Below are positions 1 through 64,000 of a stretch of 64,000 bases of DNA, piece after piece (position 1 is the first letter of the stretch; every line of letters begins with the position of its first letter). Under the pieces are notes generated by a model. That model was not told the DNA's origin and made no database searches. It saw nothing but the letters and a program-made list of their open reading frames with translations. The translations under genes and the position numbers were made by a program. This DNA is from Rhodococcus sp. UNC23MFCrub1.1 (GTDB taxonomy: Bacteria > Actinomycetota > Actinomycetes > Mycobacteriales > Mycobacteriaceae), in the NCBI RefSeq assembly GCF_000686025.1, contig NZ_JMLQ01000001.1:558001-622000 (forward strand), written 5' to 3'.

Positions 1-396
1 GAGGGCGTTGGTCACGCCGCCGTTGCCGCCGTCCGCGGCGATGGCGCCGACCGCGCCGCCGACTCCACCGCTCACCAGGGCCAGGGCGATGGCGCCTGCG
101 ACGAGGGCTGCACGCCCCGGCTTCCGCGACGTGGTCGCCGGCGCCGTCCCGCCGTAGTACTGCGGCTGCTGGTACGGGTTCTGCTGGTAGGGGTTCTGTC
201 CCTGCTGATGAGGCTGCTGATACGGGTTGTGGGGCTGCTGGTGCTGACCGGCCTGGTGTTGACCGGACTGTAGACCGTCCCACCCGGTGTACTGGGGCTG
301 TGTCTGTCCTCCGTACGCGGGCTGCTGCGCGGTGGGCTCCGATGCGCCGTCCCGTCCGTCGCGGCCGGTGTCACCAGTGGTGCGGTCCTCGTTCAT
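1..396 (-). CDS. pepD: PepD/HtrA-like serine protease, N-terminal part only
   Basis: This is the first 132 codons of a gene that runs off the window edge. It starts at the ATG whose complement is 394-396. The visible part is a cytoplasmic, very glutamine/proline/tyrosine-rich segment (residues about 20-85, with repeated NPYQQ units), then a single membrane segment at about residues 95-120 that ends glycine-rich. The trypsin-like and PDZ domains expected of PepD lie outside the window, so the protease identity rests on the anchor architecture and on the position directly downstream of mprA-mprB, as in mycobacteria (Rv0981-Rv0983). MprAB controls pepD there, and PepD degrades misfolded envelope proteins and feeds back on the sensor. 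A different membrane-anchored Q-rich protein cannot be excluded. Confidence 0.75.
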   Translation of the reverse strand, partial: MNEDRTTGDTGRDGRDGASEPTAQQPAYGGQTQPQYTGWDGLQSGQHQAGQHQQPHNPYQQPHQQGQNPYQQNPYQQPQYYGGTAPATTSRKPGRAALVAGAIALALVSGGVGGAVGAIAADGGNGGVTNAL

Positions 397-437
397 GCGT
401 TTCGCTCCATCTCCATGACCGGCTCGCACCGGTCACC

Positions 438-1982
438 TCACGTCGTCCTGATCGACGATGCTCCGCCGGACTGAGAGGGCGCTGAGATCATCGTGTCAGT
501 GGCCTGTGGGTCCTGCGATCCTGTTCCCAGCAGATCCTGCGGACCGGCGGATTCCCCCGGGAGAACGATTCGAATCAGGGTGCCGCCGGTGACCGAGTCC
601 TCGACCGCGATGGTTCCGCCGTGCTTGAGCACCACCTGGCGCACGATCGCCAGACCCAGTCCCGATCCGGGCATCGACCGCGACGCGGTGGACCGGTAGA
701 AGCGTTCGAACACCAGCTCTCTTTCCTCGGGCGCGATACCCGGACCCGCGTCGGACACGGTGAGTTCGAGCAGGCCGTCGGGCCGGGCGATCATTGCCAC
801 GTGCACGGTGGCGCCCGACGGACTCCACTTGGCCGCGTTGTCGAGCACGTTGAGGACGGCGCGGGACAGACCTGCCTGGTCGCCGTACAGGATCCACGGT
901 GTGGTCATCGAGTCGAAGTCGATCTCGTTGCGACGCCTGCGAACTCGCTCCAGGCTGCGTTCGACGACATCCGCCATGTCGACACGTTCGAAGACGTTCT
1001 CCGGGGCGTCCTCACGTGCCAGGTCGACCAGATCGCCGACGAGCGTGGACAGTTCCTCGATCTGCGCCACCACGTCGAGACGCAGCTCCGCCATGTCCTG
1101 CTCCGGGATGCGCGGCGCACCCGGCCGACTCGACGCGATCAGCAGTTCCATGTTGGTGCGCAACGACGTCAGCGGGGTCCGCAGTTCGTGACCCGCGTCC
1201 GCCACGAGTCGACTCTGCCGCGCCCGCGACTCGGCGAGCGCCCGCAGCATCGTGTTGAAACTGTCGGTGAGGCGGGCGAGTTCGTCGTTACCCGTCACCG
1301 GAATGGGCGTCAGGTCGTCGGTTCGGGCGACACGCTCGGCCGCCGCCGTCAGCCGTCCGATGGGTCGCAGACCGGTGCGTCCCACCGCCGTGCCGGCCAC
1401 CGCCGCGAGGACGACGCCACAGCCACCCACGACGAACAGCACCCAGGCCAGTCGATCCAGGACCTGGCCGGTGGGCGCGAGCCGCTGTGCGATCACCAGC
1501 GTGCTTCCGGTCTGCGTGCGCTCCGCGAGAACGCGAGCTCCCGAGGTGGTGCGCAGCGACGAGGTCGACTGTCCCAGCGCGACGTCCATCTCGGGGTCAC
1601 CGATGGGCACGATCGAACCCGGCGGGATGTACTTCGTCAGGTCCGGAAAGATCAGCGCGACACTGACATCGGTGCTGTAGAGCGTGGCGCCCGCGACGTA
1701 CCGGGGATCGAAGGCGACGAGGTTGGTCTCGATCAGCGCACTCGCCCGGGTACGCAGCTGATTGTCGACGTCGCCGTACAGCGCGCGGGACACCACCGCG
1801 TACGCGGCGATCGCCATGACGGCGACCGCGATGGCCACCACGGACGCCGCGAGCAGCGTGACACGCCACCGCAGGGACACCGAGCGGGTGAGGGGCATCG
1901 GAGGACGCATGAGTCCGTCCTGTGCCGCGCGCCCCTTGTCGGTCCCGACCTCGCCCCGACGACGGCCGAAGGGAGCAACCAT
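438..1982 (-). CDS. mprB: Sensor histidine kinase MprB
   Basis: Membrane sensor kinase of 514 aa. I chose the ATG at 1982 because it overlaps the mprA stop as ATGA and gives a length close to mycobacterial MprB (504 aa); the open frame extends about 48 codons further upstream. TM1 is at about residues 41-66 and TM2 at about 178-198, enclosing an extracytoplasmic sensor domain, followed by HAMP. The dimerisation box GHELRTPL has the phospho-accepting His near residue 265. The N box (NVLDNAAKW), G1 (DAGPGIAPEE), F (RFYRS) and G2 (GSGLGLAI) boxes are all present, so the kinase should be active. It would phosphorylate MprA in response to envelope stress. It lies between mprA and pepD in one apparent operon. 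Confidence 0.95.
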   Translation of the reverse strand: MVAPFGRRRGEVGTDKGRAAQDGLMRPPMPLTRSVSLRWRVTLLAASVVAIAVAVMAIAAYAVVSRALYGDVDNQLRTRASALIETNLVAFDPRYVAGATLYSTDVSVALIFPDLTKYIPPGSIVPIGDPEMDVALGQSTSSLRTTSGARVLAERTQTGSTLVIAQRLAPTGQVLDRLAWVLFVVGGCGVVLAAVAGTAVGRTGLRPIGRLTAAAERVARTDDLTPIPVTGNDELARLTDSFNTMLRALAESRARQSRLVADAGHELRTPLTSLRTNMELLIASSRPGAPRIPEQDMAELRLDVVAQIEELSTLVGDLVDLAREDAPENVFERVDMADVVERSLERVRRRRNEIDFDSMTTPWILYGDQAGLSRAVLNVLDNAAKWSPSGATVHVAMIARPDGLLELTVSDAGPGIAPEERELVFERFYRSTASRSMPGSGLGLAIVRQVVLKHGGTIAVEDSVTGGTLIRIVLPGESAGPQDLLGTGSQDPQATDTMISAPSQSGGASSIRTT

Positions 1983-2668
1983 CACGGAGGCGTTTCCCGC
2001 AGCACGTAACCCACACCGCGGACGGTGTGGATGAGACGGGTCTCGCCGTCGGCCTCGGTCTTGCGCCGCAGATACCCGACGTACACCTCGAGGGCGTTGC
2101 CCGACGTCGGGAAGTCGTAGCCCCACACCTCCTCGAGGATGCGGCTCCGGCTGAGCACCCGTCGGGGGTTGGCGAGCAGCATCTCAAGCAACGAGAACTC
2201 GGTGCGGGTCAGGCTGATGGGCCGTTCGCCCCGTCGCACCTCGCGCGTGACGGGGTCGAGTGACAGATCGGCGAACGTCATGGCCTCGCTGTCCGGGCCC
2301 AGTTCCCCACCGGTGCGTCGCAACAGTGCACGCAGCCGTGCCAGCAGCTCCTCGAGCGCGAACGGTTTGGGCAGGTAGTCGTCCGCCCCGGCATCGAGAC
2401 CCGCCACCCGCTCGGACACGGAGTCACGAGCCGTCAGGACCAGGATCGGCAGGTCGTCTCCGGTGCTGCGCAGGCGACGGCACACCTCGAGCCCGTCGAG
2501 CCGGGGCATCATGACGTCGAGGACCAGCGCGTCCGGTCGCTCGGCCGCGACCTTCTCGAGGGCGTCGAGACCGTCGGTGGCCAGGTCCACGGTGTACCCG
2601 TTGAACGTCAACGACCGTCGCAGCGATTCTCGGACGGCACGATCGTCGTCGGTCACCAGTACACGCAT
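1982..2668 (-). CDS. mprA: Response regulator MprA (OmpR family)
   Basis: Two-domain DNA-binding response regulator of 228 aa. The receiver domain begins MRVLVTDDD, with the acidic pocket at its N-terminus, the phospho-acceptor Asp51 in LVLDVMMP, and the Thr/Lys switch residues in LTARD and PKPF. The C-terminal half is an OmpR/PhoB winged helix. The open frame allows 15 extra N-terminal residues, but the family begins at the MRVLV beta strand, so ATG 2668 is preferred. It is translationally coupled to mprB. The mycobacterial orthologue regulates sigE, sigB and pepD under surfactant and envelope stress and controls its own operon; similar autoregulation is inferred here but no operator was identified. 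Confidence 0.95.
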
Positions 2669-2727
2669 GGGAACAGTGTCGCCCCGACGACTGAGACGCT
2701 GCTGAGAGGACACAGGGGCGGCCGGTG

Positions 2728-3873
2728 TCAGCGCGCGAACAGCCGGTCGACGAACGCGATCGCATCGGGCTGCGAGTCACGGAACGTCTGACTGTGGTCG
2801 CCCGGGTAGGTCCGGAAGGTCAGCGGTTCGCCGTTGGCCGTCATGGCCGCCGCGAGCGACAGGGCGGACGGTGCCGGCACATCGACGTCCCGCAGACCCT
2901 GGCCGATGAAGACGGGACGGTCGTACCCGGAGGTGGGCACACCCATGTAGTCGTTCAGCAGTCCGTACACGTTCGGGATCTGCGCCAACGGCCGCGAGAA
3001 CATGTCGCCGAGTCGCAGCCCGGACACCGCATCGTGGAACGGGTTCGCGCACTGCGTCTCGGCGGTGTCCACCCACTGCCGGCCGAGCGGAGTCAGGTAC
3101 GAGTTCAGATCGATCTCGGGATGGGCGGCCCGCAACCCCGCCAGAATGTAGAAGACGTACGACGTCAGACCGTCCGGAATCGCGACGGGCGGGACTCCGG
3201 GCCCGAGCGGAAGCAGAACGAGTTCGATGTTGGCGGGCACGCCGGTCCCGACGGCGCCGAGGTAGTCCAGGCCGTCGCCGCCGTACTCGGTGGCGTACCG
3301 CGCGGTCGTCACCGCGGCGCCGCCGCCCTGGGACTGGCCGATCGCGACCCATCGATTCGACAGCGTCGGCTCCAGTTCCCTTGCAGCAGCGACACTGTCG
3401 ACGACGCTGTGCGCCTGCACCTTGCCGTCCAGGTACGGCATCACTCCGGGGGTACCGAGACCCACGTAGTCCGTGGCGACGATCGCGTAGCCGCGGTTCA
3501 GCCACGTCTGGAGGTACGGGAAGTCGCGGTCCGGCAACGTGGGGCCGACGACCGACGGAGCGCAGTCGTCGCCGAGCCCGGACGTGCCGTGGGCCCACGC
3601 GATGACAGGCCAGCCACCTTCGGGCGCCTCGCCGGGCGGCAGATGGACGCCACCGGTACTCAGGGCCGGCTCGTTCTGCGAGCCCACCGACCAGTAGGTG
3701 ATGCGCCGGGCGTCGACACTTCCCGGAATCGGGGCCGGTGACGCTGTCGATCCGACGAGAGTGCCCGGATCACGGTCCTGCGCCTGCGCCACACCCGTGA
3801 GGGTCAGCGCGACGGACGTCGTGGCGGTCAGGGTCACCAAGGCGCGCAGCAGGCGGCGGGAGCGGTTCGGCAC
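2728..3873 (-). CDS. Secreted lipase, LIP family (PF03583 type)
   Basis: Predicted secreted alpha/beta hydrolase of about 381 aa. From GTG 3873 the N-terminus is NRSRRLL, a hydrophobic stretch and an AQAQD-type signal peptidase site. GTG 3897 is an alternative start; the long open frame upstream of both is unlikely. Catalytic elements visible are the nucleophile elbow GQSQGGG and a late histidine in GDHSQ. The stretch [18 protein letters not shown] and the [11 protein letters not shown] motif are typical of bacterial secretory lipases (Candida LipA-like). A paralogue lies at 18753-19958. It probably releases fatty acids from extracellular acylglycerols or esters. It is divergent from the SOS-type gene at 3947, so the LexA box at 3910-3925 may overlap its promoter. 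Confidence 0.82.
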
Positions 3874-3909
3874 GGCGTCACCGTACCGCTCCGGCACCGG
3901 ATTCCGGAC

Positions 3910-3938
3910 TAGAACATACGTTCGATCACGGCTACGCT
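3910..3938 (+). promoter_or_regulatory. LexA (SOS) box and -10 element
   Basis: Bases 3910-3925 read TAGAAC-ATAC-GTTCGA, one mismatch from the actinobacterial LexA palindrome TCGAAC-N4-GTTCGA. Seven bases later TACGCT (3933-3938) is a plausible -10 hexamer, which places transcription start at or just before the ATG at 3947. Repressor bound here would cover the -35 region. The divergent lipase gene starts 36-bp beyond the box on the other strand and could also be affected. Confidence 0.8.
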
Positions 3939-3946
3939 CTTCAGTC

Positions 3947-4186
3947 ATGGACGAGGTGGGTGCGACGCAGAGTTCGGTGAACGACAAGGTGCTCGAGCTG
4001 CGCGCGGTCGCGGACGAGCTCCGGGCGCTCGACGACCACCGAGTGGCCCTCGGCGACAAGCTGGTGGACCTCGAACACTGGTTCCGACGGGTGGGGTGCC
4101 TGGAGTTGTCCGACCACGCGCTCGACGTCTTCGTCTCCCGCTACGTGGGCCGGGTCTTCGAGCTGGCGGACGGCCTACGCGAGTAG
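3947..4186 (+). CDS. Small SOS-controlled protein of unknown function
   Basis: 79-aa acidic protein, no recognised family. Residues about 10-50 look like a charged amphipathic helix rich in L, E, D and R (EVGATQSS then repeated leucine/acid spacing) and may be a coiled coil. A second helical part contains HWFRRVGCLELSD. No signal peptide or membrane segment is visible. The open frame extends upstream, but I place the start at ATG 3947 because the -10 element at 3933-3938 would leave almost no leader, giving a leaderless mRNA. The LexA box upstream predicts induction by DNA damage. It precedes a second LexA-controlled gene (4594) by about 400 bp. Its function could be checkpoint- or repair-related, but nothing in the sequence shows this. 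Confidence 0.7.
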   Translation: MDEVGATQSSVNDKVLELRAVADELRALDDHRVALGDKLVDLEHWFRRVGCLELSDHALDVFVSRYVGRVFELADGLRE

Positions 4187-4360
4187 CCGTGACCTCGCGT
4201 CACACTCAGTTGTGACCGCCGTCGCCCCGATCGGCACCACGTGGGGTGCCCCTCATTCCGGTGGAAACCACCTCGCAGCGGGCAATCATGGAGCGCGGCG
4301 GGACACGCTCCCGCCGGGGCCGGTCAGGGGAACCGACCTCAGCACGATCGGAGGAAACAC

Positions 4361-4477
4361 ATGATGATCACACTGACACTCGTCGGCGCGGCAGCACTCG
4401 CGGTCGCACTGTTGTCCGGCGGACGCGACCTGGACTTCCGGGGACGCCAGATGTCGCACAGCTACCGTTCGCGCTGA
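4361..4477 (+). CDS. 38-aa membrane peptide
   Basis: Very short gene with an ideal ribosome binding site: GGAGG at 4350-4354 followed by ATG at 4361. The product MMITLTLVGAAALAVALL has one hydrophobic segment (residues about 2-19) followed by a basic, arginine-rich tail ending SHSYRSR. It would be a single-pass membrane or holin-like microprotein, or an uncleaved signal-like peptide. A perfect 13-bp hairpin follows 21 bases after the stop, so the gene is a separate transcription unit between the two LexA-controlled genes. I do not recognise a family. The strong RBS, the terminator and the lack of a better reading frame support it as real. Confidence 0.6.
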   Translation: MMITLTLVGAAALAVALLSGGRDLDFRGRQMSHSYRSR

Positions 4478-4498
4478 CACCGACGCACATCGACGACT

Positions 4499-4526
4499 GC
4501 CCACCGTTCACCTGTGAACGGTGGGC
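4499..4526 (+). terminator. Hairpin terminator
   Basis: GCCCACCGTTCAC (4499-4511) pairs perfectly with GTGAACGGTGGGC (4514-4526) across a 2-base CT centre, followed by AGTTCTCT. It lies after the 38-aa peptide gene and before the SOS promoter of the HNH gene, insulating the two. Confidence 0.75.
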
Positions 4527-4558
4527 AGTTCTCTGTCCATATTCGGTGACATCTACTA

Positions 4559-4587
4559 TCGAACATATGTTCTAATCCATGTAGTCT
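4559..4587 (+). promoter_or_regulatory. LexA (SOS) box and -10 element
   Basis: Bases 4559-4574 read TCGAAC-ATAT-GTTCTA, one mismatch from the LexA palindrome. Exactly seven bases downstream lies TAGTCT (4582-4587), a good -10, and the ATG follows six bases after that, again implying a leaderless transcript. The geometry is the same as at 3910-3938. Confidence 0.88.
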
Positions 4588-4593
4588 GAGGTC

Positions 4594-6144
4594 ATGGAAT
4601 CGGGGGATCCAGGGTCGGCCTGGCAGGTGCAGATGGGCCGACGTGTCGGCGCGCTGCCTGCTGTGGCCGCACCTGTCGACGATCCCCGCGTGTGCGCGCT
4701 ACTCGCCCAGCTCGGCTCCGCGGTCGAGGGCATCGCCATGCTCGACGCGTCGACGCTCACCAGCGAGGACCGACTGGCGCTGGTCTGCGGGGCCGAGAAC
4801 ACCCGGCGCCTGCTCACCGGCGCGTCACACACCTGGCTCAACGGCCTGGTGGCCGGCTCGGGATTCGACTCTGTGATCGGTGCGATCGGCGCGAGCGGTG
4901 TTCCGCACGCACTGGCGCACATGCTGCGCATCACCACGGCTGCCGCGGCATCCCGCCTTGCCGTGGCACGCGATCTCGGCACCGGAACGACCATGACGGG
5001 TGAGACGCTCGATCCGCCGTTGACCCACACGGCCGCGGCAGCGCGGGACGGCGCGCTGGCCGACGCACACGTCTCGATCATCCGCTCGTTCCTGAAGAAG
5101 CTCCCTCACGCCGTCGATGCCGAGACGCGCGACGCCGCCGAGCAGACTCTCGCCGACCTTGCGCGCACGGTCGGACCGGAGGAGCTCACGGCCATCGCGA
5201 CGCGCCTCACCGAATACCTCGATCCCGACGGAGCGGAGCCCGACGATCGCGACCGCGCCAGGAAGCGCTTCTTCGAGATCGACCCCCAGGGCCCCGATTC
5301 GATGTCGACCGGCCGCTTCTGCGTCGACCCGGTGCTGCGCGCCCTCCTCGACGCGTTCCTCGCCAAATTCGCGGCACCCGGAACGAACGCTCCCGACGGT
5401 TCAGTCGATCTCGACGCCCCGCCCGCGAGCGATGACACGACCCCCACCGACGCTGTCCCGTCCGGCGACGCAGGACAGCCGGCCGCGGCGGAGGAGTCGG
5501 GCGACCGGGAGGCCGAGTGGGACCACCGCACCCCCGGCCAGCGCAATCACGATGCACTGACCTACCTCCTGAAGGACGTGCTGGCCTCGGGTCGACACGG
5601 ACAGCATCGTGGTCTGCCCCTGTCCGTCGTCGTGTCGGTGTCACTCGACCAGCTCACCACCGCAGCGGGTCTCGGGCTCACCGCCACCGGATCCACAATG
5701 CCCGTGGCAGACGTGGTGCGCATGGCGGCCGAGGCGCACCACTACCTCCGCGTCTTCGACGGGGCCACCGGCAGCACGCTGCACTTCGCCCGAGCCCGCC
5801 GGTGCGCGAGCACCGACCAGCGGCTCGCCCTGTTCGCCCGCGACCGCGGCTGCACCGGGCCGGGATGCTCGGCGCCCGCGTCACGGTGCGAGGCCCACCA
5901 TGTCGACGACTGGGCGGCGGGCGGCCTCACCGACATCGACGATCTCGCGCTGGCGTGCGACGTCCACCATCCGCTCGTCGGCGAACGTGCCGGCCAGTGG
6001 GCCACCAGCACCGCTCCCCCGAGTCATCCGTACCCGGGAACAGTGCTGTGGCATCCGCCTGCCGTCATCGACGAGGGTCGGCACGGCATCCCGAACCACC
6101 TGAACTTCCCCGAACGGCACCTCGCACCGCCGCCGGACGACTGA
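4594..6144 (+). CDS. 13E12-family DUF222/HNH endonuclease-like protein
   Basis: 516-aa protein with an N-terminal DUF222 region (about residues 25-330, alanine-rich helices), an acidic/proline-rich linker (about 265-310) and a C-terminal HNH zinc-finger nuclease motif at about residues 412-455. In the HNH part, paired cysteines (RGCTGPGC), the catalytic EAHHVDDW and a final CDVHHPLV are intact. These proteins are abundant in actinobacteria, and several 13E12 members in M. tuberculosis are LexA-controlled, which agrees with the strong SOS box directly upstream. ATG 4594 is chosen because it sits at the predicted transcription start. DNA cleavage or recombination during damage is inferred; the substrate is unknown. 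A second, divergent copy lies at 43800-45248. The gene is convergent with the hydrolase at 6207. Confidence 0.9.
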   Translation: MESGDPGSAWQVQMGRRVGALPAVAAPVDDPRVCALLAQLGSAVEGIAMLDASTLTSEDRLALVCGAENTRRLLTGASHTWLNGLVAGSGFDSVIGAIGASGVPHALAHMLRITTAAAASRLAVARDLGTGTTMTGETLDPPLTHTAAAARDGALADAHVSIIRSFLKKLPHAVDAETRDAAEQTLADLARTVGPEELTAIATRLTEYLDPDGAEPDDRDRARKRFFEIDPQGPDSMSTGRFCVDPVLRALLDAFLAKFAAPGTNAPDGSVDLDAPPASDDTTPTDAVPSGDAGQPAAAEESGDREAEWDHRTPGQRNHDALTYLLKDVLASGRHGQHRGLPLSVVVSVSLDQLTTAAGLGLTATGSTMPVADVVRMAAEAHHYLRVFDGATGSTLHFARARRCASTDQRLALFARDRGCTGPGCSAPASRCEAHHVDDWAAGGLTDIDDLALACDVHHPLVGERAGQWATSTAPPSHPYPGTVLWHPPAVIDEGRHGIPNHLNFPERHLAPPPDD

Positions 6145-6206
6145 TCGAATCCGAGACGGTGAGCCGAGGGCGACCTCAGGTTCGACACTGCGCCGGCCTG
6201 GCACCG

Positions 6207-7352
6207 TCAGCCGGAATGTTCCGCCGTGAATTCCGTGATCTCGGCGAGCGCAGGCTTGGGCGAGAAATCGCGGCGCACCATTCCGAAATTCTGCTCCGTG
6301 TCGGACTCGTCGCTGCCCGAGTCACGCATGCTGTAGACGTACGCGGGCCCGAGCCAGGAATTGCCGAGAAGGGCATTGAGCATGATGCCGATGGACTCGG
6401 CCTGCCCCTCCTCGCTCATGGCATTCGCGTTCGTTCCCGTGGGTGCGCCCATCTCGGTGATCCAGATCTGCTTGTCGCCGTCACCCTCGGCACTCATGAC
6501 ATCGTGCATCGACCACATCGCCATCGCCGTGTTCCATGCCGCCGTCGACAGATCGTTCGGAAGGAACGGCCACGTGTACGGGTGAACGTTGAAGGCATCG
6601 AAATAACGATTCGCTCCGAGGGTGTAGAGCGACGAGAGGAAAGCGGTCGGCGAGATGTTGGTGCCGTTGTTCACCGCGGGCGCCATACCGCCGGCGAGCA
6701 CCAGCGCCTCCGGTTGCACCTTCTTGATGGCGCGGTACGTCGCGCGCAGCATCAGCGCGTACACCGTCGGGTCGGGCAGCGGCGTGAAGTAGGTGGTGAT
6801 GTTCGGCTCGTTCCACACCTCCCACAACACGATTCGGTCGCGGTACCGCTGCGCGGCGAGTGCCGCGAAGGCCGCGAACGCGTCCGGACTCGCCGGCCGG
6901 GCGTAGGGCTGATCCCGAGCCGTCGCCACACGCGCCCAGGCAGGTGCGTAGGTCACGATGGCGTACGGGCACATACCCCGAGCGACGATGGCGTCGACCA
7001 CTCTGTCCGTCGACGACCAGTCGCGCCGACCGGGCTGCGGCTCCACCACCGACCAGTCGATGTCGATGCGCACCGAGAACATGCCCGCATTCTTCGCGAT
7101 GTCGAGTTCGCGTCCGAGGTCCTCGTCCGACAGGAATCCGAAGGAGCCGCCGGGTGATCCGCCCACCCGGACGCCGTCGGACTCCGCGACGCACCGCGGT
7201 ACCTCGCCCGACGGAGCGCCGGATGCCGGTGCCGGCACACCGACGAGAACGAGAAGGACAGCGGCACCAGACACGCTGCATCGCCGGAGAAACCCGGCAC
7301 CGGCTCCGCGCCGAGTCGGCCTCGAACGCGAAACAGACCGATCGGTGAGCAC
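6207..7352 (-). CDS. Secreted glycoside hydrolase, clan A (GH5/GH39-like)
   Basis: 381-aa protein with an arginine-rich N-terminus, a signal peptide (hydrophobic residues about 27-45) and a TIM-barrel glycosidase. The clan GH-A pair is visible: WNEP with the acid/base Glu182, and WITEMG with the nucleophile Glu300. The barrel begins with a segment on strand-1 order (FSVRIDIDWSVVEP), as in family 39/5 enzymes. It should cut an extracellular beta-linked glycan. It lies just upstream of the capsule/EPS genes and is transcribed away from them, so trimming of that same polysaccharide is a reasonable inference. ATG 7352 is the first in-frame start giving a usable signal peptide; a start a few codons in is possible. 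Confidence 0.85.
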   Translation of the reverse strand: MLTDRSVSRSRPTRRGAGAGFLRRCSVSGAAVLLVLVGVPAPASGAPSGEVPRCVAESDGVRVGGSPGGSFGFLSDEDLGRELDIAKNAGMFSVRIDIDWSVVEPQPGRRDWSSTDRVVDAIVARGMCPYAIVTYAPAWARVATARDQPYARPASPDAFAAFAALAAQRYRDRIVLWEVWNEPNITTYFTPLPDPTVYALMLRATYRAIKKVQPEALVLAGGMAPAVNNGTNISPTAFLSSLYTLGANRYFDAFNVHPYTWPFLPNDLSTAAWNTAMAMWSMHDVMSAEGDGDKQIWITEMGAPTGTNANAMSEEGQAESIGIMLNALLGNSWLGPAYVYSMRDSGSDESDTEQNFGMVRRDFSPKPALAEITEFTAEHSG

Positions 7353-7463
7353 CGGCCCAGGCTAACAGCGGCGGCCGCGCGGGGCGTACCAGCGAAAACG
7401 GACACCGGCGAGGCTCCGGCTGCGATGATTCTCCACATCGCTCGATCCCGTACAAGCCTGCAT

Positions 7464-7477
7464 TAGTATCGGCGAAA
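7464..7477 (+). promoter_or_regulatory. -10 element for a leaderless transcript
   Basis: TAGTAT at 7464-7469 is a strong -10 match and ends eight bases before the ATG at 7477, with no Shine-Dalgarno sequence in between. The GAF gene is therefore probably read from a leaderless mRNA. Confidence 0.55.
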
Positions 7478-8196
7478 TGACGACGGGAAACGACGGCTTC
7501 GACGCCCGCCTCAACGAGGTTCTGGAACAGCAGGCCGTGAGGGTGGGCGAGACGGTGCCCGCCTATGTTCGGCGCGCCGTCATGACACGCCTGGTGAAAG
7601 AACTTGCCGAGGCGGACGACACCGATCTCGGCCATCTGCTCAAGCGCCTCGAGTCGACGGCGGATCCGGTGCCCGACACGCCCGCGTCCACACCTCCGGC
7701 GGCATCCGACATGCCCGCGATCGTCACCGATCCCGATCGCGTGCGCGCCGTCGAGGCCACCGGGCTGCTCGACACCCCGTCCGAACCGGCCTACGACCGC
7801 ATCGTGGCCATGGCCGCGGACGCGTTGTCCACGCCGGGCGCCTCGATCTCCTTGATCGACAAGGACCGACAGTTCATCAAGAGCGCTGTCGGTTTCGGGC
7901 CGGAGGAGGAACGACCTCGGGAGATTCCCCTCGAGGCCGGAATGTGCCGCCACACGGTGGCCCTGGGTGAACCACTGCTGGTGGAGGACGCCCGCCTCGA
8001 CGAGAAGTTCATGAACCACCCCGGCGTGCTGGACAAGACCTTCATCTCCTACCTCGGCATCCCGTTGGTGGACGACGGCGGTCACGCGGTGGGCACGCTG
8101 TGCGTCTGGGACGCCGAGCCACGTCAGTGGACGACGGGGCACGTACAGGTACTGAAGGACATCGCGTGGATGGTTCGCGAGCGAATTTTCGAGTGA
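7477..8196 (+). CDS. GAF-domain signalling protein
   Basis: 239-aa soluble protein. Residues 1-70 are a charged helical region (DARLNEVLEQQ through LGHLLKRLE), followed by a proline/alanine linker (about 68-85) and a GAF domain (about 90-235). The GAF core shows DTPSEPAYDRIVAMA, SLIDKDRQFIKS, the CRHTV cysteine-histidine turn and YLGIPLVDDGGHAVGTLCVWD. Such one-domain GAF proteins bind small ligands or take part in signalling, and the FIKSAVG...CRHTV pattern is common in free GAF proteins next to sensor kinases. No output domain is present. It precedes the polysaccharide operon but has its own promoter and is separated from it by 160 bp, so a link to EPS control is only positional. Confidence 0.82.
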   Translation: MTTGNDGFDARLNEVLEQQAVRVGETVPAYVRRAVMTRLVKELAEADDTDLGHLLKRLESTADPVPDTPASTPPAASDMPAIVTDPDRVRAVEATGLLDTPSEPAYDRIVAMAADALSTPGASISLIDKDRQFIKSAVGFGPEEERPREIPLEAGMCRHTVALGEPLLVEDARLDEKFMNHPGVLDKTFISYLGIPLVDDGGHAVGTLCVWDAEPRQWTTGHVQVLKDIAWMVRERIFE

Positions 8197-8272
8197 GCGA
8201 ACCATTCCGGGCGTGATCTACATTTTCGCCTCGTTAGTCTGTCCATCGGTCGCTTTTCCGTAATGGCGCCGT

Positions 8273-8306
8273 GACCATTCTGAGAAGACAACTCCAAAGA
8301 ATGGTC
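8273..8306. repeat. 9-bp inverted repeat, candidate operator
   Basis: GACCATTCT (8273-8281) and AGAATGGTC (8298-8306) form a perfect 9-bp inverted repeat with a 16-base spacer. It lies about 50-80 bp upstream of the phosphotransferase start. Related RGAATGG units occur at 8201-8208 (minus strand) and in the second EPS intergenic region at 14851-14956. Confidence 0.5.
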
Positions 8307-8336
8307 TAGTGTTGACCTCGGTCGGTCAACCACTAG
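8306..8336 (+). promoter_or_regulatory. Strong leader hairpin or operator upstream of EPS operon
   Basis: CTAGTGTTGACC (8306-8317) pairs with GGTCAACCACTAG (8324-8336), twelve base pairs with one bulged base and a TCGGTC loop. The structure ends 20 bases before the predicted GTG start at 8357. No U-tract follows, so it looks more like a regulator-binding palindrome or a leader stem than a terminator. Confidence 0.5.
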
Positions 8337-8356
8337 GTCCGTACGGAGTGAATCCT

Positions 8357-9838
8357 GTGTCCGAAACACTGGAATCGCGAGATACGTTGCTACGCAACGC
8401 CCCTGCCACGAGGGTGTCCAATGAACGTGGAATAGCGGACCGTCTTCGCGTCGATCCCGCACACACGATGGTCACCATCGCGGCAGACGCGACGGCAGCG
8501 ATCGTGGCTGTTGCCGTGGCGAGGTTCTGGCCGGGAACGGGCGGCATCGACTACGGCTGGGTGCCGTGGTTGTTCGTGCCGCTGGTTCTGCTCATCCTGG
8601 CGTCCCGCTCGCTCTACCGACGCGGACTCCGCCGGAACTTCCTCGACGAGATCGGTCCCGTCGAGACGTCCGTCGCGCTCGCCACTCTGCTGGTGCTGAC
8701 GATCTTGCTGGTCATCGGCACGGAGTACCGGCCCGGCCTCTTCATGGTCCGGGTGTGGATCGCCGCGGCGATCCTGGTGGCGGTGGCGCGGTTCCTGCGC
8801 ACCGCGATCCAGCGGTACCTGCGGGTGAACCACAAGTCGGCGGCTCCGACGCTCATCATCGGCGGCGGTCCGATCGCCCACCAGCTGGCGTCGCGCATGC
8901 ACCAGTTCCCCGAGTACGGCCTCGACCCCGTGGGCGTGCTCGACAAGGCACCCGCGGTCGATCCGCAGCCTGACACTCCCGAGGCACTGACCGTCCCCTA
9001 CATGGGCACACCGTCGCAGCTCGCGCAAGCCATCGAGCAGACCGGCGCCGAGGAGCTCGTCATCGGGTTCTCGGACGTTCCGACCGAGAGTCTGGTCAAG
9101 GCCATCCGCACCGCCCACTCGAACGGCATGCGAGTGTGGTTGGTACCGCGCCTGTTCGACACCGTCGGCGTGCGGACCCGCGTCGAGCATCTCGGCGGGT
9201 TGCCCCTGATGGTGCTGCCGCACACCGACCCCAAGGGCTGGCAGTTCGTCGTCAAGGGCGTCATGGACCGCACCCTGGCCGGACTGGGCGTGCTGGTCCT
9301 GTCCCCCGTCTTCCTGGTGCTCGCGCTGCTGGTCAAGACGAGCTCCCCCGGACCCATCTTCTTCTCCCAGGAGCGCATCGGCCGTGACGGAAAACCGTTC
9401 GGCTGCCTCAAGTTCCGGTCGATGCGTCCGCCGCGTGCCTCGGACGCCGAGTTCACTCGCGTCGAGGGCGCCGCTCCGGGCGGCGTCGAGGGCGTCGATC
9501 GCCGGACCCGTATCGGCAAGATCATGCGCCAGACGTCGCTGGACGAGCTGCCCCAGCTCCTCAACGTCGTTCGCGGCGACATGAGCCTCGTGGGTCCCCG
9601 ACCGGAGCGCCCCGCATACGTGGATCTGTTCGAGATGCAGATCCGCCGCTACGGTGAGCGTCACCGGGTGAAGGCCGGTGTCACCGGGTGGGCGCAGGTG
9701 CACGGACTGCGCGGACAGACGTCCATCGCCGACCGCGCCGAGTGGGACAACTACTACATCGAGAACTGGTCGCTGTCCCTCGACATCAAGATCCTCTTCC
9801 TCACCATCGCCGCGGTCCTGAAGAAGGCGGAAGACTGA
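8357..9838 (+). CDS. Polyprenyl-phosphate sugar-1-phosphate transferase (WcaJ/WbaP-like)
   Basis: 493-aa enzyme that starts polysaccharide assembly by moving a sugar phosphate from a nucleotide sugar onto the membrane lipid carrier. GTG 8357 is preferred to upstream starts because GGAG (8345-8348) sits eight bases before it. The N-terminal half has four membrane helices (about residues 35-150), then a CoA-binding-like Rossmann segment (TLIIGGGPIAHQLASRM). The C-terminal catalytic domain follows a fifth membrane segment and carries the family hallmarks PGPIFFSQERIGRDGK, KFRSMR, DELPQLLNVVRGDMSLVGPRPE and the VTGWAQVHGLRGQT block. It is the first gene of a long same-strand polysaccharide series. 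The sugar (glucose or galactose type) cannot be told from sequence. Confidence 0.93.
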   Translation: MSETLESRDTLLRNAPATRVSNERGIADRLRVDPAHTMVTIAADATAAIVAVAVARFWPGTGGIDYGWVPWLFVPLVLLILASRSLYRRGLRRNFLDEIGPVETSVALATLLVLTILLVIGTEYRPGLFMVRVWIAAAILVAVARFLRTAIQRYLRVNHKSAAPTLIIGGGPIAHQLASRMHQFPEYGLDPVGVLDKAPAVDPQPDTPEALTVPYMGTPSQLAQAIEQTGAEELVIGFSDVPTESLVKAIRTAHSNGMRVWLVPRLFDTVGVRTRVEHLGGLPLMVLPHTDPKGWQFVVKGVMDRTLAGLGVLVLSPVFLVLALLVKTSSPGPIFFSQERIGRDGKPFGCLKFRSMRPPRASDAEFTRVEGAAPGGVEGVDRRTRIGKIMRQTSLDELPQLLNVVRGDMSLVGPRPERPAYVDLFEMQIRRYGERHRVKAGVTGWAQVHGLRGQTSIADRAEWDNYYIENWSLSLDIKILFLTIAAVLKKAED

Positions 9839-9857
9839 CCGTGTCGGCGGTCCCGTC

Positions 9858-11231
9858 ATGCTGATCGTCCTCGAGGGTCTCGCCGCGGTCGTCGTGCTGG
9901 TCGTCGCGTTCCTGGTGGCACGCGCGGTCTTTCACCGACCGCAGCTCGGGGTGCTGCTGCTGGCCGCGTTCGTCCCGCTGAACGGTCTCCTCGCCATCCT
10001 TCCGTTGCCCGGCTTCGTCGCCGGCTGGAAGGAGGGCCTGGTGATCTTCACGCTCGGCAGCGCCTGGATCGGGCGCAGTCGAGCGCTGGGCCCGCGTCGT
10101 CCGACACTGCTGATGCCCTGGTGGCCGGCCGCAGCCCTGTTCGTGGTGTTCGGGACCGCGTCGGCACTGCTGTCGTTCGGGGTCATCGGCTTCGTCGGCA
10201 TCAAGGTGACGTTCTTCTACCTGCTGCTGGTGGCGATCCTGTGGCTCGCGCCGTTCGACGCCCGCGACCGGGACCACCTCGTCAGCATCCTCATGGGCAT
10301 GGGCGCGTTCACGTCCCTGGTCGGCATCGCCCAGTTGCTCGCGGGACCGGCGGCGCTCGTGGCGATCGGGTACGAGTACGGCACCCAGGTCCGGACGTCG
10401 GGCGGGCTGCTCCGCACGTTCAGCACGTTCAACCTGCCCTTCCCGTTCGGGCTCTACGTGATGCTGTCGCTGCTCGTCGGCGGAGCCGTGGCGCTCGCGA
10501 ACCCCATGCGCCGGCGCAACCTGCTGTTCCTGTGCGCGAGCCCGTTCATGGTGGTCGCCATGTCGAGTGCCATCGTGCGAGCGGCGCTGCTCGGACTCGC
10601 GGTCGGGCTGATCTATATGACCATCATCCGGTTCCGCGCACTCGGCGGTCTGCTCGTGATCATGGCGGCGCTCGTCGGCGCGATCCTGCCGTTCGTCCCC
10701 AAGATCACGTCGGTCTTCTTCTCGTCGAGCAGCCTGAACGAACGTGGCGGTCGATGGAACGAGGTCATCGAGAAGGTGCGCACCCACTGGCTCGGCGAGG
10801 GGCTCGGGTCGAGTGGTGCGGCAGCGGACCGGATCTCGTCGGCGCAGGGTGAGAACATCACCGGGTCGCTCGGGCTGTCCACCAACTACCAGCCCGACAA
10901 CTACTACGTGAAGACGGCTCTCGAACTCGGTCCGATCGGACTGTGGGCCGTCCTCGCGCTCCTGGTGACCGCCCTGATCTGGTGCACGCGACTCTCCCGC
11001 ACCCTCCCCGGTCAGGACGGCGCGCTGACACTCGGTGTCGGCGCCTCCATCGTCGCGGCGATGTTCGCGTCGCTGGTGGCCACCTATTTCGAGATCTTCC
11101 CTATCGACGTCTATTTCTGGCTCTTGTTAGGAGTTGTGGGATGCGCAGCAGCACAACACGAATCGTTTTCGGGGCCCTCGCCCTCCGTCCCGGCGGCAGC
11201 GGCGTCCAGACGTACATCCGTGAGCTCCTGA
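9858..11231 (+). CDS. O-antigen ligase/polymerase-type membrane protein (Wzy-like)
   Basis: 457-aa polytopic protein with about 11-12 membrane helices and a large extracytoplasmic loop around residues 285-355 (FFSSSSLNERGGRWNEVIEKV and TNYQPDNYYVKTALELG). The GRWNEV and DNYY..ALELGPIG patterns are typical of the Wzy/WaaL superfamily (PF04932 type). In this context it probably polymerises lipid-linked repeat units outside the membrane. The open frame runs 91 bases into the next gene, whose ATG at 11141 has its own AGGAG, so the last 30 residues (serine/alanine-rich) are encoded in an overlap and may be non-conserved. It lies 19 bases after the phosphotransferase gene, probably the same operon. 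Confidence 0.87.
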   Translation: MLIVLEGLAAVVVLVVAFLVARAVFHRPQLGVLLLAAFVPLNGLLAILPLPGFVAGWKEGLVIFTLGSAWIGRSRALGPRRPTLLMPWWPAAALFVVFGTASALLSFGVIGFVGIKVTFFYLLLVAILWLAPFDARDRDHLVSILMGMGAFTSLVGIAQLLAGPAALVAIGYEYGTQVRTSGGLLRTFSTFNLPFPFGLYVMLSLLVGGAVALANPMRRRNLLFLCASPFMVVAMSSAIVRAALLGLAVGLIYMTIIRFRALGGLLVIMAALVGAILPFVPKITSVFFSSSSLNERGGRWNEVIEKVRTHWLGEGLGSSGAAADRISSAQGENITGSLGLSTNYQPDNYYVKTALELGPIGLWAVLALLVTALIWCTRLSRTLPGQDGALTLGVGASIVAAMFASLVATYFEIFPIDVYFWLLLGVVGCAAAQHESFSGPSPSVPAAAASRRTSVSS

Positions 11232-12193
11232 GGGAGCTGCCCGGCCGTCTCCCCGGAACGGACCTCGCCGCCGTCGTTCAGAAGGACGCGATCGGCGAGT
11301 TGCCGACGGGCGTCGACGCGCTCCCCCGGCCGGTGTCCGGCGGTGCCGTCCGCGCGGTGCTCGGTGCGCTCCCGGTCGGATCGCACGACGTGGTCCACGG
11401 GCTCGACGTCGATCTCCCCCTCGTCGGCCGGGGCGCCACCGTCGCCACGGTGCACGACATCTCGGTCATCGACATGCCGTCCGCGTCGAGTCGCTTCCGC
11501 GCCGCCGGCGAACAGCGCCTCGTGCGACGGTCGCTGCGCAAGGCCGACCTGCTCATCGCCGTCTCGCAATTCACCGCCGACCGCATCAAGGCCGTCAGCG
11601 GCCGCGACGCCGCGGTCGTCGAACTCGCCCCGGCAGCCTGGGCCGTTCCCCCGGAGGACGGCGCGGTGGAGACGGTGCGCGCGAAGTACGGTCTGCCCGA
11701 ACGCTTCGTCATGCAGGTGGGCACCGTGGAGCCGCGCAAGAACGTGCAGTTGGTCGCCGACGCCGCGGAGAAGCTGGGCGTGCCCTTCTTCCTGGCGGGC
11801 GCGGGGTCCACGGGCCCGGACGCACCCCGCTACGCGACCGGGCTCGGCTACGTCGACGTGGAGGACCTGCCCGCGCTGTACGCGGCGGCGACCGTCACCG
11901 CGTACGCGTCGCGCTACGAAGGCTTCGGGCTGCCCCCGGTCGAAGCGATGGCGTGCGGCGGCGCCGTGGTCGCGAGTGCGGTGGGCGCCCTGCCCGAGGT
12001 GGTCGGCAAGGGCGCCGTGCTGCTCGACAACGAGCGGGTCGACGACTGGGCGGAGGCACTGAGCCCGTTGATGTTCGACGAGACGGCGCGCGCGGACCTG
12101 GTGACCGAGGCCCTGCACGCGATGGCCGACCTGACGTGGGCCCGGACCGCCGAGCGCACCGCGGACGCCTATCGGGACGCAGGCCTGCTCTGA
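11141..12193 (+). CDS. Glycosyltransferase, family 4 type
   Basis: 350-aa GT-B enzyme. ATG 11141 is supported by AGGAG at 11129-11133. The N-terminal domain includes GGSGVQTYIRELL and VATVHDISVIDMP. The C-terminal nucleotide-sugar domain starts at QVGTVEPRKNVQLV, with the sugar-donor EX7E block in YEGFGLPPVEAMACGG. The HDIS..D pattern resembles the mannosyl/glucosyl transferases of GT4. It adds a sugar to the growing lipid-linked repeat unit on the cytoplasmic face. It overlaps the end of the polymerase frame and is coupled by TGATG to the flippase gene. Donor and linkage are not predictable. Confidence 0.88.
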   Translation: MRSSTTRIVFGALALRPGGSGVQTYIRELLRELPGRLPGTDLAAVVQKDAIGELPTGVDALPRPVSGGAVRAVLGALPVGSHDVVHGLDVDLPLVGRGATVATVHDISVIDMPSASSRFRAAGEQRLVRRSLRKADLLIAVSQFTADRIKAVSGRDAAVVELAPAAWAVPPEDGAVETVRAKYGLPERFVMQVGTVEPRKNVQLVADAAEKLGVPFFLAGAGSTGPDAPRYATGLGYVDVEDLPALYAAATVTAYASRYEGFGLPPVEAMACGGAVVASAVGALPEVVGKGAVLLDNERVDDWAEALSPLMFDETARADLVTEALHAMADLTWARTAERTADAYRDAGLL

Positions 12194-13743
12194 TGGACGA
12201 CGACATCACCGTCGAGGGTGCCGTGATCCCCGAACCCGAGACCCCCGAACCTGAGACGACGGCACCTGAAACCACGGCACCCGACTATCGCGCGCTCGCC
12301 GCCGATCCGAAGGCGGCGGCGCGGGCAACCGCGGCGGTGCTGATCTCCCGCGTGATCGTGGCGGGACTCGGCTGGGTGGGCAGCGTCATCGTGGCCCGCT
12401 CGCTGAGCCCCGAGGGGTGGGGTCAGTTCAGCTTCGTCTTCGCGCTGCTCGGACTCATGTCCGTCGTCACCGACCTCGGCGTCGGCCGCGTCGTCCTGGC
12501 CCGACTGATGGACGACGACGCCGAGGAGATCGGCCGCACCGCCTCGTCGTTCCTCGCACTGCGCACCGTGCTCGGACTCGTGGGGTACGTGCTCGCCGTC
12601 GGCTACGTCGTGGTGCTGCAGTACCCGGGTGAGGTCATCGCGGCGACCGCTCTGGGCGGCCTCGTCGTGGTGTTCGCGACGCCGTCCCACGCACTCTCCG
12701 TGCTGTTCCAGGCTCGCCATCGACTGTTGCTGGTCGCGGTCATCGAGAGCCTGGGCCAGGGCCTGCAGTTGGTGCTCACGATCCTCGCCGCCGTCTTCGC
12801 GCCGGTGCTGCTGATCTTCGTGCTGCCGGCCGTGCTCAACGAGGCGTTCCGCGCGGTCGGCAAGGGTCTCGCGGTGCGGCGGCGGTCGGTGGGCTTGCGC
12901 CCGTCTCGTCACATCGACGTCCACCGGTGGGGTGCCTACCTCCGCGAGGCGATTCCCCTCGCGATCGGCTTCGCGCTGACCATCGCGATGCTGAAGATCG
13001 ACGTCCTGATGCTGAGCCTTCTCGACACCTTCGACGCGGTCGGCCTGTACTCCATCGGCTACAAGTTCTCCGACATGATGGACACCATCGCGCTGGCCGC
13101 CGTGGCGCCGGTGAGCACCCTCCTCGTGGCGGCCTGGCCGAGCGAGACGGCCACGTTCCGCGCCCGATCCCGTTCCGCGGGACTGTACTTCGCGACCTTC
13201 GGCGCCGTCGCCGTCGCCGGCTTCTGGCCCTCTGCCGAGCCGCTCATCCGCCTGCTCTACGGCGAGCGCTTCGCTCCCGGTTCCGACGCGGCACGGCTCC
13301 TCGTCCTCGGTGCCGCGATCATGTCGCTCATCCTGCTCGGCATCTTCCTGCTCGCCTCCGCGGGGATGCAGCGGCACTACCCGCTCGTCGCGCTGTTCGG
13401 CCTCGCTCTCAACATCGGCCTCAACGTCGCGCTCATCCCGAGGTTGTCCTACAACGGATCCGCCATCGCCACCGTCGTCACGTTCGGTGTCACGGTGATC
13501 ATGCTGTGGGTCGTGATCGAGCGCAGCATGCCCATGTCGGGGCTGCTCGCCGTGTCGCCGATCCTCGTGCTCGCCGCCGTCACGGCCGCGGTGACGGTCG
13601 GGGCGACACTGCTCGTCGACGCGGCACCGTCCCTGTGGTTCCTGATCTCGGTCGTCGCGGCGCTCCTGGTCGCCGCGTGCGGGTTCCTCCTGACCAAGCG
13701 TGACTCGCGCAGCAACTCTCCTGCCCCGGAGGTCGCCTCGTGA
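12193..13743 (+). CDS. Polysaccharide flippase (Wzx/MATE-like)
   Basis: 516-aa integral membrane protein with an acidic, proline/threonine-rich cytoplasmic N-terminus (about 1-35, PETPEPETTAPE repeats) followed by about 14 helices. The first helices carry LISRVIVAGLGWVGSVIVAR and the LSPEGWGQFSF motif typical of polysaccharide biosynthesis (PF01943/PF13440) exporters. It would flip lipid-linked oligosaccharides across the membrane for the polymerase at 9858. Its start overlaps the previous stop by one base, and its end overlaps the next gene's GTG as GTGA, so all three should be translated together. The acidic N-terminal tail is unusual for the family. Confidence 0.9.
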   Translation: MDDDITVEGAVIPEPETPEPETTAPETTAPDYRALAADPKAAARATAAVLISRVIVAGLGWVGSVIVARSLSPEGWGQFSFVFALLGLMSVVTDLGVGRVVLARLMDDDAEEIGRTASSFLALRTVLGLVGYVLAVGYVVVLQYPGEVIAATALGGLVVVFATPSHALSVLFQARHRLLLVAVIESLGQGLQLVLTILAAVFAPVLLIFVLPAVLNEAFRAVGKGLAVRRRSVGLRPSRHIDVHRWGAYLREAIPLAIGFALTIAMLKIDVLMLSLLDTFDAVGLYSIGYKFSDMMDTIALAAVAPVSTLLVAAWPSETATFRARSRSAGLYFATFGAVAVAGFWPSAEPLIRLLYGERFAPGSDAARLLVLGAAIMSLILLGIFLLASAGMQRHYPLVALFGLALNIGLNVALIPRLSYNGSAIATVVTFGVTVIMLWVVIERSMPMSGLLAVSPILVLAAVTAAVTVGATLLVDAAPSLWFLISVVAALLVAACGFLLTKRDSRSNSPAPEVAS

Positions 13744-14825
13744 CTCCGGATCGCACCACCGTGTTCGTCGCGCACACCGCGAACATCTCGGGTGCCGAGA
13801 AGATGCTGCTGTCGCTGGTGTCCGAGGCACTGCGGGGGCCGGGCGACGTCACCGTCGTCTGTCCCGTCGGGGCGCTGTCCGAGGCGCTGCCCGACGCCGC
13901 GGTGCACGTCGCGATCCCCGAGCTGGGCCTGGGCGGAGAGCAGGGAGTCGCCCGCATCGGCGCCGCGGCGAGGATGGCGGCGCGGTGGGTGTCCGCCGCA
14001 CGGACGCTGCGTGCGGTGACGCGACGGCCGGCGACCCACACCGTCGTCAACTCGCTGTTCGCCCTCCCCGCAGCGCGACTCGCCCGGCCACCGCACGGTG
14101 TCGCCTGGCTGGTGCACGATGCGATCGCGGCGGGACGCCAGCGCGCCGTGGCATCGGCGAGTCGAGGCGCCGTCCGCCGCGCGGTCGCGTGCACGTCCGC
14201 CGCGGCGGCACCGGTACGCGACCTCGGCATCGAGGTGGAGATCGTGCCCTACGGCGTGCCGTGGCCCGTGGAGGATTTCGCCGCCCCCACGCACTCGCCG
14301 CCCGTCGTGGGCATGCTCGCGCTCCTCACTCCGTGGAAGGGGCACCTCGTCCTGCTCGACGCGGTCGCGACGCTCGACGACGTGATGGTCGAACTTGCGG
14401 GCGGCAGCTTCTCCGGCGATCAGGCGTACGTCGACGAACTGCACACGCGGGCAGCACGTCCCGATCTCGCGGGACGTGTCCGCTTCCTCGGGCACGTCGA
14501 TCCCGACAGCGCGCTGCGCCGGTGGGACGTCGTGGTGTCGGCCAGCGTTCTCCCCGAGGCGGGGCCCCTGTCCGTCCTCGAGGCCATGTCCCACGGGGTG
14601 CCGGTGGTGGCCACCGATCACGGCGGTCCCACCGAGTTCCTCGCTCGCGGGGAGGGCGTGCTGGTCCCGCCGGGTGACGCGGCGGCACTGGCCGACGCTC
14701 TGCGAAGGGTGCTCGGCGACGACGCGGCGCGCGCGGACATGGGAGCACGCGCGCGGGACACCGTCGCGACGCGTCACGACATCTCGGTCACCCTCCCCCG
14801 ACTGTTGACGGAATTGACCGCATGA
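13740..14825 (+). CDS. Glycosyltransferase, family 4 type
   Basis: 361-aa GT-B glycosyltransferase. GTG 13740 overlaps the flippase stop. Visible elements are HTANISGAEKMLLSL at the N-terminus (acceptor domain), VGMLALLTPWKGH at the start of the donor domain, and the E-x7-E block within LPEAGPLSVLEAMSHGVPV followed by ATDHGGPTEFL. It works on the cytoplasmic side on the same lipid-linked repeat as its neighbours. It ends the first coupled block; a 211-bp intergenic region with its own promoter-like signals follows. Confidence 0.88.
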   Translation: MTPDRTTVFVAHTANISGAEKMLLSLVSEALRGPGDVTVVCPVGALSEALPDAAVHVAIPELGLGGEQGVARIGAAARMAARWVSAARTLRAVTRRPATHTVVNSLFALPAARLARPPHGVAWLVHDAIAAGRQRAVASASRGAVRRAVACTSAAAAPVRDLGIEVEIVPYGVPWPVEDFAAPTHSPPVVGMLALLTPWKGHLVLLDAVATLDDVMVELAGGSFSGDQAYVDELHTRAARPDLAGRVRFLGHVDPDSALRRWDVVVSASVLPEAGPLSVLEAMSHGVPVVATDHGGPTEFLARGEGVLVPPGDAAALADALRRVLGDDAARADMGARARDTVATRHDISVTLPRLLTELTA

Positions 14826-14939
14826 ATGCCACGACAGAAAGAGCCATCATCCATTCCTCACGCGCCCAGAATGGGTACCGCGTCGGTTTCACGACGGCCC
14901 TCGGACCGATCTCCCGAACGGTGACACACGGCAATTCGC

Positions 14940-14983
14940 CTACGCAGGAATGGTCTCCGTCCCTGCGTAGTATCGAATGGGAC
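14940..14983 (+). promoter_or_regulatory. Inverted repeat and -10 element before chain-length gene
   Basis: CTACGCAGG (14940-14948) and CCTGCGTAG (14972-14980) form a perfect 9-bp inverted repeat with a 23-base spacer. TAGTAT (14978-14983) overlaps the right arm and is a good -10. Inside the left part lies GGAATGGTCT (14947-14956), which matches AGAATGGTCT at 8298-8307 upstream of the first EPS gene. A repressor or activator bound here would control a second transcript of the EPS locus. A CCATTC-N12-GAATGG pair lies further upstream at 14851-14874. Confidence 0.5.
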
Positions 14984-15036
14984 ATGCCGTCGACCGGGCA
15001 TGACCGCACGCGCACCAGCAACTCGAGGAGATTCGG

Positions 15037-16368
15037 TTGGCGCCCGTAGACGACCCCGTGCACCGCGGAGACGTACCTCCGCCGATAGATCTCGCCGGGC
15101 ACATGCGGGAACTGGGACGCGCGTTCCTTCCCGCTCTGATCATCGCGCTGATCGTCGGCGCCGGCGTCTTCGCCCTCCGCGAGTACGGCACCGAGAAGCA
15201 GTACGCGGCATCCGTCGTGACGGAGATCCGGGCGACCGGCGAGGTGATCCCCGGCGACGCGTTCATCGAGCAGCTGCGCGCCCCGTTCATCGGGCTGGCC
15301 GCGGACAACGACGTGCTCGATCAGGTGCTGTCGCAGGTCGACACAGGCTGGGACGCCGGTGAGCTCGCCTCCCACCTCGAGCTCGCCCCGGGAACGTCGC
15401 CGGCGCTGCTCACCTTCACCGTCACCGCGGACTCCCCCGAGCTCGCCCTCGAGGTCGCCCGCACCACGGTGACCACGGTGTCGCAGGCGTCGTCGGCCAA
15501 CGCCGCCCGCAACGCACAGGGGCAGCTCGAGCAGGTCCAGGCCTCGATTGCCGCCGAGGAGGCGCGCAACTCCCAGCTCATCCCGGGCGACCCCGCCCGC
15601 TCCGCGTCGGACCAGTCGCTCGCCGACCTCCGCGACCAGCTGACACAGCTCCAGAGCACGGGCGGCGGGAACCAGCTGGTGGTGCTCGCCGTGCCCGAGC
15701 AGAGCACCGCCCCCGTCTCACCGATGCCGGCCTCGGAGGCCTCCGTCGCGGGTCTGGTGGCGTTCATCGTCGCCGCCGAGCTGATCGTGTTGCTGCGCAG
15801 TCGACTCGGGCGTCGTCCGCGGCCCGCGTGGGCCCGCCGCGTCGCTCGCAAGTACCAGGCCGACTTCGATCCGAAGGTGACCACGGGCCTGCCGCCCATC
15901 GTCGCCGCGACGGTGGCCGCGTCGGACCGGGGCGCGTCGTCGTCCAACGGGAACGGCAGCAACGGCAACGGCACCCGGTCGGCCGGCGCTCGCCACGCCG
16001 CTCACGGTCGCATCGAGCAGAACGTGCTGGTACTCGTCGGTGACGACGCCGTGTATCCGGCTCCCACCTCCCTCTCCACGGGCGGGCAGCCCCGCCACCC
16101 GGACGCACTCGTCGGGGCCGACCTCACGAGCGAGTGGTGGACCTTCGTCGACGTGCACGACGTCGAGACCGCGGTGGTACTACTGTCGTCCGGTGGACGC
16201 GACCGCCGAGCTGCCGAGGGAGTGCTGAAGCAGCTGCGGACGTTCGGCATCCACACTCACCTCGTCGTGCAACCGTCCGGCCGCAAGCGCCGGTCCGATC
16301 CCGCCCCGGGTGGACGCACGGCCTCCCAGCGCCCCGAGGAACAGGTCGGACACAATGCCAGACACTGA
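15037..16368 (+). CDS. Polysaccharide co-polymerase / chain-length determinant (Wzz-like)
   Basis: 443-aa membrane protein. TTG 15037 is the start because GAGGAG (15025-15030) is ideally placed. A first membrane helix is at about residues 31-47 and a second at about 236-252, enclosing a periplasmic helical domain (SPELALEVARTTVTTV and an alanine/glutamine-rich coiled coil at 160-205), which is the Wzz/PCP plan. The C-terminal cytoplasmic part lacks a Walker A kinase site. It contains a serine/asparagine/glycine-rich linker (SSSNGNGSNGNG) and a domain that resembles a degenerate nucleotide-binding fold. It sets chain length with the polymerase at 9858. Its end overlaps the next glycosyltransferase by 14 bases. 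Confidence 0.78.
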   Translation: MAPVDDPVHRGDVPPPIDLAGHMRELGRAFLPALIIALIVGAGVFALREYGTEKQYAASVVTEIRATGEVIPGDAFIEQLRAPFIGLAADNDVLDQVLSQVDTGWDAGELASHLELAPGTSPALLTFTVTADSPELALEVARTTVTTVSQASSANAARNAQGQLEQVQASIAAEEARNSQLIPGDPARSASDQSLADLRDQLTQLQSTGGGNQLVVLAVPEQSTAPVSPMPASEASVAGLVAFIVAAELIVLLRSRLGRRPRPAWARRVARKYQADFDPKVTTGLPPIVAATVAASDRGASSSNGNGSNGNGTRSAGARHAAHGRIEQNVLVLVGDDAVYPAPTSLSTGGQPRHPDALVGADLTSEWWTFVDVHDVETAVVLLSSGGRDRRAAEGVLKQLRTFGIHTHLVVQPSGRKRRSDPAPGGRTASQRPEEQVGHNARH

Positions 16369-17467
16369 CAAGATCGCGATCGTCCACGAGCGCTTCACCG
16401 AGATCGCCGGATCCGAGCACGTCGTCGAACAGCTCGCTCTGCAGTGGCCGGGCGCGCGCGTGTACGCACCCATCGCCCGTCCCGAGGGAACTCCCGCCGG
16501 GCTGACCACGCCGCCGAACACCACGTGGCTCAACTCGATCTACAACGGCATCGGTCAGCGGTCCTACGCCCCGGTCCTGCCGCTGATGCCGACGGCGTTC
16601 CGTCGTCTGCCGTTACGCGACGCCGAGGCCGTCGTCGTGAGCCACCACGCCTTCGCGACGCAGGCCGTGCACGCGACCGACGCTCCCGTCATCGCCTACG
16701 TGCACAGCCCGGCGCGTTGGGCGTGGGATCCGGAACTGCGGGCGGGTGAGGGCGGCGGCCGCGCAGGTGCCGCGATCCTCACGGCACTGTCGGCCGTCGC
16801 ACGGCGCTGCGAGACAGGAGCCGCGCCGCGTCTGACCACCGTCGTCGCCAACTCGACCGCCGTCGCGGACCGCATCTCGCGCTGGTGGGGACGAGACGAC
16901 GCCGTGGTGGTGCACCCACCCGTCGACACGGAGGGCTTCACTCCCGATCCGACGGTGGAGCGTGAGGACTTCTTCCTGCTCGCCGGTCGCCTGGTGCCGT
17001 ACAAGCGTCCCGACATCGCGATCCGTGCGGCAGCCCTGGCGGACGTACCGCTCATCGTCGCCGGCGACGGCCGCGCGATGGAGCAGTGCCGCGCCCTCGC
17101 CGGACCGAAGACGGTGTTCCTCGGCCGCGTCTCGCACGAGAAGCTGCTCGAGCTCCACCGCTCCACGCGTGCACTGCTGATGCCCGGCATCGAGGACTTC
17201 GGCATCGTTCCTGTCGAGTCGATGGCCACCGGTACCCCGGTCATCGCGCTCGGTGAGGGTGGTGCCGTCGACTCGGTCATCCACGGCACCACCGGATTGC
17301 ACGTGCAGCCCGGTACCGACGACGAGATTGTCACCGGTTTCGCCGACGCCATGACGTCGTTCGACCCGGCCCAGTTCGATCGAGCGCAGATCCGCGTCTG
17401 GGCGGAAGGATTCTCGCGAGCCAACTTCCGCTCACGGATGCAGGAGGTGATCGATGCCGCAGTCTGA
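16355..17467 (+). CDS. Glycosyltransferase, family 4 type
   Basis: 370-aa GT-B enzyme. ATG 16355 is chosen: the frame is open 15 codons upstream, but MPDTDKIAIVHERFTEIAGSE is the typical N-terminus. Key segments are AYVHSPARWAWDP (acceptor side), LLAGRLVPYKRPDIAIRAA (start of donor domain) and the donor block IEDFGIVPVESMATGTPV with two conserved Glu-equivalent positions (E/D). The VHSPARWAWD pattern resembles mannosyltransferases of the WbaZ/WcaC kind. The gene lies between the chain-length protein and an acyltransferase, with overlaps of 14 bases on both sides, so all are one translated unit. Confidence 0.88.
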   Translation: MPDTDKIAIVHERFTEIAGSEHVVEQLALQWPGARVYAPIARPEGTPAGLTTPPNTTWLNSIYNGIGQRSYAPVLPLMPTAFRRLPLRDAEAVVVSHHAFATQAVHATDAPVIAYVHSPARWAWDPELRAGEGGGRAGAAILTALSAVARRCETGAAPRLTTVVANSTAVADRISRWWGRDDAVVVHPPVDTEGFTPDPTVEREDFFLLAGRLVPYKRPDIAIRAAALADVPLIVAGDGRAMEQCRALAGPKTVFLGRVSHEKLLELHRSTRALLMPGIEDFGIVPVESMATGTPVIALGEGGAVDSVIHGTTGLHVQPGTDDEIVTGFADAMTSFDPAQFDRAQIRVWAEGFSRANFRSRMQEVIDAAV

Positions 17468-18746
17468 GTACCCGTCGACCGAACTCGACCGCACGTTCGC
17501 GCCCGCCCAGAACCTGGCGGTCGTGGGACCCGTGGCGGGGCTCGACGTCGAGGCTGCGCGGGCCATGCTCGCCGCGGCGGAGAACGCGTCCCCCACCTCC
17601 CGCATCCGTCTCGATCCGCGTGCGGATCAGCGACACTGGGCGTACCGCACCGACATCGGCGCCGGCACCGCCGTCACCAGCAGGCCGGATCTGGCCACCG
17701 ACGACCTCGGTGAGCTGATGGATCGCGTGCGTACCCGCGAGGGCGTGCGAGCCCCCGTGGAGATCGTGCTGTGCGGTGATTACGCCGTGGTCCACTACTC
17801 CCATGGAGTGGGCGACGGCCTGATGGGCGTGACCATGGTCGGTGCCGCTGCCAGCGACCCGGGCTTCGCGATGGCACGCAGCATGGCGCCGTCGCTGCCG
17901 AGAAACGCCACGTGGAGCGCTCTTCGACGGCACTACCGATCCAACCCTCGCGCGCTGCAGGACCTCCGGCGCCTGCGCGCCGTCCACAAGCGGCGTGACG
18001 CGACGGCCGACGGAGTGCCGACGCGCCGTATCGAGCACTGGGAGTCGACGAAGACCGCGCGCGCGGCCTACATGCGTCCCGAGCAGGTGGCAGCACTGCG
18101 ATCGTGGTCGAAGGCGAACGCGCCGGGCGCCACCGGCGCGTCGGTCTCGGTGGCCCTGCTCGTCGCCGCTCTACGGTCCGAGGGTGTGCCCCTCGACGAG
18201 CACGTCATGATCCTCTTCAACTGCCGCCGATACCTCGACGAGAAGCACCGCGCGGAACACGGCAACTTCGCGATCGGTATCCCGGTCCGCCTGCCCGTGC
18301 TGCCGACGCCGGGTGACGTCGCCGGTGTCATGAAGCAGGTCATCGACTCCGGCTGGCCCATCGCCGTGCTCGGAATGGCCGATGCCCGAGCAACTCTCAA
18401 GGGTCACCGGACAGCCCCGGCACCGGCGCCGAGCGAGGACGTCGTCACGGTGCCCGACCGACCGCGACTCGCGGTGAGCGACCTGGGCACCCTCTCGATC
18501 TACGACCACCTTCCCTGGCTCGACGACGGTCGGCCCCGGCAGATGACGGCTTCTCTCGAACCAGACGGCCCGGACGGCATCTCGATCCTCGTCTCGCAGG
18601 TCCAGGGCGGACGTTCGTACTCGGCGTCGTTCTGCAGCGGCATGATCGAGACCGAGACGGTCGACCGTGCCCTCGCCCGCGCGTGTGCCGATCCCGTCGG
18701 CCTGCTGAGCCGGAACACGGCCGACCTGCGCTCCGACGGGGAGTGA
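17454..18746 (+). CDS. Condensation/acyltransferase-fold protein, probably EPS-acylating
   Basis: 430-aa soluble protein of the CoA-dependent acyltransferase superfamily (condensation domain, PapA5 or wax-ester-synthase type). The active-site motif appears as HYSHGVGDG near residue 105, giving H-x3-D-G with the catalytic His, and a later LAVSDLGTLSIYD matches the DFGxG-like region of the fold. I cannot assign the acyl donor. Its position as the penultimate gene of the EPS series, followed immediately by a lipase, suggests attachment of acyl chains to a sugar or lipid. A second relative lies at 60856-62136. The start overlaps the previous gene by 14 bases. Confidence 0.7.
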   Translation: MPQSEYPSTELDRTFAPAQNLAVVGPVAGLDVEAARAMLAAAENASPTSRIRLDPRADQRHWAYRTDIGAGTAVTSRPDLATDDLGELMDRVRTREGVRAPVEIVLCGDYAVVHYSHGVGDGLMGVTMVGAAASDPGFAMARSMAPSLPRNATWSALRRHYRSNPRALQDLRRLRAVHKRRDATADGVPTRRIEHWESTKTARAAYMRPEQVAALRSWSKANAPGATGASVSVALLVAALRSEGVPLDEHVMILFNCRRYLDEKHRAEHGNFAIGIPVRLPVLPTPGDVAGVMKQVIDSGWPIAVLGMADARATLKGHRTAPAPAPSEDVVTVPDRPRLAVSDLGTLSIYDHLPWLDDGRPRQMTASLEPDGPDGISILVSQVQGGRSYSASFCSGMIETETVDRALARACADPVGLLSRNTADLRSDGE

Positions 18747-18752
18747 CGTGCG

Positions 18753-19958
18753 GTGGCCGCGATCGAGACGACGACCGCGCGCCGCCACGTCGCGCTGACC
18801 TGGCTGTCGGTGCTGGCCGTCCTCTGCGCGAGTTGCGCTGGGCTGCCGGGAGAGTCGGCCCCGGAGACGGCCGTCGACTCTCTCACCGACGTCGCCGCGG
18901 GCTCACTGCTGGGCACCCCTCGTGACTTCGCGGGCTATCCCGCGCTCGCCACCTTGACGGCGGTGTCAAAGACGGTGCTCTACCGTTCGACCTCCGGCAT
19001 CGACGGCTCCGCCACCGAGGTGAGCGGGCTGGTCCTCGTTCCTCGCGGCGACCCACCGGCGGGTGGGTGGCCGGTCGTCTCCGTCGGCCACGCGACCACC
19101 GGTACCGACAGTCGGTGCGCGCCGTCCACCCACATCGGGCTGCTGGGGGCGCTCACCACCGTGATCCCGTTCCTCGCCAACGGTTACGTGGTCGCCATGA
19201 CCGACTACGAGGGCCTGGGCACCCCGGGGCCGCACCCGTACCTCGATGCCGCCACGGCCGGCAACAACGTGATCGACGCGGTGCGCGCAGCGCGCGAGGT
19301 GGAACCGACGGCGTCCGACTCCTGGATCGGCTACGGCGTCTCCCAGGGCGGGCAGGCGGTGTGGGCCGCCAACGAACGGGCCGCCGACTACGGCAACGGA
19401 CTCCGCCTCGTCGGCACCATCAGCATGTCCCCCGCGACCGACCTGAGCCCGCTCGTCGACGCGATGGTGGCCGGAACACTCACCGCCGAACAGGTCGCGC
19501 TGGTGCCGTCGGTCCTGACAGGGCTGTCCGTCGCGCACCCCGACCTCCAGGTGACCGACTACCTCCGCGGTGTGCTGTACGAACGCCGGGACGTCTTCGC
19601 CGCCTGCGAGGGCGAGAACGACGGGCTCGAGAGCGCGATCGCCGAGTCTGTCACACCGGCGGACTACGCACCGGTGGACGAGGCCGCCGCAGATCGTCTG
19701 CGCGCGTGGCTCACCGAGGCCGGAGTGCCGGGCGCCGCGGCGACCGCGCCCATGTTCGTCGGCTACGGCGAACTGGATCGACTCGCACTCCCGGAGTGGA
19801 CAGTGGCCGCGGTGCAGCGAGCGTGCGCACTCGGCGACACCATCGAGATCCGCGAGGCACCGGGGCAGGGCCACGGCATCCTGAACCTCGGAAGTGCGCC
19901 GGCGGAATGGCTGGACGGCCGGTTCGCCGGGACACCGGCGCCGAGTACCTGCAACTAG
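18753..19958 (+). CDS. Secreted lipase, LIP family (PF03583 type)
   Basis: 401-aa alpha/beta hydrolase, paralogue of the lipase at 2728. GTG 18753 is chosen because GGAG lies nine bases upstream. The N-terminus has a hydrophobic signal (about residues 15-28) ending LCASCAG, a possible but imperfect lipobox. The catalytic serine lies in GYGVSQGGQA and the histidine in APGQGHGILN, with an acidic residue in GYGELDRLA. MTDYEGLGTPGPHPYLD is the signature strand/turn shared with the first paralogue. As the last gene of the EPS run it could remodel acyl groups or simply scavenge lipids. It is convergent with zwf with a one-base gap. Confidence 0.82.
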   Translation: MAAIETTTARRHVALTWLSVLAVLCASCAGLPGESAPETAVDSLTDVAAGSLLGTPRDFAGYPALATLTAVSKTVLYRSTSGIDGSATEVSGLVLVPRGDPPAGGWPVVSVGHATTGTDSRCAPSTHIGLLGALTTVIPFLANGYVVAMTDYEGLGTPGPHPYLDAATAGNNVIDAVRAAREVEPTASDSWIGYGVSQGGQAVWAANERAADYGNGLRLVGTISMSPATDLSPLVDAMVAGTLTAEQVALVPSVLTGLSVAHPDLQVTDYLRGVLYERRDVFAACEGENDGLESAIAESVTPADYAPVDEAAADRLRAWLTEAGVPGAAATAPMFVGYGELDRLALPEWTVAAVQRACALGDTIEIREAPGQGHGILNLGSAPAEWLDGRFAGTPAPSTCN

Positions 19959-19959
19959 G

Positions 19960-21417
19960 TCACTCCCCGCGCCACTCGCGCTCGAACGGCAGCCGCCACG
20001 CATCGGGCGCGACCAGACTGTGGATCGCGTTGGGACCCCACGATCCCGGCGCGTAGGACCGGACGGGCGGCGGGTCCTCGAGCAGCGGTGCCGAGACCTC
20101 CCACAGCCGCTCGATGCCCTCGGAGGTGGTGAACAGCGTGTGATCCCCGTGCATCGCATCGAGAATCAGCCGCTCGTACGCCTCCAGAACGTCTGCGGCA
20201 CTCTCCGTCTCGTGCAGCGCGAACTGCATGCTGAGCTTGTCCAGGCGCATGCCCGGGCCCGGCCGCTTGCCGTAGAAGGAGAGCGACACCTTCGACGAGT
20301 CCGTGAGGTCGAAGGTCAGGTGGTCCGGCCCCTGGGCGCCGACGCCGGAGCCCGCCGGGAACATCGACTTGGGCGGCTCCCGGAACGCGATCGAGATGAT
20401 GCGCTGCCCCTCGGCCAGCTTCTTGCCGGTCCGGAGGTAGAACGGCACACCCGCCCACCGCCAGTTGTCGATGTGGCACTTCAGGGCGACGAAGGTGTCG
20501 GTGTCCGAGTCGGGGGCGATGTCCTTCTCGCTGCGGTAGCCGGAGTACTGGCCGCGCACGACGTTCCGCGGATCGAGGGGAAGCATGGAGCGGAAGACCT
20601 TGTTCTTCTCCTCCTTGATCGCCTCGGGTTCCAGCGCGGTGGGCGGTTCCATGGCCGTGAAGGCCAGTACCTGGAACAGGTGGGTCACCACCATGTCCTT
20701 GAAGGCACCCGTCGACTCGTAGAAGCCGGCGCGGCCGTCCAGTCCCAGAGTCTCGGGCACGTCGATCTGCACGTGTTGGATGAACGTGCGGTTCCAGATC
20801 GGCTCGAAGAGACCGTTGGCGAAGCGGAACGCGAGGATGTTCTGCGCCGGCTCCTTACCGAGGAAGTGGTCGATGCGAAAGATCTGCTCCTCGGCGAAGG
20901 TCTCGTGCACAGCCGCGTTGAGCGCGACGGCGCTGGCGAAATCGGTGCCGAACGGCTTCTCCATGATGATGCGGGCCCGCTCGACGAGCGTCGCCTCGGA
21001 GAGCATGTCGATGACGGCGAGCGCCGCGGACGGCGGTACCGACAGATAGTGCAGCCGCTGCACGCCGTCCCCGAGTTCCTTCTCCGCCGCTGCCACCGCG
21101 TCCGACAACGCCTGCGGGCCGGCGGTCTGGGGCACGTAGGTCAGGCGAGTCGCGAAGCGGTCCCACTCGTCCTCCGTCGGTGTGCGCGTGGAGAACTGCT
21201 CGATCGCCTCCTTCGCCATCGCTCGGAACTCGTCCGACGTCATCTCCTGCAACGACGTACCGACGACGCGCATCCGCGGCGCCAGTTCGGACAGGACGAG
21301 GTGCATCATCCCCGAGAGCAGCTTGCGTTTGGCCAGGTCTCCGGTGGCACCGAAGAGGACGACCACCTGGGGCGGCAACGCGTCCGGGACGGAGGATCGG
21401 CGGCGAGTCGTGGTCAT
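19960..21417 (-). CDS. zwf: Glucose-6-phosphate dehydrogenase
   Basis: 485-aa enzyme, oxidising glucose-6-phosphate to 6-phosphogluconolactone with NADP(+) at the entry to the pentose phosphate pathway. The nucleotide-binding fingerprint [11 protein letters not shown] is at about residues 23-33. The active-site block RIDHFLGKE holds the conserved catalytic His, and EKPFG is also present. ATG 21417 is preferred; the open frame upstream lacks family similarity. The gene is monocistronic in appearance: opcA, tal and tkt, its usual actinobacterial neighbours, are not here. This may be a second zwf copy rather than the operon copy. It is divergent from the L,D-transpeptidase gene (125-bp gap). Confidence 0.95.
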
Positions 21418-21542
21418 GCCCGCGATGCTTCCATCGAACCCGCACTCCCGCTCGGCGGGGGGTGAGCGCCGCGCACGCGCTACCGTGGTGGTCAGCGCCG
21501 TGTCGTCGCGCTGCCCGATTCCGCACCTTACGGAGCACCCGC

Positions 21543-22793
21543 ATGTCGTCCCGTCCTGCCCTTCTCCGCACCGTTCTCCTGGCGTGCCTCGCGTTCGTGA
21601 TGCTGCTGGCCTCGGCCTGCACCATCGGATCGAGTGACGGCGGCTCGGGAGGTGATTCCGGCGGCGCGCCGGAGACGACGCAGGCCGCACCCGCGCCGAC
21701 CCTCACCCTCGACCCGCCGGACGGCGCGGCCGACGTCAACCCGCTCGCGCCGGTGAGCGTGACGGCGTCGAACGGCACCATCACCGCGGTGCGGATGACG
21801 AACGCGGACGGTGTCGTCGTCGACGGGGTCGTGACACCCGACGGATCCACCTGGAAGCCGGCCACCACGCTCGGCTACGGGAAGCAGTACTCACTGGAGA
21901 TCGACACCGAGGCGACCGACGGCGCCGCGCACGAGCAGACGAGCACGTTCACGACCGTGGAGCCGGACAACTACACGCTGCCGTCCTTCGTGACGTCGGG
22001 CGGCAACCTGCTCACGGACGGGGGCACCTTCGGCGTCGGCATCGTCGCGGTGGTGCACTTCGACGAGCCCATCGGCGACCGCGCCGCCGCCGAGCGCACG
22101 CTGTCCGTCCAGACCACGCCCGCCGTGACCGGATCCTGGTACTGGGCCGACGACCAGAACGTCCACTGGCGGCCGGAGAACTACTACACGCCCGGAACCG
22201 CGGTGACCATCTCCGCGAAGGTGTACGGCGTCGAGGTCGGTGAGGGCCTCTTCGGACAGGAGGACGTCACCACGTCGTTCACCATCGGCGACTCGCACGT
22301 CTCCGTCGCCGACGACGACACCAAGCAGGTAGAGGTGTACGAGAACGGCACGCTCGTGCGCACCATGCCCACGTCGATGGGCATGGGCGGCAGCGAGACC
22401 GTCGGTGGCCAGACGTTGACGTTCTGGACTCAGCCCGGCGTCTACACCGTGCTGGACAAGGCGAACCCGGTGATCATGGACTCCTCGACGTACGGGCTGC
22501 CGGTGAACTCGCGCCTCGGGTACAAGGAGTCGATCAACTACGCGACGCGCATCAGCAACGACGGCATCTACCTGCACGAACTCGAGGACACCGTGTGGGC
22601 GCAGGGCAACACCAACGTCTCGCACGGCTGCCTCAACCTGAGCCGGGCCAACGCGTCCTGGTTCTACGACTTCTCGGTGCCCGGCGACGTCGTCGAGGTG
22701 CGCGACACCGGCGGTGCACCGCTGCAGCAGTGGCAGAACGGTGACTGGAGCGTCCCGTGGTCCGAGTGGCTCGCCGGGAGTGCGCTGGCCTGA
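21543..22793 (+). CDS. L,D-transpeptidase lipoprotein
   Basis: 416-aa lipid-anchored cell wall enzyme. The signal ends in the lipobox LASAC (residues about 22-26), followed by a glycine/serine-rich linker, an Ig-like domain (about 50-150; [19 protein letters not shown]), a second Ig-like domain (about 150-250) and the YkuD catalytic domain. The catalytic motif SHGCLNLS has Cys363, and the earlier [10 protein letters not shown] supplies the histidine. It makes 3->3 cross-links in peptidoglycan, as LdtMt2 does, and gives resistance to most beta-lactams except carbapenems. The C-terminal extension ([12 protein letters not shown]) packs on the domain in mycobacterial homologues. It appears to be a single gene. 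Confidence 0.95.
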
Positions 22794-22828
22794 TCCGCTC
22801 GCGGTCGTCACCACCCCGCGCGCACCTT

Positions 22829-22834
22829 TACACT
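22829..22834 (+). promoter_or_regulatory. -10 element upstream of hybrid kinase
   Basis: TACACT matches the actinobacterial -10 well and lies about 95 bp upstream of the kinase GTG. A 10-codon frame (22867-22899) with GAGGAAGG upstream starts shortly after it and could be a leader peptide, but this is weak. Confidence 0.35.
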
Positions 22835-22929
22835 GTACGGAGACGCGCGAGGAAGGTTCATCAGGAATGCCGGGGACGACGACAGCACACAGCGCATGAC
22901 GGGTGTGCTCGCATGATGAACGTGGTCGC

Positions 22930-25314
22930 GTGACGACCCGCGACGAGCTGTTCCCCGGCACGGACGCCACCTCGACCGCCCATCGCGAGTTCGACTGGTC
23001 GACGACGTCACTCGGACCGGTCGAGAACTGGCCGGACGCACTGGTGACCGCCATCCGCACGCTGTTCCCGTCCGAGGTGGGACAGCTCGTGTGGTGGGGC
23101 GAGGATCTGGTCCAGCTCTTCAACCACGCCTACACCCCGATGGCAGGCGACCTGTTTCCCGAGGCCGTGGGCCAGCGCGCCGCGGACTGCTGGCGCGTCG
23201 GCTGGGAGCAGCTCGGCCCGTTGGCGCACGACGCCCTGCGCGGCACCGCCGTCCATCGCACCCGTCAGCGCGTCCTGCTGGACCGTTTCGGCTACCTCGA
23301 GGAGACGTTCTTCACGTTCTCCTACAGCCCGATCCTCGGTTCCGGCGACACGGTGAACGGGGTCTTCGTCGCCACCACCGACGTGACCCAGCAGGTGCTG
23401 GCGGAGCGCCGCATGTCGGTGCTGCACGAGCTGGGCTCGATCTCCGTGGCCTCCCGCGACATCGACGACGTCTGCCGGGCGTCACTGGACCTGCTCGCCG
23501 GCAACGAGGCCGACGTGCCGTTCGCGTCCATCCACCTCCGCACCACCCACGACGCGGAACTCGGCGAGATCCGTCCCGTCGCCTCGACGTCCACGACGCT
23601 CCCCGGTCGGCCGCACACCGCCACGACCGTCGATCGCGGCGTGATCGATCGCGTCAGCACGAGCGGTGTCGGCGAGATCGTGGGCACGACCGCCGTCGTG
23701 CTCCCCCTGCACGCGTCGTCGGGCCGACCCGTCGGCGTTCTCGTGGCCGGCATCAGCGCGTTGCGGCGCTTCGACGAGCCGTACCGCGTGTTCCTCGATC
23801 TGGTGGCCGGACGCATCTCGACGGCGCTGACGGATGCGTACTCGTATGCGGCAGAACGCCGCCGGGCTCGCGACCTGGAAGAGCTGGATGCTGCCAAGAT
23901 CCGGTTCTTCGAGAACGTCAGCCACGAGTTCCGCACCCCGCTGACACTGCTCCTGGGTCCGTTGGGCGACGTGGTGGACGACCAGGAGAACCCACTGCCG
24001 CCGCACCGGGTGCGATCGCTGCAGACCGCGCGGCGCGCGGCACTGCGACTGCAGCGACTGGTGGACACCCTGCTCGACGTCGCCCGCGGCGATGCCGACG
24101 GATTCGTCGTGTCTCTCGAACCGACCGACATCGTCTCGCTCACCACGGACTGCGCCTCGATGTTCCGCGACGCGACGGCGCGGGCCGGCGTGGAACTGCA
24201 CCTCGCACTCGACGGCGTCACCCACCGCTTCGCCGAGATGGACCGCACGATGTGGACTCACGTGGTGATGAACCTGGTGTCCAACGCGGTCAAGTTCACG
24301 ACGGCGGGATCGGTGACCGTGAGCCTGCGAGACGACGCGGACACGGTGACGTTGACGGTCACGGACACGGGACCGGGTGTCCCCGAGGCCGACCGAGCGA
24401 AGATCTTCGACCGGTTCTATCAGGTCGCGGCCGCCGCCGGTCGCAGCCGCGAGGGGTCCGGCGTCGGACTCTCCCTGGTGCGCGACCTCGTGGCCGCCCT
24501 GCACGGCACCATCGACGTGAGCGACGGCCCGGACGGCACGGGATCCACGTTCACCGTGACGCTTCCCCGCACGGTGGCGTCCGCGCCGCCCGCCTCCGAC
24601 GCCACCACACAGGAGGTCGCGGAAGCGTTGGGCGCCGGGTACATCGGTGAAGCCGACACCTGGCGACCGCTGGACGGCGTCCGGACCGATCCGACACCCG
24701 ATCAGCGCCAGGTGGTGCTCGTCGAGGACAACGCCGACATGCGCGACTACCTCGTCGGACTGCTCCGCGAACAGAACTGGCACGTGACCATGTTCGCCGA
24801 TGTCGACTCCGCGATGGCGCACGCCCGCGCCCACCCGCCGGACGTCATCCTCAGCGACATCATGCTGCCGGGACGCTCCGGTCTCTCGCTCGTCGACGAG
24901 GCGAGGTCCGACGGCCGGCTGGTGCGCGTCCCGATCGTGTTGCTCAGTGCACGTGCGGGATCCGAGTCGGTCGTCGAAGGCCTCCGCCTCGGTGCGGACG
25001 ACTACGTGACCAAGCCGTTCCAGCCGGCGGAGCTCGTCGCACGTGTCCGGGTGCACCTCGAGCTCGCCCGGTTGCGGGAGCAGCTGCTCGGCAGCGCGCA
25101 ACGCGAGGTGTCCTCGCTGCGCACGGCGCTCGACAGCCGCAGTGTCCTGAGTCAGGCAGTGGGCCTGCTGATGGTCACGCAGCGGATGTCGCCGGAGGCG
25201 GCCTTCGACCACATCGCGACGATGAGTCAGGCCGCCAACGTCAAGGCTCGGGTGATCGCGGAGCAACTGGTCCGCGACTTCGTGGAGGAGCTCGGGTCCG
25301 ACCCCGTCGGATAG
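22930..25314 (+). CDS. Hybrid sensor kinase: PAS-like, GAF, HisKA, HATPase, receiver, ANTAR
   Basis: 794-aa soluble signalling protein. Residues about 20-155 are a PAS-like sensor (VENWPDALVTAIRTLFPSEVGQ). A GAF domain is at about 160-305. HisKA has the phospho-accepting His332 in ENVSHEFRTPL. The HATPase (about 435-545) has NLVSNAVKF, DTGPGV and GSGVGLSLV. A receiver has Asp643 in LSDIMLPG and the KPF lysine. An ANTAR domain closes the protein at about 725-785 (QAVGLLMVTQRMSPEAAFDHI). The ANTAR module binds paired hexaloop hairpins in RNA to prevent termination, so phosphorylation may directly control antitermination. GTG 22930 is preferred; GTG 22903 would add nine residues. No partner regulator gene is adjacent. 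Confidence 0.9.
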   Translation: MTTRDELFPGTDATSTAHREFDWSTTSLGPVENWPDALVTAIRTLFPSEVGQLVWWGEDLVQLFNHAYTPMAGDLFPEAVGQRAADCWRVGWEQLGPLAHDALRGTAVHRTRQRVLLDRFGYLEETFFTFSYSPILGSGDTVNGVFVATTDVTQQVLAERRMSVLHELGSISVASRDIDDVCRASLDLLAGNEADVPFASIHLRTTHDAELGEIRPVASTSTTLPGRPHTATTVDRGVIDRVSTSGVGEIVGTTAVVLPLHASSGRPVGVLVAGISALRRFDEPYRVFLDLVAGRISTALTDAYSYAAERRRARDLEELDAAKIRFFENVSHEFRTPLTLLLGPLGDVVDDQENPLPPHRVRSLQTARRAALRLQRLVDTLLDVARGDADGFVVSLEPTDIVSLTTDCASMFRDATARAGVELHLALDGVTHRFAEMDRTMWTHVVMNLVSNAVKFTTAGSVTVSLRDDADTVTLTVTDTGPGVPEADRAKIFDRFYQVAAAAGRSREGSGVGLSLVRDLVAALHGTIDVSDGPDGTGSTFTVTLPRTVASAPPASDATTQEVAEALGAGYIGEADTWRPLDGVRTDPTPDQRQVVLVEDNADMRDYLVGLLREQNWHVTMFADVDSAMAHARAHPPDVILSDIMLPGRSGLSLVDEARSDGRLVRVPIVLLSARAGSESVVEGLRLGADDYVTKPFQPAELVARVRVHLELARLREQLLGSAQREVSSLRTALDSRSVLSQAVGLLMVTQRMSPEAAFDHIATMSQAANVKARVIAEQLVRDFVEELGSDPVG

Positions 25315-25341
25315 GCACAGCAGCGCAGGAGGTCTCGTCGC

Positions 25342-25875
25342 ATGACGGAACGCAAGCCGTCGGACATCAGTGTCCAGACGTGGGTGGACCGGCAGATCGC
25401 GTCCGCTCAGGAGAACGGCGCCTTCGAGAACCTGCCGGGCCTCGGCAAGCCGATCCCGCCGTCGAGCACCGACGAGTTGTCCTGGGTGCGGGGGTATCTG
25501 AAGCGCGAGAACCTCTCGGGCGATGCTCTTCTGCCGACGCCGCTCCGCCTGCGCAAGGAGGTCGAGCGTCTCCCGGAGGCGCTGCGGGACGTACGGTCCG
25601 AGGACGCGGTCCGTGCGATCGTCAAGGATCTGAACGCGCGCATCATGGACTGGCTGCGGGCGCCCGTGGGACCTCAGGTACCCATCGGCCGCGTCGACGC
25701 CGACGAGGTGGTCGCGCAGTGGACCCGGGACCGGTCAGCGGCTCGGGCAGCGCTCGCGGCGAAGAAGGCATCGCTGCAACAGGCCGGTCTCATGACGTCG
25801 GACCCCGCGCCGCCAGCACGCGCAGCGTCACGGGCTCGACGACCCTGGCTGCGATGGGTCCGGCGACGGCCATGA
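25342..25875 (+). CDS. DUF1992 (DnaJ-C28-like) protein
   Basis: 177-aa cytosolic protein with the DUF1992 core: WVDRQIASAQENGAFENLPG then GLGKPIPP at about residues 14-40, followed by WVRGYLKRENL and the RLRKEVERLPEAL helix. The start ATG 25342 has AGGAGG nine bases upstream. The C-terminus (about 150-177) is arginine/proline-rich and is read on the opposite strand by the antiporter gene, the two overlapping by 86 bp. The biochemical role of DUF1992 is not established; in eukaryotes the domain sits in DNAJC28. It follows the hybrid kinase by 27 bases and might share its transcript. Confidence 0.82.
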   Translation: MTERKPSDISVQTWVDRQIASAQENGAFENLPGLGKPIPPSSTDELSWVRGYLKRENLSGDALLPTPLRLRKEVERLPEALRDVRSEDAVRAIVKDLNARIMDWLRAPVGPQVPIGRVDADEVVAQWTRDRSAARAALAAKKASLQQAGLMTSDPAPPARAASRARRPWLRWVRRRP

Positions 25876-26965
25876 TCAGCACGTAGGCCGTGGCGAGTGC
25901 GGCCAGCTCGCTCTCCACGGCGCCGGCCGCGACGGCCAGACCCGCGATGACGATGGAGAACTCGCCGCGCGCGATCAGTGCTGCCCCGGCACGCATCCGG
26001 CCCAGCTGTCCCACGCCGATCTGCTTCGCGGCCCACGCGCCGGTGGCCACCTTGGTCACCGCGGTGATGACCGCGAGCAGCACCGCGTACCCGAGGACGG
26101 GCGGGATCGAGCGCGGGTCGGTGTTGAACCCGAACACGACGAAGAAGATGGCCGCGAACAGGTCACGCAAGGGCTCGAGCACCCGGGTGGCGGCCTGGGC
26201 GGTGGATCCCGAGATGGCGATCCCGAGCAGGAACGCCCCCACGGCCGCGGACACCTGCATCGCCGACGCGATTCCGGCCACCAGGAGGGCGAGCCCGAAG
26301 ACTTTCAGCAGCACCACCTCTCGGTCCCGGCTGGCGACCACCTTCGACACCACCCACCCGTACCGCAGTGCGACGACCAGCACGACGGCGACGACCAACA
26401 AGGAGATCCCCACGGCCTCGGCGCCGCCGAGAATGCTGACGCCGCCGAGCACCGCGGTGAGGATCGGCAGATAGAGCGCCATCATGAGGTCCTCGAACAC
26501 CAGGATGGACAGCACGACGGGCGTCTCGCGGTTGCCCAGTCGGCCCAGGTCACCGAGCACCTTGGCGACGATGCCGGACGACGAGATGTAGGTGACACCG
26601 CCGAGCACCAGGGCGCCGATCGGTCCCCAGCCGAGAATCAGCGCTGTCACCGCACCGGGCACGAAGTTCAGCACCAGGTCGACCAGGCCCGCGGTCCACG
26701 ACCGTTGCAGCCCGGTGACCAGTTCGTTCGCGGTGTACTCGAGTCCGAGGAGCAGGAGCAGCAGCACCACGCCGATCTCGCTCGCGAGATGGGTGAAGTC
26801 GTCGATGCCGTCGAGCTCGACGATGCCGCCGTTGCCGAAGAACAACCCGGCGAGCAGATAGAACGGGATGGGGGACATGCCGATCCGCGACGCGAGCCTG
26901 GCGAGCAACCCCAGCGCGAAGAAGACAGCGCCCAGCTCGGTCAGTCCGAGCGCAGTCTCTCCCAC
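25790..26965 (-). CDS. CPA2 cation:proton antiporter, KhtU/KefB-like
   Basis: 391-aa membrane protein with about 12-13 helices and no cytoplasmic RCK domain, typical of KhtU-like monovalent cation/H+ antiporters. The core helix regions include PIPFYLLAGLFFGNGG, ASEIGVVLLLLLLGLEYT and the SSSGIVAKVLGDLGRLGNRETP block. The acidic residues of the transport pocket would be in VLSILVFEDLMMALYLP. It is read three bases after the regulatory subunit gene at 26969-27448, so the two form a K+/H+ antiport system. It would extrude K+ or NH4+ and protect against alkaline or osmotic stress. Confidence 0.9.
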   Translation of the reverse strand: MGETALGLTELGAVFFALGLLARLASRIGMSPIPFYLLAGLFFGNGGIVELDGIDDFTHLASEIGVVLLLLLLGLEYTANELVTGLQRSWTAGLVDLVLNFVPGAVTALILGWGPIGALVLGGVTYISSSGIVAKVLGDLGRLGNRETPVVLSILVFEDLMMALYLPILTAVLGGVSILGGAEAVGISLLVVAVVLVVALRYGWVVSKVVASRDREVVLLKVFGLALLVAGIASAMQVSAAVGAFLLGIAISGSTAQAATRVLEPLRDLFAAIFFVVFGFNTDPRSIPPVLGYAVLLAVITAVTKVATGAWAAKQIGVGQLGRMRAGAALIARGEFSIVIAGLAVAAGAVESELAALATAYVLIMAVAGPIAARVVEPVTLRVLAARGPTS

Positions 26966-26968
26966 CCG

Positions 26969-27448
26969 TCAGCTACCGAGGATCTTCGCTGCGTGATCGA
27001 GACCGTCGCTCGTTCCGACGACGACGAGCAGGTCGCCCGAGACGAGGGTGAAGTTCGGCGGCGGCGACGGCTGGACCTGCCCCGCCCGCATGACCGCCAC
27101 GATGGACACCCCGGTCTTGGTCCGCATGGCGGTGTCGCCGAGAAGTCGGCCGTCGAAGCGGGATCCCTCGTGGATCGGCAACTGCCGGGTCCGGATACCG
27201 GGGAGGTCGCGGTGCTCCTCCCCCAGCTGCGCGACGAGTTGCGGCGTGCCCAGCAGGTTGCCGAGCGCCGCCGCCTCCTCGTTCGTCAGCGTGATCGACG
27301 CCTGCGTCGAGTCCGGGTCCTCCTTCTTCGACACGATCAGCTCGTTCGTGCCGTCCTTGCGCGTGATGACCCCGATGCGTCGCCCCGTGGACAACGCGAA
27401 ATCCTTGCGTACCCCGATGCCGGGAAGCAGGGTGACGTCGACGTTCAT
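26969..27448 (-). CDS. Antiporter regulatory subunit, KhtT-like (TrkA-C domain)
   Basis: 159-aa cytoplasmic protein. The N-terminal half (about 1-70) is the KhtT-type domain beginning VTLLPGIGVRKDF. The C-terminal half (about 75-155) is an RCK_C/TrkA-C domain with IVAVMRAGQVQPSPPPNFTL then GDLLVVVGT. KhtT of Bacillus gates KhtU and is controlled by c-di-AMP through the RCK_C domain; that regulation is inferred by homology only. It lies directly upstream of the antiporter and is probably co-transcribed with it. The upstream rpmF gene ends 18 bases before its start on the same strand, so read-through from the zinc-stress genes is possible. Confidence 0.9.
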   Translation of the reverse strand: MNVDVTLLPGIGVRKDFALSTGRRIGVITRKDGTNELIVSKKEDPDSTQASITLTNEEAAALGNLLGTPQLVAQLGEEHRDLPGIRTRQLPIHEGSRFDGRLLGDTAMRTKTGVSIVAVMRAGQVQPSPPPNFTLVSGDLLVVVGTSDGLDHAAKILGS

Positions 27449-27465
27449 GCGGCGATGCTAGCCCC

Positions 27466-27642
27466 TCAGATCAGTCGTGACGGGTCCAACAGTCCCGTCT
27501 GCACCGCCTTCACCAGCCGACGCGGCACCCGGTGCGTCACGCCGCCGACGGTGACGGACACCAGATCCGGCGGCGTCGCCTTCCACTGCGAGCGTCGACT
27601 GCGCGTGTTCGAGCGGGACATCTTCCTCTTGGGAACAGCCAC
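27466..27642 (-). CDS. rpmF: 50S ribosomal protein L32, cysteine-free form
   Basis: 58-aa basic protein starting GTG, with the L32 N-terminus [19 protein letters not shown] and the C-terminal helix [11 protein letters not shown]. The zinc-ribbon cysteines found in many L32 proteins are missing, as in M. tuberculosis Rv0979A. It binds 23S rRNA at the exit-tunnel side of the large subunit. It is the distal gene of a same-strand group with rpmE type B and the CobW-like gene, which suggests zinc-responsive expression. The stop of rpmE type B overlaps no codon here: the next start is three bases away. Confidence 0.9.
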
Positions 27643-27645
27643 GGG

Positions 27646-27903
27646 TCAGGCCTTTCTCGTGCGGGTGCCGTAGCGACGCTCGAACTTCTCGACGCGTCCC
27701 TGCGTGTCCATCACCCGCGCCGCGCCGGTCCAGAACGGGTGCGACTCGTTGGTGACGTCGACGACCACCAGCGGATATGTGCGACCGTCCGAGTACTCGA
27801 CGGTGCGATCGCTGGTGACGGTCGACCTCGTCAGGAACATCGATCCCGTCCCGGAGTCCTGGAATACGACCGGATGGTAGTCCGGATGTACGTTCTTCTT
27901 CAC
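27646..27903 (-). CDS. rpmE2: 50S ribosomal protein L31 type B (zinc-independent)
   Basis: 85-aa protein starting [22 protein letters not shown], with the type B insertions ([12 protein letters not shown] and [10 protein letters not shown]) and no cysteine. The canonical L31 has a CxxC zinc site, so this is the form used when zinc is scarce, freeing zinc from older ribosomes. It is translationally coupled to the CobW-like gene (GTGA overlap) and followed by rpmF. In Streptomyces and Bacillus the equivalent gene is repressed by Zur; the palindromes at 29235-29302 are the candidate sites here. Confidence 0.95.
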
Positions 27904-29204
27904 TGTGCAGCCCTTCTGTCGTCGTCCGCCCCGACGGCGGAACTGTCTGTCTCGCAGGGATCTTCGTGGTACTGCCCGAAAGGGTCGGCCCACTCGGCCC
28001 AGAGCTCGGGAGTCTCGAGCTCGTCCGGCGTGAGCAGCGCGTCGGACAGCGCCGCGTACACGTGCTCGGGATCTGCCTCGTGCACCAGCACCACCAGCGA
28101 CTGCGCGCGGTCCCCGTACTCCTCGTCCCATGCGAGTGCGGCGAGAGCGCGGCGGGCGGTGGGCGCCTCCTCGTAGTCGTCCGGTGCCATGGCCGCGAGC
28201 CATGAGCCCGCGGAGGCAACCCGGAGCCCACCGCCGGCGGACTCGAGCCACAGCACGGCGTCGGGTTGCGTGGCCACCCACAGCCGACCGCGGGTGGCGA
28301 CGACACCGTCGAGGAGAACGTCGATCGCGTCGTGCAGCCGGCCCGGGTGGAACGGCCGTCGGTCCGTGAACTCGACCAGGGTGACGCCGCACTCCGCCGA
28401 CAGCGGCGGCTGCCCGTCGAGCAGTGGCGCGTGGGCGTCGTCGACGAGTCCTCGCCGCGCCGTCGCCGGAACGCGGGCCAGCAGGTCTCGCGGACGTTCG
28501 CCCGGCAGGATCCAGACCCGCGGCGCGCGTGGTGCGAGCCGCGCCAGTACCGCATCGAGGCGCGCGGCGTCCCACCGATCGACTCCGGTGTCCGCGACGA
28601 CCAGCAGATCGGATCCTCGAACGGTGCCGACGGCGACCTGCGCGACGGTGCGGTCGTCGAGAAGATCCACGACCTGACCGCCGTCGGGCCCGGGCGGGAA
28701 CGCCCGTTCGCCGACGAGCTCGTCGCCGGTGGCGTCGGACAGCCAGGTCGCGCCGTCGACGCAGCCGACGACCGCCTCGATGCGCACGTCTCGCGACGCC
28801 GTGGCGTCCACCCGGCCGACCATGCCGGTGACGACGGTGTTCTCGATCGCCCAGCAGATCGCCTCGACCTCCAGCGAGGGATCGACCCGGACGACGATGC
28901 GTCGCACGGACGAGTCCGCGGAGACCGATCGCAGCAGGGGCAGCAGATCCTCCCGCAGCAGGCAGGAGACGCAGCACCCGAGACCCGCCAGGTCGACGAC
29001 CCGGGTGGTCGGCGTGCCGTCGTCGTCCATCCGGACCGTCCGCCGCCGCACGACACCGACGGTGGCGTCGGAGAGGTCGTGGTGCAGGACGATCGTGCCC
29101 GGCTCCTGGAACGTCGCGCTCACCGCGGCGCCGAGATCCTCCGGCCCGCACACCACGACCAGGGGCGTTCTCCTGTCGGGCGCCTCGAGGTTCTCCATCG
29201 GCAC
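27900..29204 (-). CDS. CobW/COG0523-family zinc-stress protein with degenerate P-loop
   Basis: 434-aa protein related to CobW metallochaperone GTPases. The family metal motif appears as GLGCCVSCL (Cys near residues 76-80). The Walker A lysine-containing loop (normally GxxGxGKT) is replaced by [12 protein letters not shown], so GTP binding through the usual P-loop looks lost. The C-terminal CobW_C region (about 300-400) holds [13 protein letters not shown] and [23 protein letters not shown] 29204 is chosen because AAAGGA lies six bases upstream; ATG 29198 is possible. The mycobacterial CobW-like protein of the zinc-free ribosome locus takes part in ribosome hibernation, and this one may do likewise. 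It is divergent from rpmB and co-directional with rpmE type B. Confidence 0.85.
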
Positions 29205-29234
29205 TGCACGTCCTTTCGGTTCTTCGAGTTGTCG

Positions 29235-29247
29235 ACAACGATTGTCA
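29235..29247. promoter_or_regulatory. Candidate Zur box 1
   Basis: GACAA-CGA-TTGTC, a perfect palindrome around a 3-base centre. In the reverse direction the surroundings read TGACAATCGTTGTCGA, close to the actinobacterial Zur pattern TGAAAATNATTTTCA. It lies 31 bp upstream of the CobW-like gene start. Confidence 0.6.
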
Positions 29248-29289
29248 GTTACCGGCGTCCGAGCGTACAGTTCCGATACAGCGCTTGTC

Positions 29290-29302
29290 GACAACTGTTG
29301 TC
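29290..29302. promoter_or_regulatory. Candidate Zur box 2
   Basis: GACAA-CTG-TTGTC, the same arms as box 1, flanked by TC and GA. It lies 44 bp upstream of the rpmB ATG. One box per divergent gene, 55 bp apart, suits a shared repressor. Confidence 0.6.
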
Positions 29303-29346
29303 GATAAAGTCACCGGTCACCAGTCGACAGAGAGGAAGGGTTCGCG

Positions 29347-29583
29347 ATGTCCGCGCACTGCGACGTCACAGGACGGGTCCCGAGCTTCGGGAAGTCCGTC
29401 TCGCACTCCCACCACCGCACGAGTCGGAGGTGGAATCCCAACGTGCAGCACAAGACCTACTTCGTACCGAGCCTCGGCCGACGAGTGCGGCTGACGGTTT
29501 CGGCGAAGGGGATCAAGACCATCGACCGCGACGGCATCGACTCCGTCGTCACGCGGCTCGTCGCGGCCGGAAAGAAGTTCTGA
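29347..29583 (+). CDS. rpmB: 50S ribosomal protein L28, reduced-cysteine form
   Basis: 78-aa protein starting [21 protein letters not shown], the L28 signature, with GGAAGGG eight bases before the ATG. Only one cysteine remains where the zinc-binding L28 has a CxxC pair (CDxCGK), so this is the zinc-independent paralogue. It is the first gene of rpmB-rpmG-rpsN-rpsR, the classical alternative ribosomal-protein operon of actinobacteria (compare Rv2055c-Rv2058c). A canonical L28 should exist elsewhere in the genome. Confidence 0.95.
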
Positions 29584-29584
29584 C

Positions 29585-29755
29585 ATGGCGAGCAAGAGCA
29601 CCGACGTCCGGCCGATCGTGAAACTGACGTCGACCGCCGGCACCGGCCACACGTACGTCACCCGGAAGAACCGGCGCAACGATCCCGACCGACTGGTCCT
29701 GCGCAAGTACGACCCCGTCGTGCGTCGACACGTCGATTTCCGGGAGGAACGCTGA
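29585..29755 (+). CDS. rpmG: 50S ribosomal protein L33, cysteine-free form
   Basis: 56-aa protein, not obvious among longer frames. It reads [20 protein letters not shown], then [23 protein letters not shown], the L33 core. The two CxxC zinc pairs of the canonical form are absent. It starts two bases after the rpmB stop, and its own TGA overlaps the rpsN ATG, so translation should be coupled. Confidence 0.95.
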
Positions 29756-30060
29756 TGGCCAAGAAGTCGAAGATCGCCCGCAACACCCAGCGGGCCGAGA
29801 TCGTCGCCCGCCACGCGGCACGTCGCCACGAGCTGAAAGAGCTGATCCGGAGGCCCTCGACGAGCGACGAGGACCGGTTCGCGGCGCAGCGGGCTCTCCA
29901 GCGTCTACCGCGCGATGCGAGTCCGGTAAGATTGCGCAATCGAGACGCTGCGGACGGTCGCCCGCGCGGGTACCTCCGGAAATTCGGACTCTCCCGCATC
30001 GGCGTTCGAGAGAGAGCACATCGCGGGGAACTTCCCGGCGTCCACAAGAGCAGTTGGTGA
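29755..30060 (+). CDS. rpsN: 30S ribosomal protein S14, long zinc-free form
   Basis: 101-aa S14: [20 protein letters not shown], middle [23 protein letters not shown], and the C-terminal [20 protein letters not shown]. The short zinc-binding S14 (61 aa, with CxxC-CxxC) is replaced by this 101-aa type without cysteines. It is placed at the 3-prime domain of 16S rRNA. Coupled to rpmG by TGATG. Confidence 0.95.
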
Positions 30061-30072
30061 GATGGAGAACTC

Positions 30073-30327
30073 ATGGCAGTGAAGAGGGGCCCGTCCAAGA
30101 AGGATCGGGTCGAGAAGGATCGCAAGCCCAAGAAGAACCCGCTCATCGCGGCGGGCATCACCGAGGTCGACTACAAGGACGTGAACCTGCTGCGTCAGTT
30201 CATCTCCGATCGCGGCAAGATCCGTAGCCGCCGTGTCACCGGGCTGACCCCCCAGCAGCAGCGTCAGGTCGCCACCGCCGTGCGCAACGCACGCGAGATG
30301 GCGCTCCTTCCGTTCACCACCCGCTGA
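30073..30327 (+). CDS. rpsR: 30S ribosomal protein S18, cysteine-free form
   Basis: 84-aa S18 with [27 protein letters not shown] and the C-terminal [12 protein letters not shown]. The N-terminal extension [17 protein letters not shown] is lysine-rich and no cysteine occurs, unlike zinc-bound S18. GGAGAACTC precedes the ATG. It ends the zinc-starvation operon. Canonical S18 near rpsF-ssb should exist elsewhere. Confidence 0.95.
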
Positions 30328-30358
30328 GTGTCGACCGGTAGGGGCTGACAGGCCCCCC

Positions 30359-31285
30359 GTGTCAGGAGTTCTCGCCGGATTCACCGTCATCTTCGTGGTC
30401 GTCTTCATCGGCTACGTCGTCGCCCGTACGGGCGTACTCGGTGAGTCCGGCGGACTCGTTCTGGGGCGGATGGTGTTCTTCGTCGCCACTCCGGCGCTGC
30501 TGTTCGACACCCTCGCCCGCGCCGACCTGTTGGTGATCTTCTCCCCCACACTCGCCATCACGGCCGTGGGGGCTCTGCTGGTCGGAGCCCTGTATCTGGT
30601 GATCGCCCTGACGATCACGAAGCGCACGGTCCCCGAGGCCACCATCGGGGCACTCGCCGCGTCCTACGTCAACGCGGCCAACCTCGGCATCCCCATCGCC
30701 GTGTACGTCCTGGGCGACGCCTCGTTCGTCGCGCCGCTGCTGCTCTTCCAGATCATGATCTACTCGCCGCTGGCCCTGACGATCCTGGACGTCTCGACGT
30801 CGTCGCGCGGCACCTCGCTGGTCGGTGTCGTGGCAGCCCCGTTCACCAACCCGATCGTCCTCGCCGGCCTCGCCGGACTGGCGCTCGCCGTGACGGGTCT
30901 GAGCCTGCCCGACCCCGTGATGCAGCCGTTCGCACTGCTCGGCGGCGCCAGCGTTCCCGGCGCCCTTCTCGCCTTCGGCATGTCGTTGCAGGGCGTACGC
31001 GTGCTCGAGCGGGGAGCCGGACCGCGCCGCGACGTCGCGCTGGCGACCTTTCTCAAGATGGCCGTGCTGCCCGTCCTCACCTACGTCCTGGCGCGGTGGG
31101 TGTGGCGCATCGACGGCCACGACCTCTTCGCCGTGGTGGTCATCGCAGCGCTTCCCACCGCGCAGAACGTGTTCATCTACGCCACCCGTTACGGCCGCGG
31201 AACCGTGCTGGCACGCGACACCGCGTTCGTCACGACGTTGGTGTCCGTTCCCGTCATCGCCCTCGTCGCGGCGCTGCTCGCGTGA
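30359..31285 (+). CDS. AEC-family permease (auxin efflux carrier superfamily)
   Basis: 308-aa membrane protein with ten predicted helices in the two-fold AEC arrangement. Typical features are the first helix with a FIGYVVARTGVL turn, the ASYVNAANLGIPIAVYVLGD motif in the first half and the matching LPTAQNVFIYATRYG in the second half. The substrate is unknown; bacterial members export organic acids or are malonate/malate carriers. It follows rpsR by 31 bases on the same strand. A weak GGGGC-N6-GCCCC stem (30341-30356) sits between them, so co-transcription with the zinc operon cannot be excluded. GTG 30359 lacks a strong RBS. Confidence 0.85.
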   Translation: MSGVLAGFTVIFVVVFIGYVVARTGVLGESGGLVLGRMVFFVATPALLFDTLARADLLVIFSPTLAITAVGALLVGALYLVIALTITKRTVPEATIGALAASYVNAANLGIPIAVYVLGDASFVAPLLLFQIMIYSPLALTILDVSTSSRGTSLVGVVAAPFTNPIVLAGLAGLALAVTGLSLPDPVMQPFALLGGASVPGALLAFGMSLQGVRVLERGAGPRRDVALATFLKMAVLPVLTYVLARWVWRIDGHDLFAVVVIAALPTAQNVFIYATRYGRGTVLARDTAFVTTLVSVPVIALVAALLA

Positions 31286-31338
31286 CCGTGGGAGCGAGCT
31301 CGGCCGGGCCCGCGCGCGGCCGCGCTACCGTGGAGGTC

Positions 31339-31800
31339 ATGAGGTCGTTCGCCCTGGGGCTGCTGTTGTGTGTCGCACTCGGCGGATGCGGCTCCTCCGA
31401 CCCCGGCGACGCCGGCGACCTCGAGACCGGCGCGGCGTCCCCCACCGACCTCGTGCCCGTCCCCGGCTCACCGCCGGTTCCCCACGAGGTGGCCGCGGAC
31501 CAGGTGGGCACCGAGTTCACACCCGGCGCGTCGCTGGTGATGGCGCAGTCCACACCGTTCGAGGCGTGGACCGCGCTGCCGGGCAACCGGATCGCGGTGC
31601 ACTTCGTCACCGGCACTCCCGAGTGCTACGGCGCCGACGCGACCGTGGAGGAGACCGAGGAGACGGTGGTGGTCACCGTCCGGACCGGCACCCTCGAATC
31701 CGCGAAGGACAAGTCCTGCATCATGATCGCCGTGTACGGGACCATGGAGCTGCAGCTCGCGGCCCCGGTGGGCACCCGCACGGTGCTCAACGGGACCTGA
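31339..31800 (+). CDS. Lipoprotein of unknown function
   Basis: 153-aa exported protein. The signal peptide MRSFALGLLLCVALGGCGSS has a lipobox LGGC (Cys at about residue 17), followed by a low-complexity linker and a compact domain that includes TPFEAWTALPGNRIAVHFVTG and two cysteines (ECYGA and KSCIM) that could form a disulfide. I recognise no family. GGAGG lies only two bases upstream of the ATG, so initiation could be weak. It follows the AEC gene by 53 bp and is convergent with the VWA gene. Confidence 0.7.
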   Translation: MRSFALGLLLCVALGGCGSSDPGDAGDLETGAASPTDLVPVPGSPPVPHEVAADQVGTEFTPGASLVMAQSTPFEAWTALPGNRIAVHFVTGTPECYGADATVEETEETVVVTVRTGTLESAKDKSCIMIAVYGTMELQLAAPVGTRTVLNGT

Positions 31801-31806
31801 GCCGGC

Positions 31807-33771
31807 TCAGCGCTTCCTGCGGGCGCTCAGATAGTCGCTCACCACCGCGGCACCGAGTCCGTCCAGATCGGGTGCGACGACCCGCCCGCCCACGCGCTGG
31901 GCCATCCGGTCCACGACGCGGGCCAGACCGGGATCGTCTCCCAGCCGGAAGATCGTCACCTGCGCACCGATCTTCGCCAGGGTGTCGAGCTCCCTGACCG
32001 TCAACCCGAGGGTCCGCGGATGCGGCGGATAATCGAAGAAGGCGTGGCCGTCCGGTTCGAGATGGGCGGTCGGCTCGCCGTCCGTGACGATGAGCACCAC
32101 GGGTTGGGCGTTGGGATTGCGCCGCAGGTGCGCCGTGGCCAGCATCAGCGCGTGGTGCAGGTTGGTGCCCTGGTCCCACGCGCCGTCGAGCCCCGCCAGT
32201 TCCGACGGTGTGAGCGTCTGCGCGTGTCGTCCGAAACCGATCATCGTCAGATCGTCGCCGCGGAACCGCGTGCTGACGAGGTGATTCAACGCCAGCGCCG
32301 TCCGCTTCATCGGAACCCAGCGACCCTCCATCACCATGGAGAACGACGTGTCCACCAGCAGGGCCACCACGGCCTGTGACCGTTGCTCGGTCTCGCTGAT
32401 CTCGACGTCGGTGACGGCCAGACGCACTCCGGTCTCGCCGTCTCCGCGAGGTTCCGTCGCGGTGCGCAGGACGGCGTTGGTCACCGTCCGGACGACGTCC
32501 CACGGCTCGGTGTCGCCGAACTCCCAGGCGCGCGACGCACCGGTGGGCTCGCCCATCGCGCCCGCTCGGCGGGTGTCACGCTCACCGCGGCGCGATGCCA
32601 TGCCGCCCGCGACGTCCTTCAGAGCCGATTGCCCCAACTGCCGCATGGCCTTCGGGGACAGGCGCCACTGTCCGTCGGCCCCCTTGTCGAGGAAACCCTC
32701 CTGCTGCAACGCCTTCTCCAGGTCCGCCAACGTCCGCGCGTCCGCGGCCGCCTCCGGACCCAGTTGGCGCAGCAACGCATCGGCGTCGATGTCGTCGAGC
32801 GCCGCACCGTTGTACTGCTGCGAGAGCTGGTCCCCCAGCTCCTCGAGTTCGGCGATGTCCTGCAGCACACCGGTCCCGTCGCCGAGTCCCATGCCCTCCT
32901 GACCGCGGAACTTCTGGGCGGAGTCCCAGTCCTCCCCCGGCCGGGCCGACTGCAGATTCGCGTCGAGTCGCGACAGCTGGTCCATCAGGTCCTGGCTGCC
33001 GAAGGCCTGCTGCGCCAACGCGTCCAGCTCGGCACGCTGCTCCGCGGAGAGCGAGTTCCGCAGCCTCTGCGCTGCTGCGGACCGCTCCGCGAGAGCATCG
33101 ATCAGGTCGTCGATGGTCTCGGGATTCTCGGGGAAGAACTCACCGTGATCGCGCATGAACTTCTCGAACTGCTCGTCGGTGTTCTCCCCGCGTGCATGGG
33201 CGTCGAGCATGTCGTTGAGATCGGACAGCATCTCGGCGACCCGAGCACGGTCCTCCTCGGTGGCCCCCTCGAGTGCCTGCTTCATGCCCTTGAAGCGTTG
33301 ATCGAGCACCTCGCGGCCGAGCAGATCCTTGATCTTCTCGTAGTTCTCCCGCGCCTCGCTGCTGCGCCAGTCGTAGTCGGCGAGCTCCTGCACGGCCTGC
33401 GCCGTCGACGGAGGCAGTTCGGCGATCTGCATCTCCTGGAAGCGGGCGTCGTCGTCCAGCGCACGGGCCAGGGTCTTGCGCTCCTCGAGGACCGCCTCGT
33501 CCAACAGCTCGCGCACCTCCTGCAGGGTGCCGTCGAGATTCTTGTTCTTCAGCAGTTCCCGCCGACGACGGTTCGCCCGCGCGGCGAGATCGTCCAGGCC
33601 GCGCATGTTCTTCGTCCCGCGACGCAACATCTCCTGCATCGCGCGGCGCGGCGACGCACCTTCGAGAACGTCCTGACCGATCGCGTCGAGCGCCTCCCGC
33701 AGATCGACGGGTGGCGCCAGCGGATCCGGACCGTCGACGTACGGCCCGTACCGGGAGTTGTGGCCCGCCAT
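31807..33771 (-). CDS. VWA-domain protein, CoxE-like partner of AAA+ ATPase
   Basis: 654-aa protein matching the M. tuberculosis Rv0959 type. Residues about 40-430 are long charged helices, probably coiled coil, and about 465-650 are a von Willebrand A domain with the MIDAS motif DTSFSM (near residue 472), the threonine in GTNLHHALML and the acidic DGEPT. The start overlaps the stop of the AAA+ gene at 33771 as TGATG. MoxR/VWA pairs act as metal-insertion or protein-remodelling chaperones, like Mg-chelatase I/D and Norq/NorD. The target is unknown. The C-terminus RLGDDPGLARVVDRMAQR is typical of the family. Confidence 0.88.
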   Translation of the reverse strand: MAGHNSRYGPYVDGPDPLAPPVDLREALDAIGQDVLEGASPRRAMQEMLRRGTKNMRGLDDLAARANRRRRELLKNKNLDGTLQEVRELLDEAVLEERKTLARALDDDARFQEMQIAELPPSTAQAVQELADYDWRSSEARENYEKIKDLLGREVLDQRFKGMKQALEGATEEDRARVAEMLSDLNDMLDAHARGENTDEQFEKFMRDHGEFFPENPETIDDLIDALAERSAAAQRLRNSLSAEQRAELDALAQQAFGSQDLMDQLSRLDANLQSARPGEDWDSAQKFRGQEGMGLGDGTGVLQDIAELEELGDQLSQQYNGAALDDIDADALLRQLGPEAAADARTLADLEKALQQEGFLDKGADGQWRLSPKAMRQLGQSALKDVAGGMASRRGERDTRRAGAMGEPTGASRAWEFGDTEPWDVVRTVTNAVLRTATEPRGDGETGVRLAVTDVEISETEQRSQAVVALLVDTSFSMVMEGRWVPMKRTALALNHLVSTRFRGDDLTMIGFGRHAQTLTPSELAGLDGAWDQGTNLHHALMLATAHLRRNPNAQPVVLIVTDGEPTAHLEPDGHAFFDYPPHPRTLGLTVRELDTLAKIGAQVTIFRLGDDPGLARVVDRMAQRVGGRVVAPDLDGLGAAVVSDYLSARRKR

Positions 33772-35174
33772 CAGCTGTACACCGTCTGCCCGTCGTCGCC
33801 GGTGTCCTTGCCGATGCGACGTGCGAGGTAGAGACCCTCGAGCGCGAGCTCGACAGCCGCGGCGCGCTCACCGTCGGAGGTCGCGCCCAGACGCTCGGCG
33901 ATCTCGTCGATGACAGGAAGATCCGGCAACTCGTTCAGCAGCACCTTCGCGGTGACTCGATCACCGGTGATCACGGGCTCACCCTGCTCGACGGCCGTGA
34001 CGAGAGTGCCCAGGTCGATACCGCCGAGCGAGTCCCGTGCGGTGTCGGCTGTGGCCCGCCGCAGCAGGTGGTTCAGAACCTCGATCTCCCGTCCCTCCTC
34101 GCCCGACTCGAACTCCACCTTGCCCCGCAGGACGTCGACGATCGTCTGGGTGTCGACGGGTCGAGCCACCGGATCGGACTCGCCCAGCACGGCGGCACGG
34201 TGCACGGCGGCCGCGCCGACGGTCTCGGCGGCGGCGACGGCGAACCGAGCCGAGACGCCGGAACGCTGGTCGACCGACGGCGATTCACGCAGCAGCCGGG
34301 TGAACCGCGCCAGCACCTCGAGCACGTGCGGCGGCACGACTGCGGTGAGGTCGGCCTCCTGCTCGATGACCGCGATCTCGTCGGTCAGCAGGATCGGATA
34401 GTGGGTGCGGATCTCGGCGCCGAACCGGTCCTTCAGCGGAGTGATGATCCGACCGCGGTTGGTGTAGTCCTCCGGGTTCGCACTCGCGACGAGGAGCACG
34501 TCGAGGGGCAACCGCACCGTGTAGCCACGGATCTGGATGTCGCGCTCCTCCATCACGTTGAGCAACGACACCTGGATGCGCTCGGCAAGGTCGGGCAGCT
34601 CGTTGATCGCCACGATTCCGCGGTGGGTACGCGGCACGAGGCCGAAGTGGATTGTCTCCGGATCGCCCAGGCTGCGGCCCTCGGCGACCTTCACGGGGTC
34701 GACGTCGCCGACGAGGTCGGCCACCGACGTGTCCGGGGTCGCCAGCTTCTCCGAGTACCGCTCGGAGCGATGGCGCCAGGACACCGGCAGATCGTCGCCG
34801 AGTTCGGCCGCCCGGCGGATCGAGGCGGGGGTGATGGGGTCGTAGGGATGCTCACCGAGCTCAGAGCCGTCGATGACGGGCGTCCACTCGTCGAGCAGCG
34901 TGGCGAGGGTACGGAGCAGGCGGGTCTTGCCCTGCCCGCGCTCGCCGAGGAGAACGACGTCGTGCTGGGCGAGGAGTGCGCGTTCGATCTGCGGAAGGAC
35001 GGTGTTCTCGAATCCGAGAATGCCGGGCCATGCGTCGCGGCCCTCGCGCAGGGCGTCGAGCAGGTTGTCGCGGAGTTCGTTCTTGACTGTCTTCTGGACG
35101 TGTCCCGACGCGCGGAGTTCACCGAGGGTGGTCGCGCGCGGGTGTGGATCTCGACTACTGGGAGACTGGGTCAC
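33771..35174 (-). CDS. MoxR/ChlI-type AAA+ ATPase
   Basis: 467-aa ATPase. Walker A is GERGQGKT (residues 77-84), Walker B lies in GIVAINELPD, sensor 1 in LLVASANPED, and an arginine finger is likely in TPLKDRFGAEIRTHYP. This is the Mg-chelatase ChlI-like branch (Rv0958 type). An N-terminal tail of about 20 residues precedes it. It is translationally coupled to the VWA gene and works with it. The gene pair lies immediately downstream of purH in the mycobacterial map, as here (read on the opposite strand from the gpx gene). Confidence 0.92.
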   Translation of the reverse strand: MTQSPSSRDPHPRATTLGELRASGHVQKTVKNELRDNLLDALREGRDAWPGILGFENTVLPQIERALLAQHDVVLLGERGQGKTRLLRTLATLLDEWTPVIDGSELGEHPYDPITPASIRRAAELGDDLPVSWRHRSERYSEKLATPDTSVADLVGDVDPVKVAEGRSLGDPETIHFGLVPRTHRGIVAINELPDLAERIQVSLLNVMEERDIQIRGYTVRLPLDVLLVASANPEDYTNRGRIITPLKDRFGAEIRTHYPILLTDEIAVIEQEADLTAVVPPHVLEVLARFTRLLRESPSVDQRSGVSARFAVAAAETVGAAAVHRAAVLGESDPVARPVDTQTIVDVLRGKVEFESGEEGREIEVLNHLLRRATADTARDSLGGIDLGTLVTAVEQGEPVITGDRVTAKVLLNELPDLPVIDEIAERLGATSDGERAAAVELALEGLYLARRIGKDTGDDGQTVYS

Positions 35175-35222
35175 CCTTCCAACGTACGAGCGTCGAGCCG
35201 TTTCGGCACGTGCACAGCTCGA

Positions 35223-35558
35223 TCAGTGCCCCGACGGGTCCGTCAGGTCCTTGCCCTCGGCGTTCTTGACGCGCTTGCGTTCGAGCAGGATCACTGTCAG
35301 ACCGGCGGCCCAGAGGATCACGGTGGCCGGGAACAGGATCATCACCCACCCCTCGAAACCGCCTCCTGCGGCAGTGAGCCCGAGACCCATGGCCCCGAGG
35401 CCCAGTGCGATGAGGAAGTAGCCGGGCCAGTTCCGGGCATCGGCGATGGCCTCGCCGGCGTGTGCGCGGAAGGTCCGCTCGTCGTCGCGAGGCTCGCGCT
35501 CCGAGCTGCCCTCCTTCATTCCGCCGTCCGGGTCGCCGTCACGGTGGTCCTGAGTCAT
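35223..35558 (-). CDS. Small two-helix membrane protein
   Basis: 111-aa protein with a charged N-terminal tail (residues 1-40, acidic with repeated Asp/Glu and one EGSSEREPRDDE) and two membrane helices at about 45-62 and 70-92, ending in ERKRVKNAEGKDL. Probable orientation is N-in. I recognise no family. It could be an actinobacterial DUF-type protein that stabilises a neighbour complex. It lies 48 bases upstream of the AAA+ gene on the same strand, so the three may be one operon. Confidence 0.65.
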   Translation of the reverse strand: MTQDHRDGDPDGGMKEGSSEREPRDDERTFRAHAGEAIADARNWPGYFLIALGLGAMGLGLTAAGGGFEGWVMILFPATVILWAAGLTVILLERKRVKNAEGKDLTDPSGH

Positions 35559-35625
35559 GGCCCGCGTCTACCCTCGCCGAGAACAGACCAAACACGATGT
35601 GGCCTCCTGCCGGTAGCGTCGAGCG

Positions 35626-36117
35626 GTGACCGAGACCAGTGCATACGACTTCACCGCCACCACCATCGACGGCGAGCCCGTCGACCTCGCCGCCTACAAG
35701 GGCAAGCCGCTCCTCATCGTCAACACCGCTTCGCAGTGCGGATTCACGCCGCAGTACGAGGGCCTCGAGGTGCTGAACAAGACGTACGGGCCGCAGGGGC
35801 TGGTGGTTCTCGGCTTCCCGTGCGATCAGTTCGGGCACCAGGAGCCCGGCGACGCCGACGAGATCAAGAACTTCTGCTCGCTGCGGTACGACGTCACGTT
35901 CCCGATGCACGAGAAGATCGAGGTGAACGGCGACGGCGCGCACCCGCTCTACAAGTGGCTGCGCGACCAGAAGTCGGGCGTGCTGGGCAGCCGGATCAAG
36001 TGGAACTTCACCAAGTTCCTCATCGACGCCGACGGCAAGGTGGTCGACCGTTTCGGGCCGACCACCAAGCCGGAGAAGCTCGCGAAGCCGATCGAGAAGG
36101 TCCTCGCGAAGAACTGA
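35626..36117 (+). CDS. Glutathione-peroxidase-family thiol peroxidase
   Basis: 163-aa GPx-fold protein starting GTG. The peroxidatic Cys is in NTASQCGFTPQYEGL (residue 37), the glutamine is in GFPCDQFGHQEP, and the tryptophan/asparagine pair is in IKWNFTKFLID. Actinobacteria lack glutathione, so it probably works with thioredoxin or mycothiol-linked reductants. Start and TGA 36115-36117 give the usual length (about 160). It is a single gene divergent from the small membrane protein, and is followed by a G-rich tandem repeat. Confidence 0.92.
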   Translation: MTETSAYDFTATTIDGEPVDLAAYKGKPLLIVNTASQCGFTPQYEGLEVLNKTYGPQGLVVLGFPCDQFGHQEPGDADEIKNFCSLRYDVTFPMHEKIEVNGDGAHPLYKWLRDQKSGVLGSRIKWNFTKFLIDADGKVVDRFGPTTKPEKLAKPIEKVLAKN

Positions 36118-36121
36118 GCCC

Positions 36122-36169
36122 GGGGGGTCGAAGTTCGGGGGGGGGTCGAAGTTCGGGGGGTCGAGGTTC
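36122..36169. repeat. Three-copy tandem repeat with G6-G9 tracts
   Basis: Three copies of GGGGGGTCGARGTTC between the convergent genes: G6 at 36122-36127, G9 at 36137-36145 and G6 at 36155-36160, each followed by TCGAAGTTC or TCGAGGTTC. The G9 run could slip during replication, and the G-runs could form a G-quadruplex. No gene is disrupted; the purH stop lies nine bases beyond. Confidence 0.85.
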
Positions 36170-36177
36170 GAGAGAGG

Positions 36178-37755
36178 TCAGTGTGCGAAGTGGCGTGACC
36201 CGGTCAGGTACATGGTCACGCCCGCCTCGCGCGCTGCCTCCACGACCTCGGTGTCGCGGATCGATCCGCCGGGCTGCACCACCGCCGCCACCCCCGCTGC
36301 GGCGAGGATCTGGAAGCCGTCGGGGAACGGGAAGAAGGCGTCCGACGCGGCCACGGCGCCCGTGGTGCGGTCGCCGGCGCGGCGCACGGCCAGTTCGGCG
36401 GAATCGACCCGATTGACCTGTCCCATGCCCACTCCCACGGACGCACCGTCCGCGGCGATGAGGATGGCGTTGGACTTGACGGCGCGGCACGCCTTCCAGG
36501 CGAACTCGAGGTCGGCCAGCACTGCCTCGTCGGCGGGCTCGCCCACGGCCAGGGTCCACCCCGACGGATCGTCGCCCGCGGCGTCGAGACGGTCACGGTC
36601 CTGCAGCAGCAGGCCGCCCGAGATCTGCTTGATCTCCGGCACCGCCGTCGGCGGCTCGCACACGAGGACGCGGATGTTCTTCTTGCGCTGCAGCACTCCC
36701 AGCGCGCCGTCGGCGTAGGACGGGGCGATGATGACCTCGGTGAAGATCTCGGCGACCTGCTCCGCCATCTCGACGGTGATCTCGCGGTTGGACGCGATGA
36801 CGCCGCCGTACGCGCTCACCGGATCGCAGGCGTGCGCCTTGCGATGCGCCTCGGCGATGGAGCCGGACGCCGACACCGCGATGCCACACGGGTTGGCGTG
36901 CTTGATGATCGCCACGCACGGGAGATCGTGGTCGAACGCGGCACGCCAGGCGGCGTCACCGTCGGTGTAGTTGTTGTACGACATCTCCTTGCCGTGCACC
37001 TGCTCCGCCTGCGCGATGCCGGCGGGAGCGGACGGGTCGACGTACAGAGCGCCGGCCTGGTGCGGATTCTCGCCGTAGCGCAGAACCGAGGCGCGCTCGT
37101 AGGTCGCGCCCATCCATGCCGGGAAGTGCTCGGACTCGTCGGAACCGCCGGCGACGAGGACGTCGGTCATCCAGGACGCCACCGCGACGTCGTATGCTGC
37201 GGTGTGCTGGAACGCCGTGGCGGCCAGCGCGATTCGCTGCTCGAGCGTGAAGCCGCCACCCTGCACCGCGGTCAGCACGTCGGCGTAGCGAGCGGGATCC
37301 ACCACGACCGCCACCGACGGATGGTTCTTCGCCGCGGCGCGGACCATGGACGGGCCACCGATGTCGATCTGCTCCACGCACTCGTCCGGACTCGCACCGG
37401 ACGCCACCGTCTCGGTGAACGGGTAGAGGTTGACGATGACGAGCTCGAACGGAGCGACGCCCAACTCGTCGAGCTGCGCGAGGTGTTCCGGCTTGCGCGT
37501 GTCCGCCAGGACGCCCGCGTGCACGCGCGGATGCAGCGTCTTCACGCGGCCGTCCAGGGTCTCGGGGAAGCCGGTGAGGTCTTCGACCCGAGTCACCGGT
37601 ACGCCCGCCGCGGCGATGCGCCCGGCGGTCGATCCGGTGGACACGATCTCCACCCCGGCGGCGTGAAGGCCCACGGCCAGCTCGTCCAGACCGGTCTTGT
37701 CGTAGACGCTGACGAGTGCGCGCGAGACGGCGCGCGTGTTCTCTGGGTTAGTCAC
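36178..37755 (-). CDS. purH: Bifunctional AICAR transformylase/IMP cyclohydrolase
   Basis: 525-aa enzyme performing the last two steps of IMP synthesis. The N-terminal cyclohydrolase domain (about residues 1-195) has [34 protein letters not shown] and [16 protein letters not shown]. The C-terminal transformylase includes the catalytic KHANPCG (Lys-His) and [13 protein letters not shown], ending [12 protein letters not shown] and GSRHFAH. GTG 37755 is preferred over ATG 37779, because the purN stop lies at 37748-37750 and the family begins close to this point. The overlap with purN shows a purN-purH operon, as in mycobacteria (Rv0956-Rv0957). Confidence 0.95.
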
Positions 37756-38377
37756 TGGGGATCTGGGCCTTTCGTCCATCGGTGATGACTCCGCGTGTGG
37801 CGACGGCGGCGACCACGTCGATCAGCAGCCGTCGTTCGACGATCTTGATGCGCTCGTGCAACGACTCCTCGGTGTCGCCGTCGAGCACCGGAACAGCTTC
37901 CTGCGCCACGATGGGCCCGGTGTCCACACCGCCGTCCACCAGGTGGACGGTGGACCCGCTGACCTTCACACCGTGGGCGAGGGCGTCGGCCACCGCGTGC
38001 GCGCCCGGGAACGACGGCAGCAGTGCGGGGTGGGTGTTGACGATGCGGCCACCGAAGCGTGCGAGGAACACCGGCCCGAGGATCCGCATGAATCCCGCAC
38101 TCACGACGAGATCCGGTGACCAGGAGTCCACGACCTCGGTGAGGGCGGCATCCCACTCCGCGCGCGAACCGTGGTCCGACACGGCCACTCGCCGGGACGG
38201 CAGCCCTGCGCTCTCGGCGCCGCACGGCCGATCCACCACCACGGCGACGACCTCGGCCGGGAACTCGGGAGCGGACGCGGCCTCGACCAACGATCCGAGC
38301 AGTGATCCGACCCCCGAGGCGAGGACGACGACGCGGGCCGGGAGGTCCCGCCCGGGTGTCGAACGCGGGGCAGACAG
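37748..38377 (-). CDS. purN: Phosphoribosylglycinamide formyltransferase
   Basis: 209-aa enzyme transferring formyl from 10-formyl-THF to GAR. The catalytic region is complete: [13 protein letters not shown], the [16 protein letters not shown] asparagine/histidine pair and [16 protein letters not shown]. The phosphate loop [11 protein letters not shown] is also there, but no ATG, GTG or TTG precedes it in frame. The first usable start is CTG 38377, which has GAGGAG (38385-38390) seven bases upstream and gives the normal family length. TTG 38290 would remove the phosphate loop. The noncanonical start is therefore proposed. It is co-directional with purH. Confidence 0.92.
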
Positions 38378-38498
38378 CGTGCTTCTCCTCAGCTGCTCGG
38401 GCGGGTCAGGTGCTCTGTCGGCGTGGGATCACGCCGACAGGAAGCCTAGACGGCCGCCGTTCGCCTCCTCGATCGGCCTCGCTCGCGGAGGACGCGCG

Positions 38499-39956
38499 TC
38501 AGGGAGCGGTGTCGGTGCCGCCGGGCTTCTCGGGCTCGGCCGACTCGTCCGGCAGGTCGACGATCTCGGCGTCGACGACGTCCGCCTCCACGGCATCGTC
38601 TTCGGTCTCGACGGTGTCGGTGTCGGTGTCGGTGGTCTCGGCTTCGGTCTCGGCTTCCACGATGTCCGTGTCCGTCGGCGCGGCGTCCGGGGCTGCGGGG
38701 AGGGCGGCCGGCTCACCGAGCATAGATGTGCCCGCGGAGTCGTCGGATTCACTCTCCTCGGCTTCGTTGCCCTCGTGCCATCCGTGGATGTCGTGGCGCC
38801 GCATCGACCAGGCGGTGACGGCCGCGGTGAGCGCGCCCACCACGAGGCACCACGCGAAGGTGGTGACGCCGAGGAGCGGCGCGTCGACACCGAGATGGCC
38901 GAACGTTCCCACCGAGCCACCGGCGACGACGCCGATCAGGACGGCCGCCACGCTCACGCAGACCGCGGCGGCGGCGGCACTGCGCACCGCGTCCGCCAGG
39001 GACGTCGTCGCACGAGCACACGCACGCCCGAGCACCACGGCGGCGAGTGCGGGGACGACGAGCATGACCGGCCACCACACCTGGGCCGACGATTCGGGCA
39101 TGACTGCCAGCACCGGGACGGCAGGAAGCTGACCGCCGGTCGTCTCGGTGACGGAGACCATCGCCGCGCCCACGTGGGCGGACGACCCGGTGACGACCGA
39201 CGACGCGGCCACCACGATGTTGGGCAGATACAGCACCGAGATCGCGGTCAGGCCCAGCGCTCCGCCGATCCCGCCGCCGGTCTCGAGCAGCGTGCCGAGC
39301 GTGGAGAAGGACAGCGCGAGAGAGGTGGCGACGACGACGGCGCCACCGGCGAGCAGCACCGCGCCGGCACGCGCCGCCGGAGCGAAGGACGCTGCGAGCC
39401 ACGGCGACAGGACCACCGTGCGCATGAGTGAGGGCCAGGTACCGCGGATGCAGCCGATCGCCGCACCGATGCCGTGCACGAGGATGACCCACCCGAAGGT
39501 GGCGAGTGCGTTGGGCGTGCTCAGGGCGATGACGGTGGACGCGTCGTGAATCATCGCGAGCATCACCGCCGCCATCGCGAGCGGACCCGCGATCGCCGCG
39601 CCGACGACCCATCCGATGTCGCGACGGGTGGAGGCGTCGGTCAGTGGCCGCGCGACCGCCGACGACACCGCGTGCACCAGCACAAGAGTGGGCAGCAGCG
39701 GAAGGATCGACAACGTCGCACCGGCGATGCCCAGCGGCACCTGATGCACGGCCAGCCACGTGGCGGCCAACGCGCCGAACGTCCCCGTCAGGTCGCTGTT
39801 CGCTGAGACGAGCGTCACCAGCACCACGGCCGTGACGACGGCCAGGAGTAGCCCGACGGGCCGGAACGCCACGGTGAGCAGCATTCGAGCCTCGTCGGGA
39901 CTCGGACCGAAACGGCCCCGCGTGTGCGGTTCGCGATCGAGTAGTGAGGTCATCAC
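38499..39956 (-). CDS. DUF6350 membrane protein, PerM-like
   Basis: 485-aa polytopic protein with about ten to twelve helices (residues about 25-365) and an acidic cytoplasmic tail (about 375-485) of alternating T, D, E and V (TDTDTDTVETEDD region). The order next to purN matches M. tuberculosis Rv0955 (PerM), which is reported to be needed for persistence and cell division through FtsB stability. ATG 39953 and GTG 39956 are adjacent starts. The tail is the least conserved part. It is co-directional with the 34 kDa antigen-like gene upstream (57 bases away). Confidence 0.8.
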   Translation of the reverse strand: MMTSLLDREPHTRGRFGPSPDEARMLLTVAFRPVGLLLAVVTAVVLVTLVSANSDLTGTFGALAATWLAVHQVPLGIAGATLSILPLLPTLVLVHAVSSAVARPLTDASTRRDIGWVVGAAIAGPLAMAAVMLAMIHDASTVIALSTPNALATFGWVILVHGIGAAIGCIRGTWPSLMRTVVLSPWLAASFAPAARAGAVLLAGGAVVVATSLALSFSTLGTLLETGGGIGGALGLTAISVLYLPNIVVAASSVVTGSSAHVGAAMVSVTETTGGQLPAVPVLAVMPESSAQVWWPVMLVVPALAAVVLGRACARATTSLADAVRSAAAAAVCVSVAAVLIGVVAGGSVGTFGHLGVDAPLLGVTTFAWCLVVGALTAAVTAWSMRRHDIHGWHEGNEAEESESDDSAGTSMLGEPAALPAAPDAAPTDTDIVEAETEAETTDTDTDTVETEDDAVEADVVDAEIVDLPDESAEPEKPGGTDTAP

Positions 39957-40012
39957 CGATCAGGTTCTCACCGTCGGCACGGTGGAGAACCTAGGCGCGC
40001 CGACGACGTGGT

Positions 40013-41233
40013 TCAGCGGCGGTCGTCCGACCGATCGCCGAAGTCGAGTGCGCGGGTGGCTTCCGGTGCCTGCTGCTCGGGCGCCTGCTGCTCGGGTGCC
40101 TGTTGCTCGGGCGTGTGCTCCTCCGTGGTCGGCTGCTGCGCGGACGACTGCTCACCGGTGGGAGGTGTCGCGGACTCCGCCGATGCGGCGTGCGCGGGGG
40201 CGGTGTCCGCGGCGGTCTGGCCGACCGGCTGCCCGTAGCGCTCGGTCGGGGCGCTGTAGGGCGATCCGTAGCCCTGCGGCTGGCCGTATCCCTGCTGACC
40301 GTAGGCGCCGGGCTGCGCCTGACCCTGCTGGCCGTATCCCTGCGGCTGCCCGTAGGCACCCGGCTGGCCGTAACCCTGGGGCTGCCCGTAACCCTGCGGC
40401 TGGCCGTATCCCTGCGGCTGCCCGTAGGCACCCGGCTGCCCGTAACCCTGCGGCTGGCCGTAACCCTGCGGCTGGCCATAGCTCTGCGGCTGCCCGTAAC
40501 CCTGCTGGCCGTATGCCTGTTGGCCATATGCCTGCTGCCCGTAGTTCTGCTGGCCGGGACCCTGCTGTCCCGGGCCACCCGGCTGGCCGAACTGCTGCTG
40601 CTTCGGACGCGGCGCCGGAACCGTCACGACTCCCGAGTCGACGAGAAGCGCACCGACGGCCGCGGCCACCTGCACGATGGCCAGGATCAGCACCAGGATC
40701 GACCCGATGCCGATACCGACGCGGACGGTCTCACCGAAGGCGGTGAACGCCGCCCCGCGGTTCACCAGCTGGAAGATCAGCGTGAGCAACGCGGTGACGG
40801 ACAGCGCCGCGACCAGTCCCCGCGACGTCGTCTGCCGCGACAGGAGGCCCGCGGCCGTGACGAGCGCCGCGAGGAGGAGCAGCGCCACGGACGTCGGGTC
40901 GCCCAGCTCGCGTTCGAAGAAGTTGGAGGACTCACCGCCGAGCGCGAACTGCGCGGACAGACCGAGCAGGAACGCGAGGACACCGGTGCCGATGATGACG
41001 TACGACGCGATACGGGCGACCTGCGTCGTGCGCGCCGCGATCTGCTCGGTCGTGTTGTCGTCGGCGCCGGCCGCGTCCGCGTCGACGGACGGGGTCGCAG
41101 CGCCGTCAGTGCGGTCGATCGACGCTGAACGGTCGTCGACCTGCCCGGTCTCCGTGGACGGGTCTCCGAAGGTGGTCGTCCGCGGGTCCGTCCGGCCGTG
41201 GTCGTGGTCGGGTCCCCCTGGTGAGAAGGTCAT
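40013..41233 (-). CDS. 34 kDa antigen-like protein (DUF5336) with GYGQPQ repeats
   Basis: 406-aa protein, homologue of M. tuberculosis Rv0954 by position and layout. Residues 1-70 are a polar cytoplasmic N-terminus. About 71-205 hold four membrane helices ([17 protein letters not shown] to [13 protein letters not shown]). About 206-340 are a glycine/tyrosine/glutamine/proline-rich tail with many GYGQPQ and QPGAYGQ units. The last 60 residues are acidic and glutamine-rich with three APEQQ copies. The tail is intrinsically disordered and prion-like in composition. Immunogenicity is reported for the mycobacterial homologue. Function is unknown; a role at the septum or pole with the neighbouring PerM-like protein is a guess. 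Confidence 0.85.
40263..40560 (-). repeat. In-frame coding repeat (GYGQPQ units)
   Basis: Imperfect tandem array of 15-21 bp units, encoding GYGQPQ and GAYGQPQ. It is coding and continues in frame, so changes in copy number would lengthen or shorten the tail without a frameshift. Confidence 0.8.
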
Positions 41234-41267
41234 CTCGATTCCTCTTCCTCGGTGCTGGTCGTCGGTC

Positions 41268-41287
41268 GGCCGCCGACTGCGGCGGCC
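41268..41287. terminator. Possible hairpin downstream of sfnG
   Basis: GGCCGCC (41268-41274) pairs with GGCGGCC (41281-41287) over a six-base loop, 46 bases after the sfnG stop. It is GC-only and lacks a U-tract, so termination is uncertain. Confidence 0.35.
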
Positions 41288-41332
41288 GCGCCGCTCACCA
41301 ACACTACGGACCCGCGGTGAGTGACTCCTCGC

Positions 41333-42457
41333 TCAGGCGACGCCGACGGGTTCGCGGTCACTCGCCCGCGCGGCCTCGATCTCCCGCACCAGCGGCAGAA
41401 TCTTCGCTCCGAAGTACTCGATCTCCTCCTGGAAGTGCAGGAAACCGCCGAGGATGAGGTCCACGCCGCGGTCGCGGTAGTCGACGATGCGCGTCGCCAC
41501 CTGTTCGGGCGTACCGATCAGCTGGGTCTTGAAGCCGTCGTTGTACTGCACGAGGTCCTCGAAGCTCGAGTCGGCCCACATGCCCTTCTTGTCCGACGTC
41601 GAACTGCCGGCCTGCTGCACGGCACCGCGGAACCCCTCGACTGCCGGCTTGTTCGCCTTCTCGATGATCTCGCGGAGGGTGTCCCTCGCCTCCTTCTCGG
41701 TGTCGCGGGCGATGATGAAGCCGTTGAGACCGAACTTCACCTCACGCTGATGGGCCTGTGCGACGCGCCGCACGTCGTCGATCTGCTCGGTGATGCCGTC
41801 GAAGTCCTTGCCGTTGGAGAAGTACCAGTCGGAGTACCGACCTGCGTTCTCCCGTGCCGCCGACGAATTACCACCCTGGAACAGTTCGGGATTGGGACGC
41901 GCGGGCGTGTTGAGCGGTTTCGGCTTGAGCGTGAAGTCGTGGATGCGGTAGAAGTCGCCGCGGAAATCGACGTCGTCCTCGGTCCAGATCTTGCGCAGCA
42001 CCTGCAGGAATTCGGCGCTGCGTCGGTAACGCTCGTCGTGTTCGAGCCAGGGCTCACCGAGATGCGTGAATTCGTCCTTGAACCATCCACTCACCACATT
42101 GACGGCGAAGCGTCCGTTGGAGAGATGGTCCGCTGTCGCACCGAGTTTCGCGAGCACGGCCGGTTGCCAGAGCCCGGGATGCACGGCAGCGATGACCTTG
42201 AGGCGCTCGGTCGCGAGGAGCAGTCCCAGACTGAAGCTCGTGGACTCGTGTTGAAACTCGGCTCCGTAGCTGGCCTCGTACCGGACCTGGCTCAGCGCGT
42301 ACTCGAACCCGTTGTTCTCCGCCGTCTGCGCGAGCTTCTTGTTGTACTCGAACTCCCAGCTGGTGCGTTGCTCGATGTCGCTGGTGACGAGGCCACCACT
42401 GACGTTGGGCACCCAGTAGGCGAACTTCACTTCGTCGGCGATCTTCTCTGTACTCAT
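41333..42457 (-). CDS. sfnG: FMNH2-dependent dimethylsulfone monooxygenase
   Basis: 374-aa bacterial luciferase-like (LLM) monooxygenase. It matches the remembered Pseudomonas SfnG in many segments: VKFAYWVPNVSGGL at the N-terminus, NGFEYALSQVRYEASYGAE, the AVNVVSGWFKDEF block, GEPWLEHDERYRRS and FEDLVQYNDGFKTQLIGTP. SfnG turns dimethylsulfone into methanesulfinate so that sulfur can be used when sulfate is scarce. It needs reduced FMN from a separate reductase, which is not encoded next to it. The adjacent DszC-like gene, 38 bases upstream on the same strand, suggests a joint organosulfur pathway. Confidence 0.92.
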   Translation of the reverse strand: MSTEKIADEVKFAYWVPNVSGGLVTSDIEQRTSWEFEYNKKLAQTAENNGFEYALSQVRYEASYGAEFQHESTSFSLGLLLATERLKVIAAVHPGLWQPAVLAKLGATADHLSNGRFAVNVVSGWFKDEFTHLGEPWLEHDERYRRSAEFLQVLRKIWTEDDVDFRGDFYRIHDFTLKPKPLNTPARPNPELFQGGNSSAARENAGRYSDWYFSNGKDFDGITEQIDDVRRVAQAHQREVKFGLNGFIIARDTEKEARDTLREIIEKANKPAVEGFRGAVQQAGSSTSDKKGMWADSSFEDLVQYNDGFKTQLIGTPEQVATRIVDYRDRGVDLILGGFLHFQEEIEYFGAKILPLVREIEAARASDREPVGVA

Positions 42458-42495
42458 GCAGTCCTCGGTTCGATAATAGTGCGCGACATATGATT

Positions 42496-43731
42496 TCAGG
42501 AGTACCAGGTGGGTTGCGGCAACTCACCGGTGAGCACGTGGCGGCCGACCTCGCGGCGCTTGTAGGCCACCGGATCGTGCAACGTGTGCGTGCGCACGTT
42601 GCGCCAGAAACGGTCGAATCCGTGACTCGACGCGGTGGCGCGGGCGCCGAGCCCCTCGAAGATGCCCGACGTGATCTCCAGGGCGACCTCCGTGGCGCGT
42701 GCCTTCGCCGCGGCGACGCGCACCTCGTGCTCGCCGCGCTCGTGCTCGGTGACGGTCCAGGCGTTCTCGTGGATCCGCTGCTGCTCCGCGGCCACGGCGT
42801 CCGCGAGAGCCTCTGCGGCCCAGAGCTTCGCGGTCAGGTCTCCGTACAGGTCGATGATGTAGGGCTCGTCGAGCGCGTTGTCCACGGTGCTGTGCAGCCA
42901 CGCTCGCGTGGTGGTGCGCGTGTAGTCGGCAGCGGTCTCGAGGGCTCCGCGTGCGATGCCGAGGTAGAAGTTGACGAACACCAGCTGGATGATCGGGACG
43001 TTGAGGGTGTTGTAGACCCGCGGCTCGAACGCCTTGTTCGCGAATCCGGCGGCCGAGCTCCAGTCGGTGCGGACGTGATCGATGGTGACACTGCCACTCT
43101 CGGTGCGACGCTGACCGATGTTGTCCCAGTCGTCGTGGAACGTCAGGCCCTCGGAATTCGACGGAACGATGGCGAAGACGTGGGTGTCGGTACCGGCGAG
43201 CACCCCCTCGAGCACGGTCACGTCGGAGACACGACTGCCCGTGGAGAACGTCTTGGCACCGTTGTAGACGATCGTGTCGCCCTCGTCGGTGATCTCGACG
43301 TCGTTGTCGCGCGGGTTGACCGCGCCGCCGAAGAACCAGGTGTTCTCGGTGGCGGCTTGTTCGACGGCAGCGATCTGCTCCTTCGTCCCGACCAGACGTG
43401 CCGCCCAGAACCACAGCAGGTGGTAGCCGAGCAGCTGTCCGATCGACCCGTCGGCGGCGGCCACGGCGCGGATCACCTGGTAGGCGGTCTCCCAGGTCTG
43501 CCCGCCACCACCGAACTCGATCGGCCCGAGGATCGTGACCAGACCGGACTCCTTCAACAACGTCACCTCCTCGTGCGGCGCCTCGGTGGCGCGATCACGG
43601 GCGACGGCGTCGACGGCGAGGATCGCGGCCACCTCGTGGGCACGGTCGATCCATTCCGCGGACGTCGTGGGAGCGGTGGTCCAGCGCGGTTCGGTGGCGG
43701 CGCCGGCGGGGCGGGTGTCGGTGATCGTCAT
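42496..43731 (-). CDS. DszC/SfnC-like flavin monooxygenase (acyl-CoA dehydrogenase fold)
   Basis: 411-aa flavoprotein of the acyl-CoA-dehydrogenase fold. The C-terminal segment GFDRFWRNVRTHTLHDPVAYK is nearly the same as in Rhodococcus DszC, including the catalytic-site histidine, and GSIGQLLGYHL in the N-terminal part also agrees. DszC oxidises dibenzothiophene to the sulfone with FMNH2, while related SfnC enzymes act in sulfur scavenging. Here the substrate is probably a small sulfide, sulfoxide or sulfonate. ATG 43731 is assigned; a longer open frame upstream is unlikely. It is directly upstream of sfnG, and the two form an operon. Confidence 0.85.
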   Translation of the reverse strand: MTITDTRPAGAATEPRWTTAPTTSAEWIDRAHEVAAILAVDAVARDRATEAPHEEVTLLKESGLVTILGPIEFGGGGQTWETAYQVIRAVAAADGSIGQLLGYHLLWFWAARLVGTKEQIAAVEQAATENTWFFGGAVNPRDNDVEITDEGDTIVYNGAKTFSTGSRVSDVTVLEGVLAGTDTHVFAIVPSNSEGLTFHDDWDNIGQRRTESGSVTIDHVRTDWSSAAGFANKAFEPRVYNTLNVPIIQLVFVNFYLGIARGALETAADYTRTTTRAWLHSTVDNALDEPYIIDLYGDLTAKLWAAEALADAVAAEQQRIHENAWTVTEHERGEHEVRVAAAKARATEVALEITSGIFEGLGARATASSHGFDRFWRNVRTHTLHDPVAYKRREVGRHVLTGELPQPTWYS

Positions 43732-43799
43732 GCCCGGAAGTACATCGCCCGGGTCGATGCGGAACCACCGTTGCGCTCTGGGTGATTCGAACGGTTCGC

Positions 43800-45248
43800 T
43801 CACTCGCCGGGTGCGGTGAAGTAGTCGGTGCCGTGCGAGTCGCGGACATGGACGATCCCGTCCCGGAGCATGCGGTGGTGCCACTGCCGCCGGGTCTTCA
43901 GGCCGTGGTGCCGACGGCACAGCGGCGCGAGGTTGCCGGTGACGGTCCAGCCGCCTCTCTCCGGGTCGGTGTGGTCGAACGGGACGACGTGGTCGAGGTC
44001 GCAGTCTTCGCTGGGCACAGCACATCCCGGATGGATGCATGTCGGATACAGCGCTGTCACCAGCGACGTGATCGCCTCGGACGGCCGGTACGTCAACGCC
44101 CCGGCCGGGGGTACGGCGAATCCCCCATGTCCGTCGGGGTCGGCGACGGCACGGTCCACCGCCGATGGTGCGAGCGCGCGGAGATAGTCGACCTGCTCCC
44201 TGGCTTTTCGGGCTGTCGTGCTGCCCAGTTTCCCCGTGGTCGGTGTCCACCCTGCGGGCATACGGCGGGTGCGGCGGACTTCCCGACCCGTGATCGGCAC
44301 AGGCGGGTCGGGGACGGTGGGTGGGTCGTGTTCCGGGCATCGGCAGCTGCATCCCGCCCGCGGTTCAGTTCCGCGGGCTGCGGTGATGAGTGCTTGCCAC
44401 GTCGCATCCCCGGCGATTCTCCGGGCCACGTCCGCAGGAACCGGACCCCAACCCACGAGATGCCCCGGCTCCCCCGCCAACCCCGCCGCCGTGGCCGCAT
44501 CGAGCACGATCACCGCAGTGGCCTCGGTACGGGCGACCGTCTCCCGCTGTTCGCAGTCCTGGCCGGCACACTCACACGCGACAGCTCTGCCGGCGAGCAC
44601 CGCGTGCGCTGCATCGAACAACCGCGCGGACAGCGGCCGCGGATCCGTCGCGCACACCCCACGCGCCGCCGACACGATCACCCGCCACATCGCCGCGACC
44701 TGCTCCGCCGAACCACGAATCGTCAGCTCGGCCTGACCGCGCGGGAGCTTCCGCACCGTTGCCGACCGCTCCCGCGTCGCCCGTTCACGCGCTTCCCGGT
44801 GCCACTGCGCGTCGAACTCCGCGAGGATCCGGTCGACCGCCGCTGCCACCGCACCCGGAGTGCACCTCGACGCGGCAGCGATCACCCGCTGCAGCAGCGC
44901 TTCGGTGGCGTTCGGAACCCCGGCCACCGACCTGCACACCGTCCGGAACGCCGCATACGCCAACCGGCCCGCATCGAACGCCTCCGCCACCGCAGGATGC
45001 GCGGTGCGGGTCAGGAACAACCACTCGGCCACCGTGCGCGTCGACACCGCCAACGCCGCCGCGACCTCCGCCACCGCACAGGTCTCAGCAGCTTCCGCGT
45101 CGAACACCCCACCCGGACCGAGCAAGGCCGGCCGGCGCGACGACTCCTGCACGTACGCACACGACGCCGACACGGTCCGGGCGAACGACGCTTGAGCGTC
45201 GACCTTCGCCGACACCAACACATCCACCGAAACCTCTGCGTCGTACAC
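43800..45248 (-). CDS. Second 13E12-family DUF222/HNH protein
   Basis: 482-aa relative of the protein at 4594. It has an alanine-rich DUF222 region with a helical core around EALLQRVIAAASRCTPGAV, a proline-rich linker (TVPDPPVPITG), and an HNH finger near residues 400-445 (CIHPGCAVPSEDCDLDHVVPFDH, then NLAPLCRRHHGLK). The start is GTG 45248, with GGGGGG-TGAATTC giving a good RBS. The open frame continues upstream for over 140 codons, but without a better start. No LexA box is present in the 250 bp upstream, unlike the copy at 4594. The two copies differ clearly, which argues for separate acquisition. Confidence 0.85.
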   Translation of the reverse strand: MYDAEVSVDVLVSAKVDAQASFARTVSASCAYVQESSRRPALLGPGGVFDAEAAETCAVAEVAAALAVSTRTVAEWLFLTRTAHPAVAEAFDAGRLAYAAFRTVCRSVAGVPNATEALLQRVIAAASRCTPGAVAAAVDRILAEFDAQWHREARERATRERSATVRKLPRGQAELTIRGSAEQVAAMWRVIVSAARGVCATDPRPLSARLFDAAHAVLAGRAVACECAGQDCEQRETVARTEATAVIVLDAATAAGLAGEPGHLVGWGPVPADVARRIAGDATWQALITAARGTEPRAGCSCRCPEHDPPTVPDPPVPITGREVRRTRRMPAGWTPTTGKLGSTTARKAREQVDYLRALAPSAVDRAVADPDGHGGFAVPPAGALTYRPSEAITSLVTALYPTCIHPGCAVPSEDCDLDHVVPFDHTDPERGGWTVTGNLAPLCRRHHGLKTRRQWHHRMLRDGIVHVRDSHGTDYFTAPGE

Positions 45249-45448
45249 GAATTCACCCCCCGGTGATGCCCCGATCAGACCGCCCCCCGACGACCTGAAC
45301 AGACAGTAACCCACCCCACCGACACACTTTCGGGTCACGCCGTCGGATGCGCGCTCCAGCTCCTCGATCCGTTTCGGCCGTCGATACATCTGCGGACATT
45401 GAGCGCAGATCGCCTTTCCACCAACACATTCCGTGCCCGAGAACACGG

Positions 45449-45465
45449 CCGGTCGTACTGACCGG
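45449..45465. terminator. Possible hairpin downstream of WYL regulator
   Basis: CCGGTC (45449-45454) pairs with GACCGG (45460-45465) around GTACT. It lies about 40 bp past the regulator stop and before the HNH gene, on the same strand. It has no U-tract. The rest of the 45249-45501 gap shows no gene I can support. Confidence 0.4.
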
Positions 45466-45501
45466 ACACGTCGATCGAGCTCAAGGCGTCCCGATCGGCG
45501 G

Positions 45502-46467
45502 TCAACTGGATGGGGGTGAGTGTGTTTCGGCCAGGACTTTCGCGAGTTGGCTGATGCGTGTGCGGGCTGCGTCTGGGGCGAGGACCTCGATGTGGTCGCC
45601 GAATTGCAGCAGTTGACGCACCGACTCGATGTCGGGGTAGCCGACGACGACGATGCATGTTCCGTTCTCCGGATCGGATACATCGTGGATGCGTGTCCCG
45701 AGGATGCGCCGCGCCAAGTCGAGGCCGTGTTCCGGCAGGCGAAAGGTCACGCTCACATGACCTCGACCCTCGGTGCGGTCCTTCAACGCGGCCCATGTGG
45801 TGCGGAGGGTTTCTCCGGGTCGGAGAGAGACTGGCGCGTCGAGTTGTTCGAAAGCCGCGAGTCGGTCCAGAGAGAACAGTCGTCCATCTCCTCGGTGGTC
45901 GGCGACGAGGTACCAGCGGCCGGACTTCGCCACGATCCCGTACGGGTCGACCACACGTGTCGAGGCCTCACTCTCGGCGCTCCGCCGGTATCGGATTCGC
46001 AATCGGCGTCGGTCCTGCAGGGCCGATGCCAGATCGGCGACGTCGACCGCTGCTTCTGAATCGGCAAACCACGGGGTGCTGTCCACCAGCACGAGGTCCG
46101 CCAGTCGCAATGGGCTCGTGCCCGTGGATGTCGCGGCCTGGCGGGCGGCGATCTTGCGTGCTGCCGACTCCCACATCGCCGACAAGCCCATGCGCTCACG
46201 TTGCGTGCTGTCCAGACCCGCCAGAGAAAGGGCTTCCAACTCCGGTGGTTCCAGGTGGGACGCGTTGAGCCGCGCACCGGGGAGCAGGACGATTCCACCG
46301 CTGCGGCCACGTTCGGCGTACACAGGCACTCCTGCTGCCGAGAGCGCCTCGACGTCCCGCAGCACGGTCCGCCGCGATACTTCCAGACGCGCGGCCAGCT
46401 CCGTGGTGGTGATGCGTTGGCGGGTCTGCAGCAACAGCAAGAGGTGCAGCAATCGGGCGGCCTTCAT
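45502..46467 (-). CDS. HTH-11/WYL-domain transcriptional regulator (YafY-like)
   Basis: 321-aa regulator. The winged HTH (residues about 3-55) contains LLLLLQTRQRITTTELAARL then EVSRRTVLRDVEALSAAGVPV. The WYL domain at about 125-200 (LRIRYRR, VDPYGIVAKSGRWYLVADH) has the characteristic GRWYLV motif that senses ligands, possibly nucleic acids. The WCX extension is at the C-terminus. ATG 46467 begins the MKAARLLHLL helix, so the extra 18 codons upstream are dropped. It is divergent from the VOC gene at 46561. The operator-like palindrome between them suggests that it controls this neighbour and itself. Confidence 0.9.
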   Translation of the reverse strand: MKAARLLHLLLLLQTRQRITTTELAARLEVSRRTVLRDVEALSAAGVPVYAERGRSGGIVLLPGARLNASHLEPPELEALSLAGLDSTQRERMGLSAMWESAARKIAARQAATSTGTSPLRLADLVLVDSTPWFADSEAAVDVADLASALQDRRRLRIRYRRSAESEASTRVVDPYGIVAKSGRWYLVADHRGDGRLFSLDRLAAFEQLDAPVSLRPGETLRTTWAALKDRTEGRGHVSVTFRLPEHGLDLARRILGTRIHDVSDPENGTCIVVVGYPDIESVRQLLQFGDHIEVLAPDAARTRISQLAKVLAETHSPPSS

Positions 46468-46491
46468 GCGTCCGATCTTCGCAGAAAAGGT

Positions 46492-46504
46492 GACAGGTTC
46501 TGTC
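46492..46504. promoter_or_regulatory. Palindromic operator between WYL regulator and VOC gene
   Basis: GACAG-GTT-CTGTC is a perfect 5-bp-arm palindrome in the 93-bp gap, 24 bases upstream of the regulator ATG and 57 bases upstream of the VOC start. It is the best candidate site for the WYL regulator. Confidence 0.6.
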
Positions 46505-46560
46505 GTGATAGGCCGGTCCACTGTGGCGGTACCGAGAATTCACCGAGTCGAGGAGCTCCT

Positions 46561-46926
46561 GTGCCCGCACCGAACCTATTCCTGATCGGCGTCCGCGACG
46601 GCGAGACCGCTACCAGCTTCTACAGCGACCTGTTCGAGATCGAACCGACCTTCATCAGTCCCCACTATGTCGCTTTCCAGGTAGCCCCCGGCGTCTTGTT
46701 CGCGCTGTGGACCGGCTACAGCGAGCACCTGGCCCCGGACACTCCAGGCACGACCGAGGTCGGACTGATGGTCCCCGGGTCGGCGTCTGCCGTCGACGAG
46801 GTCTTCGCGAACTGGGTCTCGAAGGGAGTCCGTGTCGTCGACGAGCCGTACGACGCGGTCTTCGGCCGCACATTTGTGGTCAGCGACCCCGACGGCAACC
46901 TCATCAGGGTCTCGCCGATCGACTGA
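46561..46926 (+). CDS. VOC-superfamily protein (glyoxalase/bleomycin-resistance fold)
   Basis: 121-aa one-domain vicinal oxygen chelate protein starting GTG with GAGGAG five bases upstream. The two beta-alpha-beta-beta-beta modules are visible: NLFLIGVRDGETATSFYSDL and EPYDAVFGRTFVVSDPDGNLIRVS. Metal-ligand residues are not obvious at the canonical positions, so it may be a binding protein rather than an enzyme. It probably responds to the substrate sensed by the divergent WYL regulator. It is convergent with the quinone-reductase-like gene (one base apart). Confidence 0.85.
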   Translation: MPAPNLFLIGVRDGETATSFYSDLFEIEPTFISPHYVAFQVAPGVLFALWTGYSEHLAPDTPGTTEVGLMVPGSASAVDEVFANWVSKGVRVVDEPYDAVFGRTFVVSDPDGNLIRVSPID

Positions 46927-46927
46927 T

Positions 46928-47920
46928 CTACCGAACGACGACCACCTTCCCGATGGTGCCGCCACTTTCCACCCGCCGGTGCGCGTCCTGCAGGGTGTCC
47001 ACGTCGAACGGTGACAGAGTCGTGGTGCGGGTGCTCCGCAGAGTTCCGTCGTCGATGAGTCGCGAGACCTCGTCGAGGATGGTGTGCTGAGAAGTGCTCT
47101 CCGGCAACGACAACGGCACCGTGAACATCAGTTCCCAGTGCCAGGTCTGGCTCTTGGCCTTCAGCGGCATCAGGTCCAGGCCGACCGGATCGTCGATCGC
47201 CACGACCTGACCGTGCACTGCCATCACCGCGGCGTAGGCGTCGACATTGCCCTCGGAGAACGGGGAGAACACGTACTCGACGCCGTCCGGCGCCAGGGCA
47301 CCGACCTCGTCCACGAGGGAGTGCCGATCCACCACGTGATGGGCGCCCATCTCCGTTGCCCAGTCGCGGGATTCGCCGCGCGATGCCGCGGCAACGACGG
47401 TGAGCGAGGTCAGTGCCCGGGCGAGCTGGATGATCATCGACCCGGTACCGCCGGCGGCCCCCATCACGAGAAGTGTGCCGGTGCTGTCTTTCCCGAGTCC
47501 GAGCCGGACGAACAGCGATTCCCAGGCGGTGATGGCGGTCAGCGGCACGGCCGCGGCGTCCTCGGCGGACAGTGACGACGGCGCATGGCCGACGATCCGC
47601 TCGTCGACGAGTTGGTACTGGGCGTTGCTGCCGTCCCGAGCTATGGATCCCGCATAGAAGACTCGATCGCCGGGCTCGAAGATTCGGGCGTCGGAACCCA
47701 CCGCGACGACCTCACCGACGGCGTCGAAACCGAGGACCTTCGGGCCGTCGGACGGATCGAAGGACGAGCGAACCTTCGTGTCCACCGGATTGACGGACAC
47801 CGCGTCGACACGTACGAGAAGGTCGAATCCGGTGGGCGACGGAGTCTCTCGCTCGATCTGCACGAACGGCGAGTCGGGTTCGACGGAGACGATGGCGGAG
47901 TGAGTCGCGGGAATGCTCAT
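46928..47920 (-). CDS. Zinc-independent quinone oxidoreductase-like MDR protein
   Basis: 330-aa medium-chain dehydrogenase/reductase, lacking the structural-zinc cysteines, close to the ZADH2/quinone-reductase group. N-terminal domain: DAVSVNPVDTKVRSS. NADPH fingerprint: LLVMGAAGGTGSMIIQLARAL. Other segments: GFDAVGEVVAVGS and EPGDRVFYAG. It reduces quinones or enals with NADPH; the substrate is unknown. No shared operon with the VOC gene (opposite strand). The stop is one base from it. Confidence 0.88.
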   Translation of the reverse strand: MSIPATHSAIVSVEPDSPFVQIERETPSPTGFDLLVRVDAVSVNPVDTKVRSSFDPSDGPKVLGFDAVGEVVAVGSDARIFEPGDRVFYAGSIARDGSNAQYQLVDERIVGHAPSSLSAEDAAAVPLTAITAWESLFVRLGLGKDSTGTLLVMGAAGGTGSMIIQLARALTSLTVVAAASRGESRDWATEMGAHHVVDRHSLVDEVGALAPDGVEYVFSPFSEGNVDAYAAVMAVHGQVVAIDDPVGLDLMPLKAKSQTWHWELMFTVPLSLPESTSQHTILDEVSRLIDDGTLRSTRTTTLSPFDVDTLQDAHRRVESGGTIGKVVVVR

Positions 47921-47945
47921 ACCTCGACGGTAGTCCCCCGGAACG

Positions 47946-47993
47946 ACACGAGGGAGGCAAGCTTCCCGAGCGGGAAACCGGCCTCCCTCGTGT
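47946..47993. terminator. Terminator with nested hairpin after sucCD
   Basis: ACACGAGGGAGGC (47946-47958) pairs perfectly with GCCTCCCTCGTGT (47981-47993). Inside the 22-base loop, TTCCCG (47963-47968) pairs with CGGGAA (47971-47976). The double stem probably stops transcription leaving sucD. It also lies 25 bases upstream of the quinone-reductase-like start. Confidence 0.75.
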
Positions 47994-48010
47994 GAGAGAA
48001 GAAAGAGTGA

Positions 48011-48913
48011 CTACTTCTTCTCGAGGATCTCGCGCGCGAGGGCAGCGGTCTCGGACGGCGTCTTGCCGACCTTCACCCCGGCCGCCTCGAGAGCGTCCTT
48101 CTTGGCCTGAGCCGTTCCCAGCGAGCCGGAGACGATGGCGCCGGCGTGGCCCATGGTCTTGCCCTCGGGAGCGGTGAAGCCGGCGACGTAACCGACGACG
48201 GGCTTGGTGACGTGCGCCTTGATGTAGTCGGCTGCACGCTCCTCGGCGTCGCCACCGATCTCGCCGATCATGACGATGATCTCGGTGTCGGGATCGTTCT
48301 CGAACGCCTCGATGGCGTCGATGTGCGTGGTGCCGATGACCGGGTCGCCGCCGATGCCGATGGCGGTGGAGAAGCCGAAGTCACGGAGCTCGAACATCAT
48401 CTGGTAGGTCAGGGTGCCCGACTTCGAGACGAGGCCGATGGGGCCCTTGCCGGCGATGTTGGCGGGCGTGATGCCGACCAGTGCCTCGCCGGGGGTGATG
48501 ATGCCGGGGCAGTTCGGCCCGATGATGCGGGTCTTCTTGCCCTTCTCGACGTTGTAGGCCCACGCGTACGCACTGTCCTGCACCGGGATTCCCTCGGTGA
48601 TGACGACGAGCAGCGGGATCTCCGCGTCGATGGCCTCGACGATGGCGTCCTTGGAGAATGCCGGCGGCACGAACGCGATGGACACGTCGGCTCCGGTCTT
48701 CTCCATGGCCTCGGCAACGCTGGCGAACACGGGCAGCTCGACGTCGGAACCGTCGGCTGCGGTGTGCTTGACCGTGGTCCCGGCCTTGCGAGCGTTGACG
48801 CCGCCGACGACCTGCGTGCCGGCCTTGAGCATCAGGGCGGTGTGCTTCGTGCCCTCGCCGCCGGTGATGCCCTGGACGATGACCTTGTTGTTCTTGTTCA
48901 GGAAAATAGACAT
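48011..48913 (-). CDS. sucD: Succinyl-CoA synthetase alpha subunit
   Basis: 300-aa TCA-cycle enzyme subunit. CoA-binding Rossmann part: [19 protein letters not shown]. Phosphohistidine site: [14 protein letters not shown] (His near residue 253). Other motifs: [10 protein letters not shown] and [19 protein letters not shown]. With the beta subunit it forms succinate, CoA-SH exchange and nucleoside triphosphate. ATG 48913 is preferred; the long frame upstream overlaps sucC. Spacing to sucC is 14 bases, so they are one operon. Confidence 0.97.
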
Positions 48914-48927
48914 AGTTTCGGTGCCCT

Positions 48928-50091
48928 CTACTTCGCAGCCAGCTCGGCGGCCTTGTCGGCGCCTTCGTCCATGGTCTCGGCCAGTGTCACCAACGGGTGC
49001 GCAGCATCGGCGAGAATCTTCCGGCCTTCTTCGACCTTGTTGCCGTCCAGGCGGACGACCAGCGGCTTGGAGGCGGTGTCGCCCAGCGTCTTCAGAGCGC
49101 CGACGATGCCGTTGGCAACCGCGTCGCACGAGGTGATTCCGCCGAAGACGTTGACGAACACGCTCTTGACCTGCGAGTCGCCGAGGATGACGTCGAGGCC
49201 TGCGGCCATGACCTCTGCCGAGGCGCCGCCGCCGATGTCGAGGAAGTTGGCGGGCTTGACTCCGCCGTGCGCCTCACCGGCGTAGGCGACGACGTCGAGG
49301 GTCGACATGACCAGTCCGGCACCGTTTCCGATGATGCCGACCTGTCCGTCGAGCTTGACGTAGTTGAGGTCGTTCTCCTTGGCCTTCGCTTCGAGTGGGT
49401 CCGCCGCGTCGGCGTCCTCGAACTCGGCGTGGCCCTTCTGGCGGAAGTCCGCGTTGGCGTCCAGCGTGACCTTGCCGTCGAGAGCGAGGATCTCGTCGTT
49501 CGGGGTACGAACCAGCGGGTTCACCTCGACGAGCAGCGCGTCTTCCTTGATGAAGACGTCCCACAGCTTCTGGATCGTGTTGGCCGCGGCGTCGAGCACC
49601 TCGGCGGGAAGCTTGCCGGCCTCGGCGATCTCACGCGCGAAGGCGAGGTCGACACCCTTGACGGCGTCGACGGGGATGCGGGCGAGCGCGTCCGGGTTCT
49701 CCTCGGCGGTGACCTCGATCTCGACACCACCCTCGACGGAACACATCGCGAGGTACGTGCGGTTCGTGCGGTCGAGCAGGAAGGAGATGTAGTACTCCTC
49801 CGCGATGTCGCTGGCCTCGGCGACGAGGAGCTTCTTGACGACGTGGCCCTTGATGTCGAGTCCGAGGATCGCTTCCGCGTTCGCCTCGGCCTCGGCGACG
49901 TCCTTGGAGTACTTCACGCCGCCGGCCTTGCCGCGGCCGCCGACCTTCACCTGGGCCTTGACCATGACAGGCTTGCCGATTTCTTCGGCGATCTGTCGTG
50001 CACCGGCGACCGTGTCGGTGACACGACCTGCCGACGTCGGAACCTCGTGCTTGGCGAAGAGTTCCTTCGCCTGGTATTCGAAGAGATCCAT
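48928..50091 (-). CDS. sucC: Succinyl-CoA synthetase beta subunit
   Basis: 387-aa ATP-grasp subunit. N-terminal: [21 protein letters not shown]-grasp: [19 protein letters not shown]. Also AALDGKVTL-type helix regions and the ligase-CoA domain with [23 protein letters not shown] and [18 protein letters not shown]. It binds nucleotide and carries phosphate from His of SucD. Monocistronic start; the region upstream (50092-50228) is a 137-bp gap with no clear promoter signature that I could name. Confidence 0.97.
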
Positions 50092-50228
50092 CAGCTCACC
50101 ATCTCGTCTGCGTTGACGCCCGCTCGAGGGGTAGGAGCGGGTCCGACTTGCGACTGTAACTTTCCACCGAGAGGCCTGATCGACAGCCCGTCGAACTTGT
50201 GGTTCAGATCACCGACCTGCGCCGACAT

Positions 50229-51950
50229 CTACTCGCCAGTACGAAAAAATCCTGCCGCCACCAGCGCCGATGCCGCAGCGCCGACAGCGGTCACGAAGGC
50301 CCCCGACGACGCCGTCACGCCGGGGCCCGCGCCGCCGAGGATCGGGCTCAGCGCGACACCCGCCAGAGCCACCGCGGAACCGATCTGGAGCGCCGCGGCG
50401 CGCGACGACCGAGCGCGAGCCGCGACGGCGGCGCCGATCAGGACGGCGGCCACGAGTACCAGCCGCCCCCACACGTCCCACCCCCACGGCAGCGCCCCGA
50501 TCCAGCCGCCGGTCTCCCCAACCACGTCGTACTGCGGCAGGAGCAGCCCCAGTGCGGCGACCCCGGCCGCGACGGCCAGCGCGGCTGCGAGGGGGCGCGA
50601 GGCCCCGTCCAGATCGCTGGTGTCGACGCCGTCCCGCTCCGAGGCGCCCGCCGCGGCGACGAGCACCAGCGTGAGCAGACCGAGCAGCGTGCCGACGACC
50701 AGCAGCCAGCCGCCCGCACCGACGGACACGCCGTCGATACCGACGCCCAGCACGAGCGCCTGCAGCACCGCGGCCGCGAGCGCCAGATGGCCCGTGACGA
50801 TCAGCGGCACCGCAGGCCGCACCGCGGCGGCGAACTCCGAGAAGAGCAACAGCACGCCGCCGACGACGGTCACGACGGCGTACGCGGCCACCGCCCGATC
50901 CCCCACCACCGTCGGGACGGAGCCGGTCGAGACGTCGAGAAGCGGCAGGACGGCGCCGACACCGAGAGCGATGCCCGTCAGGACCGTCACCGCTCCCGCG
51001 ACGACGTGCCGCCGCGTCGAGTTCGAGGGAGCGGCGGACCGTGCGAGCCGGGGCACGGAGGTCGTGGGTCGCGAGGTCGCGCGCGCCGTCGCCACCGTGG
51101 CCACGCCGAGGACGAAGAGCCCGCCGACTCCGACGACCGTGCCCGCGCCGAGGTCGATGCGGTCGCCCGCCCCCAGCGCGGCAGCCAGGCGGACGCCGAC
51201 GACGGTCGCCGACGCCGCGACCACACCGGTCAGTGCGCCGACCGCCGCGGACCTGCTGGTCGACGAGAACGCGTAGGCCACACCCACCAGCACCGCGACC
51301 GCGGACAGTCCACCGCCGAGAGCCGACGCGACGGGTCCGGCGACCGGAGCGGGAGCGAGGACGACGGCATCGGTGCTCACGTACGCGGGCAGGAGGAACG
51401 AGGCGGCGAGTGCGAGAGCGCCCGCGACCCCCGCGGCGACCACGACCGATGCCGATCGACGAGCGACGGGATCCTCGTCGACGTCGTCCCACTCGACCGT
51501 CCGCGCCAGCGCGAGTGCCGCCAGCGCCCCGGCGACGACGACGAGCGCGTGCCCGAGCGTCACCACCACGGCTCCGGGGCCCGCCTCCAGCGCGCCGGCC
51601 GAGATCGGACGGAACAGCTCCAGCCGGTCGGCGTCGATCGCTCCGACGAACAACTGGAGATCGGCCACGATCGATCCCAGTGCGACGGCGCCCAACGTCG
51701 CGAGCACGGGGAAGACGATCGGCCGGGTCGCGCGCACCAGGAGCAGCAGGGCGATCGCCGCCCAGAGCGCCGACGAGACGGCGGCCGCGCCCCGCACCGG
51801 GGGACCCACGTCGGCGCCGCCGACGACGGGAACGTACGGAGCGGCCGCCACCGCCAGCGCTCCGACGACTCCGAGAGCGCGGGCACCGAGCCGGACGGGG
51901 TCGGACGCGGAACCAGAGGTACGACGGCCCGCGGATGTCGGCTGTGTCAC
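50229..51950 (-). CDS. Polytopic membrane protein of unknown function
   Basis: 573-aa protein with about 14 helices, very rich in Ala, Val, Gly and Leu, and with a cytoplasmic linker rich in serine and arginine (TSRPTTSVPRLARSAAPSNS) near residue 320. The N-terminus (about 1-20) is polar and the C-terminus ends GFFRTGE. I recognise no catalytic motif, and no family name that I can defend. It lies between the sucC promoter region and the M23 peptidase, and may be restricted to actinobacteria. It has no same-strand gene within 500 bases downstream other than sucC, whose promoter it precedes. Confidence 0.75.
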   Translation of the reverse strand: MTQPTSAGRRTSGSASDPVRLGARALGVVGALAVAAAPYVPVVGGADVGPPVRGAAAVSSALWAAIALLLLVRATRPIVFPVLATLGAVALGSIVADLQLFVGAIDADRLELFRPISAGALEAGPGAVVVTLGHALVVVAGALAALALARTVEWDDVDEDPVARRSASVVVAAGVAGALALAASFLLPAYVSTDAVVLAPAPVAGPVASALGGGLSAVAVLVGVAYAFSSTSRSAAVGALTGVVAASATVVGVRLAAALGAGDRIDLGAGTVVGVGGLFVLGVATVATARATSRPTTSVPRLARSAAPSNSTRRHVVAGAVTVLTGIALGVGAVLPLLDVSTGSVPTVVGDRAVAAYAVVTVVGGVLLLFSEFAAAVRPAVPLIVTGHLALAAAVLQALVLGVGIDGVSVGAGGWLLVVGTLLGLLTLVLVAAAGASERDGVDTSDLDGASRPLAAALAVAAGVAALGLLLPQYDVVGETGGWIGALPWGWDVWGRLVLVAAVLIGAAVAARARSSRAAALQIGSAVALAGVALSPILGGAGPGVTASSGAFVTAVGAAASALVAAGFFRTGE

Positions 51951-52083
51951 GATGACGAACGGTATCCGGTCCTCGTTCCGCCGATCGTGATGCCGCTCGC
52001 CTCGATCACAGGAAGATCACCGATGTGCCTGATCGGCGTCGGGACTCGTCCTCGAGTAAACCCAGGACACCTTGTGAGCCACC

Positions 52084-52095
52084 TCACATATGTGA
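52084..52095. promoter_or_regulatory. Palindrome in the divergent promoter region
   Basis: TCACATATGTGA, a perfect 12-bp palindrome located between the membrane protein and the M23 peptidase. It has the reversed polarity of CRP/GlxR sites (which read TGTGA-N6-TCACA), so it is not assigned to that family. The 244-bp gap has no other feature I can name. Confidence 0.4.
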
Positions 52096-52194
52096 CCCGA
52101 GAAGCCGTTTGGCTTGCGCCCGCCGCGACCATTTCGTTACCGTCCACGAGGTTCCACATCACGGGTAGGTCACGAATCAGGAGGACGGCAGGTC

Positions 52195-53403
52195 TTGCAG
52201 CACCACCGAACTCCGTTCACACGCTCACGCTTCGTCTCGGACGCCACCGACGACAGTCGGTTCGATTCCCAGCAGTACGAGGCCCAGCAGTTCGAGCACG
52301 ACACCACCGTGTTCACGCCGGCGGACGGTCATCTGACCGACACCGGCCCCCTCGAAGCCCTCTCGACCGATGCAGCATCGTCCCCCTGGGACCGTGCGCA
52401 CGAGTCCAGCGACTACGTGGCGTCCGCGCCCGCGTACACCCCGGCCCCCCTCGGCGATGCGCCCACGCGCCGCCGCCGCTCGGTACCGGCGACGTCCTTC
52501 CTCGTCACCGCCCCGGCCGGGGCAGCACCGTCGGTGACCTCGGCTGCCATCGCGGACGAGATCGCCGTCAAGCGCAGCGGCGCCCACCGCATCCCCGCTC
52601 CGCCGTCCGCCCTCAAGGGACGCGTCGCTGTCGTCGCCGTGGCCGCAGGTGCGGTCGTCGCTGCCGGCCAGGCCGCGATCGACAACGCGCAGCCCGCCGA
52701 GCGCACCGAGACCTCCGAGTACGCGCTGGCCGCCGGCCAGGCCCCGGCAGCTGCCGCGTCCGCAGGAATCGTCGACAGCTCCACCGCCGCCGGCATCGTC
52801 GCGGACCAGCCGGCCGCGCACGTCGACTCGGTGCCCACCGCCACGTCGACCGGAGCGCCCGTCACGGCCCCCTCCACGTCCGCGGCACCGCAGATCCTCA
52901 ACATCGCCGCACCGGTCGACCTGGGCCAGTTCTCGGAGCTCCTGGCGAAGGGCCAGCGCTTCAGCGAGGAGCGCGAGGCTCGCGAGGCCGCTGCACGGCG
53001 TCCCCTCTTCGCACTGCCTGCGCTCGGCACCTACACCTCCGGCTTCGGCTCGCGGTGGGGCACGCTGCACGCCGGCGTGGACATCGCCAACGCCATCGGC
53101 ACGCCGGTGTACGCCGTGGCCGACGGCACCGTCATCGACTCGGGCCCCGCGGCCGGCTTCGGACTGTGGGTCCGGTTGCAGCACGCCGACGGCACCATCA
53201 CCGTGTACGGCCACATCGATTCGTCCGAGGTCCAGGTGGGCCAGACGGTCATGGCCGGCGACGAGATCGCCAAGATGGGCAACCGCGGCCAGTCCACCGG
53301 CCCGCACCTCCACTTCGAGGTCCACCTCACGGGGGACAACAAGATCGACCCGCTCCCCTGGTTGGCGTCCCGCGGTATCGCTCTCGGCCCCGAGCGCGAC
53401 TGA
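52195..53403 (+). CDS. M23 (LytM-like) peptidase, membrane-anchored
   Basis: 402-aa protein, position of M. tuberculosis Rv0950c. TTG 52195 is chosen because AGGAGG lies ten bases upstream and no better start exists. The N-terminal about 140 residues are polar and low-complexity (acidic, Gln-rich). One hydrophobic segment (GRVAVVAVAAGAVVAAGQAA at about 140-160) anchors it. An alanine/threonine-rich linker leads to the M23 domain (about 290-400). The zinc ligands are visible in THAGVDIAN-type (HxxxD, TLHAGVD) and in GPHLHFEVH (HxH). It cuts peptidoglycan cross-bridges or peptides during growth. The active site looks intact. Confidence 0.88.
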   Translation: MQHHRTPFTRSRFVSDATDDSRFDSQQYEAQQFEHDTTVFTPADGHLTDTGPLEALSTDAASSPWDRAHESSDYVASAPAYTPAPLGDAPTRRRRSVPATSFLVTAPAGAAPSVTSAAIADEIAVKRSGAHRIPAPPSALKGRVAVVAVAAGAVVAAGQAAIDNAQPAERTETSEYALAAGQAPAAAASAGIVDSSTAAGIVADQPAAHVDSVPTATSTGAPVTAPSTSAAPQILNIAAPVDLGQFSELLAKGQRFSEEREAREAAARRPLFALPALGTYTSGFGSRWGTLHAGVDIANAIGTPVYAVADGTVIDSGPAAGFGLWVRLQHADGTITVYGHIDSSEVQVGQTVMAGDEIAKMGNRGQSTGPHLHFEVHLTGDNKIDPLPWLASRGIALGPERD

Positions 53404-53425
53404 GTTCCCACCTCCACTCACGTCG

Positions 53426-53466
53426 AAGGTCCGGCGCCACCGTCATGGACGGTGGCGCCGGACCTT
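53426..53466. terminator. Strong bidirectional terminator
   Basis: A 19-bp perfect stem, 53426-53444 with 53448-53466, closes over a 3-base ATG loop, followed by TTTCTT on the plus strand and preceded by AAGG on the minus. It separates the convergent M23 peptidase and uvrD1 genes. Confidence 0.92.
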
Positions 53467-53480
53467 TCTTCCGTGCCCTC

Positions 53481-55940
53481 TCACAGCTTGGTCATCGGCA
53501 CTCCGCCGATGAGCATCATCTTCACGCGACCGGACGTGCCGAAGTCGATCAGCACCATCGCACGCTGACCTGATCCCTCGGACTCGACGACGGTCCCGAG
53601 ACCGTACTTGTCGTGGCTCACGCGATCACCCACGGCGAGCGTCAGGGTGTTGTTGGACCGGGCCTTGCCGAAGCTGGGTGTCGGGGTGGCCGACGGCGAC
53701 GACCCACCGGACCATCCACCACGGGGATTCGACGTCCAGTCGCGCTGGCGCCCCGAGCCACCACTGGAACCGAACCCGCTGCCGACGCCGGGATCCTCCC
53801 GTTTCCAGTCGATGAGATGCTGCGGAACCTCTTGCAGGAAGCGCGATTCGGGGTTGTTGATGGGCTGCCCCCACGCCGAGCGCATGATCGCGCGAGTGAG
53901 GTAGAGCCGGTGCCGCGCACGCGTGATGCCCACGTAGGCGAGTCGACGCTCCTCGGACAACTCCGCAGGATCACCGAGCGCTCGCATGTGCGGGAACTGG
54001 CCGTCCTCCCACCCGGTGACGAACACGACCGGGAACTCGAGCCCCTTGGCCGTGTGCAGCGTCATGAGCGTGACGACACCGTCGCCGTTGTCCGGGATCT
54101 GGTCGGTGTCGGCCACCAGCGAGACCCGCTCGAGGAAGGCGGCGAGCGAACCCGGCTCGGCCACACCGTCGGTGTCCTCTGGTTCTGCGGACGCGACGTC
54201 GAGGTCCGCGTTGATGTCGACCCCCACCTCGAGATCCTCGATGCCCTGAAGGTTGCGTGCGTCGGCACTGAACTCGCGGGCCACGCTGACCAGTTCGTTG
54301 AGGTTGTCGAGGCGAGCGCCGTCCTGGGGATCCGAGCTGGCCTCGAGTTCGGCGCGATACCGCGTGCGGTCGAGCACCGCCTCGACGATGTCGCCGATGT
54401 CCGCGACGTCGTTTCCGTCGGCATCGGTGGCGTTCATGGTGGCCCGCAGCTCGCCGATCATCTCCATGAACGACGCGATGGCGTTCTGCGCGCGCGTGTT
54501 GAGCAGCGCCACGGAGCCGGCCGCGGCATCGAGGAGCGCGGCGTTGAAGCTGATGTTCTTCCGCTCGGCGTGCACGGCGACACAGGCCTCGGCACGATCG
54601 CCGATGCCGCGGCGCGGGGTGTTGAGGATGCGCCGCATGCTCACCGTGTCGTCCGGATTGGCCAGCACGCGGAGGTACGCGACCACGTCGCGTACCTCCT
54701 TGCGCTCGTAGAAGCGCACACCGCCCACCACCTTGTAGGGCAGACCGAGGCGGATGAAGATCTCCTCGAGCGCGCGCGAGGAGTTGTTGGTCCGGTAGAA
54801 CACCGCGACGTCGGAGTACTTGTAGTCGGTGCCGTCGACCAGCCGATCGATCTCCGACGCCACGAACTTGGCCTCGTCGTGCTCGTTGTCCGCCACGTAG
54901 CCGATGATCGGATCGCCGTCGCCGGTGTCCGTCCACAGCCGCTTGTCACGACGGTTGGTGTTGCGCGCGATGACGGCGTTGGCTGCCGCCAGGATGGTCT
55001 GGGTGGACCGGTAGTTCTGCTCGAGCAGGATGGTCCGCGCATCCGGATAGTCGCGCTCGAACTCCTCGATGTTGCGGATGGTCGCGCCGCGGAACGCGTA
55101 GATCGACTGGTCCGCGTCGCCCACCACGCACAGTTCGCTCGGGGGAACTGCCGCGACCTCGCCCTCCGCCGTCGATCCGGTGCCCACCAACTCGCGCACC
55201 AGCATGTACTGCGCGTGGTTGGTGTCCTGGTACTCGTCGACGAGGACGTGGCGGAAGCGGCGCCGGTAGTACTCGGCGACGTCCGGATGGCTCTGCAGCA
55301 GTGCCACCGTCTCGCCGATGAGATCGTCGAAGTCGAACGCGTTGGCCGCCCGCAGACGCTGCTGGTAGTGGCCGTAGACCTTCGCGATGACGGCCGGCAG
55401 CTCGGCCGGCTCCTTCTCCGCGTCGGCGACGGCCTGGTCCGGATCGATCAGCTCGTTCTTCAGATTGGAGATCTGCGTCGCCAGCAGACGCGACGAGAAC
55501 TTCTTCGGATCGAGCTGCAGATCCTTGCCGATCATCGTGAGGAGCCGACGCGAGTCGTCCGCGTCGTAGATGGAGAAGTTCGAGTTGAGGCCGGGAAGCA
55601 GCGCCGCCTGGCTCCGGAGGATCCGCACGCAGCTCGAGTGGAACGTGCTCACCCACATGAAGTTGGCCCGCGGCCCGACCAACTGGACGACGCGTTCCCG
55701 CATCTCCGCCGCGGCCTTGTTGGTGAACGTGATCGCGAGGACCTGGCCGGGTGTGACATCTCTCTCCGCCAGGAGATACGCGATGCGACGGGTCAGCACC
55801 GCGGTCTTGCCCGAACCGGCGCCCGCCACGATGAGCAACGGTCCCCCCGAGTGCATCACTGCCTCGCGCTGCTGGGGATTGAGGCCCTCGAGGAGCTGGT
55901 CCGAGGACCTGGTGGCACGTGCGGGTGACTGTGTGTTCAT
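53481..55940 (-). CDS. uvrD1: ATP-dependent DNA helicase UvrD1/PcrA
   Basis: 819-aa SF1A helicase. Walker A AGAGSGKT (residues 39-46), motif II DEYQDTN, motif III GDADQSIYAFRGA, motif IV NYRST, motif V TLHTAKGLEFP and motif VI YVGITRARHRLYLT are all present. The C-terminus has a Gly/Ser-rich linker (about 700-745) and a Tudor-like domain (about 765-815, VSHDKYGLGTVVESEGSG) which in mycobacterial UvrD1 binds Ku/RNA polymerase. It works in nucleotide excision repair and replication. No LexA box was found upstream of it (about 300 bp). Confidence 0.96.
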   Translation of the reverse strand: MNTQSPARATRSSDQLLEGLNPQQREAVMHSGGPLLIVAGAGSGKTAVLTRRIAYLLAERDVTPGQVLAITFTNKAAAEMRERVVQLVGPRANFMWVSTFHSSCVRILRSQAALLPGLNSNFSIYDADDSRRLLTMIGKDLQLDPKKFSSRLLATQISNLKNELIDPDQAVADAEKEPAELPAVIAKVYGHYQQRLRAANAFDFDDLIGETVALLQSHPDVAEYYRRRFRHVLVDEYQDTNHAQYMLVRELVGTGSTAEGEVAAVPPSELCVVGDADQSIYAFRGATIRNIEEFERDYPDARTILLEQNYRSTQTILAAANAVIARNTNRRDKRLWTDTGDGDPIIGYVADNEHDEAKFVASEIDRLVDGTDYKYSDVAVFYRTNNSSRALEEIFIRLGLPYKVVGGVRFYERKEVRDVVAYLRVLANPDDTVSMRRILNTPRRGIGDRAEACVAVHAERKNISFNAALLDAAAGSVALLNTRAQNAIASFMEMIGELRATMNATDADGNDVADIGDIVEAVLDRTRYRAELEASSDPQDGARLDNLNELVSVAREFSADARNLQGIEDLEVGVDINADLDVASAEPEDTDGVAEPGSLAAFLERVSLVADTDQIPDNGDGVVTLMTLHTAKGLEFPVVFVTGWEDGQFPHMRALGDPAELSEERRLAYVGITRARHRLYLTRAIMRSAWGQPINNPESRFLQEVPQHLIDWKREDPGVGSGFGSSGGSGRQRDWTSNPRGGWSGGSSPSATPTPSFGKARSNNTLTLAVGDRVSHDKYGLGTVVESEGSGQRAMVLIDFGTSGRVKMMLIGGVPMTKL

Positions 55941-56193
55941 CGTCCGTCCAGATTACCGGCGGTCACCGACACCGACACCATCACTCGGGCCGTGGGCGCC
56001 GAATCCCTGTCGTGTCGGAGTTCTGCCGCTCGCCGTATCACGCCGATCTGCAATTGCTCCTTCTTTACGTGGGGAGTGACACGGGCATACTCTTGCCCGG
56101 GCTCGACCGGCGAACGGCATCACACCGACTGCACCCGACCGTAGTGACCAGGCGTTTCGTGACTTCCGCGGAAATTCGTGGAAATCGCGTAAC

Positions 56194-56223
56194 AGAACGT
56201 GAGAGCAGAGCGACACACGTTCT
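56194..56223. promoter_or_regulatory. aroQ: Inverted repeat upstream of chorismate mutase
   Basis: AGAACGTG (56194-56201) and CACGTTCT (56216-56223) form a perfect 8-bp inverted repeat with a 14-base spacer, 17 bp before the ATG. It could be an operator or an RNA stem hiding the ribosome binding site. Confidence 0.45.
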
Positions 56224-56239
56224 GACACGAGGAGTTGAT

Positions 56240-56566
56240 ATGAGCACAGCGATTCACACCACCGCAGCATCGGCGTCGTCCGAGTCGAACGATCACGCCG
56301 ACGACGCGAACCTGCCGACGTCCGAAGCCGAGATCGACGAGCTCCGCAAGGAGATCGACCGCCTCGATGCCGAGATCCTCGCCGCCGTGAAGCGCCGCTC
56401 CGAGGTCTCCCGCACCATCGGTCAGACGCGGATGGCACAGGGCGGACCCCGCCTCGTCCACAGCCGCGAGATGAAGGTCCTCCAGCGCTTCAGCGACCTC
56501 GGCCAGGAGGGTCACACGCTGGCCATGCTCCTGCTCCGCCTGGGCCGCGGCCGCCTCGGACACTGA
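56240..56566 (+). CDS. aroQ: Chorismate mutase, AroQ type
   Basis: 108-aa intracellular chorismate mutase (Rv0948c type). The core is SEAEIDELRKEIDRLDAEI, LAAVKRRSEVSRTIGQTR and MKVLQRFSDLG, giving the helical AroQ-delta fold, with the catalytic arginine near the first helix. The N-terminal about 30 residues are a polar extension. ATG 56240 has GAGGAG upstream. It converts chorismate to prephenate for Tyr/Phe; in mycobacteria it is activated by binding DAHP synthase, and the C-terminal RLGRGRLGH tail resembles that contact. A bidirectional terminator follows. Confidence 0.94.
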   Translation: MSTAIHTTAASASSESNDHADDANLPTSEAEIDELRKEIDRLDAEILAAVKRRSEVSRTIGQTRMAQGGPRLVHSREMKVLQRFSDLGQEGHTLAMLLLRLGRGRLGH

Positions 56567-56589
56567 GTCCACCGCTCGTAGAGCTCGAC

Positions 56590-56620
56590 CGGGAACCGCC
56601 CAGACGACGGGCGGTTCCCG
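56590..56620. terminator. Bidirectional terminator between aroQ and gabD
   Basis: CGGGAACCGCCC (56590-56601) pairs perfectly with GGGCGGTTCCCG (56609-56620) over a seven-base loop. It separates the convergent genes. Confidence 0.85.
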
Positions 56621-56632
56621 TGCCTCACCGCA

Positions 56633-58114
56633 TCACTGCAGGGCGATGTACTTGGTCTCGAGGTACTCCTCGATCCCCTCGCTTCCGCCCTCGCGACCGA
56701 ATCCCGACGCCTTGATCCCACCGAACGGTGCCGCCGCGTCGGAGATCACCCCGCGATTGACACCCACCATGCCGGTCTCCACGGCCTCCGCCACACGCAG
56801 CGCCCGGTCCAGATCCCGCGTGAAGATGTACGCAGCCAGGCCGAACTCGGTGTCGTTCGCCGCAGCGATGCCGTCCTCCTCGGTGTCGAAGCCGCGCACC
56901 GCGAGCACCGGTCCGAAGACCTCCTCGCTCAGAATTCGGGCGTCACCGGGCACGTCGGTCAGCACGGTGGCGGGGTAGAACCAGCCCGGCCCGTCCTCCG
57001 CAGTGCCGCCGAGAGCGACGGTCGCGCCCTTGGACGCCGCGTCGTCGACGAGTTCGGCCACCGTGTCACGCTGCTCCTCGTTGATCAGCGGTCCGAGCTT
57101 CGTGTCCGGATCACTGCCCCGCCCGACCGTCATGGCGCGCATCTTCTCGGTCACCTTGGCGACGAACTCGTCCTTGACCGAGTTCTGCACGTGGAACCGA
57201 TTGGCGGCCGTGCAGGCCTCGCCGCCGTTGCGCATCTTGGCGAGCATCGCGCCCTCGACGGCGGCGTCGATGTCCGCGTCGTCGAACACGACGAAGGGCG
57301 CATTGCCGCCCAGCTCCATCGACGTCCGCAGCAGAGTCTTCGACGACTTCTCCACGAGCATCCGCCCCACCTCGGTGGAGCCGGTGAAGGTCAACTTGCG
57401 CAGTCGAGGATCGTCGATCAACGGCCCGGTGACAGCGCTGGACTTCGACGTCGGCAGTACCGACAGCACGCCCTCGGGCAGCCCGGCCTCGGAGATGAGC
57501 TTCGCCAGGTAGAGCATCGTCAGCGGAGTCTCCGAGGCGGGCTTCACCAGGATCGTGCATCCCGCCGCCAGTGCGGGCCCGATCTTGCGGGTGCCCATCG
57601 CCAGCGGGAAGTTCCACGGCGTGATCGCCAGCACCGGGCCGACGGGCTGCTTGGTCACCAGAATCCGGCCGTTGCCCGCGGGCGCCGGCGTGTACCGCCC
57701 CGCGATGCGGACCGCCTCCTCGGAGAACCAGCGGAAGAACTCTCCGCCGTACTTCACCTCGGCCTGACTCTCGGCAAAGGCCTTGCCCATCTCCAGCGTC
57801 ATGAGCAGTGCGATGTCGTCGGCGTGCTCGGTGATCGACTCGAAGACCGCCCGCAGGATCTCGCCGCGCTGTCGCGCCGGGGTGGCGGCCCAGGACTTCT
57901 GCACCGCGACGGCCTCGTCGAGCGCGCGTGCGGCGTCGGCGGGACTCGCGTCCGAGACCTCGGTGAGCACCTCCCCGGTCGAGGGATCCCGAACCGGGAA
58001 CGTGGCACCGTTCTCCGCGTCGACCTGCTTGCCTCCGATCCACAACTTCGTGGGGACGGACGCGATCAGGTCCTTCTCCCGGGTCGTCGCTGCGCTGCTC
58101 GTTCCTTCGCTCAC
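56633..58114 (-). CDS. gabD: Succinate-semialdehyde dehydrogenase
   Basis: 493-aa NAD(P)-dependent aldehyde dehydrogenase (GabD/SSADH type). Catalytic Cys301 in [11 protein letters not shown], general base Glu267 in [10 protein letters not shown], nucleotide fold [15 protein letters not shown], and the C-terminal [12 protein letters not shown]. It oxidises succinate semialdehyde to succinate in the GABA shunt. GTG 58114 starts it. It is divergent from pgi with a 174-bp gap and has a terminator downstream, so it appears to be single. Confidence 0.93.
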
Positions 58115-58288
58115 GTCTCTCGCACTCCTCGTCGCTGCTCGCCGGGTCGCCCGGTGGTACCGACTGTCTACCCCGTGGGGCGGGACTCGTCACGCACTCC
58201 CGCACGGCGATCGCATGTCAGCGGGCAGGCCGGAGGCCGGTCGGCATGTCCCAGCGGCTCGGGTGCCCAGCGATTAGGGTCAGGGCTC

Positions 58289-59932
58289 ATGAGCGCCGAC
58301 ATCACGAGCACCGAAGCCTGGACCGAGCTCGTCACGCATCACGAGGCCGTGGCCGATCGCCACCTCCGTGACTTCTTCGCCGACGATCCGTCGCGTGGGA
58401 GCGAGCTGACCGTCACCGCGGGCGACCTGTACATCGACTACAGCAAGCACCGGGTCGAGCGGCAGACGCTCGAACTGCTGCTCGACCTCGCACGCGCAGC
58501 GGACGTCACCGGGCGTCGGGACGCCATGTTCGCGGGCGAGCACATCAACACCTCCGAGAACCGGGCCGTGCTGCACACCGCGCTGCGTCTGCCGTCGGAC
58601 GCGTCACTCGAGGTCGACGGCCAGGACGTGGTGGCCGACGTGCACGAGGTCCTCACGCGGATGGGCGATTTCAGCGATCGAGTGCGATCCGGCGCGTGGA
58701 CCGGCGCCACCGGTGAGCGGATCCGCACCGTCGTCAACATCGGGATCGGCGGCTCCGACCTGGGTCCGGTGATGGTGTACCAGGCTCTGCGGCACTACGC
58801 CGACGCGGGCATCTCGGCGCGCTTCGTCTCGAACGTCGACCCGGCCGATCTCGTCGGCACCCTCGCCGACCTGGACCCGGCGTCGACGCTGTTCATCGTC
58901 GCCTCCAAGACCTTCGGCACACTCGAGACGCTGACCAACGCCACGGCCGCCCGGCGATGGCTCACGGCCGCACTCGGTGACGACGCCGTCGCCCAGCACT
59001 TCGTCGCGGTGTCCACCAATGCGGAGAAGGTGTCGAACTTCGGCATCGACACCGCGAACATGTTCGGCTTCTGGGACTGGGTCGGCGGCCGCTACTCGGT
59101 CGATTCCGCCATCGGTCTGTCGGTGATGCTCGCCGTCGGCCGCGAGGCGTTCGCGGACTTCCTCGAGGGCTTCCACCTGATCGACCAGCACTTCCGCGAG
59201 GCGCCGCTCGAGTCCAACGCGCCGATCCTGCTGGGCACGCTGGGCGTCTGGTACTCCAGCTTCTTCGGCGCGCAGTCCCGGGCGGTGCTGCCGTACTCGA
59301 ACGATCTGAACCGGTTCGCCGCCTACCTGCAGCAGCTCACCATGGAGTCGAACGGCAAGTCGGTGAGGGCCGACGGAACGCCCGTCACGACGGACACCGG
59401 CGAGATCTTCTGGGGCGAGCCCGGAACCAACGGCCAGCACGCCTTCTACCAATTGCTGCACCAGGGAACACGACTCGTGCCGGCGGACTTCATCGGCTTC
59501 GCCGAGCCGACGGACGATCTTCCCACCGCGGACGGCACGGGCAGCATGCACGACCTGCTCATGAGCAACTACTTCGCCCAGACCAAGGTGTTGGCCTTCG
59601 GCAAGACGGCGGAGGAGATCGCCGCCGAGGGCACGGACGCGGACATCGTGCCGCACAAGGTGATGCCGGGAAACCGCCCGTCGACGTCGATCCTCGCGCC
59701 GAAACTCACGCCTTCGGTGGTGGGTCAGCTCATCGCCCTCTACGAACATCAGGTCTTCGTCGAGGGCGTCATCTTCGGCATCGACTCGTTCGACCAGTGG
59801 GGAGTCGAGCTGGGCAAGACCCAGGCGCAGGAGCTGACGCCGGTGCTGACCGATGCGGACGGCCCGGGCGCGGACCTCGATTCGTCGACGAGTGCGCTGA
59901 TCGACTGGTACCGCAGCGAACGCGGACGCTGA
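58289..59932 (+). CDS. pgi: Glucose-6-phosphate isomerase
   Basis: 547-aa glycolytic isomerase. Signature [15 protein letters not shown] (residues about 150-165), [22 protein letters not shown], the catalytic Glu in MESNGKSV and the [18 protein letters not shown] His, with a Lys in the C-terminal LGKTQAQEL. It converts glucose-6-P to fructose-6-P and supplies the sugar precursors of the polysaccharide pathway and zwf. ATG 58289 is selected because the upstream open frame is a read of the gabD complement. It is a single gene. Confidence 0.97.
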
Positions 59933-60097
59933 CGTACAGCGAGACCGCGCCGGTCCGTCGGGTCGGGGGTCTGACGGACCGGCACGGTCTCACACACCAT
60001 GTCGCCGCCACCCGTCCGGGCGTTACACATCGGGCGAACTTTCTTCGGCGGCCTCGTGAACAACCACAACCTGGCGTGGCAGCGGTACGGTCGAACC

Positions 60098-60859
60098 ATG
60101 AACGTGCGGATCGAACGCCGAGGTCCGGTGGTCACGGTGATCCTCCACCGACCTGAGGCACGCAATGCCGTGGACGGTCCGACGGCGGCCGCTCTGGTGG
60201 AGGCCTTCGAGGAGTTCGACGCGGATCCGACGGCATCGGTCGCGGTGCTGTGGGGAGACGGCGGAACCTTCTGCGCCGGTGCCGACCTCAAGGCACTGGG
60301 CACCGAGCGCTCGAACGTGGCGACCGAGCACGGTGACGGGCCGATGGGGCCCACGCGCATGGAACTGTCCAAGCCCGTCATCGCCGCGGTGTCCGGCCAC
60401 GCGGTCGCCGGCGGTCTCGAACTCGCGCTGTGGTGCGACCTGCGCGTCGCCGACGAGGACGCCGTGTTCGGTGTGTTCTGTCGGCGCTGGGGTGTGCCGC
60501 TGATCGACGGCGGAACGGTGCGATTGCCGCGGGCGATCGGTACGTCGCGGGCGATGGACATGATCCTCACCGGGCGTGCCGTCGACGCGCACGAAGCGCT
60601 GACGTTCGGACTCGCCAACCGGGTCGTCCCCACGGGCACCTGCCGCGCTGCCGCGGAGGAACTCGCCGCGTCCCTGGCCGAGTTCCCGCAGGCGTGCCTG
60701 CGCGGCGACCGACTGTCGGCGCTCGAGCAGGAGGGCCTGGACCACCGCGCGGCGATGGCGAACGAGTTCCGGCACGGTGCCACCTCGCTCGTCGACGCGT
60801 TCGACGGTGCACAGAAGTTCGCGTCCGGCGCCGGGCGACACGGAGCACCGCTCGAGTGA
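60098..60859 (+). CDS. Crotonase-superfamily protein (enoyl-CoA hydratase-like)
   Basis: 253-aa crotonase fold. Oxyanion holes are seen in FCAGADLKAL and HAVAGGLELAL. At the place where enoyl-CoA hydratases have the catalytic Glu, it reads FCRRWGVPLIDGGTVRLPRA, so the standard acid pair is missing, though D is near. It may therefore be a non-hydrating member, such as an isomerase, hydrolase or binding protein. ATG 60098 fits the family start. It overlaps the acyltransferase gene by GTGA, suggesting that they act on the same CoA ester. Confidence 0.85.
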   Translation: MNVRIERRGPVVTVILHRPEARNAVDGPTAAALVEAFEEFDADPTASVAVLWGDGGTFCAGADLKALGTERSNVATEHGDGPMGPTRMELSKPVIAAVSGHAVAGGLELALWCDLRVADEDAVFGVFCRRWGVPLIDGGTVRLPRAIGTSRAMDMILTGRAVDAHEALTFGLANRVVPTGTCRAAAEELAASLAEFPQACLRGDRLSALEQEGLDHRAAMANEFRHGATSLVDAFDGAQKFASGAGRHGAPLE

Positions 60860-62136
60860 CTCGCCTCTCCGTCGTCGACGAGATCTTCCTTCGCACACAT
60901 CGAGGCTTCGGCATACCCGTTGCGATGCAGGGCCTCTGGGTCACCGAGGAGCCCATCACCCCCGGCGCTCTCGACCTGATCGACGCCCGGCTCGCCGAGG
61001 GACGTCTGGGTGTGCGGATCGTCAGCTCGCGTCTGCCCGGCGCGCGTCGGCGCTGGGTCCGGGCCTCGGGGCGCCCCGGCGTCCGGTGGACGGAGCCGAC
61101 CGACGACCCGGTCCGCTGGGCCGAGTCGGGCGCCGACGTCTCGCTCGACCCCGAGTACGGACCGGGCTGGCGTCTGACCGCGGCGCCCTGCGGGAACGGA
61201 ACCGCCGTCTCGTTGGTGTGCTCCCACGTCATCGCCGACGCACGCGGACTCATCGACGCAGCAGCGGCGGCGCTGTCCGGCGTCCCGGACCCGATCGCCC
61301 CGGACGACGGCACCACCGACACCGCCGATGCACTGGCCACACTGTCGACCGTCGTCGGCCGCACCGCCGTGGCCGTCTCCGCGCTCGCCGTCAGTCCCGC
61401 CCGGCGCGCCGAACTGATGCAGTACTTGCAGGCGTCGAGGACCGGAACTCCTGCGCCGGCCCGTCCCGACGCGTGGAAAGCGCTGTCCGTGAGCACCGAT
61501 GTCGAAGCGACGCAGTGGGATCGGGTCGCCGCCGACGGAGCGGGCACTCCGAACGTGGTGTTCCTGTCCGTCGTCGCGGCCGTCGTCGCGACGTTGAGAT
61601 GTTCGGGCACGTCCGGCGACACCGACGGGTCCGTCCTGCTCGGCGTCCCGATGAAGGTCGAGGCCGGCGGCGCCAACGCGATCTCGGTGACGGCGGTCCG
61701 CATCACGGAATCCGACTCACTGGCCGACATCCGTCGACGCGCGAAGACGGCGTACCGAAGCCCGCTGACCGGTCCCGCGGGCTTCCCCGACGAGTTGCTG
61801 CACGTGGTCCCCGAACGCGCCGCCGCGCTCCTCGCGCCGTCGACGGGCCGGCGAGATGCTCTGTGCTCCAACATCGGCCCGCTTCCCGAGGCGGTGCGCA
61901 CCATCGGCGGCCGCCCCGCGGTGCGCGTCGCCGCGCGGGCGATCCACCCGGGACTCCGACACGAGCAGTCCGCCGCGTCGCCGACCATCCTGTCGGCCTA
62001 TCTCTGCCGCCACGATCACGCCTACACGCTGTCGGTGGTGGTCACCGATCCTGCGGCGGCGCACTCGGTGGAGCAGGTTCGCGACGCGATCGCGACGGCA
62101 CTCGGGCATCACCACCTCACACCCGACTTCTGGTGA
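60856..62136 (+). CDS. WS/DGAT- or PapA-like acyltransferase
   Basis: 426-aa protein of the CoA acyltransferase superfamily. The N-terminal SVVDEIFLRTHRGFG matches the wax-ester-synthase/PapA start. The motif SHVIADARG near residue 125 supplies the H-x3-D catalytic pair, although D is followed by A rather than G. The C-terminal SNIGPLPEAVRTIGGR resembles the WS/DGAT SNVPG-like block. It would join an acyl-CoA to an alcohol. GTG 60856 is coupled to the crotonase gene. Whether it makes wax esters, glycerolipids or acylated glycans cannot be seen. Related to the protein at 17454. Confidence 0.75.
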   Translation: MTRLSVVDEIFLRTHRGFGIPVAMQGLWVTEEPITPGALDLIDARLAEGRLGVRIVSSRLPGARRRWVRASGRPGVRWTEPTDDPVRWAESGADVSLDPEYGPGWRLTAAPCGNGTAVSLVCSHVIADARGLIDAAAAALSGVPDPIAPDDGTTDTADALATLSTVVGRTAVAVSALAVSPARRAELMQYLQASRTGTPAPARPDAWKALSVSTDVEATQWDRVAADGAGTPNVVFLSVVAAVVATLRCSGTSGDTDGSVLLGVPMKVEAGGANAISVTAVRITESDSLADIRRRAKTAYRSPLTGPAGFPDELLHVVPERAAALLAPSTGRRDALCSNIGPLPEAVRTIGGRPAVRVAARAIHPGLRHEQSAASPTILSAYLCRHDHAYTLSVVVTDPAAAHSVEQVRDAIATALGHHHLTPDFW

Positions 62137-62177
62137 GTACGGTGAACATCACCGACTTCAGAGAGGTGAGTGCGTTC

Positions 62178-62423
62178 ATGAGTGAGACCGACATCTACGC
62201 GAAGATCAAGGACCTGGTCGACACCGAGCACGAGTTGCGTTCGCGCACCGAAGCAGGCGAGCTCGATCCGAGCGAGGAGCGGGCGCAGCTCGACCAGCTC
62301 GAGAAAGCACTCGACCAGTGCTGGGACCTGCTGCGTCAGCGGCGCGCCAAGAAGGACGCCGGACTCTCCCCCGACGACGCCGAGGCGCAGTCCGTCTCAC
62401 AGGTCGAGAACTACCTGCAGTAG
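62178..62423 (+). CDS. DUF2630 small protein
   Basis: 81-aa charged helical protein: SETDIYAKIKDLVDTEHELR, then EERAQLDQLEKALDQCWDLLRQRRA, then DAEAQSVSQVENYLQ. DUF2630 is common in actinobacteria and of unknown function; the heptad pattern suggests a helical hairpin. ATG 62178 with GAGGTGAG upstream is chosen; GTG 62133 would overlap the acyltransferase. Its TAG abuts the SDR gene on the opposite strand. Confidence 0.85.
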   Translation: MSETDIYAKIKDLVDTEHELRSRTEAGELDPSEERAQLDQLEKALDQCWDLLRQRRAKKDAGLSPDDAEAQSVSQVENYLQ

Positions 62424-63176
62424 CTAGACGAGCCCGTCCGTGAGTCGACGAGGGAGCACGCGCAACACGACGTCGATCGCCTTCCAGGTGAGGCCCGGCA
62501 GCGCGGAGCGCGTGACCTCCTTCTCGATGGCCGCGACCATCGCGGAGACGCCGTTGTCGAGTGAGGACATCAGTCGACCGGCGTCTCCGGCGCGGGAGGA
62601 CATGTCGGTGGCGACATATCCGGGCAGAACCGTGGTGACCGCGATGGGTGTGCGGCGGAGTTCGGCGACCAGCGCCTCGCCGAGTGCCGAGACTCCCGCC
62701 TTCGATGCGGAGTACACAGCCTTGGATCCGGGTAGTCCGCGATCGGCACTCACCGACGACACGAGGACGAGGTGACCGGCATTCTGCTCACGGAACACCG
62801 CCAGCGCTGCCTCGACCTGGGACACCACTCCGACGAAGTTGGTGCGTGCGGTCTCGAGGTTGGCGTCCGCGCGGCCGGTGCCGAGCCTCGCGCCCTTCCC
62901 GAGACCGGCGTTCACGATCACGCGGTCGAGCCCGCCGAGTGTCTCCCGCAGCGCGTCGATCCCCGACACCACCGACTCGTGATCCGTCACGTCCATCGCG
63001 GTGACCGCCACGGTGATGTCCGGATGCCGGGCGGTGAGCTCGGCGCGCAGAGCCTCGAGCCTGTCCACCCGCCGGGCACACAGCCCCACGTCGCGGCCCA
63101 TCGCCGCGAACCGCCGCGCCATCTCCTCGCCCAGACCCGAACTGGCCCCGGTGATCACGATCTTCTGTCTCCCCAT
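62424..63176 (-). CDS. Short-chain dehydrogenase/reductase
   Basis: 250-aa classical SDR, position of Rv0945. Cofactor fingerprint TGASSGLG (residues about 9-16), NAGLGKG, the catalytic Ser in VSSVSADRG, and Y-x3-K in YSASKAGVSALG. It prefers NADP by the ARR at the end of the second strand (LCARRVDRL). The substrate is unknown. ATG 63176 is the likely start; 63197 would add seven residues. It is divergent from the FAD enzyme (47-bp gap). Confidence 0.92.
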   Translation of the reverse strand: MGRQKIVITGASSGLGEEMARRFAAMGRDVGLCARRVDRLEALRAELTARHPDITVAVTAMDVTDHESVVSGIDALRETLGGLDRVIVNAGLGKGARLGTGRADANLETARTNFVGVVSQVEAALAVFREQNAGHLVLVSSVSADRGLPGSKAVYSASKAGVSALGEALVAELRRTPIAVTTVLPGYVATDMSSRAGDAGRLMSSLDNGVSAMVAAIEKEVTRSALPGLTWKAIDVVLRVLPRRLTDGLV

Positions 63177-63223
63177 CGGGCACACACTAGCCACCACGAC
63201 CCACTCAGAACTCTGGAGGATCA

Positions 63224-64000
63224 GTGAGCGACAGCAGCACCGACGAGTACGACGTCATCGTGATCGGCGGAGGGCCCGTCGGCGAGAACGCGGCGCAGTA
63301 CGCGATCGCGGGCAGTGATCGCACTGCCGCCATCGTCGAGCACGAACTGGTGGGCGGTGAGTGCTCGTACTGGGCCTGCATGCCCAGCAAGGCGTTGCTC
63401 CTGCCCGCCTCCGTGCTGAACCAGGCCCGAGCGATGCCCGGGGTCCGCGAGATCGTCGGCGACGCGCGACTCGACGTCGACGCGGTGTTCGCCCGCCGCG
63501 AGAGCTTCACCCACGGGCTCGACGACTCCTCCCAGGTGTCGTGGGCCGAGGGCGCGAACATCCACGTCGTGCGCGGTCACGGCCGGGTGTCCGGCGAGCG
63601 CGAGGTGACAGTGGGCGATCGGGTCCTGCGCGCTCGGCACGCGGTGGTCCTCGCGACCGGCACCACGGCCACGGTGCCGCCGATTCCCGGACTGCGCGAA
63701 GCACTTCCGTGGACGTCCCGCGATTCGACCAACCTGCACGAGGTGCCGGAGCGGATCATCGTGATCGGCGGGGGCGTGGTCGCCTGCGAGTCGGCGACAT
63801 GGTTGCTGGCCCTCGGCGCCGAGGTCACGATGATCGTGCGCGGAACCTCGCTGCTGGCCGGATCGGAGCCGTTCGCCGGGGCGGCGGTGGCCGACGCTCT
63901 GACCGCCGCGGGTGCGCGCATCCTGTTCGAGTCGCAGGTCGCCACGGTGTCGCGGCCCGACGCGCAGGACACCGGGTACGGCCACCTCCACGGTGGGCCC
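63224..64000 (+). CDS. Pyridine nucleotide-disulfide oxidoreductase, 3-prime truncated
   Basis: First 259 codons of a FAD/NAD(P)H flavoenzyme; the gene continues outside the window. GTG 63224 has GGAGGA upstream. FAD motif DVIVIGGGPVGENAAQYA, redox disulfide CSYWAC (Cys-x4-Cys, as in mercuric/lipoamide family), ATG motif VVLATGTTATVPP and the NAD fingerprint IIVIGGGVVACESAT. The dimer domain is missing. It could be a lipoamide dehydrogenase relative or a Mer-type reductase; the CSYWAC sequence departs from CxNxGC. Confidence 0.9.
   Translation, partial: MSDSSTDEYDVIVIGGGPVGENAAQYAIAGSDRTAAIVEHELVGGECSYWACMPSKALLLPASVLNQARAMPGVREIVGDARLDVDAVFARRESFTHGLDDSSQVSWAEGANIHVVRGHGRVSGEREVTVGDRVLRARHAVVLATGTTATVPPIPGLREALPWTSRDSTNLHEVPERIIVIGGGVVACESATWLLALGAEVTMIVRGTSLLAGSEPFAGAAVADALTAAGARILFESQVATVSRPDAQDTGYGHLHGGP

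Follow-up and report, generated by a model that had tools for sequence, protein, structure and literature searches.

Two predicted SOS-type operators over leaderless-looking promoters in Rhodococcus, and a candidate RNA hairpin linked to LexA promoters

The window analysed here is a stretch of 64,000 nucleotides from Rhodococcus sp. UNC23MFCrub1.1; protein matches place the organism in the Rhodococcus/Rhodococcoides group. It carries two genes on the forward strand, one for a small protein and one for a DUF222 protein, each with a LexA-type box and a predicted promoter directly upstream. The features are as follows.

3910..3925, + strand: LexA box 1, TAGAACATACGTTCGA, 1 mismatch from TCGAACN4GTTCGA
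3933..3938, + strand: predicted −10 hexamer TACGCT of the small gene, 7 nt past box 1, with the ATG at 3947 following 8 nt on
3947..4186, + strand: 79-aa small protein, a predicted two-helix hairpin (AlphaFold mean pLDDT 89.5), predicted leaderless
4361..4477, + strand: 38-aa open reading frame between both genes (by tblastn, 82% identical to its counterpart in L038 and matched over 20 residues in L039-L041)
4479..6213, no strand assigned: segment that carries box 2 together with the DUF222 gene; the relative G002 (locus L038) has about 70 nt in its place
4496..4529, + strand: 16-bp inverted repeat, terminator-like as read from the sequence, which parts the small-protein unit from box 2
4559..4574, + strand: LexA box 2, TCGAACATATGTTCTA, 1 mismatch from TCGAACN4GTTCGA
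4582..4587, + strand: predicted −10 hexamer TAGTCT of the DUF222 gene, 7 nt past box 2, with the ATG at 4594 following 6 nt on
4594..6144, + strand: 516-aa DUF222 protein (PF02720, E 1.2e-67), predicted leaderless; its C-terminal part gives a weak HNH match

An earlier note on this DNA had described two near-consensus LexA boxes, each followed seven bases later by a −10 hexamer and then, after 6-8 bases, by an ATG. The sequence confirms this at both places: the boxes, 650 bases apart, each match the palindrome TCGAACN4GTTCGA with one mismatch, and the ATG codons lie 8 and 6 nt past the −10 hexamers. Because of this short distance, the promoters of both genes were read as leaderless, and both genes are predicted to lack a 5′ leader. 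The left half-site of box 1 (3910-3915) would occupy the −35 position of the small gene, with a 17-bp spacer to TACGCT, and 17 bp is the usual sigma-70 spacer. A 17-bp distance from the left half-box (TAGAAC or TCGAAC) to the −10 hexamer would therefore explain the fixed 7-nt gap, the 6-bp left half-site presumably lying over the −35 position. The palindrome TCGAACN4GTTCGA is known as the SOS box of M. tuberculosis (PMC4181829), and mycobacterial lexA mRNA is described as leaderless (PMC2897130).

The frequency of the boxes was compared with that in randomized sequences. With up to two mismatches, the window holds 10 boxes against a shuffle mean of 4.73, a number reached in 2 of 100 shuffles. 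With up to one mismatch, there are 3 sites (6 counting both strands, the third site lying at 58470), and 60 first-order Markov sequences gave 0.83 on average; since at least one of these also reached 6, the boxes alone are just moderately unusual. The complete arrangement (box, 7 nt, TANNNT and an ATG 5-9 nt on) was found twice in the window and in none of the 60 Markov sequences. It could be argued that the palindromes arose by chance or serve another regulator, as boxes with at most one mismatch also occur in long open frames, the window has its further box at 58470, and random sequences now and then yield equal numbers. Against this stand the absence of the complete arrangement from the 60 random sequences, the conservation of box 1 described below and the occurrence of the same motif at lexA and recA; we regard this reading as extremely improbable. 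LexA and RecA are both encoded in the genome, each gene adjoined by a box with one mismatch, and the genome also holds a perfect LexA box.

The small protein had matches (E ≤ 0.001) in 22 of the 101 genomes searched, all within the genus. To follow the promoter, we used 19 close orthologues, each from a different genome (L037-L055, 45-100% protein identity, the window locus included). A box with at most one mismatch was present upstream in 19/19; the gap from the box to TANNNT was 7 nt in 18 loci and 8 nt in the remaining one, no other gap between 0 and 30 being represented. The ATG lies 6-8 nt past the −10 hexamer in L037-L041, so that these five promoters also look leaderless. Among 17 distant matches, 11 were read (L056-L066), and none had a box within the scanned region. 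Judged by its conservation, box 1 is real. This strengthens the earlier proposal that LexA operators lie over leaderless-looking promoters here, given the 19/19 orthologues and the one-mismatch boxes of lexA and recA.

The small protein itself gave no Pfam match over the cut-off and no NCBIfam match. Its predicted fold, a helical hairpin, gave nothing significant against the PDB (best match E 4). With low confidence, we suggest that it is more likely a binding partner or an adaptor than an enzyme.

Box 1 sits between two divergent genes, the small gene and a lipase-like gene (2728-3870, minus strand), and it could act on the latter as well, though no TANNNT lies 7 nt from the box on the lipase-like side. 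It might even be supposed that the box chiefly controls the lipase-like gene and that the small gene is a bystander, since in L037-L041 the box is likewise located between the two. However, in the other 14 loci (L042-L055) the lipase gene was unmatched and the box still lies 7 or 8 nt from TANNNT ahead of the small gene, which makes this supposition very improbable.

The product of the second gene clearly belongs to the DUF222 family (PF02720, 228.8 bits against a cut-off of 24.4). The earlier note had called it an HNH nuclease; the DUF222 domain is certain, but the HNH part of the name is weakened by two observations. First, the Pfam HNH domain (PF01844) scored 17.1 bits, under its cut-off of 21.4. 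Second, the HNH motif is described as two His with an Asn between them, and in MSMEG_1275 of M. smegmatis an Asn is required for cleavage (PMC9416677), whereas the window protein has Asp at the Asn position. A domain over the cut-off together with Asn between two His, by which an HNH endonuclease would be recognized, was thus not found in the window protein. A tally of 37 DUF222 loci, in which the window gene was counted twice and 6 loci gave no match to the expression used, showed at the Asn position of the 31 motif matches S in 18, D in 5, A in 3, T in 3, Y in 2 and Asn in none. As the HNH Asn is replaced, nuclease activity is uncertain: the protein likely acts on DNA, while cleavage by it is in doubt.

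Alignment of the window with L038 (blastn) gave matches at 3809-4478 and 6214-7348 only. The loci L038-L041 keep the response-regulator gene, the lipase-like gene, box 1, the small gene and the glycosyl-hydrolase-like gene, and the DUF222 protein was unmatched in all four, where the flanking matches are 27-73 nt apart. Among the matches listed in the genus, a same-site orthologue (99% identity) was present only in G101, a genome of the same species, and the remaining matches did not exceed 56% identity. The DUF222 gene with box 2 was found at this spot in 2 of 37 genus genomes, both of one species; box 2 is identical in G101, its conservation being judged from these two genomes. Since four relatives with the same neighbours are without the gene, a gain of the DUF222 gene and box 2 here is the most likely history; that all four relatives lost them is a less simple alternative.

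The identical promoter geometry of the two genes, which lie side by side in the two genomes of this species, had been taken in the earlier note as the mark of one damage-response module pairing the small protein with the HNH protein. Searches for DUF222 in 37 genomes, together with synteny, led us to reject this idea. Within about 1.5 kb on either side of the small gene, a DUF222-protein match was found in 1 of the 19 loci, namely the window's own, and in none of the 18 other genomes that have a close small-gene orthologue. In these genomes, the nearest listed match lies about 2.9 kb off the small gene in G016, for which 14 matches were listed. The four relatives described above keep the neighbours and do not have the DUF222 gene.

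Moreover, the geometry is found at unrelated genes. The pattern GNAC-N4-GTTCGA-N7-TANNNT was matched 70 times, with 36 of the 37 genus genomes represented, as compared to 2 matches of the reversed control; a small number of the 70 may be accidental. Downstream sequence was examined at 40 pattern sites besides the small gene, with open frames examined at 11 of them. Fifteen of the 40 lead to one same gene with its ATG 6-7 nt past the −10 hexamer; the L125 copy of this gene encodes a 2OG-Fe(II) oxygenase according to Pfam. As the 7-nt geometry occurs at unrelated genes, the shared spacing does not tie the two window genes together, and we consider a single module hardly probable.

In the window's own genome, the 7-nt gap was found at 4 of the 40 distinct boxes read (≤1 mismatch), two of the four being those of the window; many of the 40 boxes fall within open frames. 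The boxes of lexA, recA and ruvC (the last named by eye) do not have the 7-nt gap, and most of the DUF222 promoters read have another architecture. Thus, the 7-nt gap is recurrent at SOS-type promoters but not universal.

To place the promoter of the window DUF222 gene among those of its family, the top-scoring DUF222 locus was taken from each of 30 genomes of the genus; two had no 5′ end, leaving 28 evaluable loci. A LexA box (≤2 mismatches) was present in 27/28 of them vs. 4/560 shuffles, and a PafBC-type motif (≤1 mismatch; the published promoter consensus is tTGTCRgtg-8 nt-TannnT, PMC5656591) in 21/28 vs. 0/560 shuffles. All 21 loci with the PafBC-type motif also have the LexA box, with the PafBC motif 2-4 nt after it, and in this they resemble PafBC/RecA-NDp promoters; recA is among the genes known to combine the two elements (PMC8223512). 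Both motifs together were not found in seven loci, namely the window gene, the orthologue in G101, L172 and L174-L177. With an alternative region setting, the LexA box and the PafBC motif were both found in L172.

Upstream of 4594, unlike at PafBC/RecA-NDp promoters, no PafBC motif was found within two mismatches, the best candidate having three. The own genome encodes seven DUF222 proteins; a LexA box was present at 5 of the 7 genes and a PafBC-type motif at 6 of the 7 (one at two mismatches), so that the gene at 4594 is the sole exception with respect to PafBC. Because the LexA box here occupies the place at which most of the relatives read have a PafBC motif, a response to LexA/RecA alone is predicted for the window DUF222 gene. 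Two neighbouring WYL-domain genes of the own genome (C3:474131 and C3:475123) are arranged as a putative pafB/pafC pair would be. DUF222 proteins form a large family without settled function, and its genes are likely double-wired for DNA damage through both LexA and PafBC; the gene at this locus, with LexA only, would be an exception. The 13E12 proteins of the mycobacterial literature are DUF222 proteins.

HNH/13E12 genes are counted within the LexA regulon of M. tuberculosis (PMC4181829), and five putative HNH endonucleases are listed among RecA-dependent genes (PMC8151990). The locus described here is similar to the mycobacterial regulon both in the operator TCGAACN4GTTCGA and in the presence of a 13E12 (DUF222) gene. 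It differs in that it belongs to another genus, box 2 would lie at −35 without a PafBC motif, another residue stands in place of the HNH Asn, and the adjoining 79-aa gene has no named family.

Taken together, the results make it likely, in our opinion, that the two palindromes are LexA operators placed over the −35 positions of their own predicted leaderless promoters, and that the two genes are separately controlled SOS genes rather than parts of a conserved module. From sequence comparison we infer that LexA would bind both boxes and that transcription would start at the two ATG codons. LexA sitting on a box that overlaps the −35 position would block RNA polymerase; DNA damage would remove LexA, and the small gene and the DUF222 gene would each be switched on separately. 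The DUF222 gene would have arrived at the site along with its own operator, box 2. The Rhodococcus group thus appears to use a recurrent SOS promoter design, with a half-site at −35, 7 nt to the −10 hexamer and a leader that is either absent or structured, and the small gene, conserved along with its SOS box, is added to the candidate genes of this kind.

The structured leaders were found in 13 of the 19 small-gene orthologues (L042-L054), where the same promoter geometry is followed by a leader opening with a strong hairpin; the sequence GGGAAG, next to the closing strand of the hairpin, is invariant. The L055 promoter is probably not leaderless either, and this locus is also without the hairpin. 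The own genome has three GGGAAG elements past SOS boxes elsewhere (L072, L074 and L077), one of which is located 3′ of the gene for RNase P RNA.

An alignment of 19 GGGAAG elements, with a variable inner hairpin cut from 6 of them, revealed changes on both sides at 11 of 13 stem pairs; 95.1% of the cells pair, and the observed covariation score was reached in 0/500 shuffles. This count leans toward the stem, because the stem helped to find some of the elements, and two tests free of that bias were therefore used, a hairpin-only model and a stem-free sequence pattern. The hairpin-alone model R2 gave 21 matches (E up to 0.1) in 37 genomes, of which 15 were training elements (12) or close copies of them (3); a LexA box was located upstream in 5 of the other 6. 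Among weaker matches of the model R1 outside training (E 0.1-1), the box was present in 2/10. The pattern GTTCGA-N7-TANNNT-N16-46-GGGAAGC, which requires neither the stem nor the left half-box, was found in 50 of 401 family genomes and 11 of 31 genera, with one match for the control. Among the 50 sites read of 56 listed, a stem right past GGGAAG and a fitting left half-box were both present in 42 (6 genera) and not in 8; such a stem arises by chance in 61/2460 shuffles. In viral contigs, 16 of 73 distinct sites (80 of at least 120 stretches) had both the stem and the left half-box.

These data suggest that the GGGAAG hairpin is likely a new SOS-linked RNA element. It covaries, it lies where the transcripts are predicted to begin, and the genes behind it are unrelated, features reminiscent of structured 5′ leader RNAs and of SOS-controlled small RNAs; the element differs from these in its link to LexA promoters, in the invariant GGGAAG and in that no Rfam match at threshold was found over the hairpin in 10 loci. 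More precisely, a search of these loci against Rfam 15 (E up to 1) gave three matches, none of them over the hairpin on its own strand; on the opposite strand of L042, CcsR1 was matched weakly (21.6 bits vs. a threshold of 65.3, E 0.37). Among the papers listed by literature searches, none describes, to judge by title and abstract, a LexA-linked GGGAAG hairpin.

The genes that follow the element encode the small protein, zinc-finger-like proteins, a SAV_6107-like HEPN protein and RelA/SpoT-like proteins (the last assigned by eye), and some sites, such as the one beside the RNase P RNA gene, have no evident gene. The zinc-finger-like protein matched 39 plasmid and 26 phage records; in the nine regions read (first 420 nt), GGGAAG past a box was found in none, two plasmid regions having a box without GGGAAG and two regions GGGAAG without a box. 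Three viral elements were compared with named phages at the DNA level: one matched two records of one phage (an 18% match, over an annotated gene), and the others gave no match.

Our best guess is that the GGGAAG element acts as a damage-induced riboregulator. In its fullest form, the proposal is that a new class of structured RNAs is transcribed from the SOS promoters of this lineage, with a stem of about 12 bp opening the transcript, an optional inner hairpin and the invariant GGGAAG; that these riboregulators are common to hosts and viruses and, as some SOS leaders in the same cells have the complement CUUCCC in a loop, may allow pairing between SOS transcripts; and that the leaderless promoters of the window are a stripped-down form. 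We give this proposal an even chance of being correct. If the hairpin is confirmed, damage-induced host and viral transcripts would have an RNA control element in common.

As to the pairing, a leader with CUUCCN was found in 6 of 37 genomes. In G034, the genome with CUUCCG, the GGGAAG RNA located beside the RNase P gene was matched just weakly, apart from 19 nt of the box. With the query for this RNA taken from G005, G015 was matched over 85 of 94 nt. A GGGAAG-CUUCCC loop pairing is suggested by a single case.

An SOS leader was found to carry a hairpin with the complement of the GGGAAG motif in its loop (GACCUUCCCUCG) at the loci L398-L403, where it precedes a small zinc-finger-like gene (for instance, L401, G000 C1:824515). 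Leaders of this type are present in 6 of the 37 genus genomes; in one of the six, the GGGAAG RNA next to rnpB is not matched well, and in this genome the loop is changed. A third type of SOS leader, GCCCCCGGAGTTGGC...GCGGAGCCACTTCGGGCGG, was observed at L122, L127 and similar loci, and it looks foldable; in L122, the gene downstream is also zinc-finger-like. Furthermore, at the loci L206 and L208, a PafBC-type motif, a LexA box and the GGGAAG hairpin are combined in a single promoter-leader followed by a SAV_6107-like HEPN gene.

Within the window, the following features were noted:

43800-45325, minus strand: region with a second DUF222 gene and the PafBC-type motif ahead of it
45850-46038, minus strand: WYL-domain match, near the second DUF222 gene
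53481-55940, minus strand: UvrD/PcrA-like helicase gene (identified by eye)
55972, minus strand: PafBC-type motif with one mismatch, directly upstream of the helicase gene

The WYL proteins include PafB and PafC. No LexA box was found at the promoter of the second DUF222 gene; the PafBC-type motif preceding this gene lies at 45325 and bears one mismatch, and the −10 element is followed by AGG at the position expected for a leaderless ATG.
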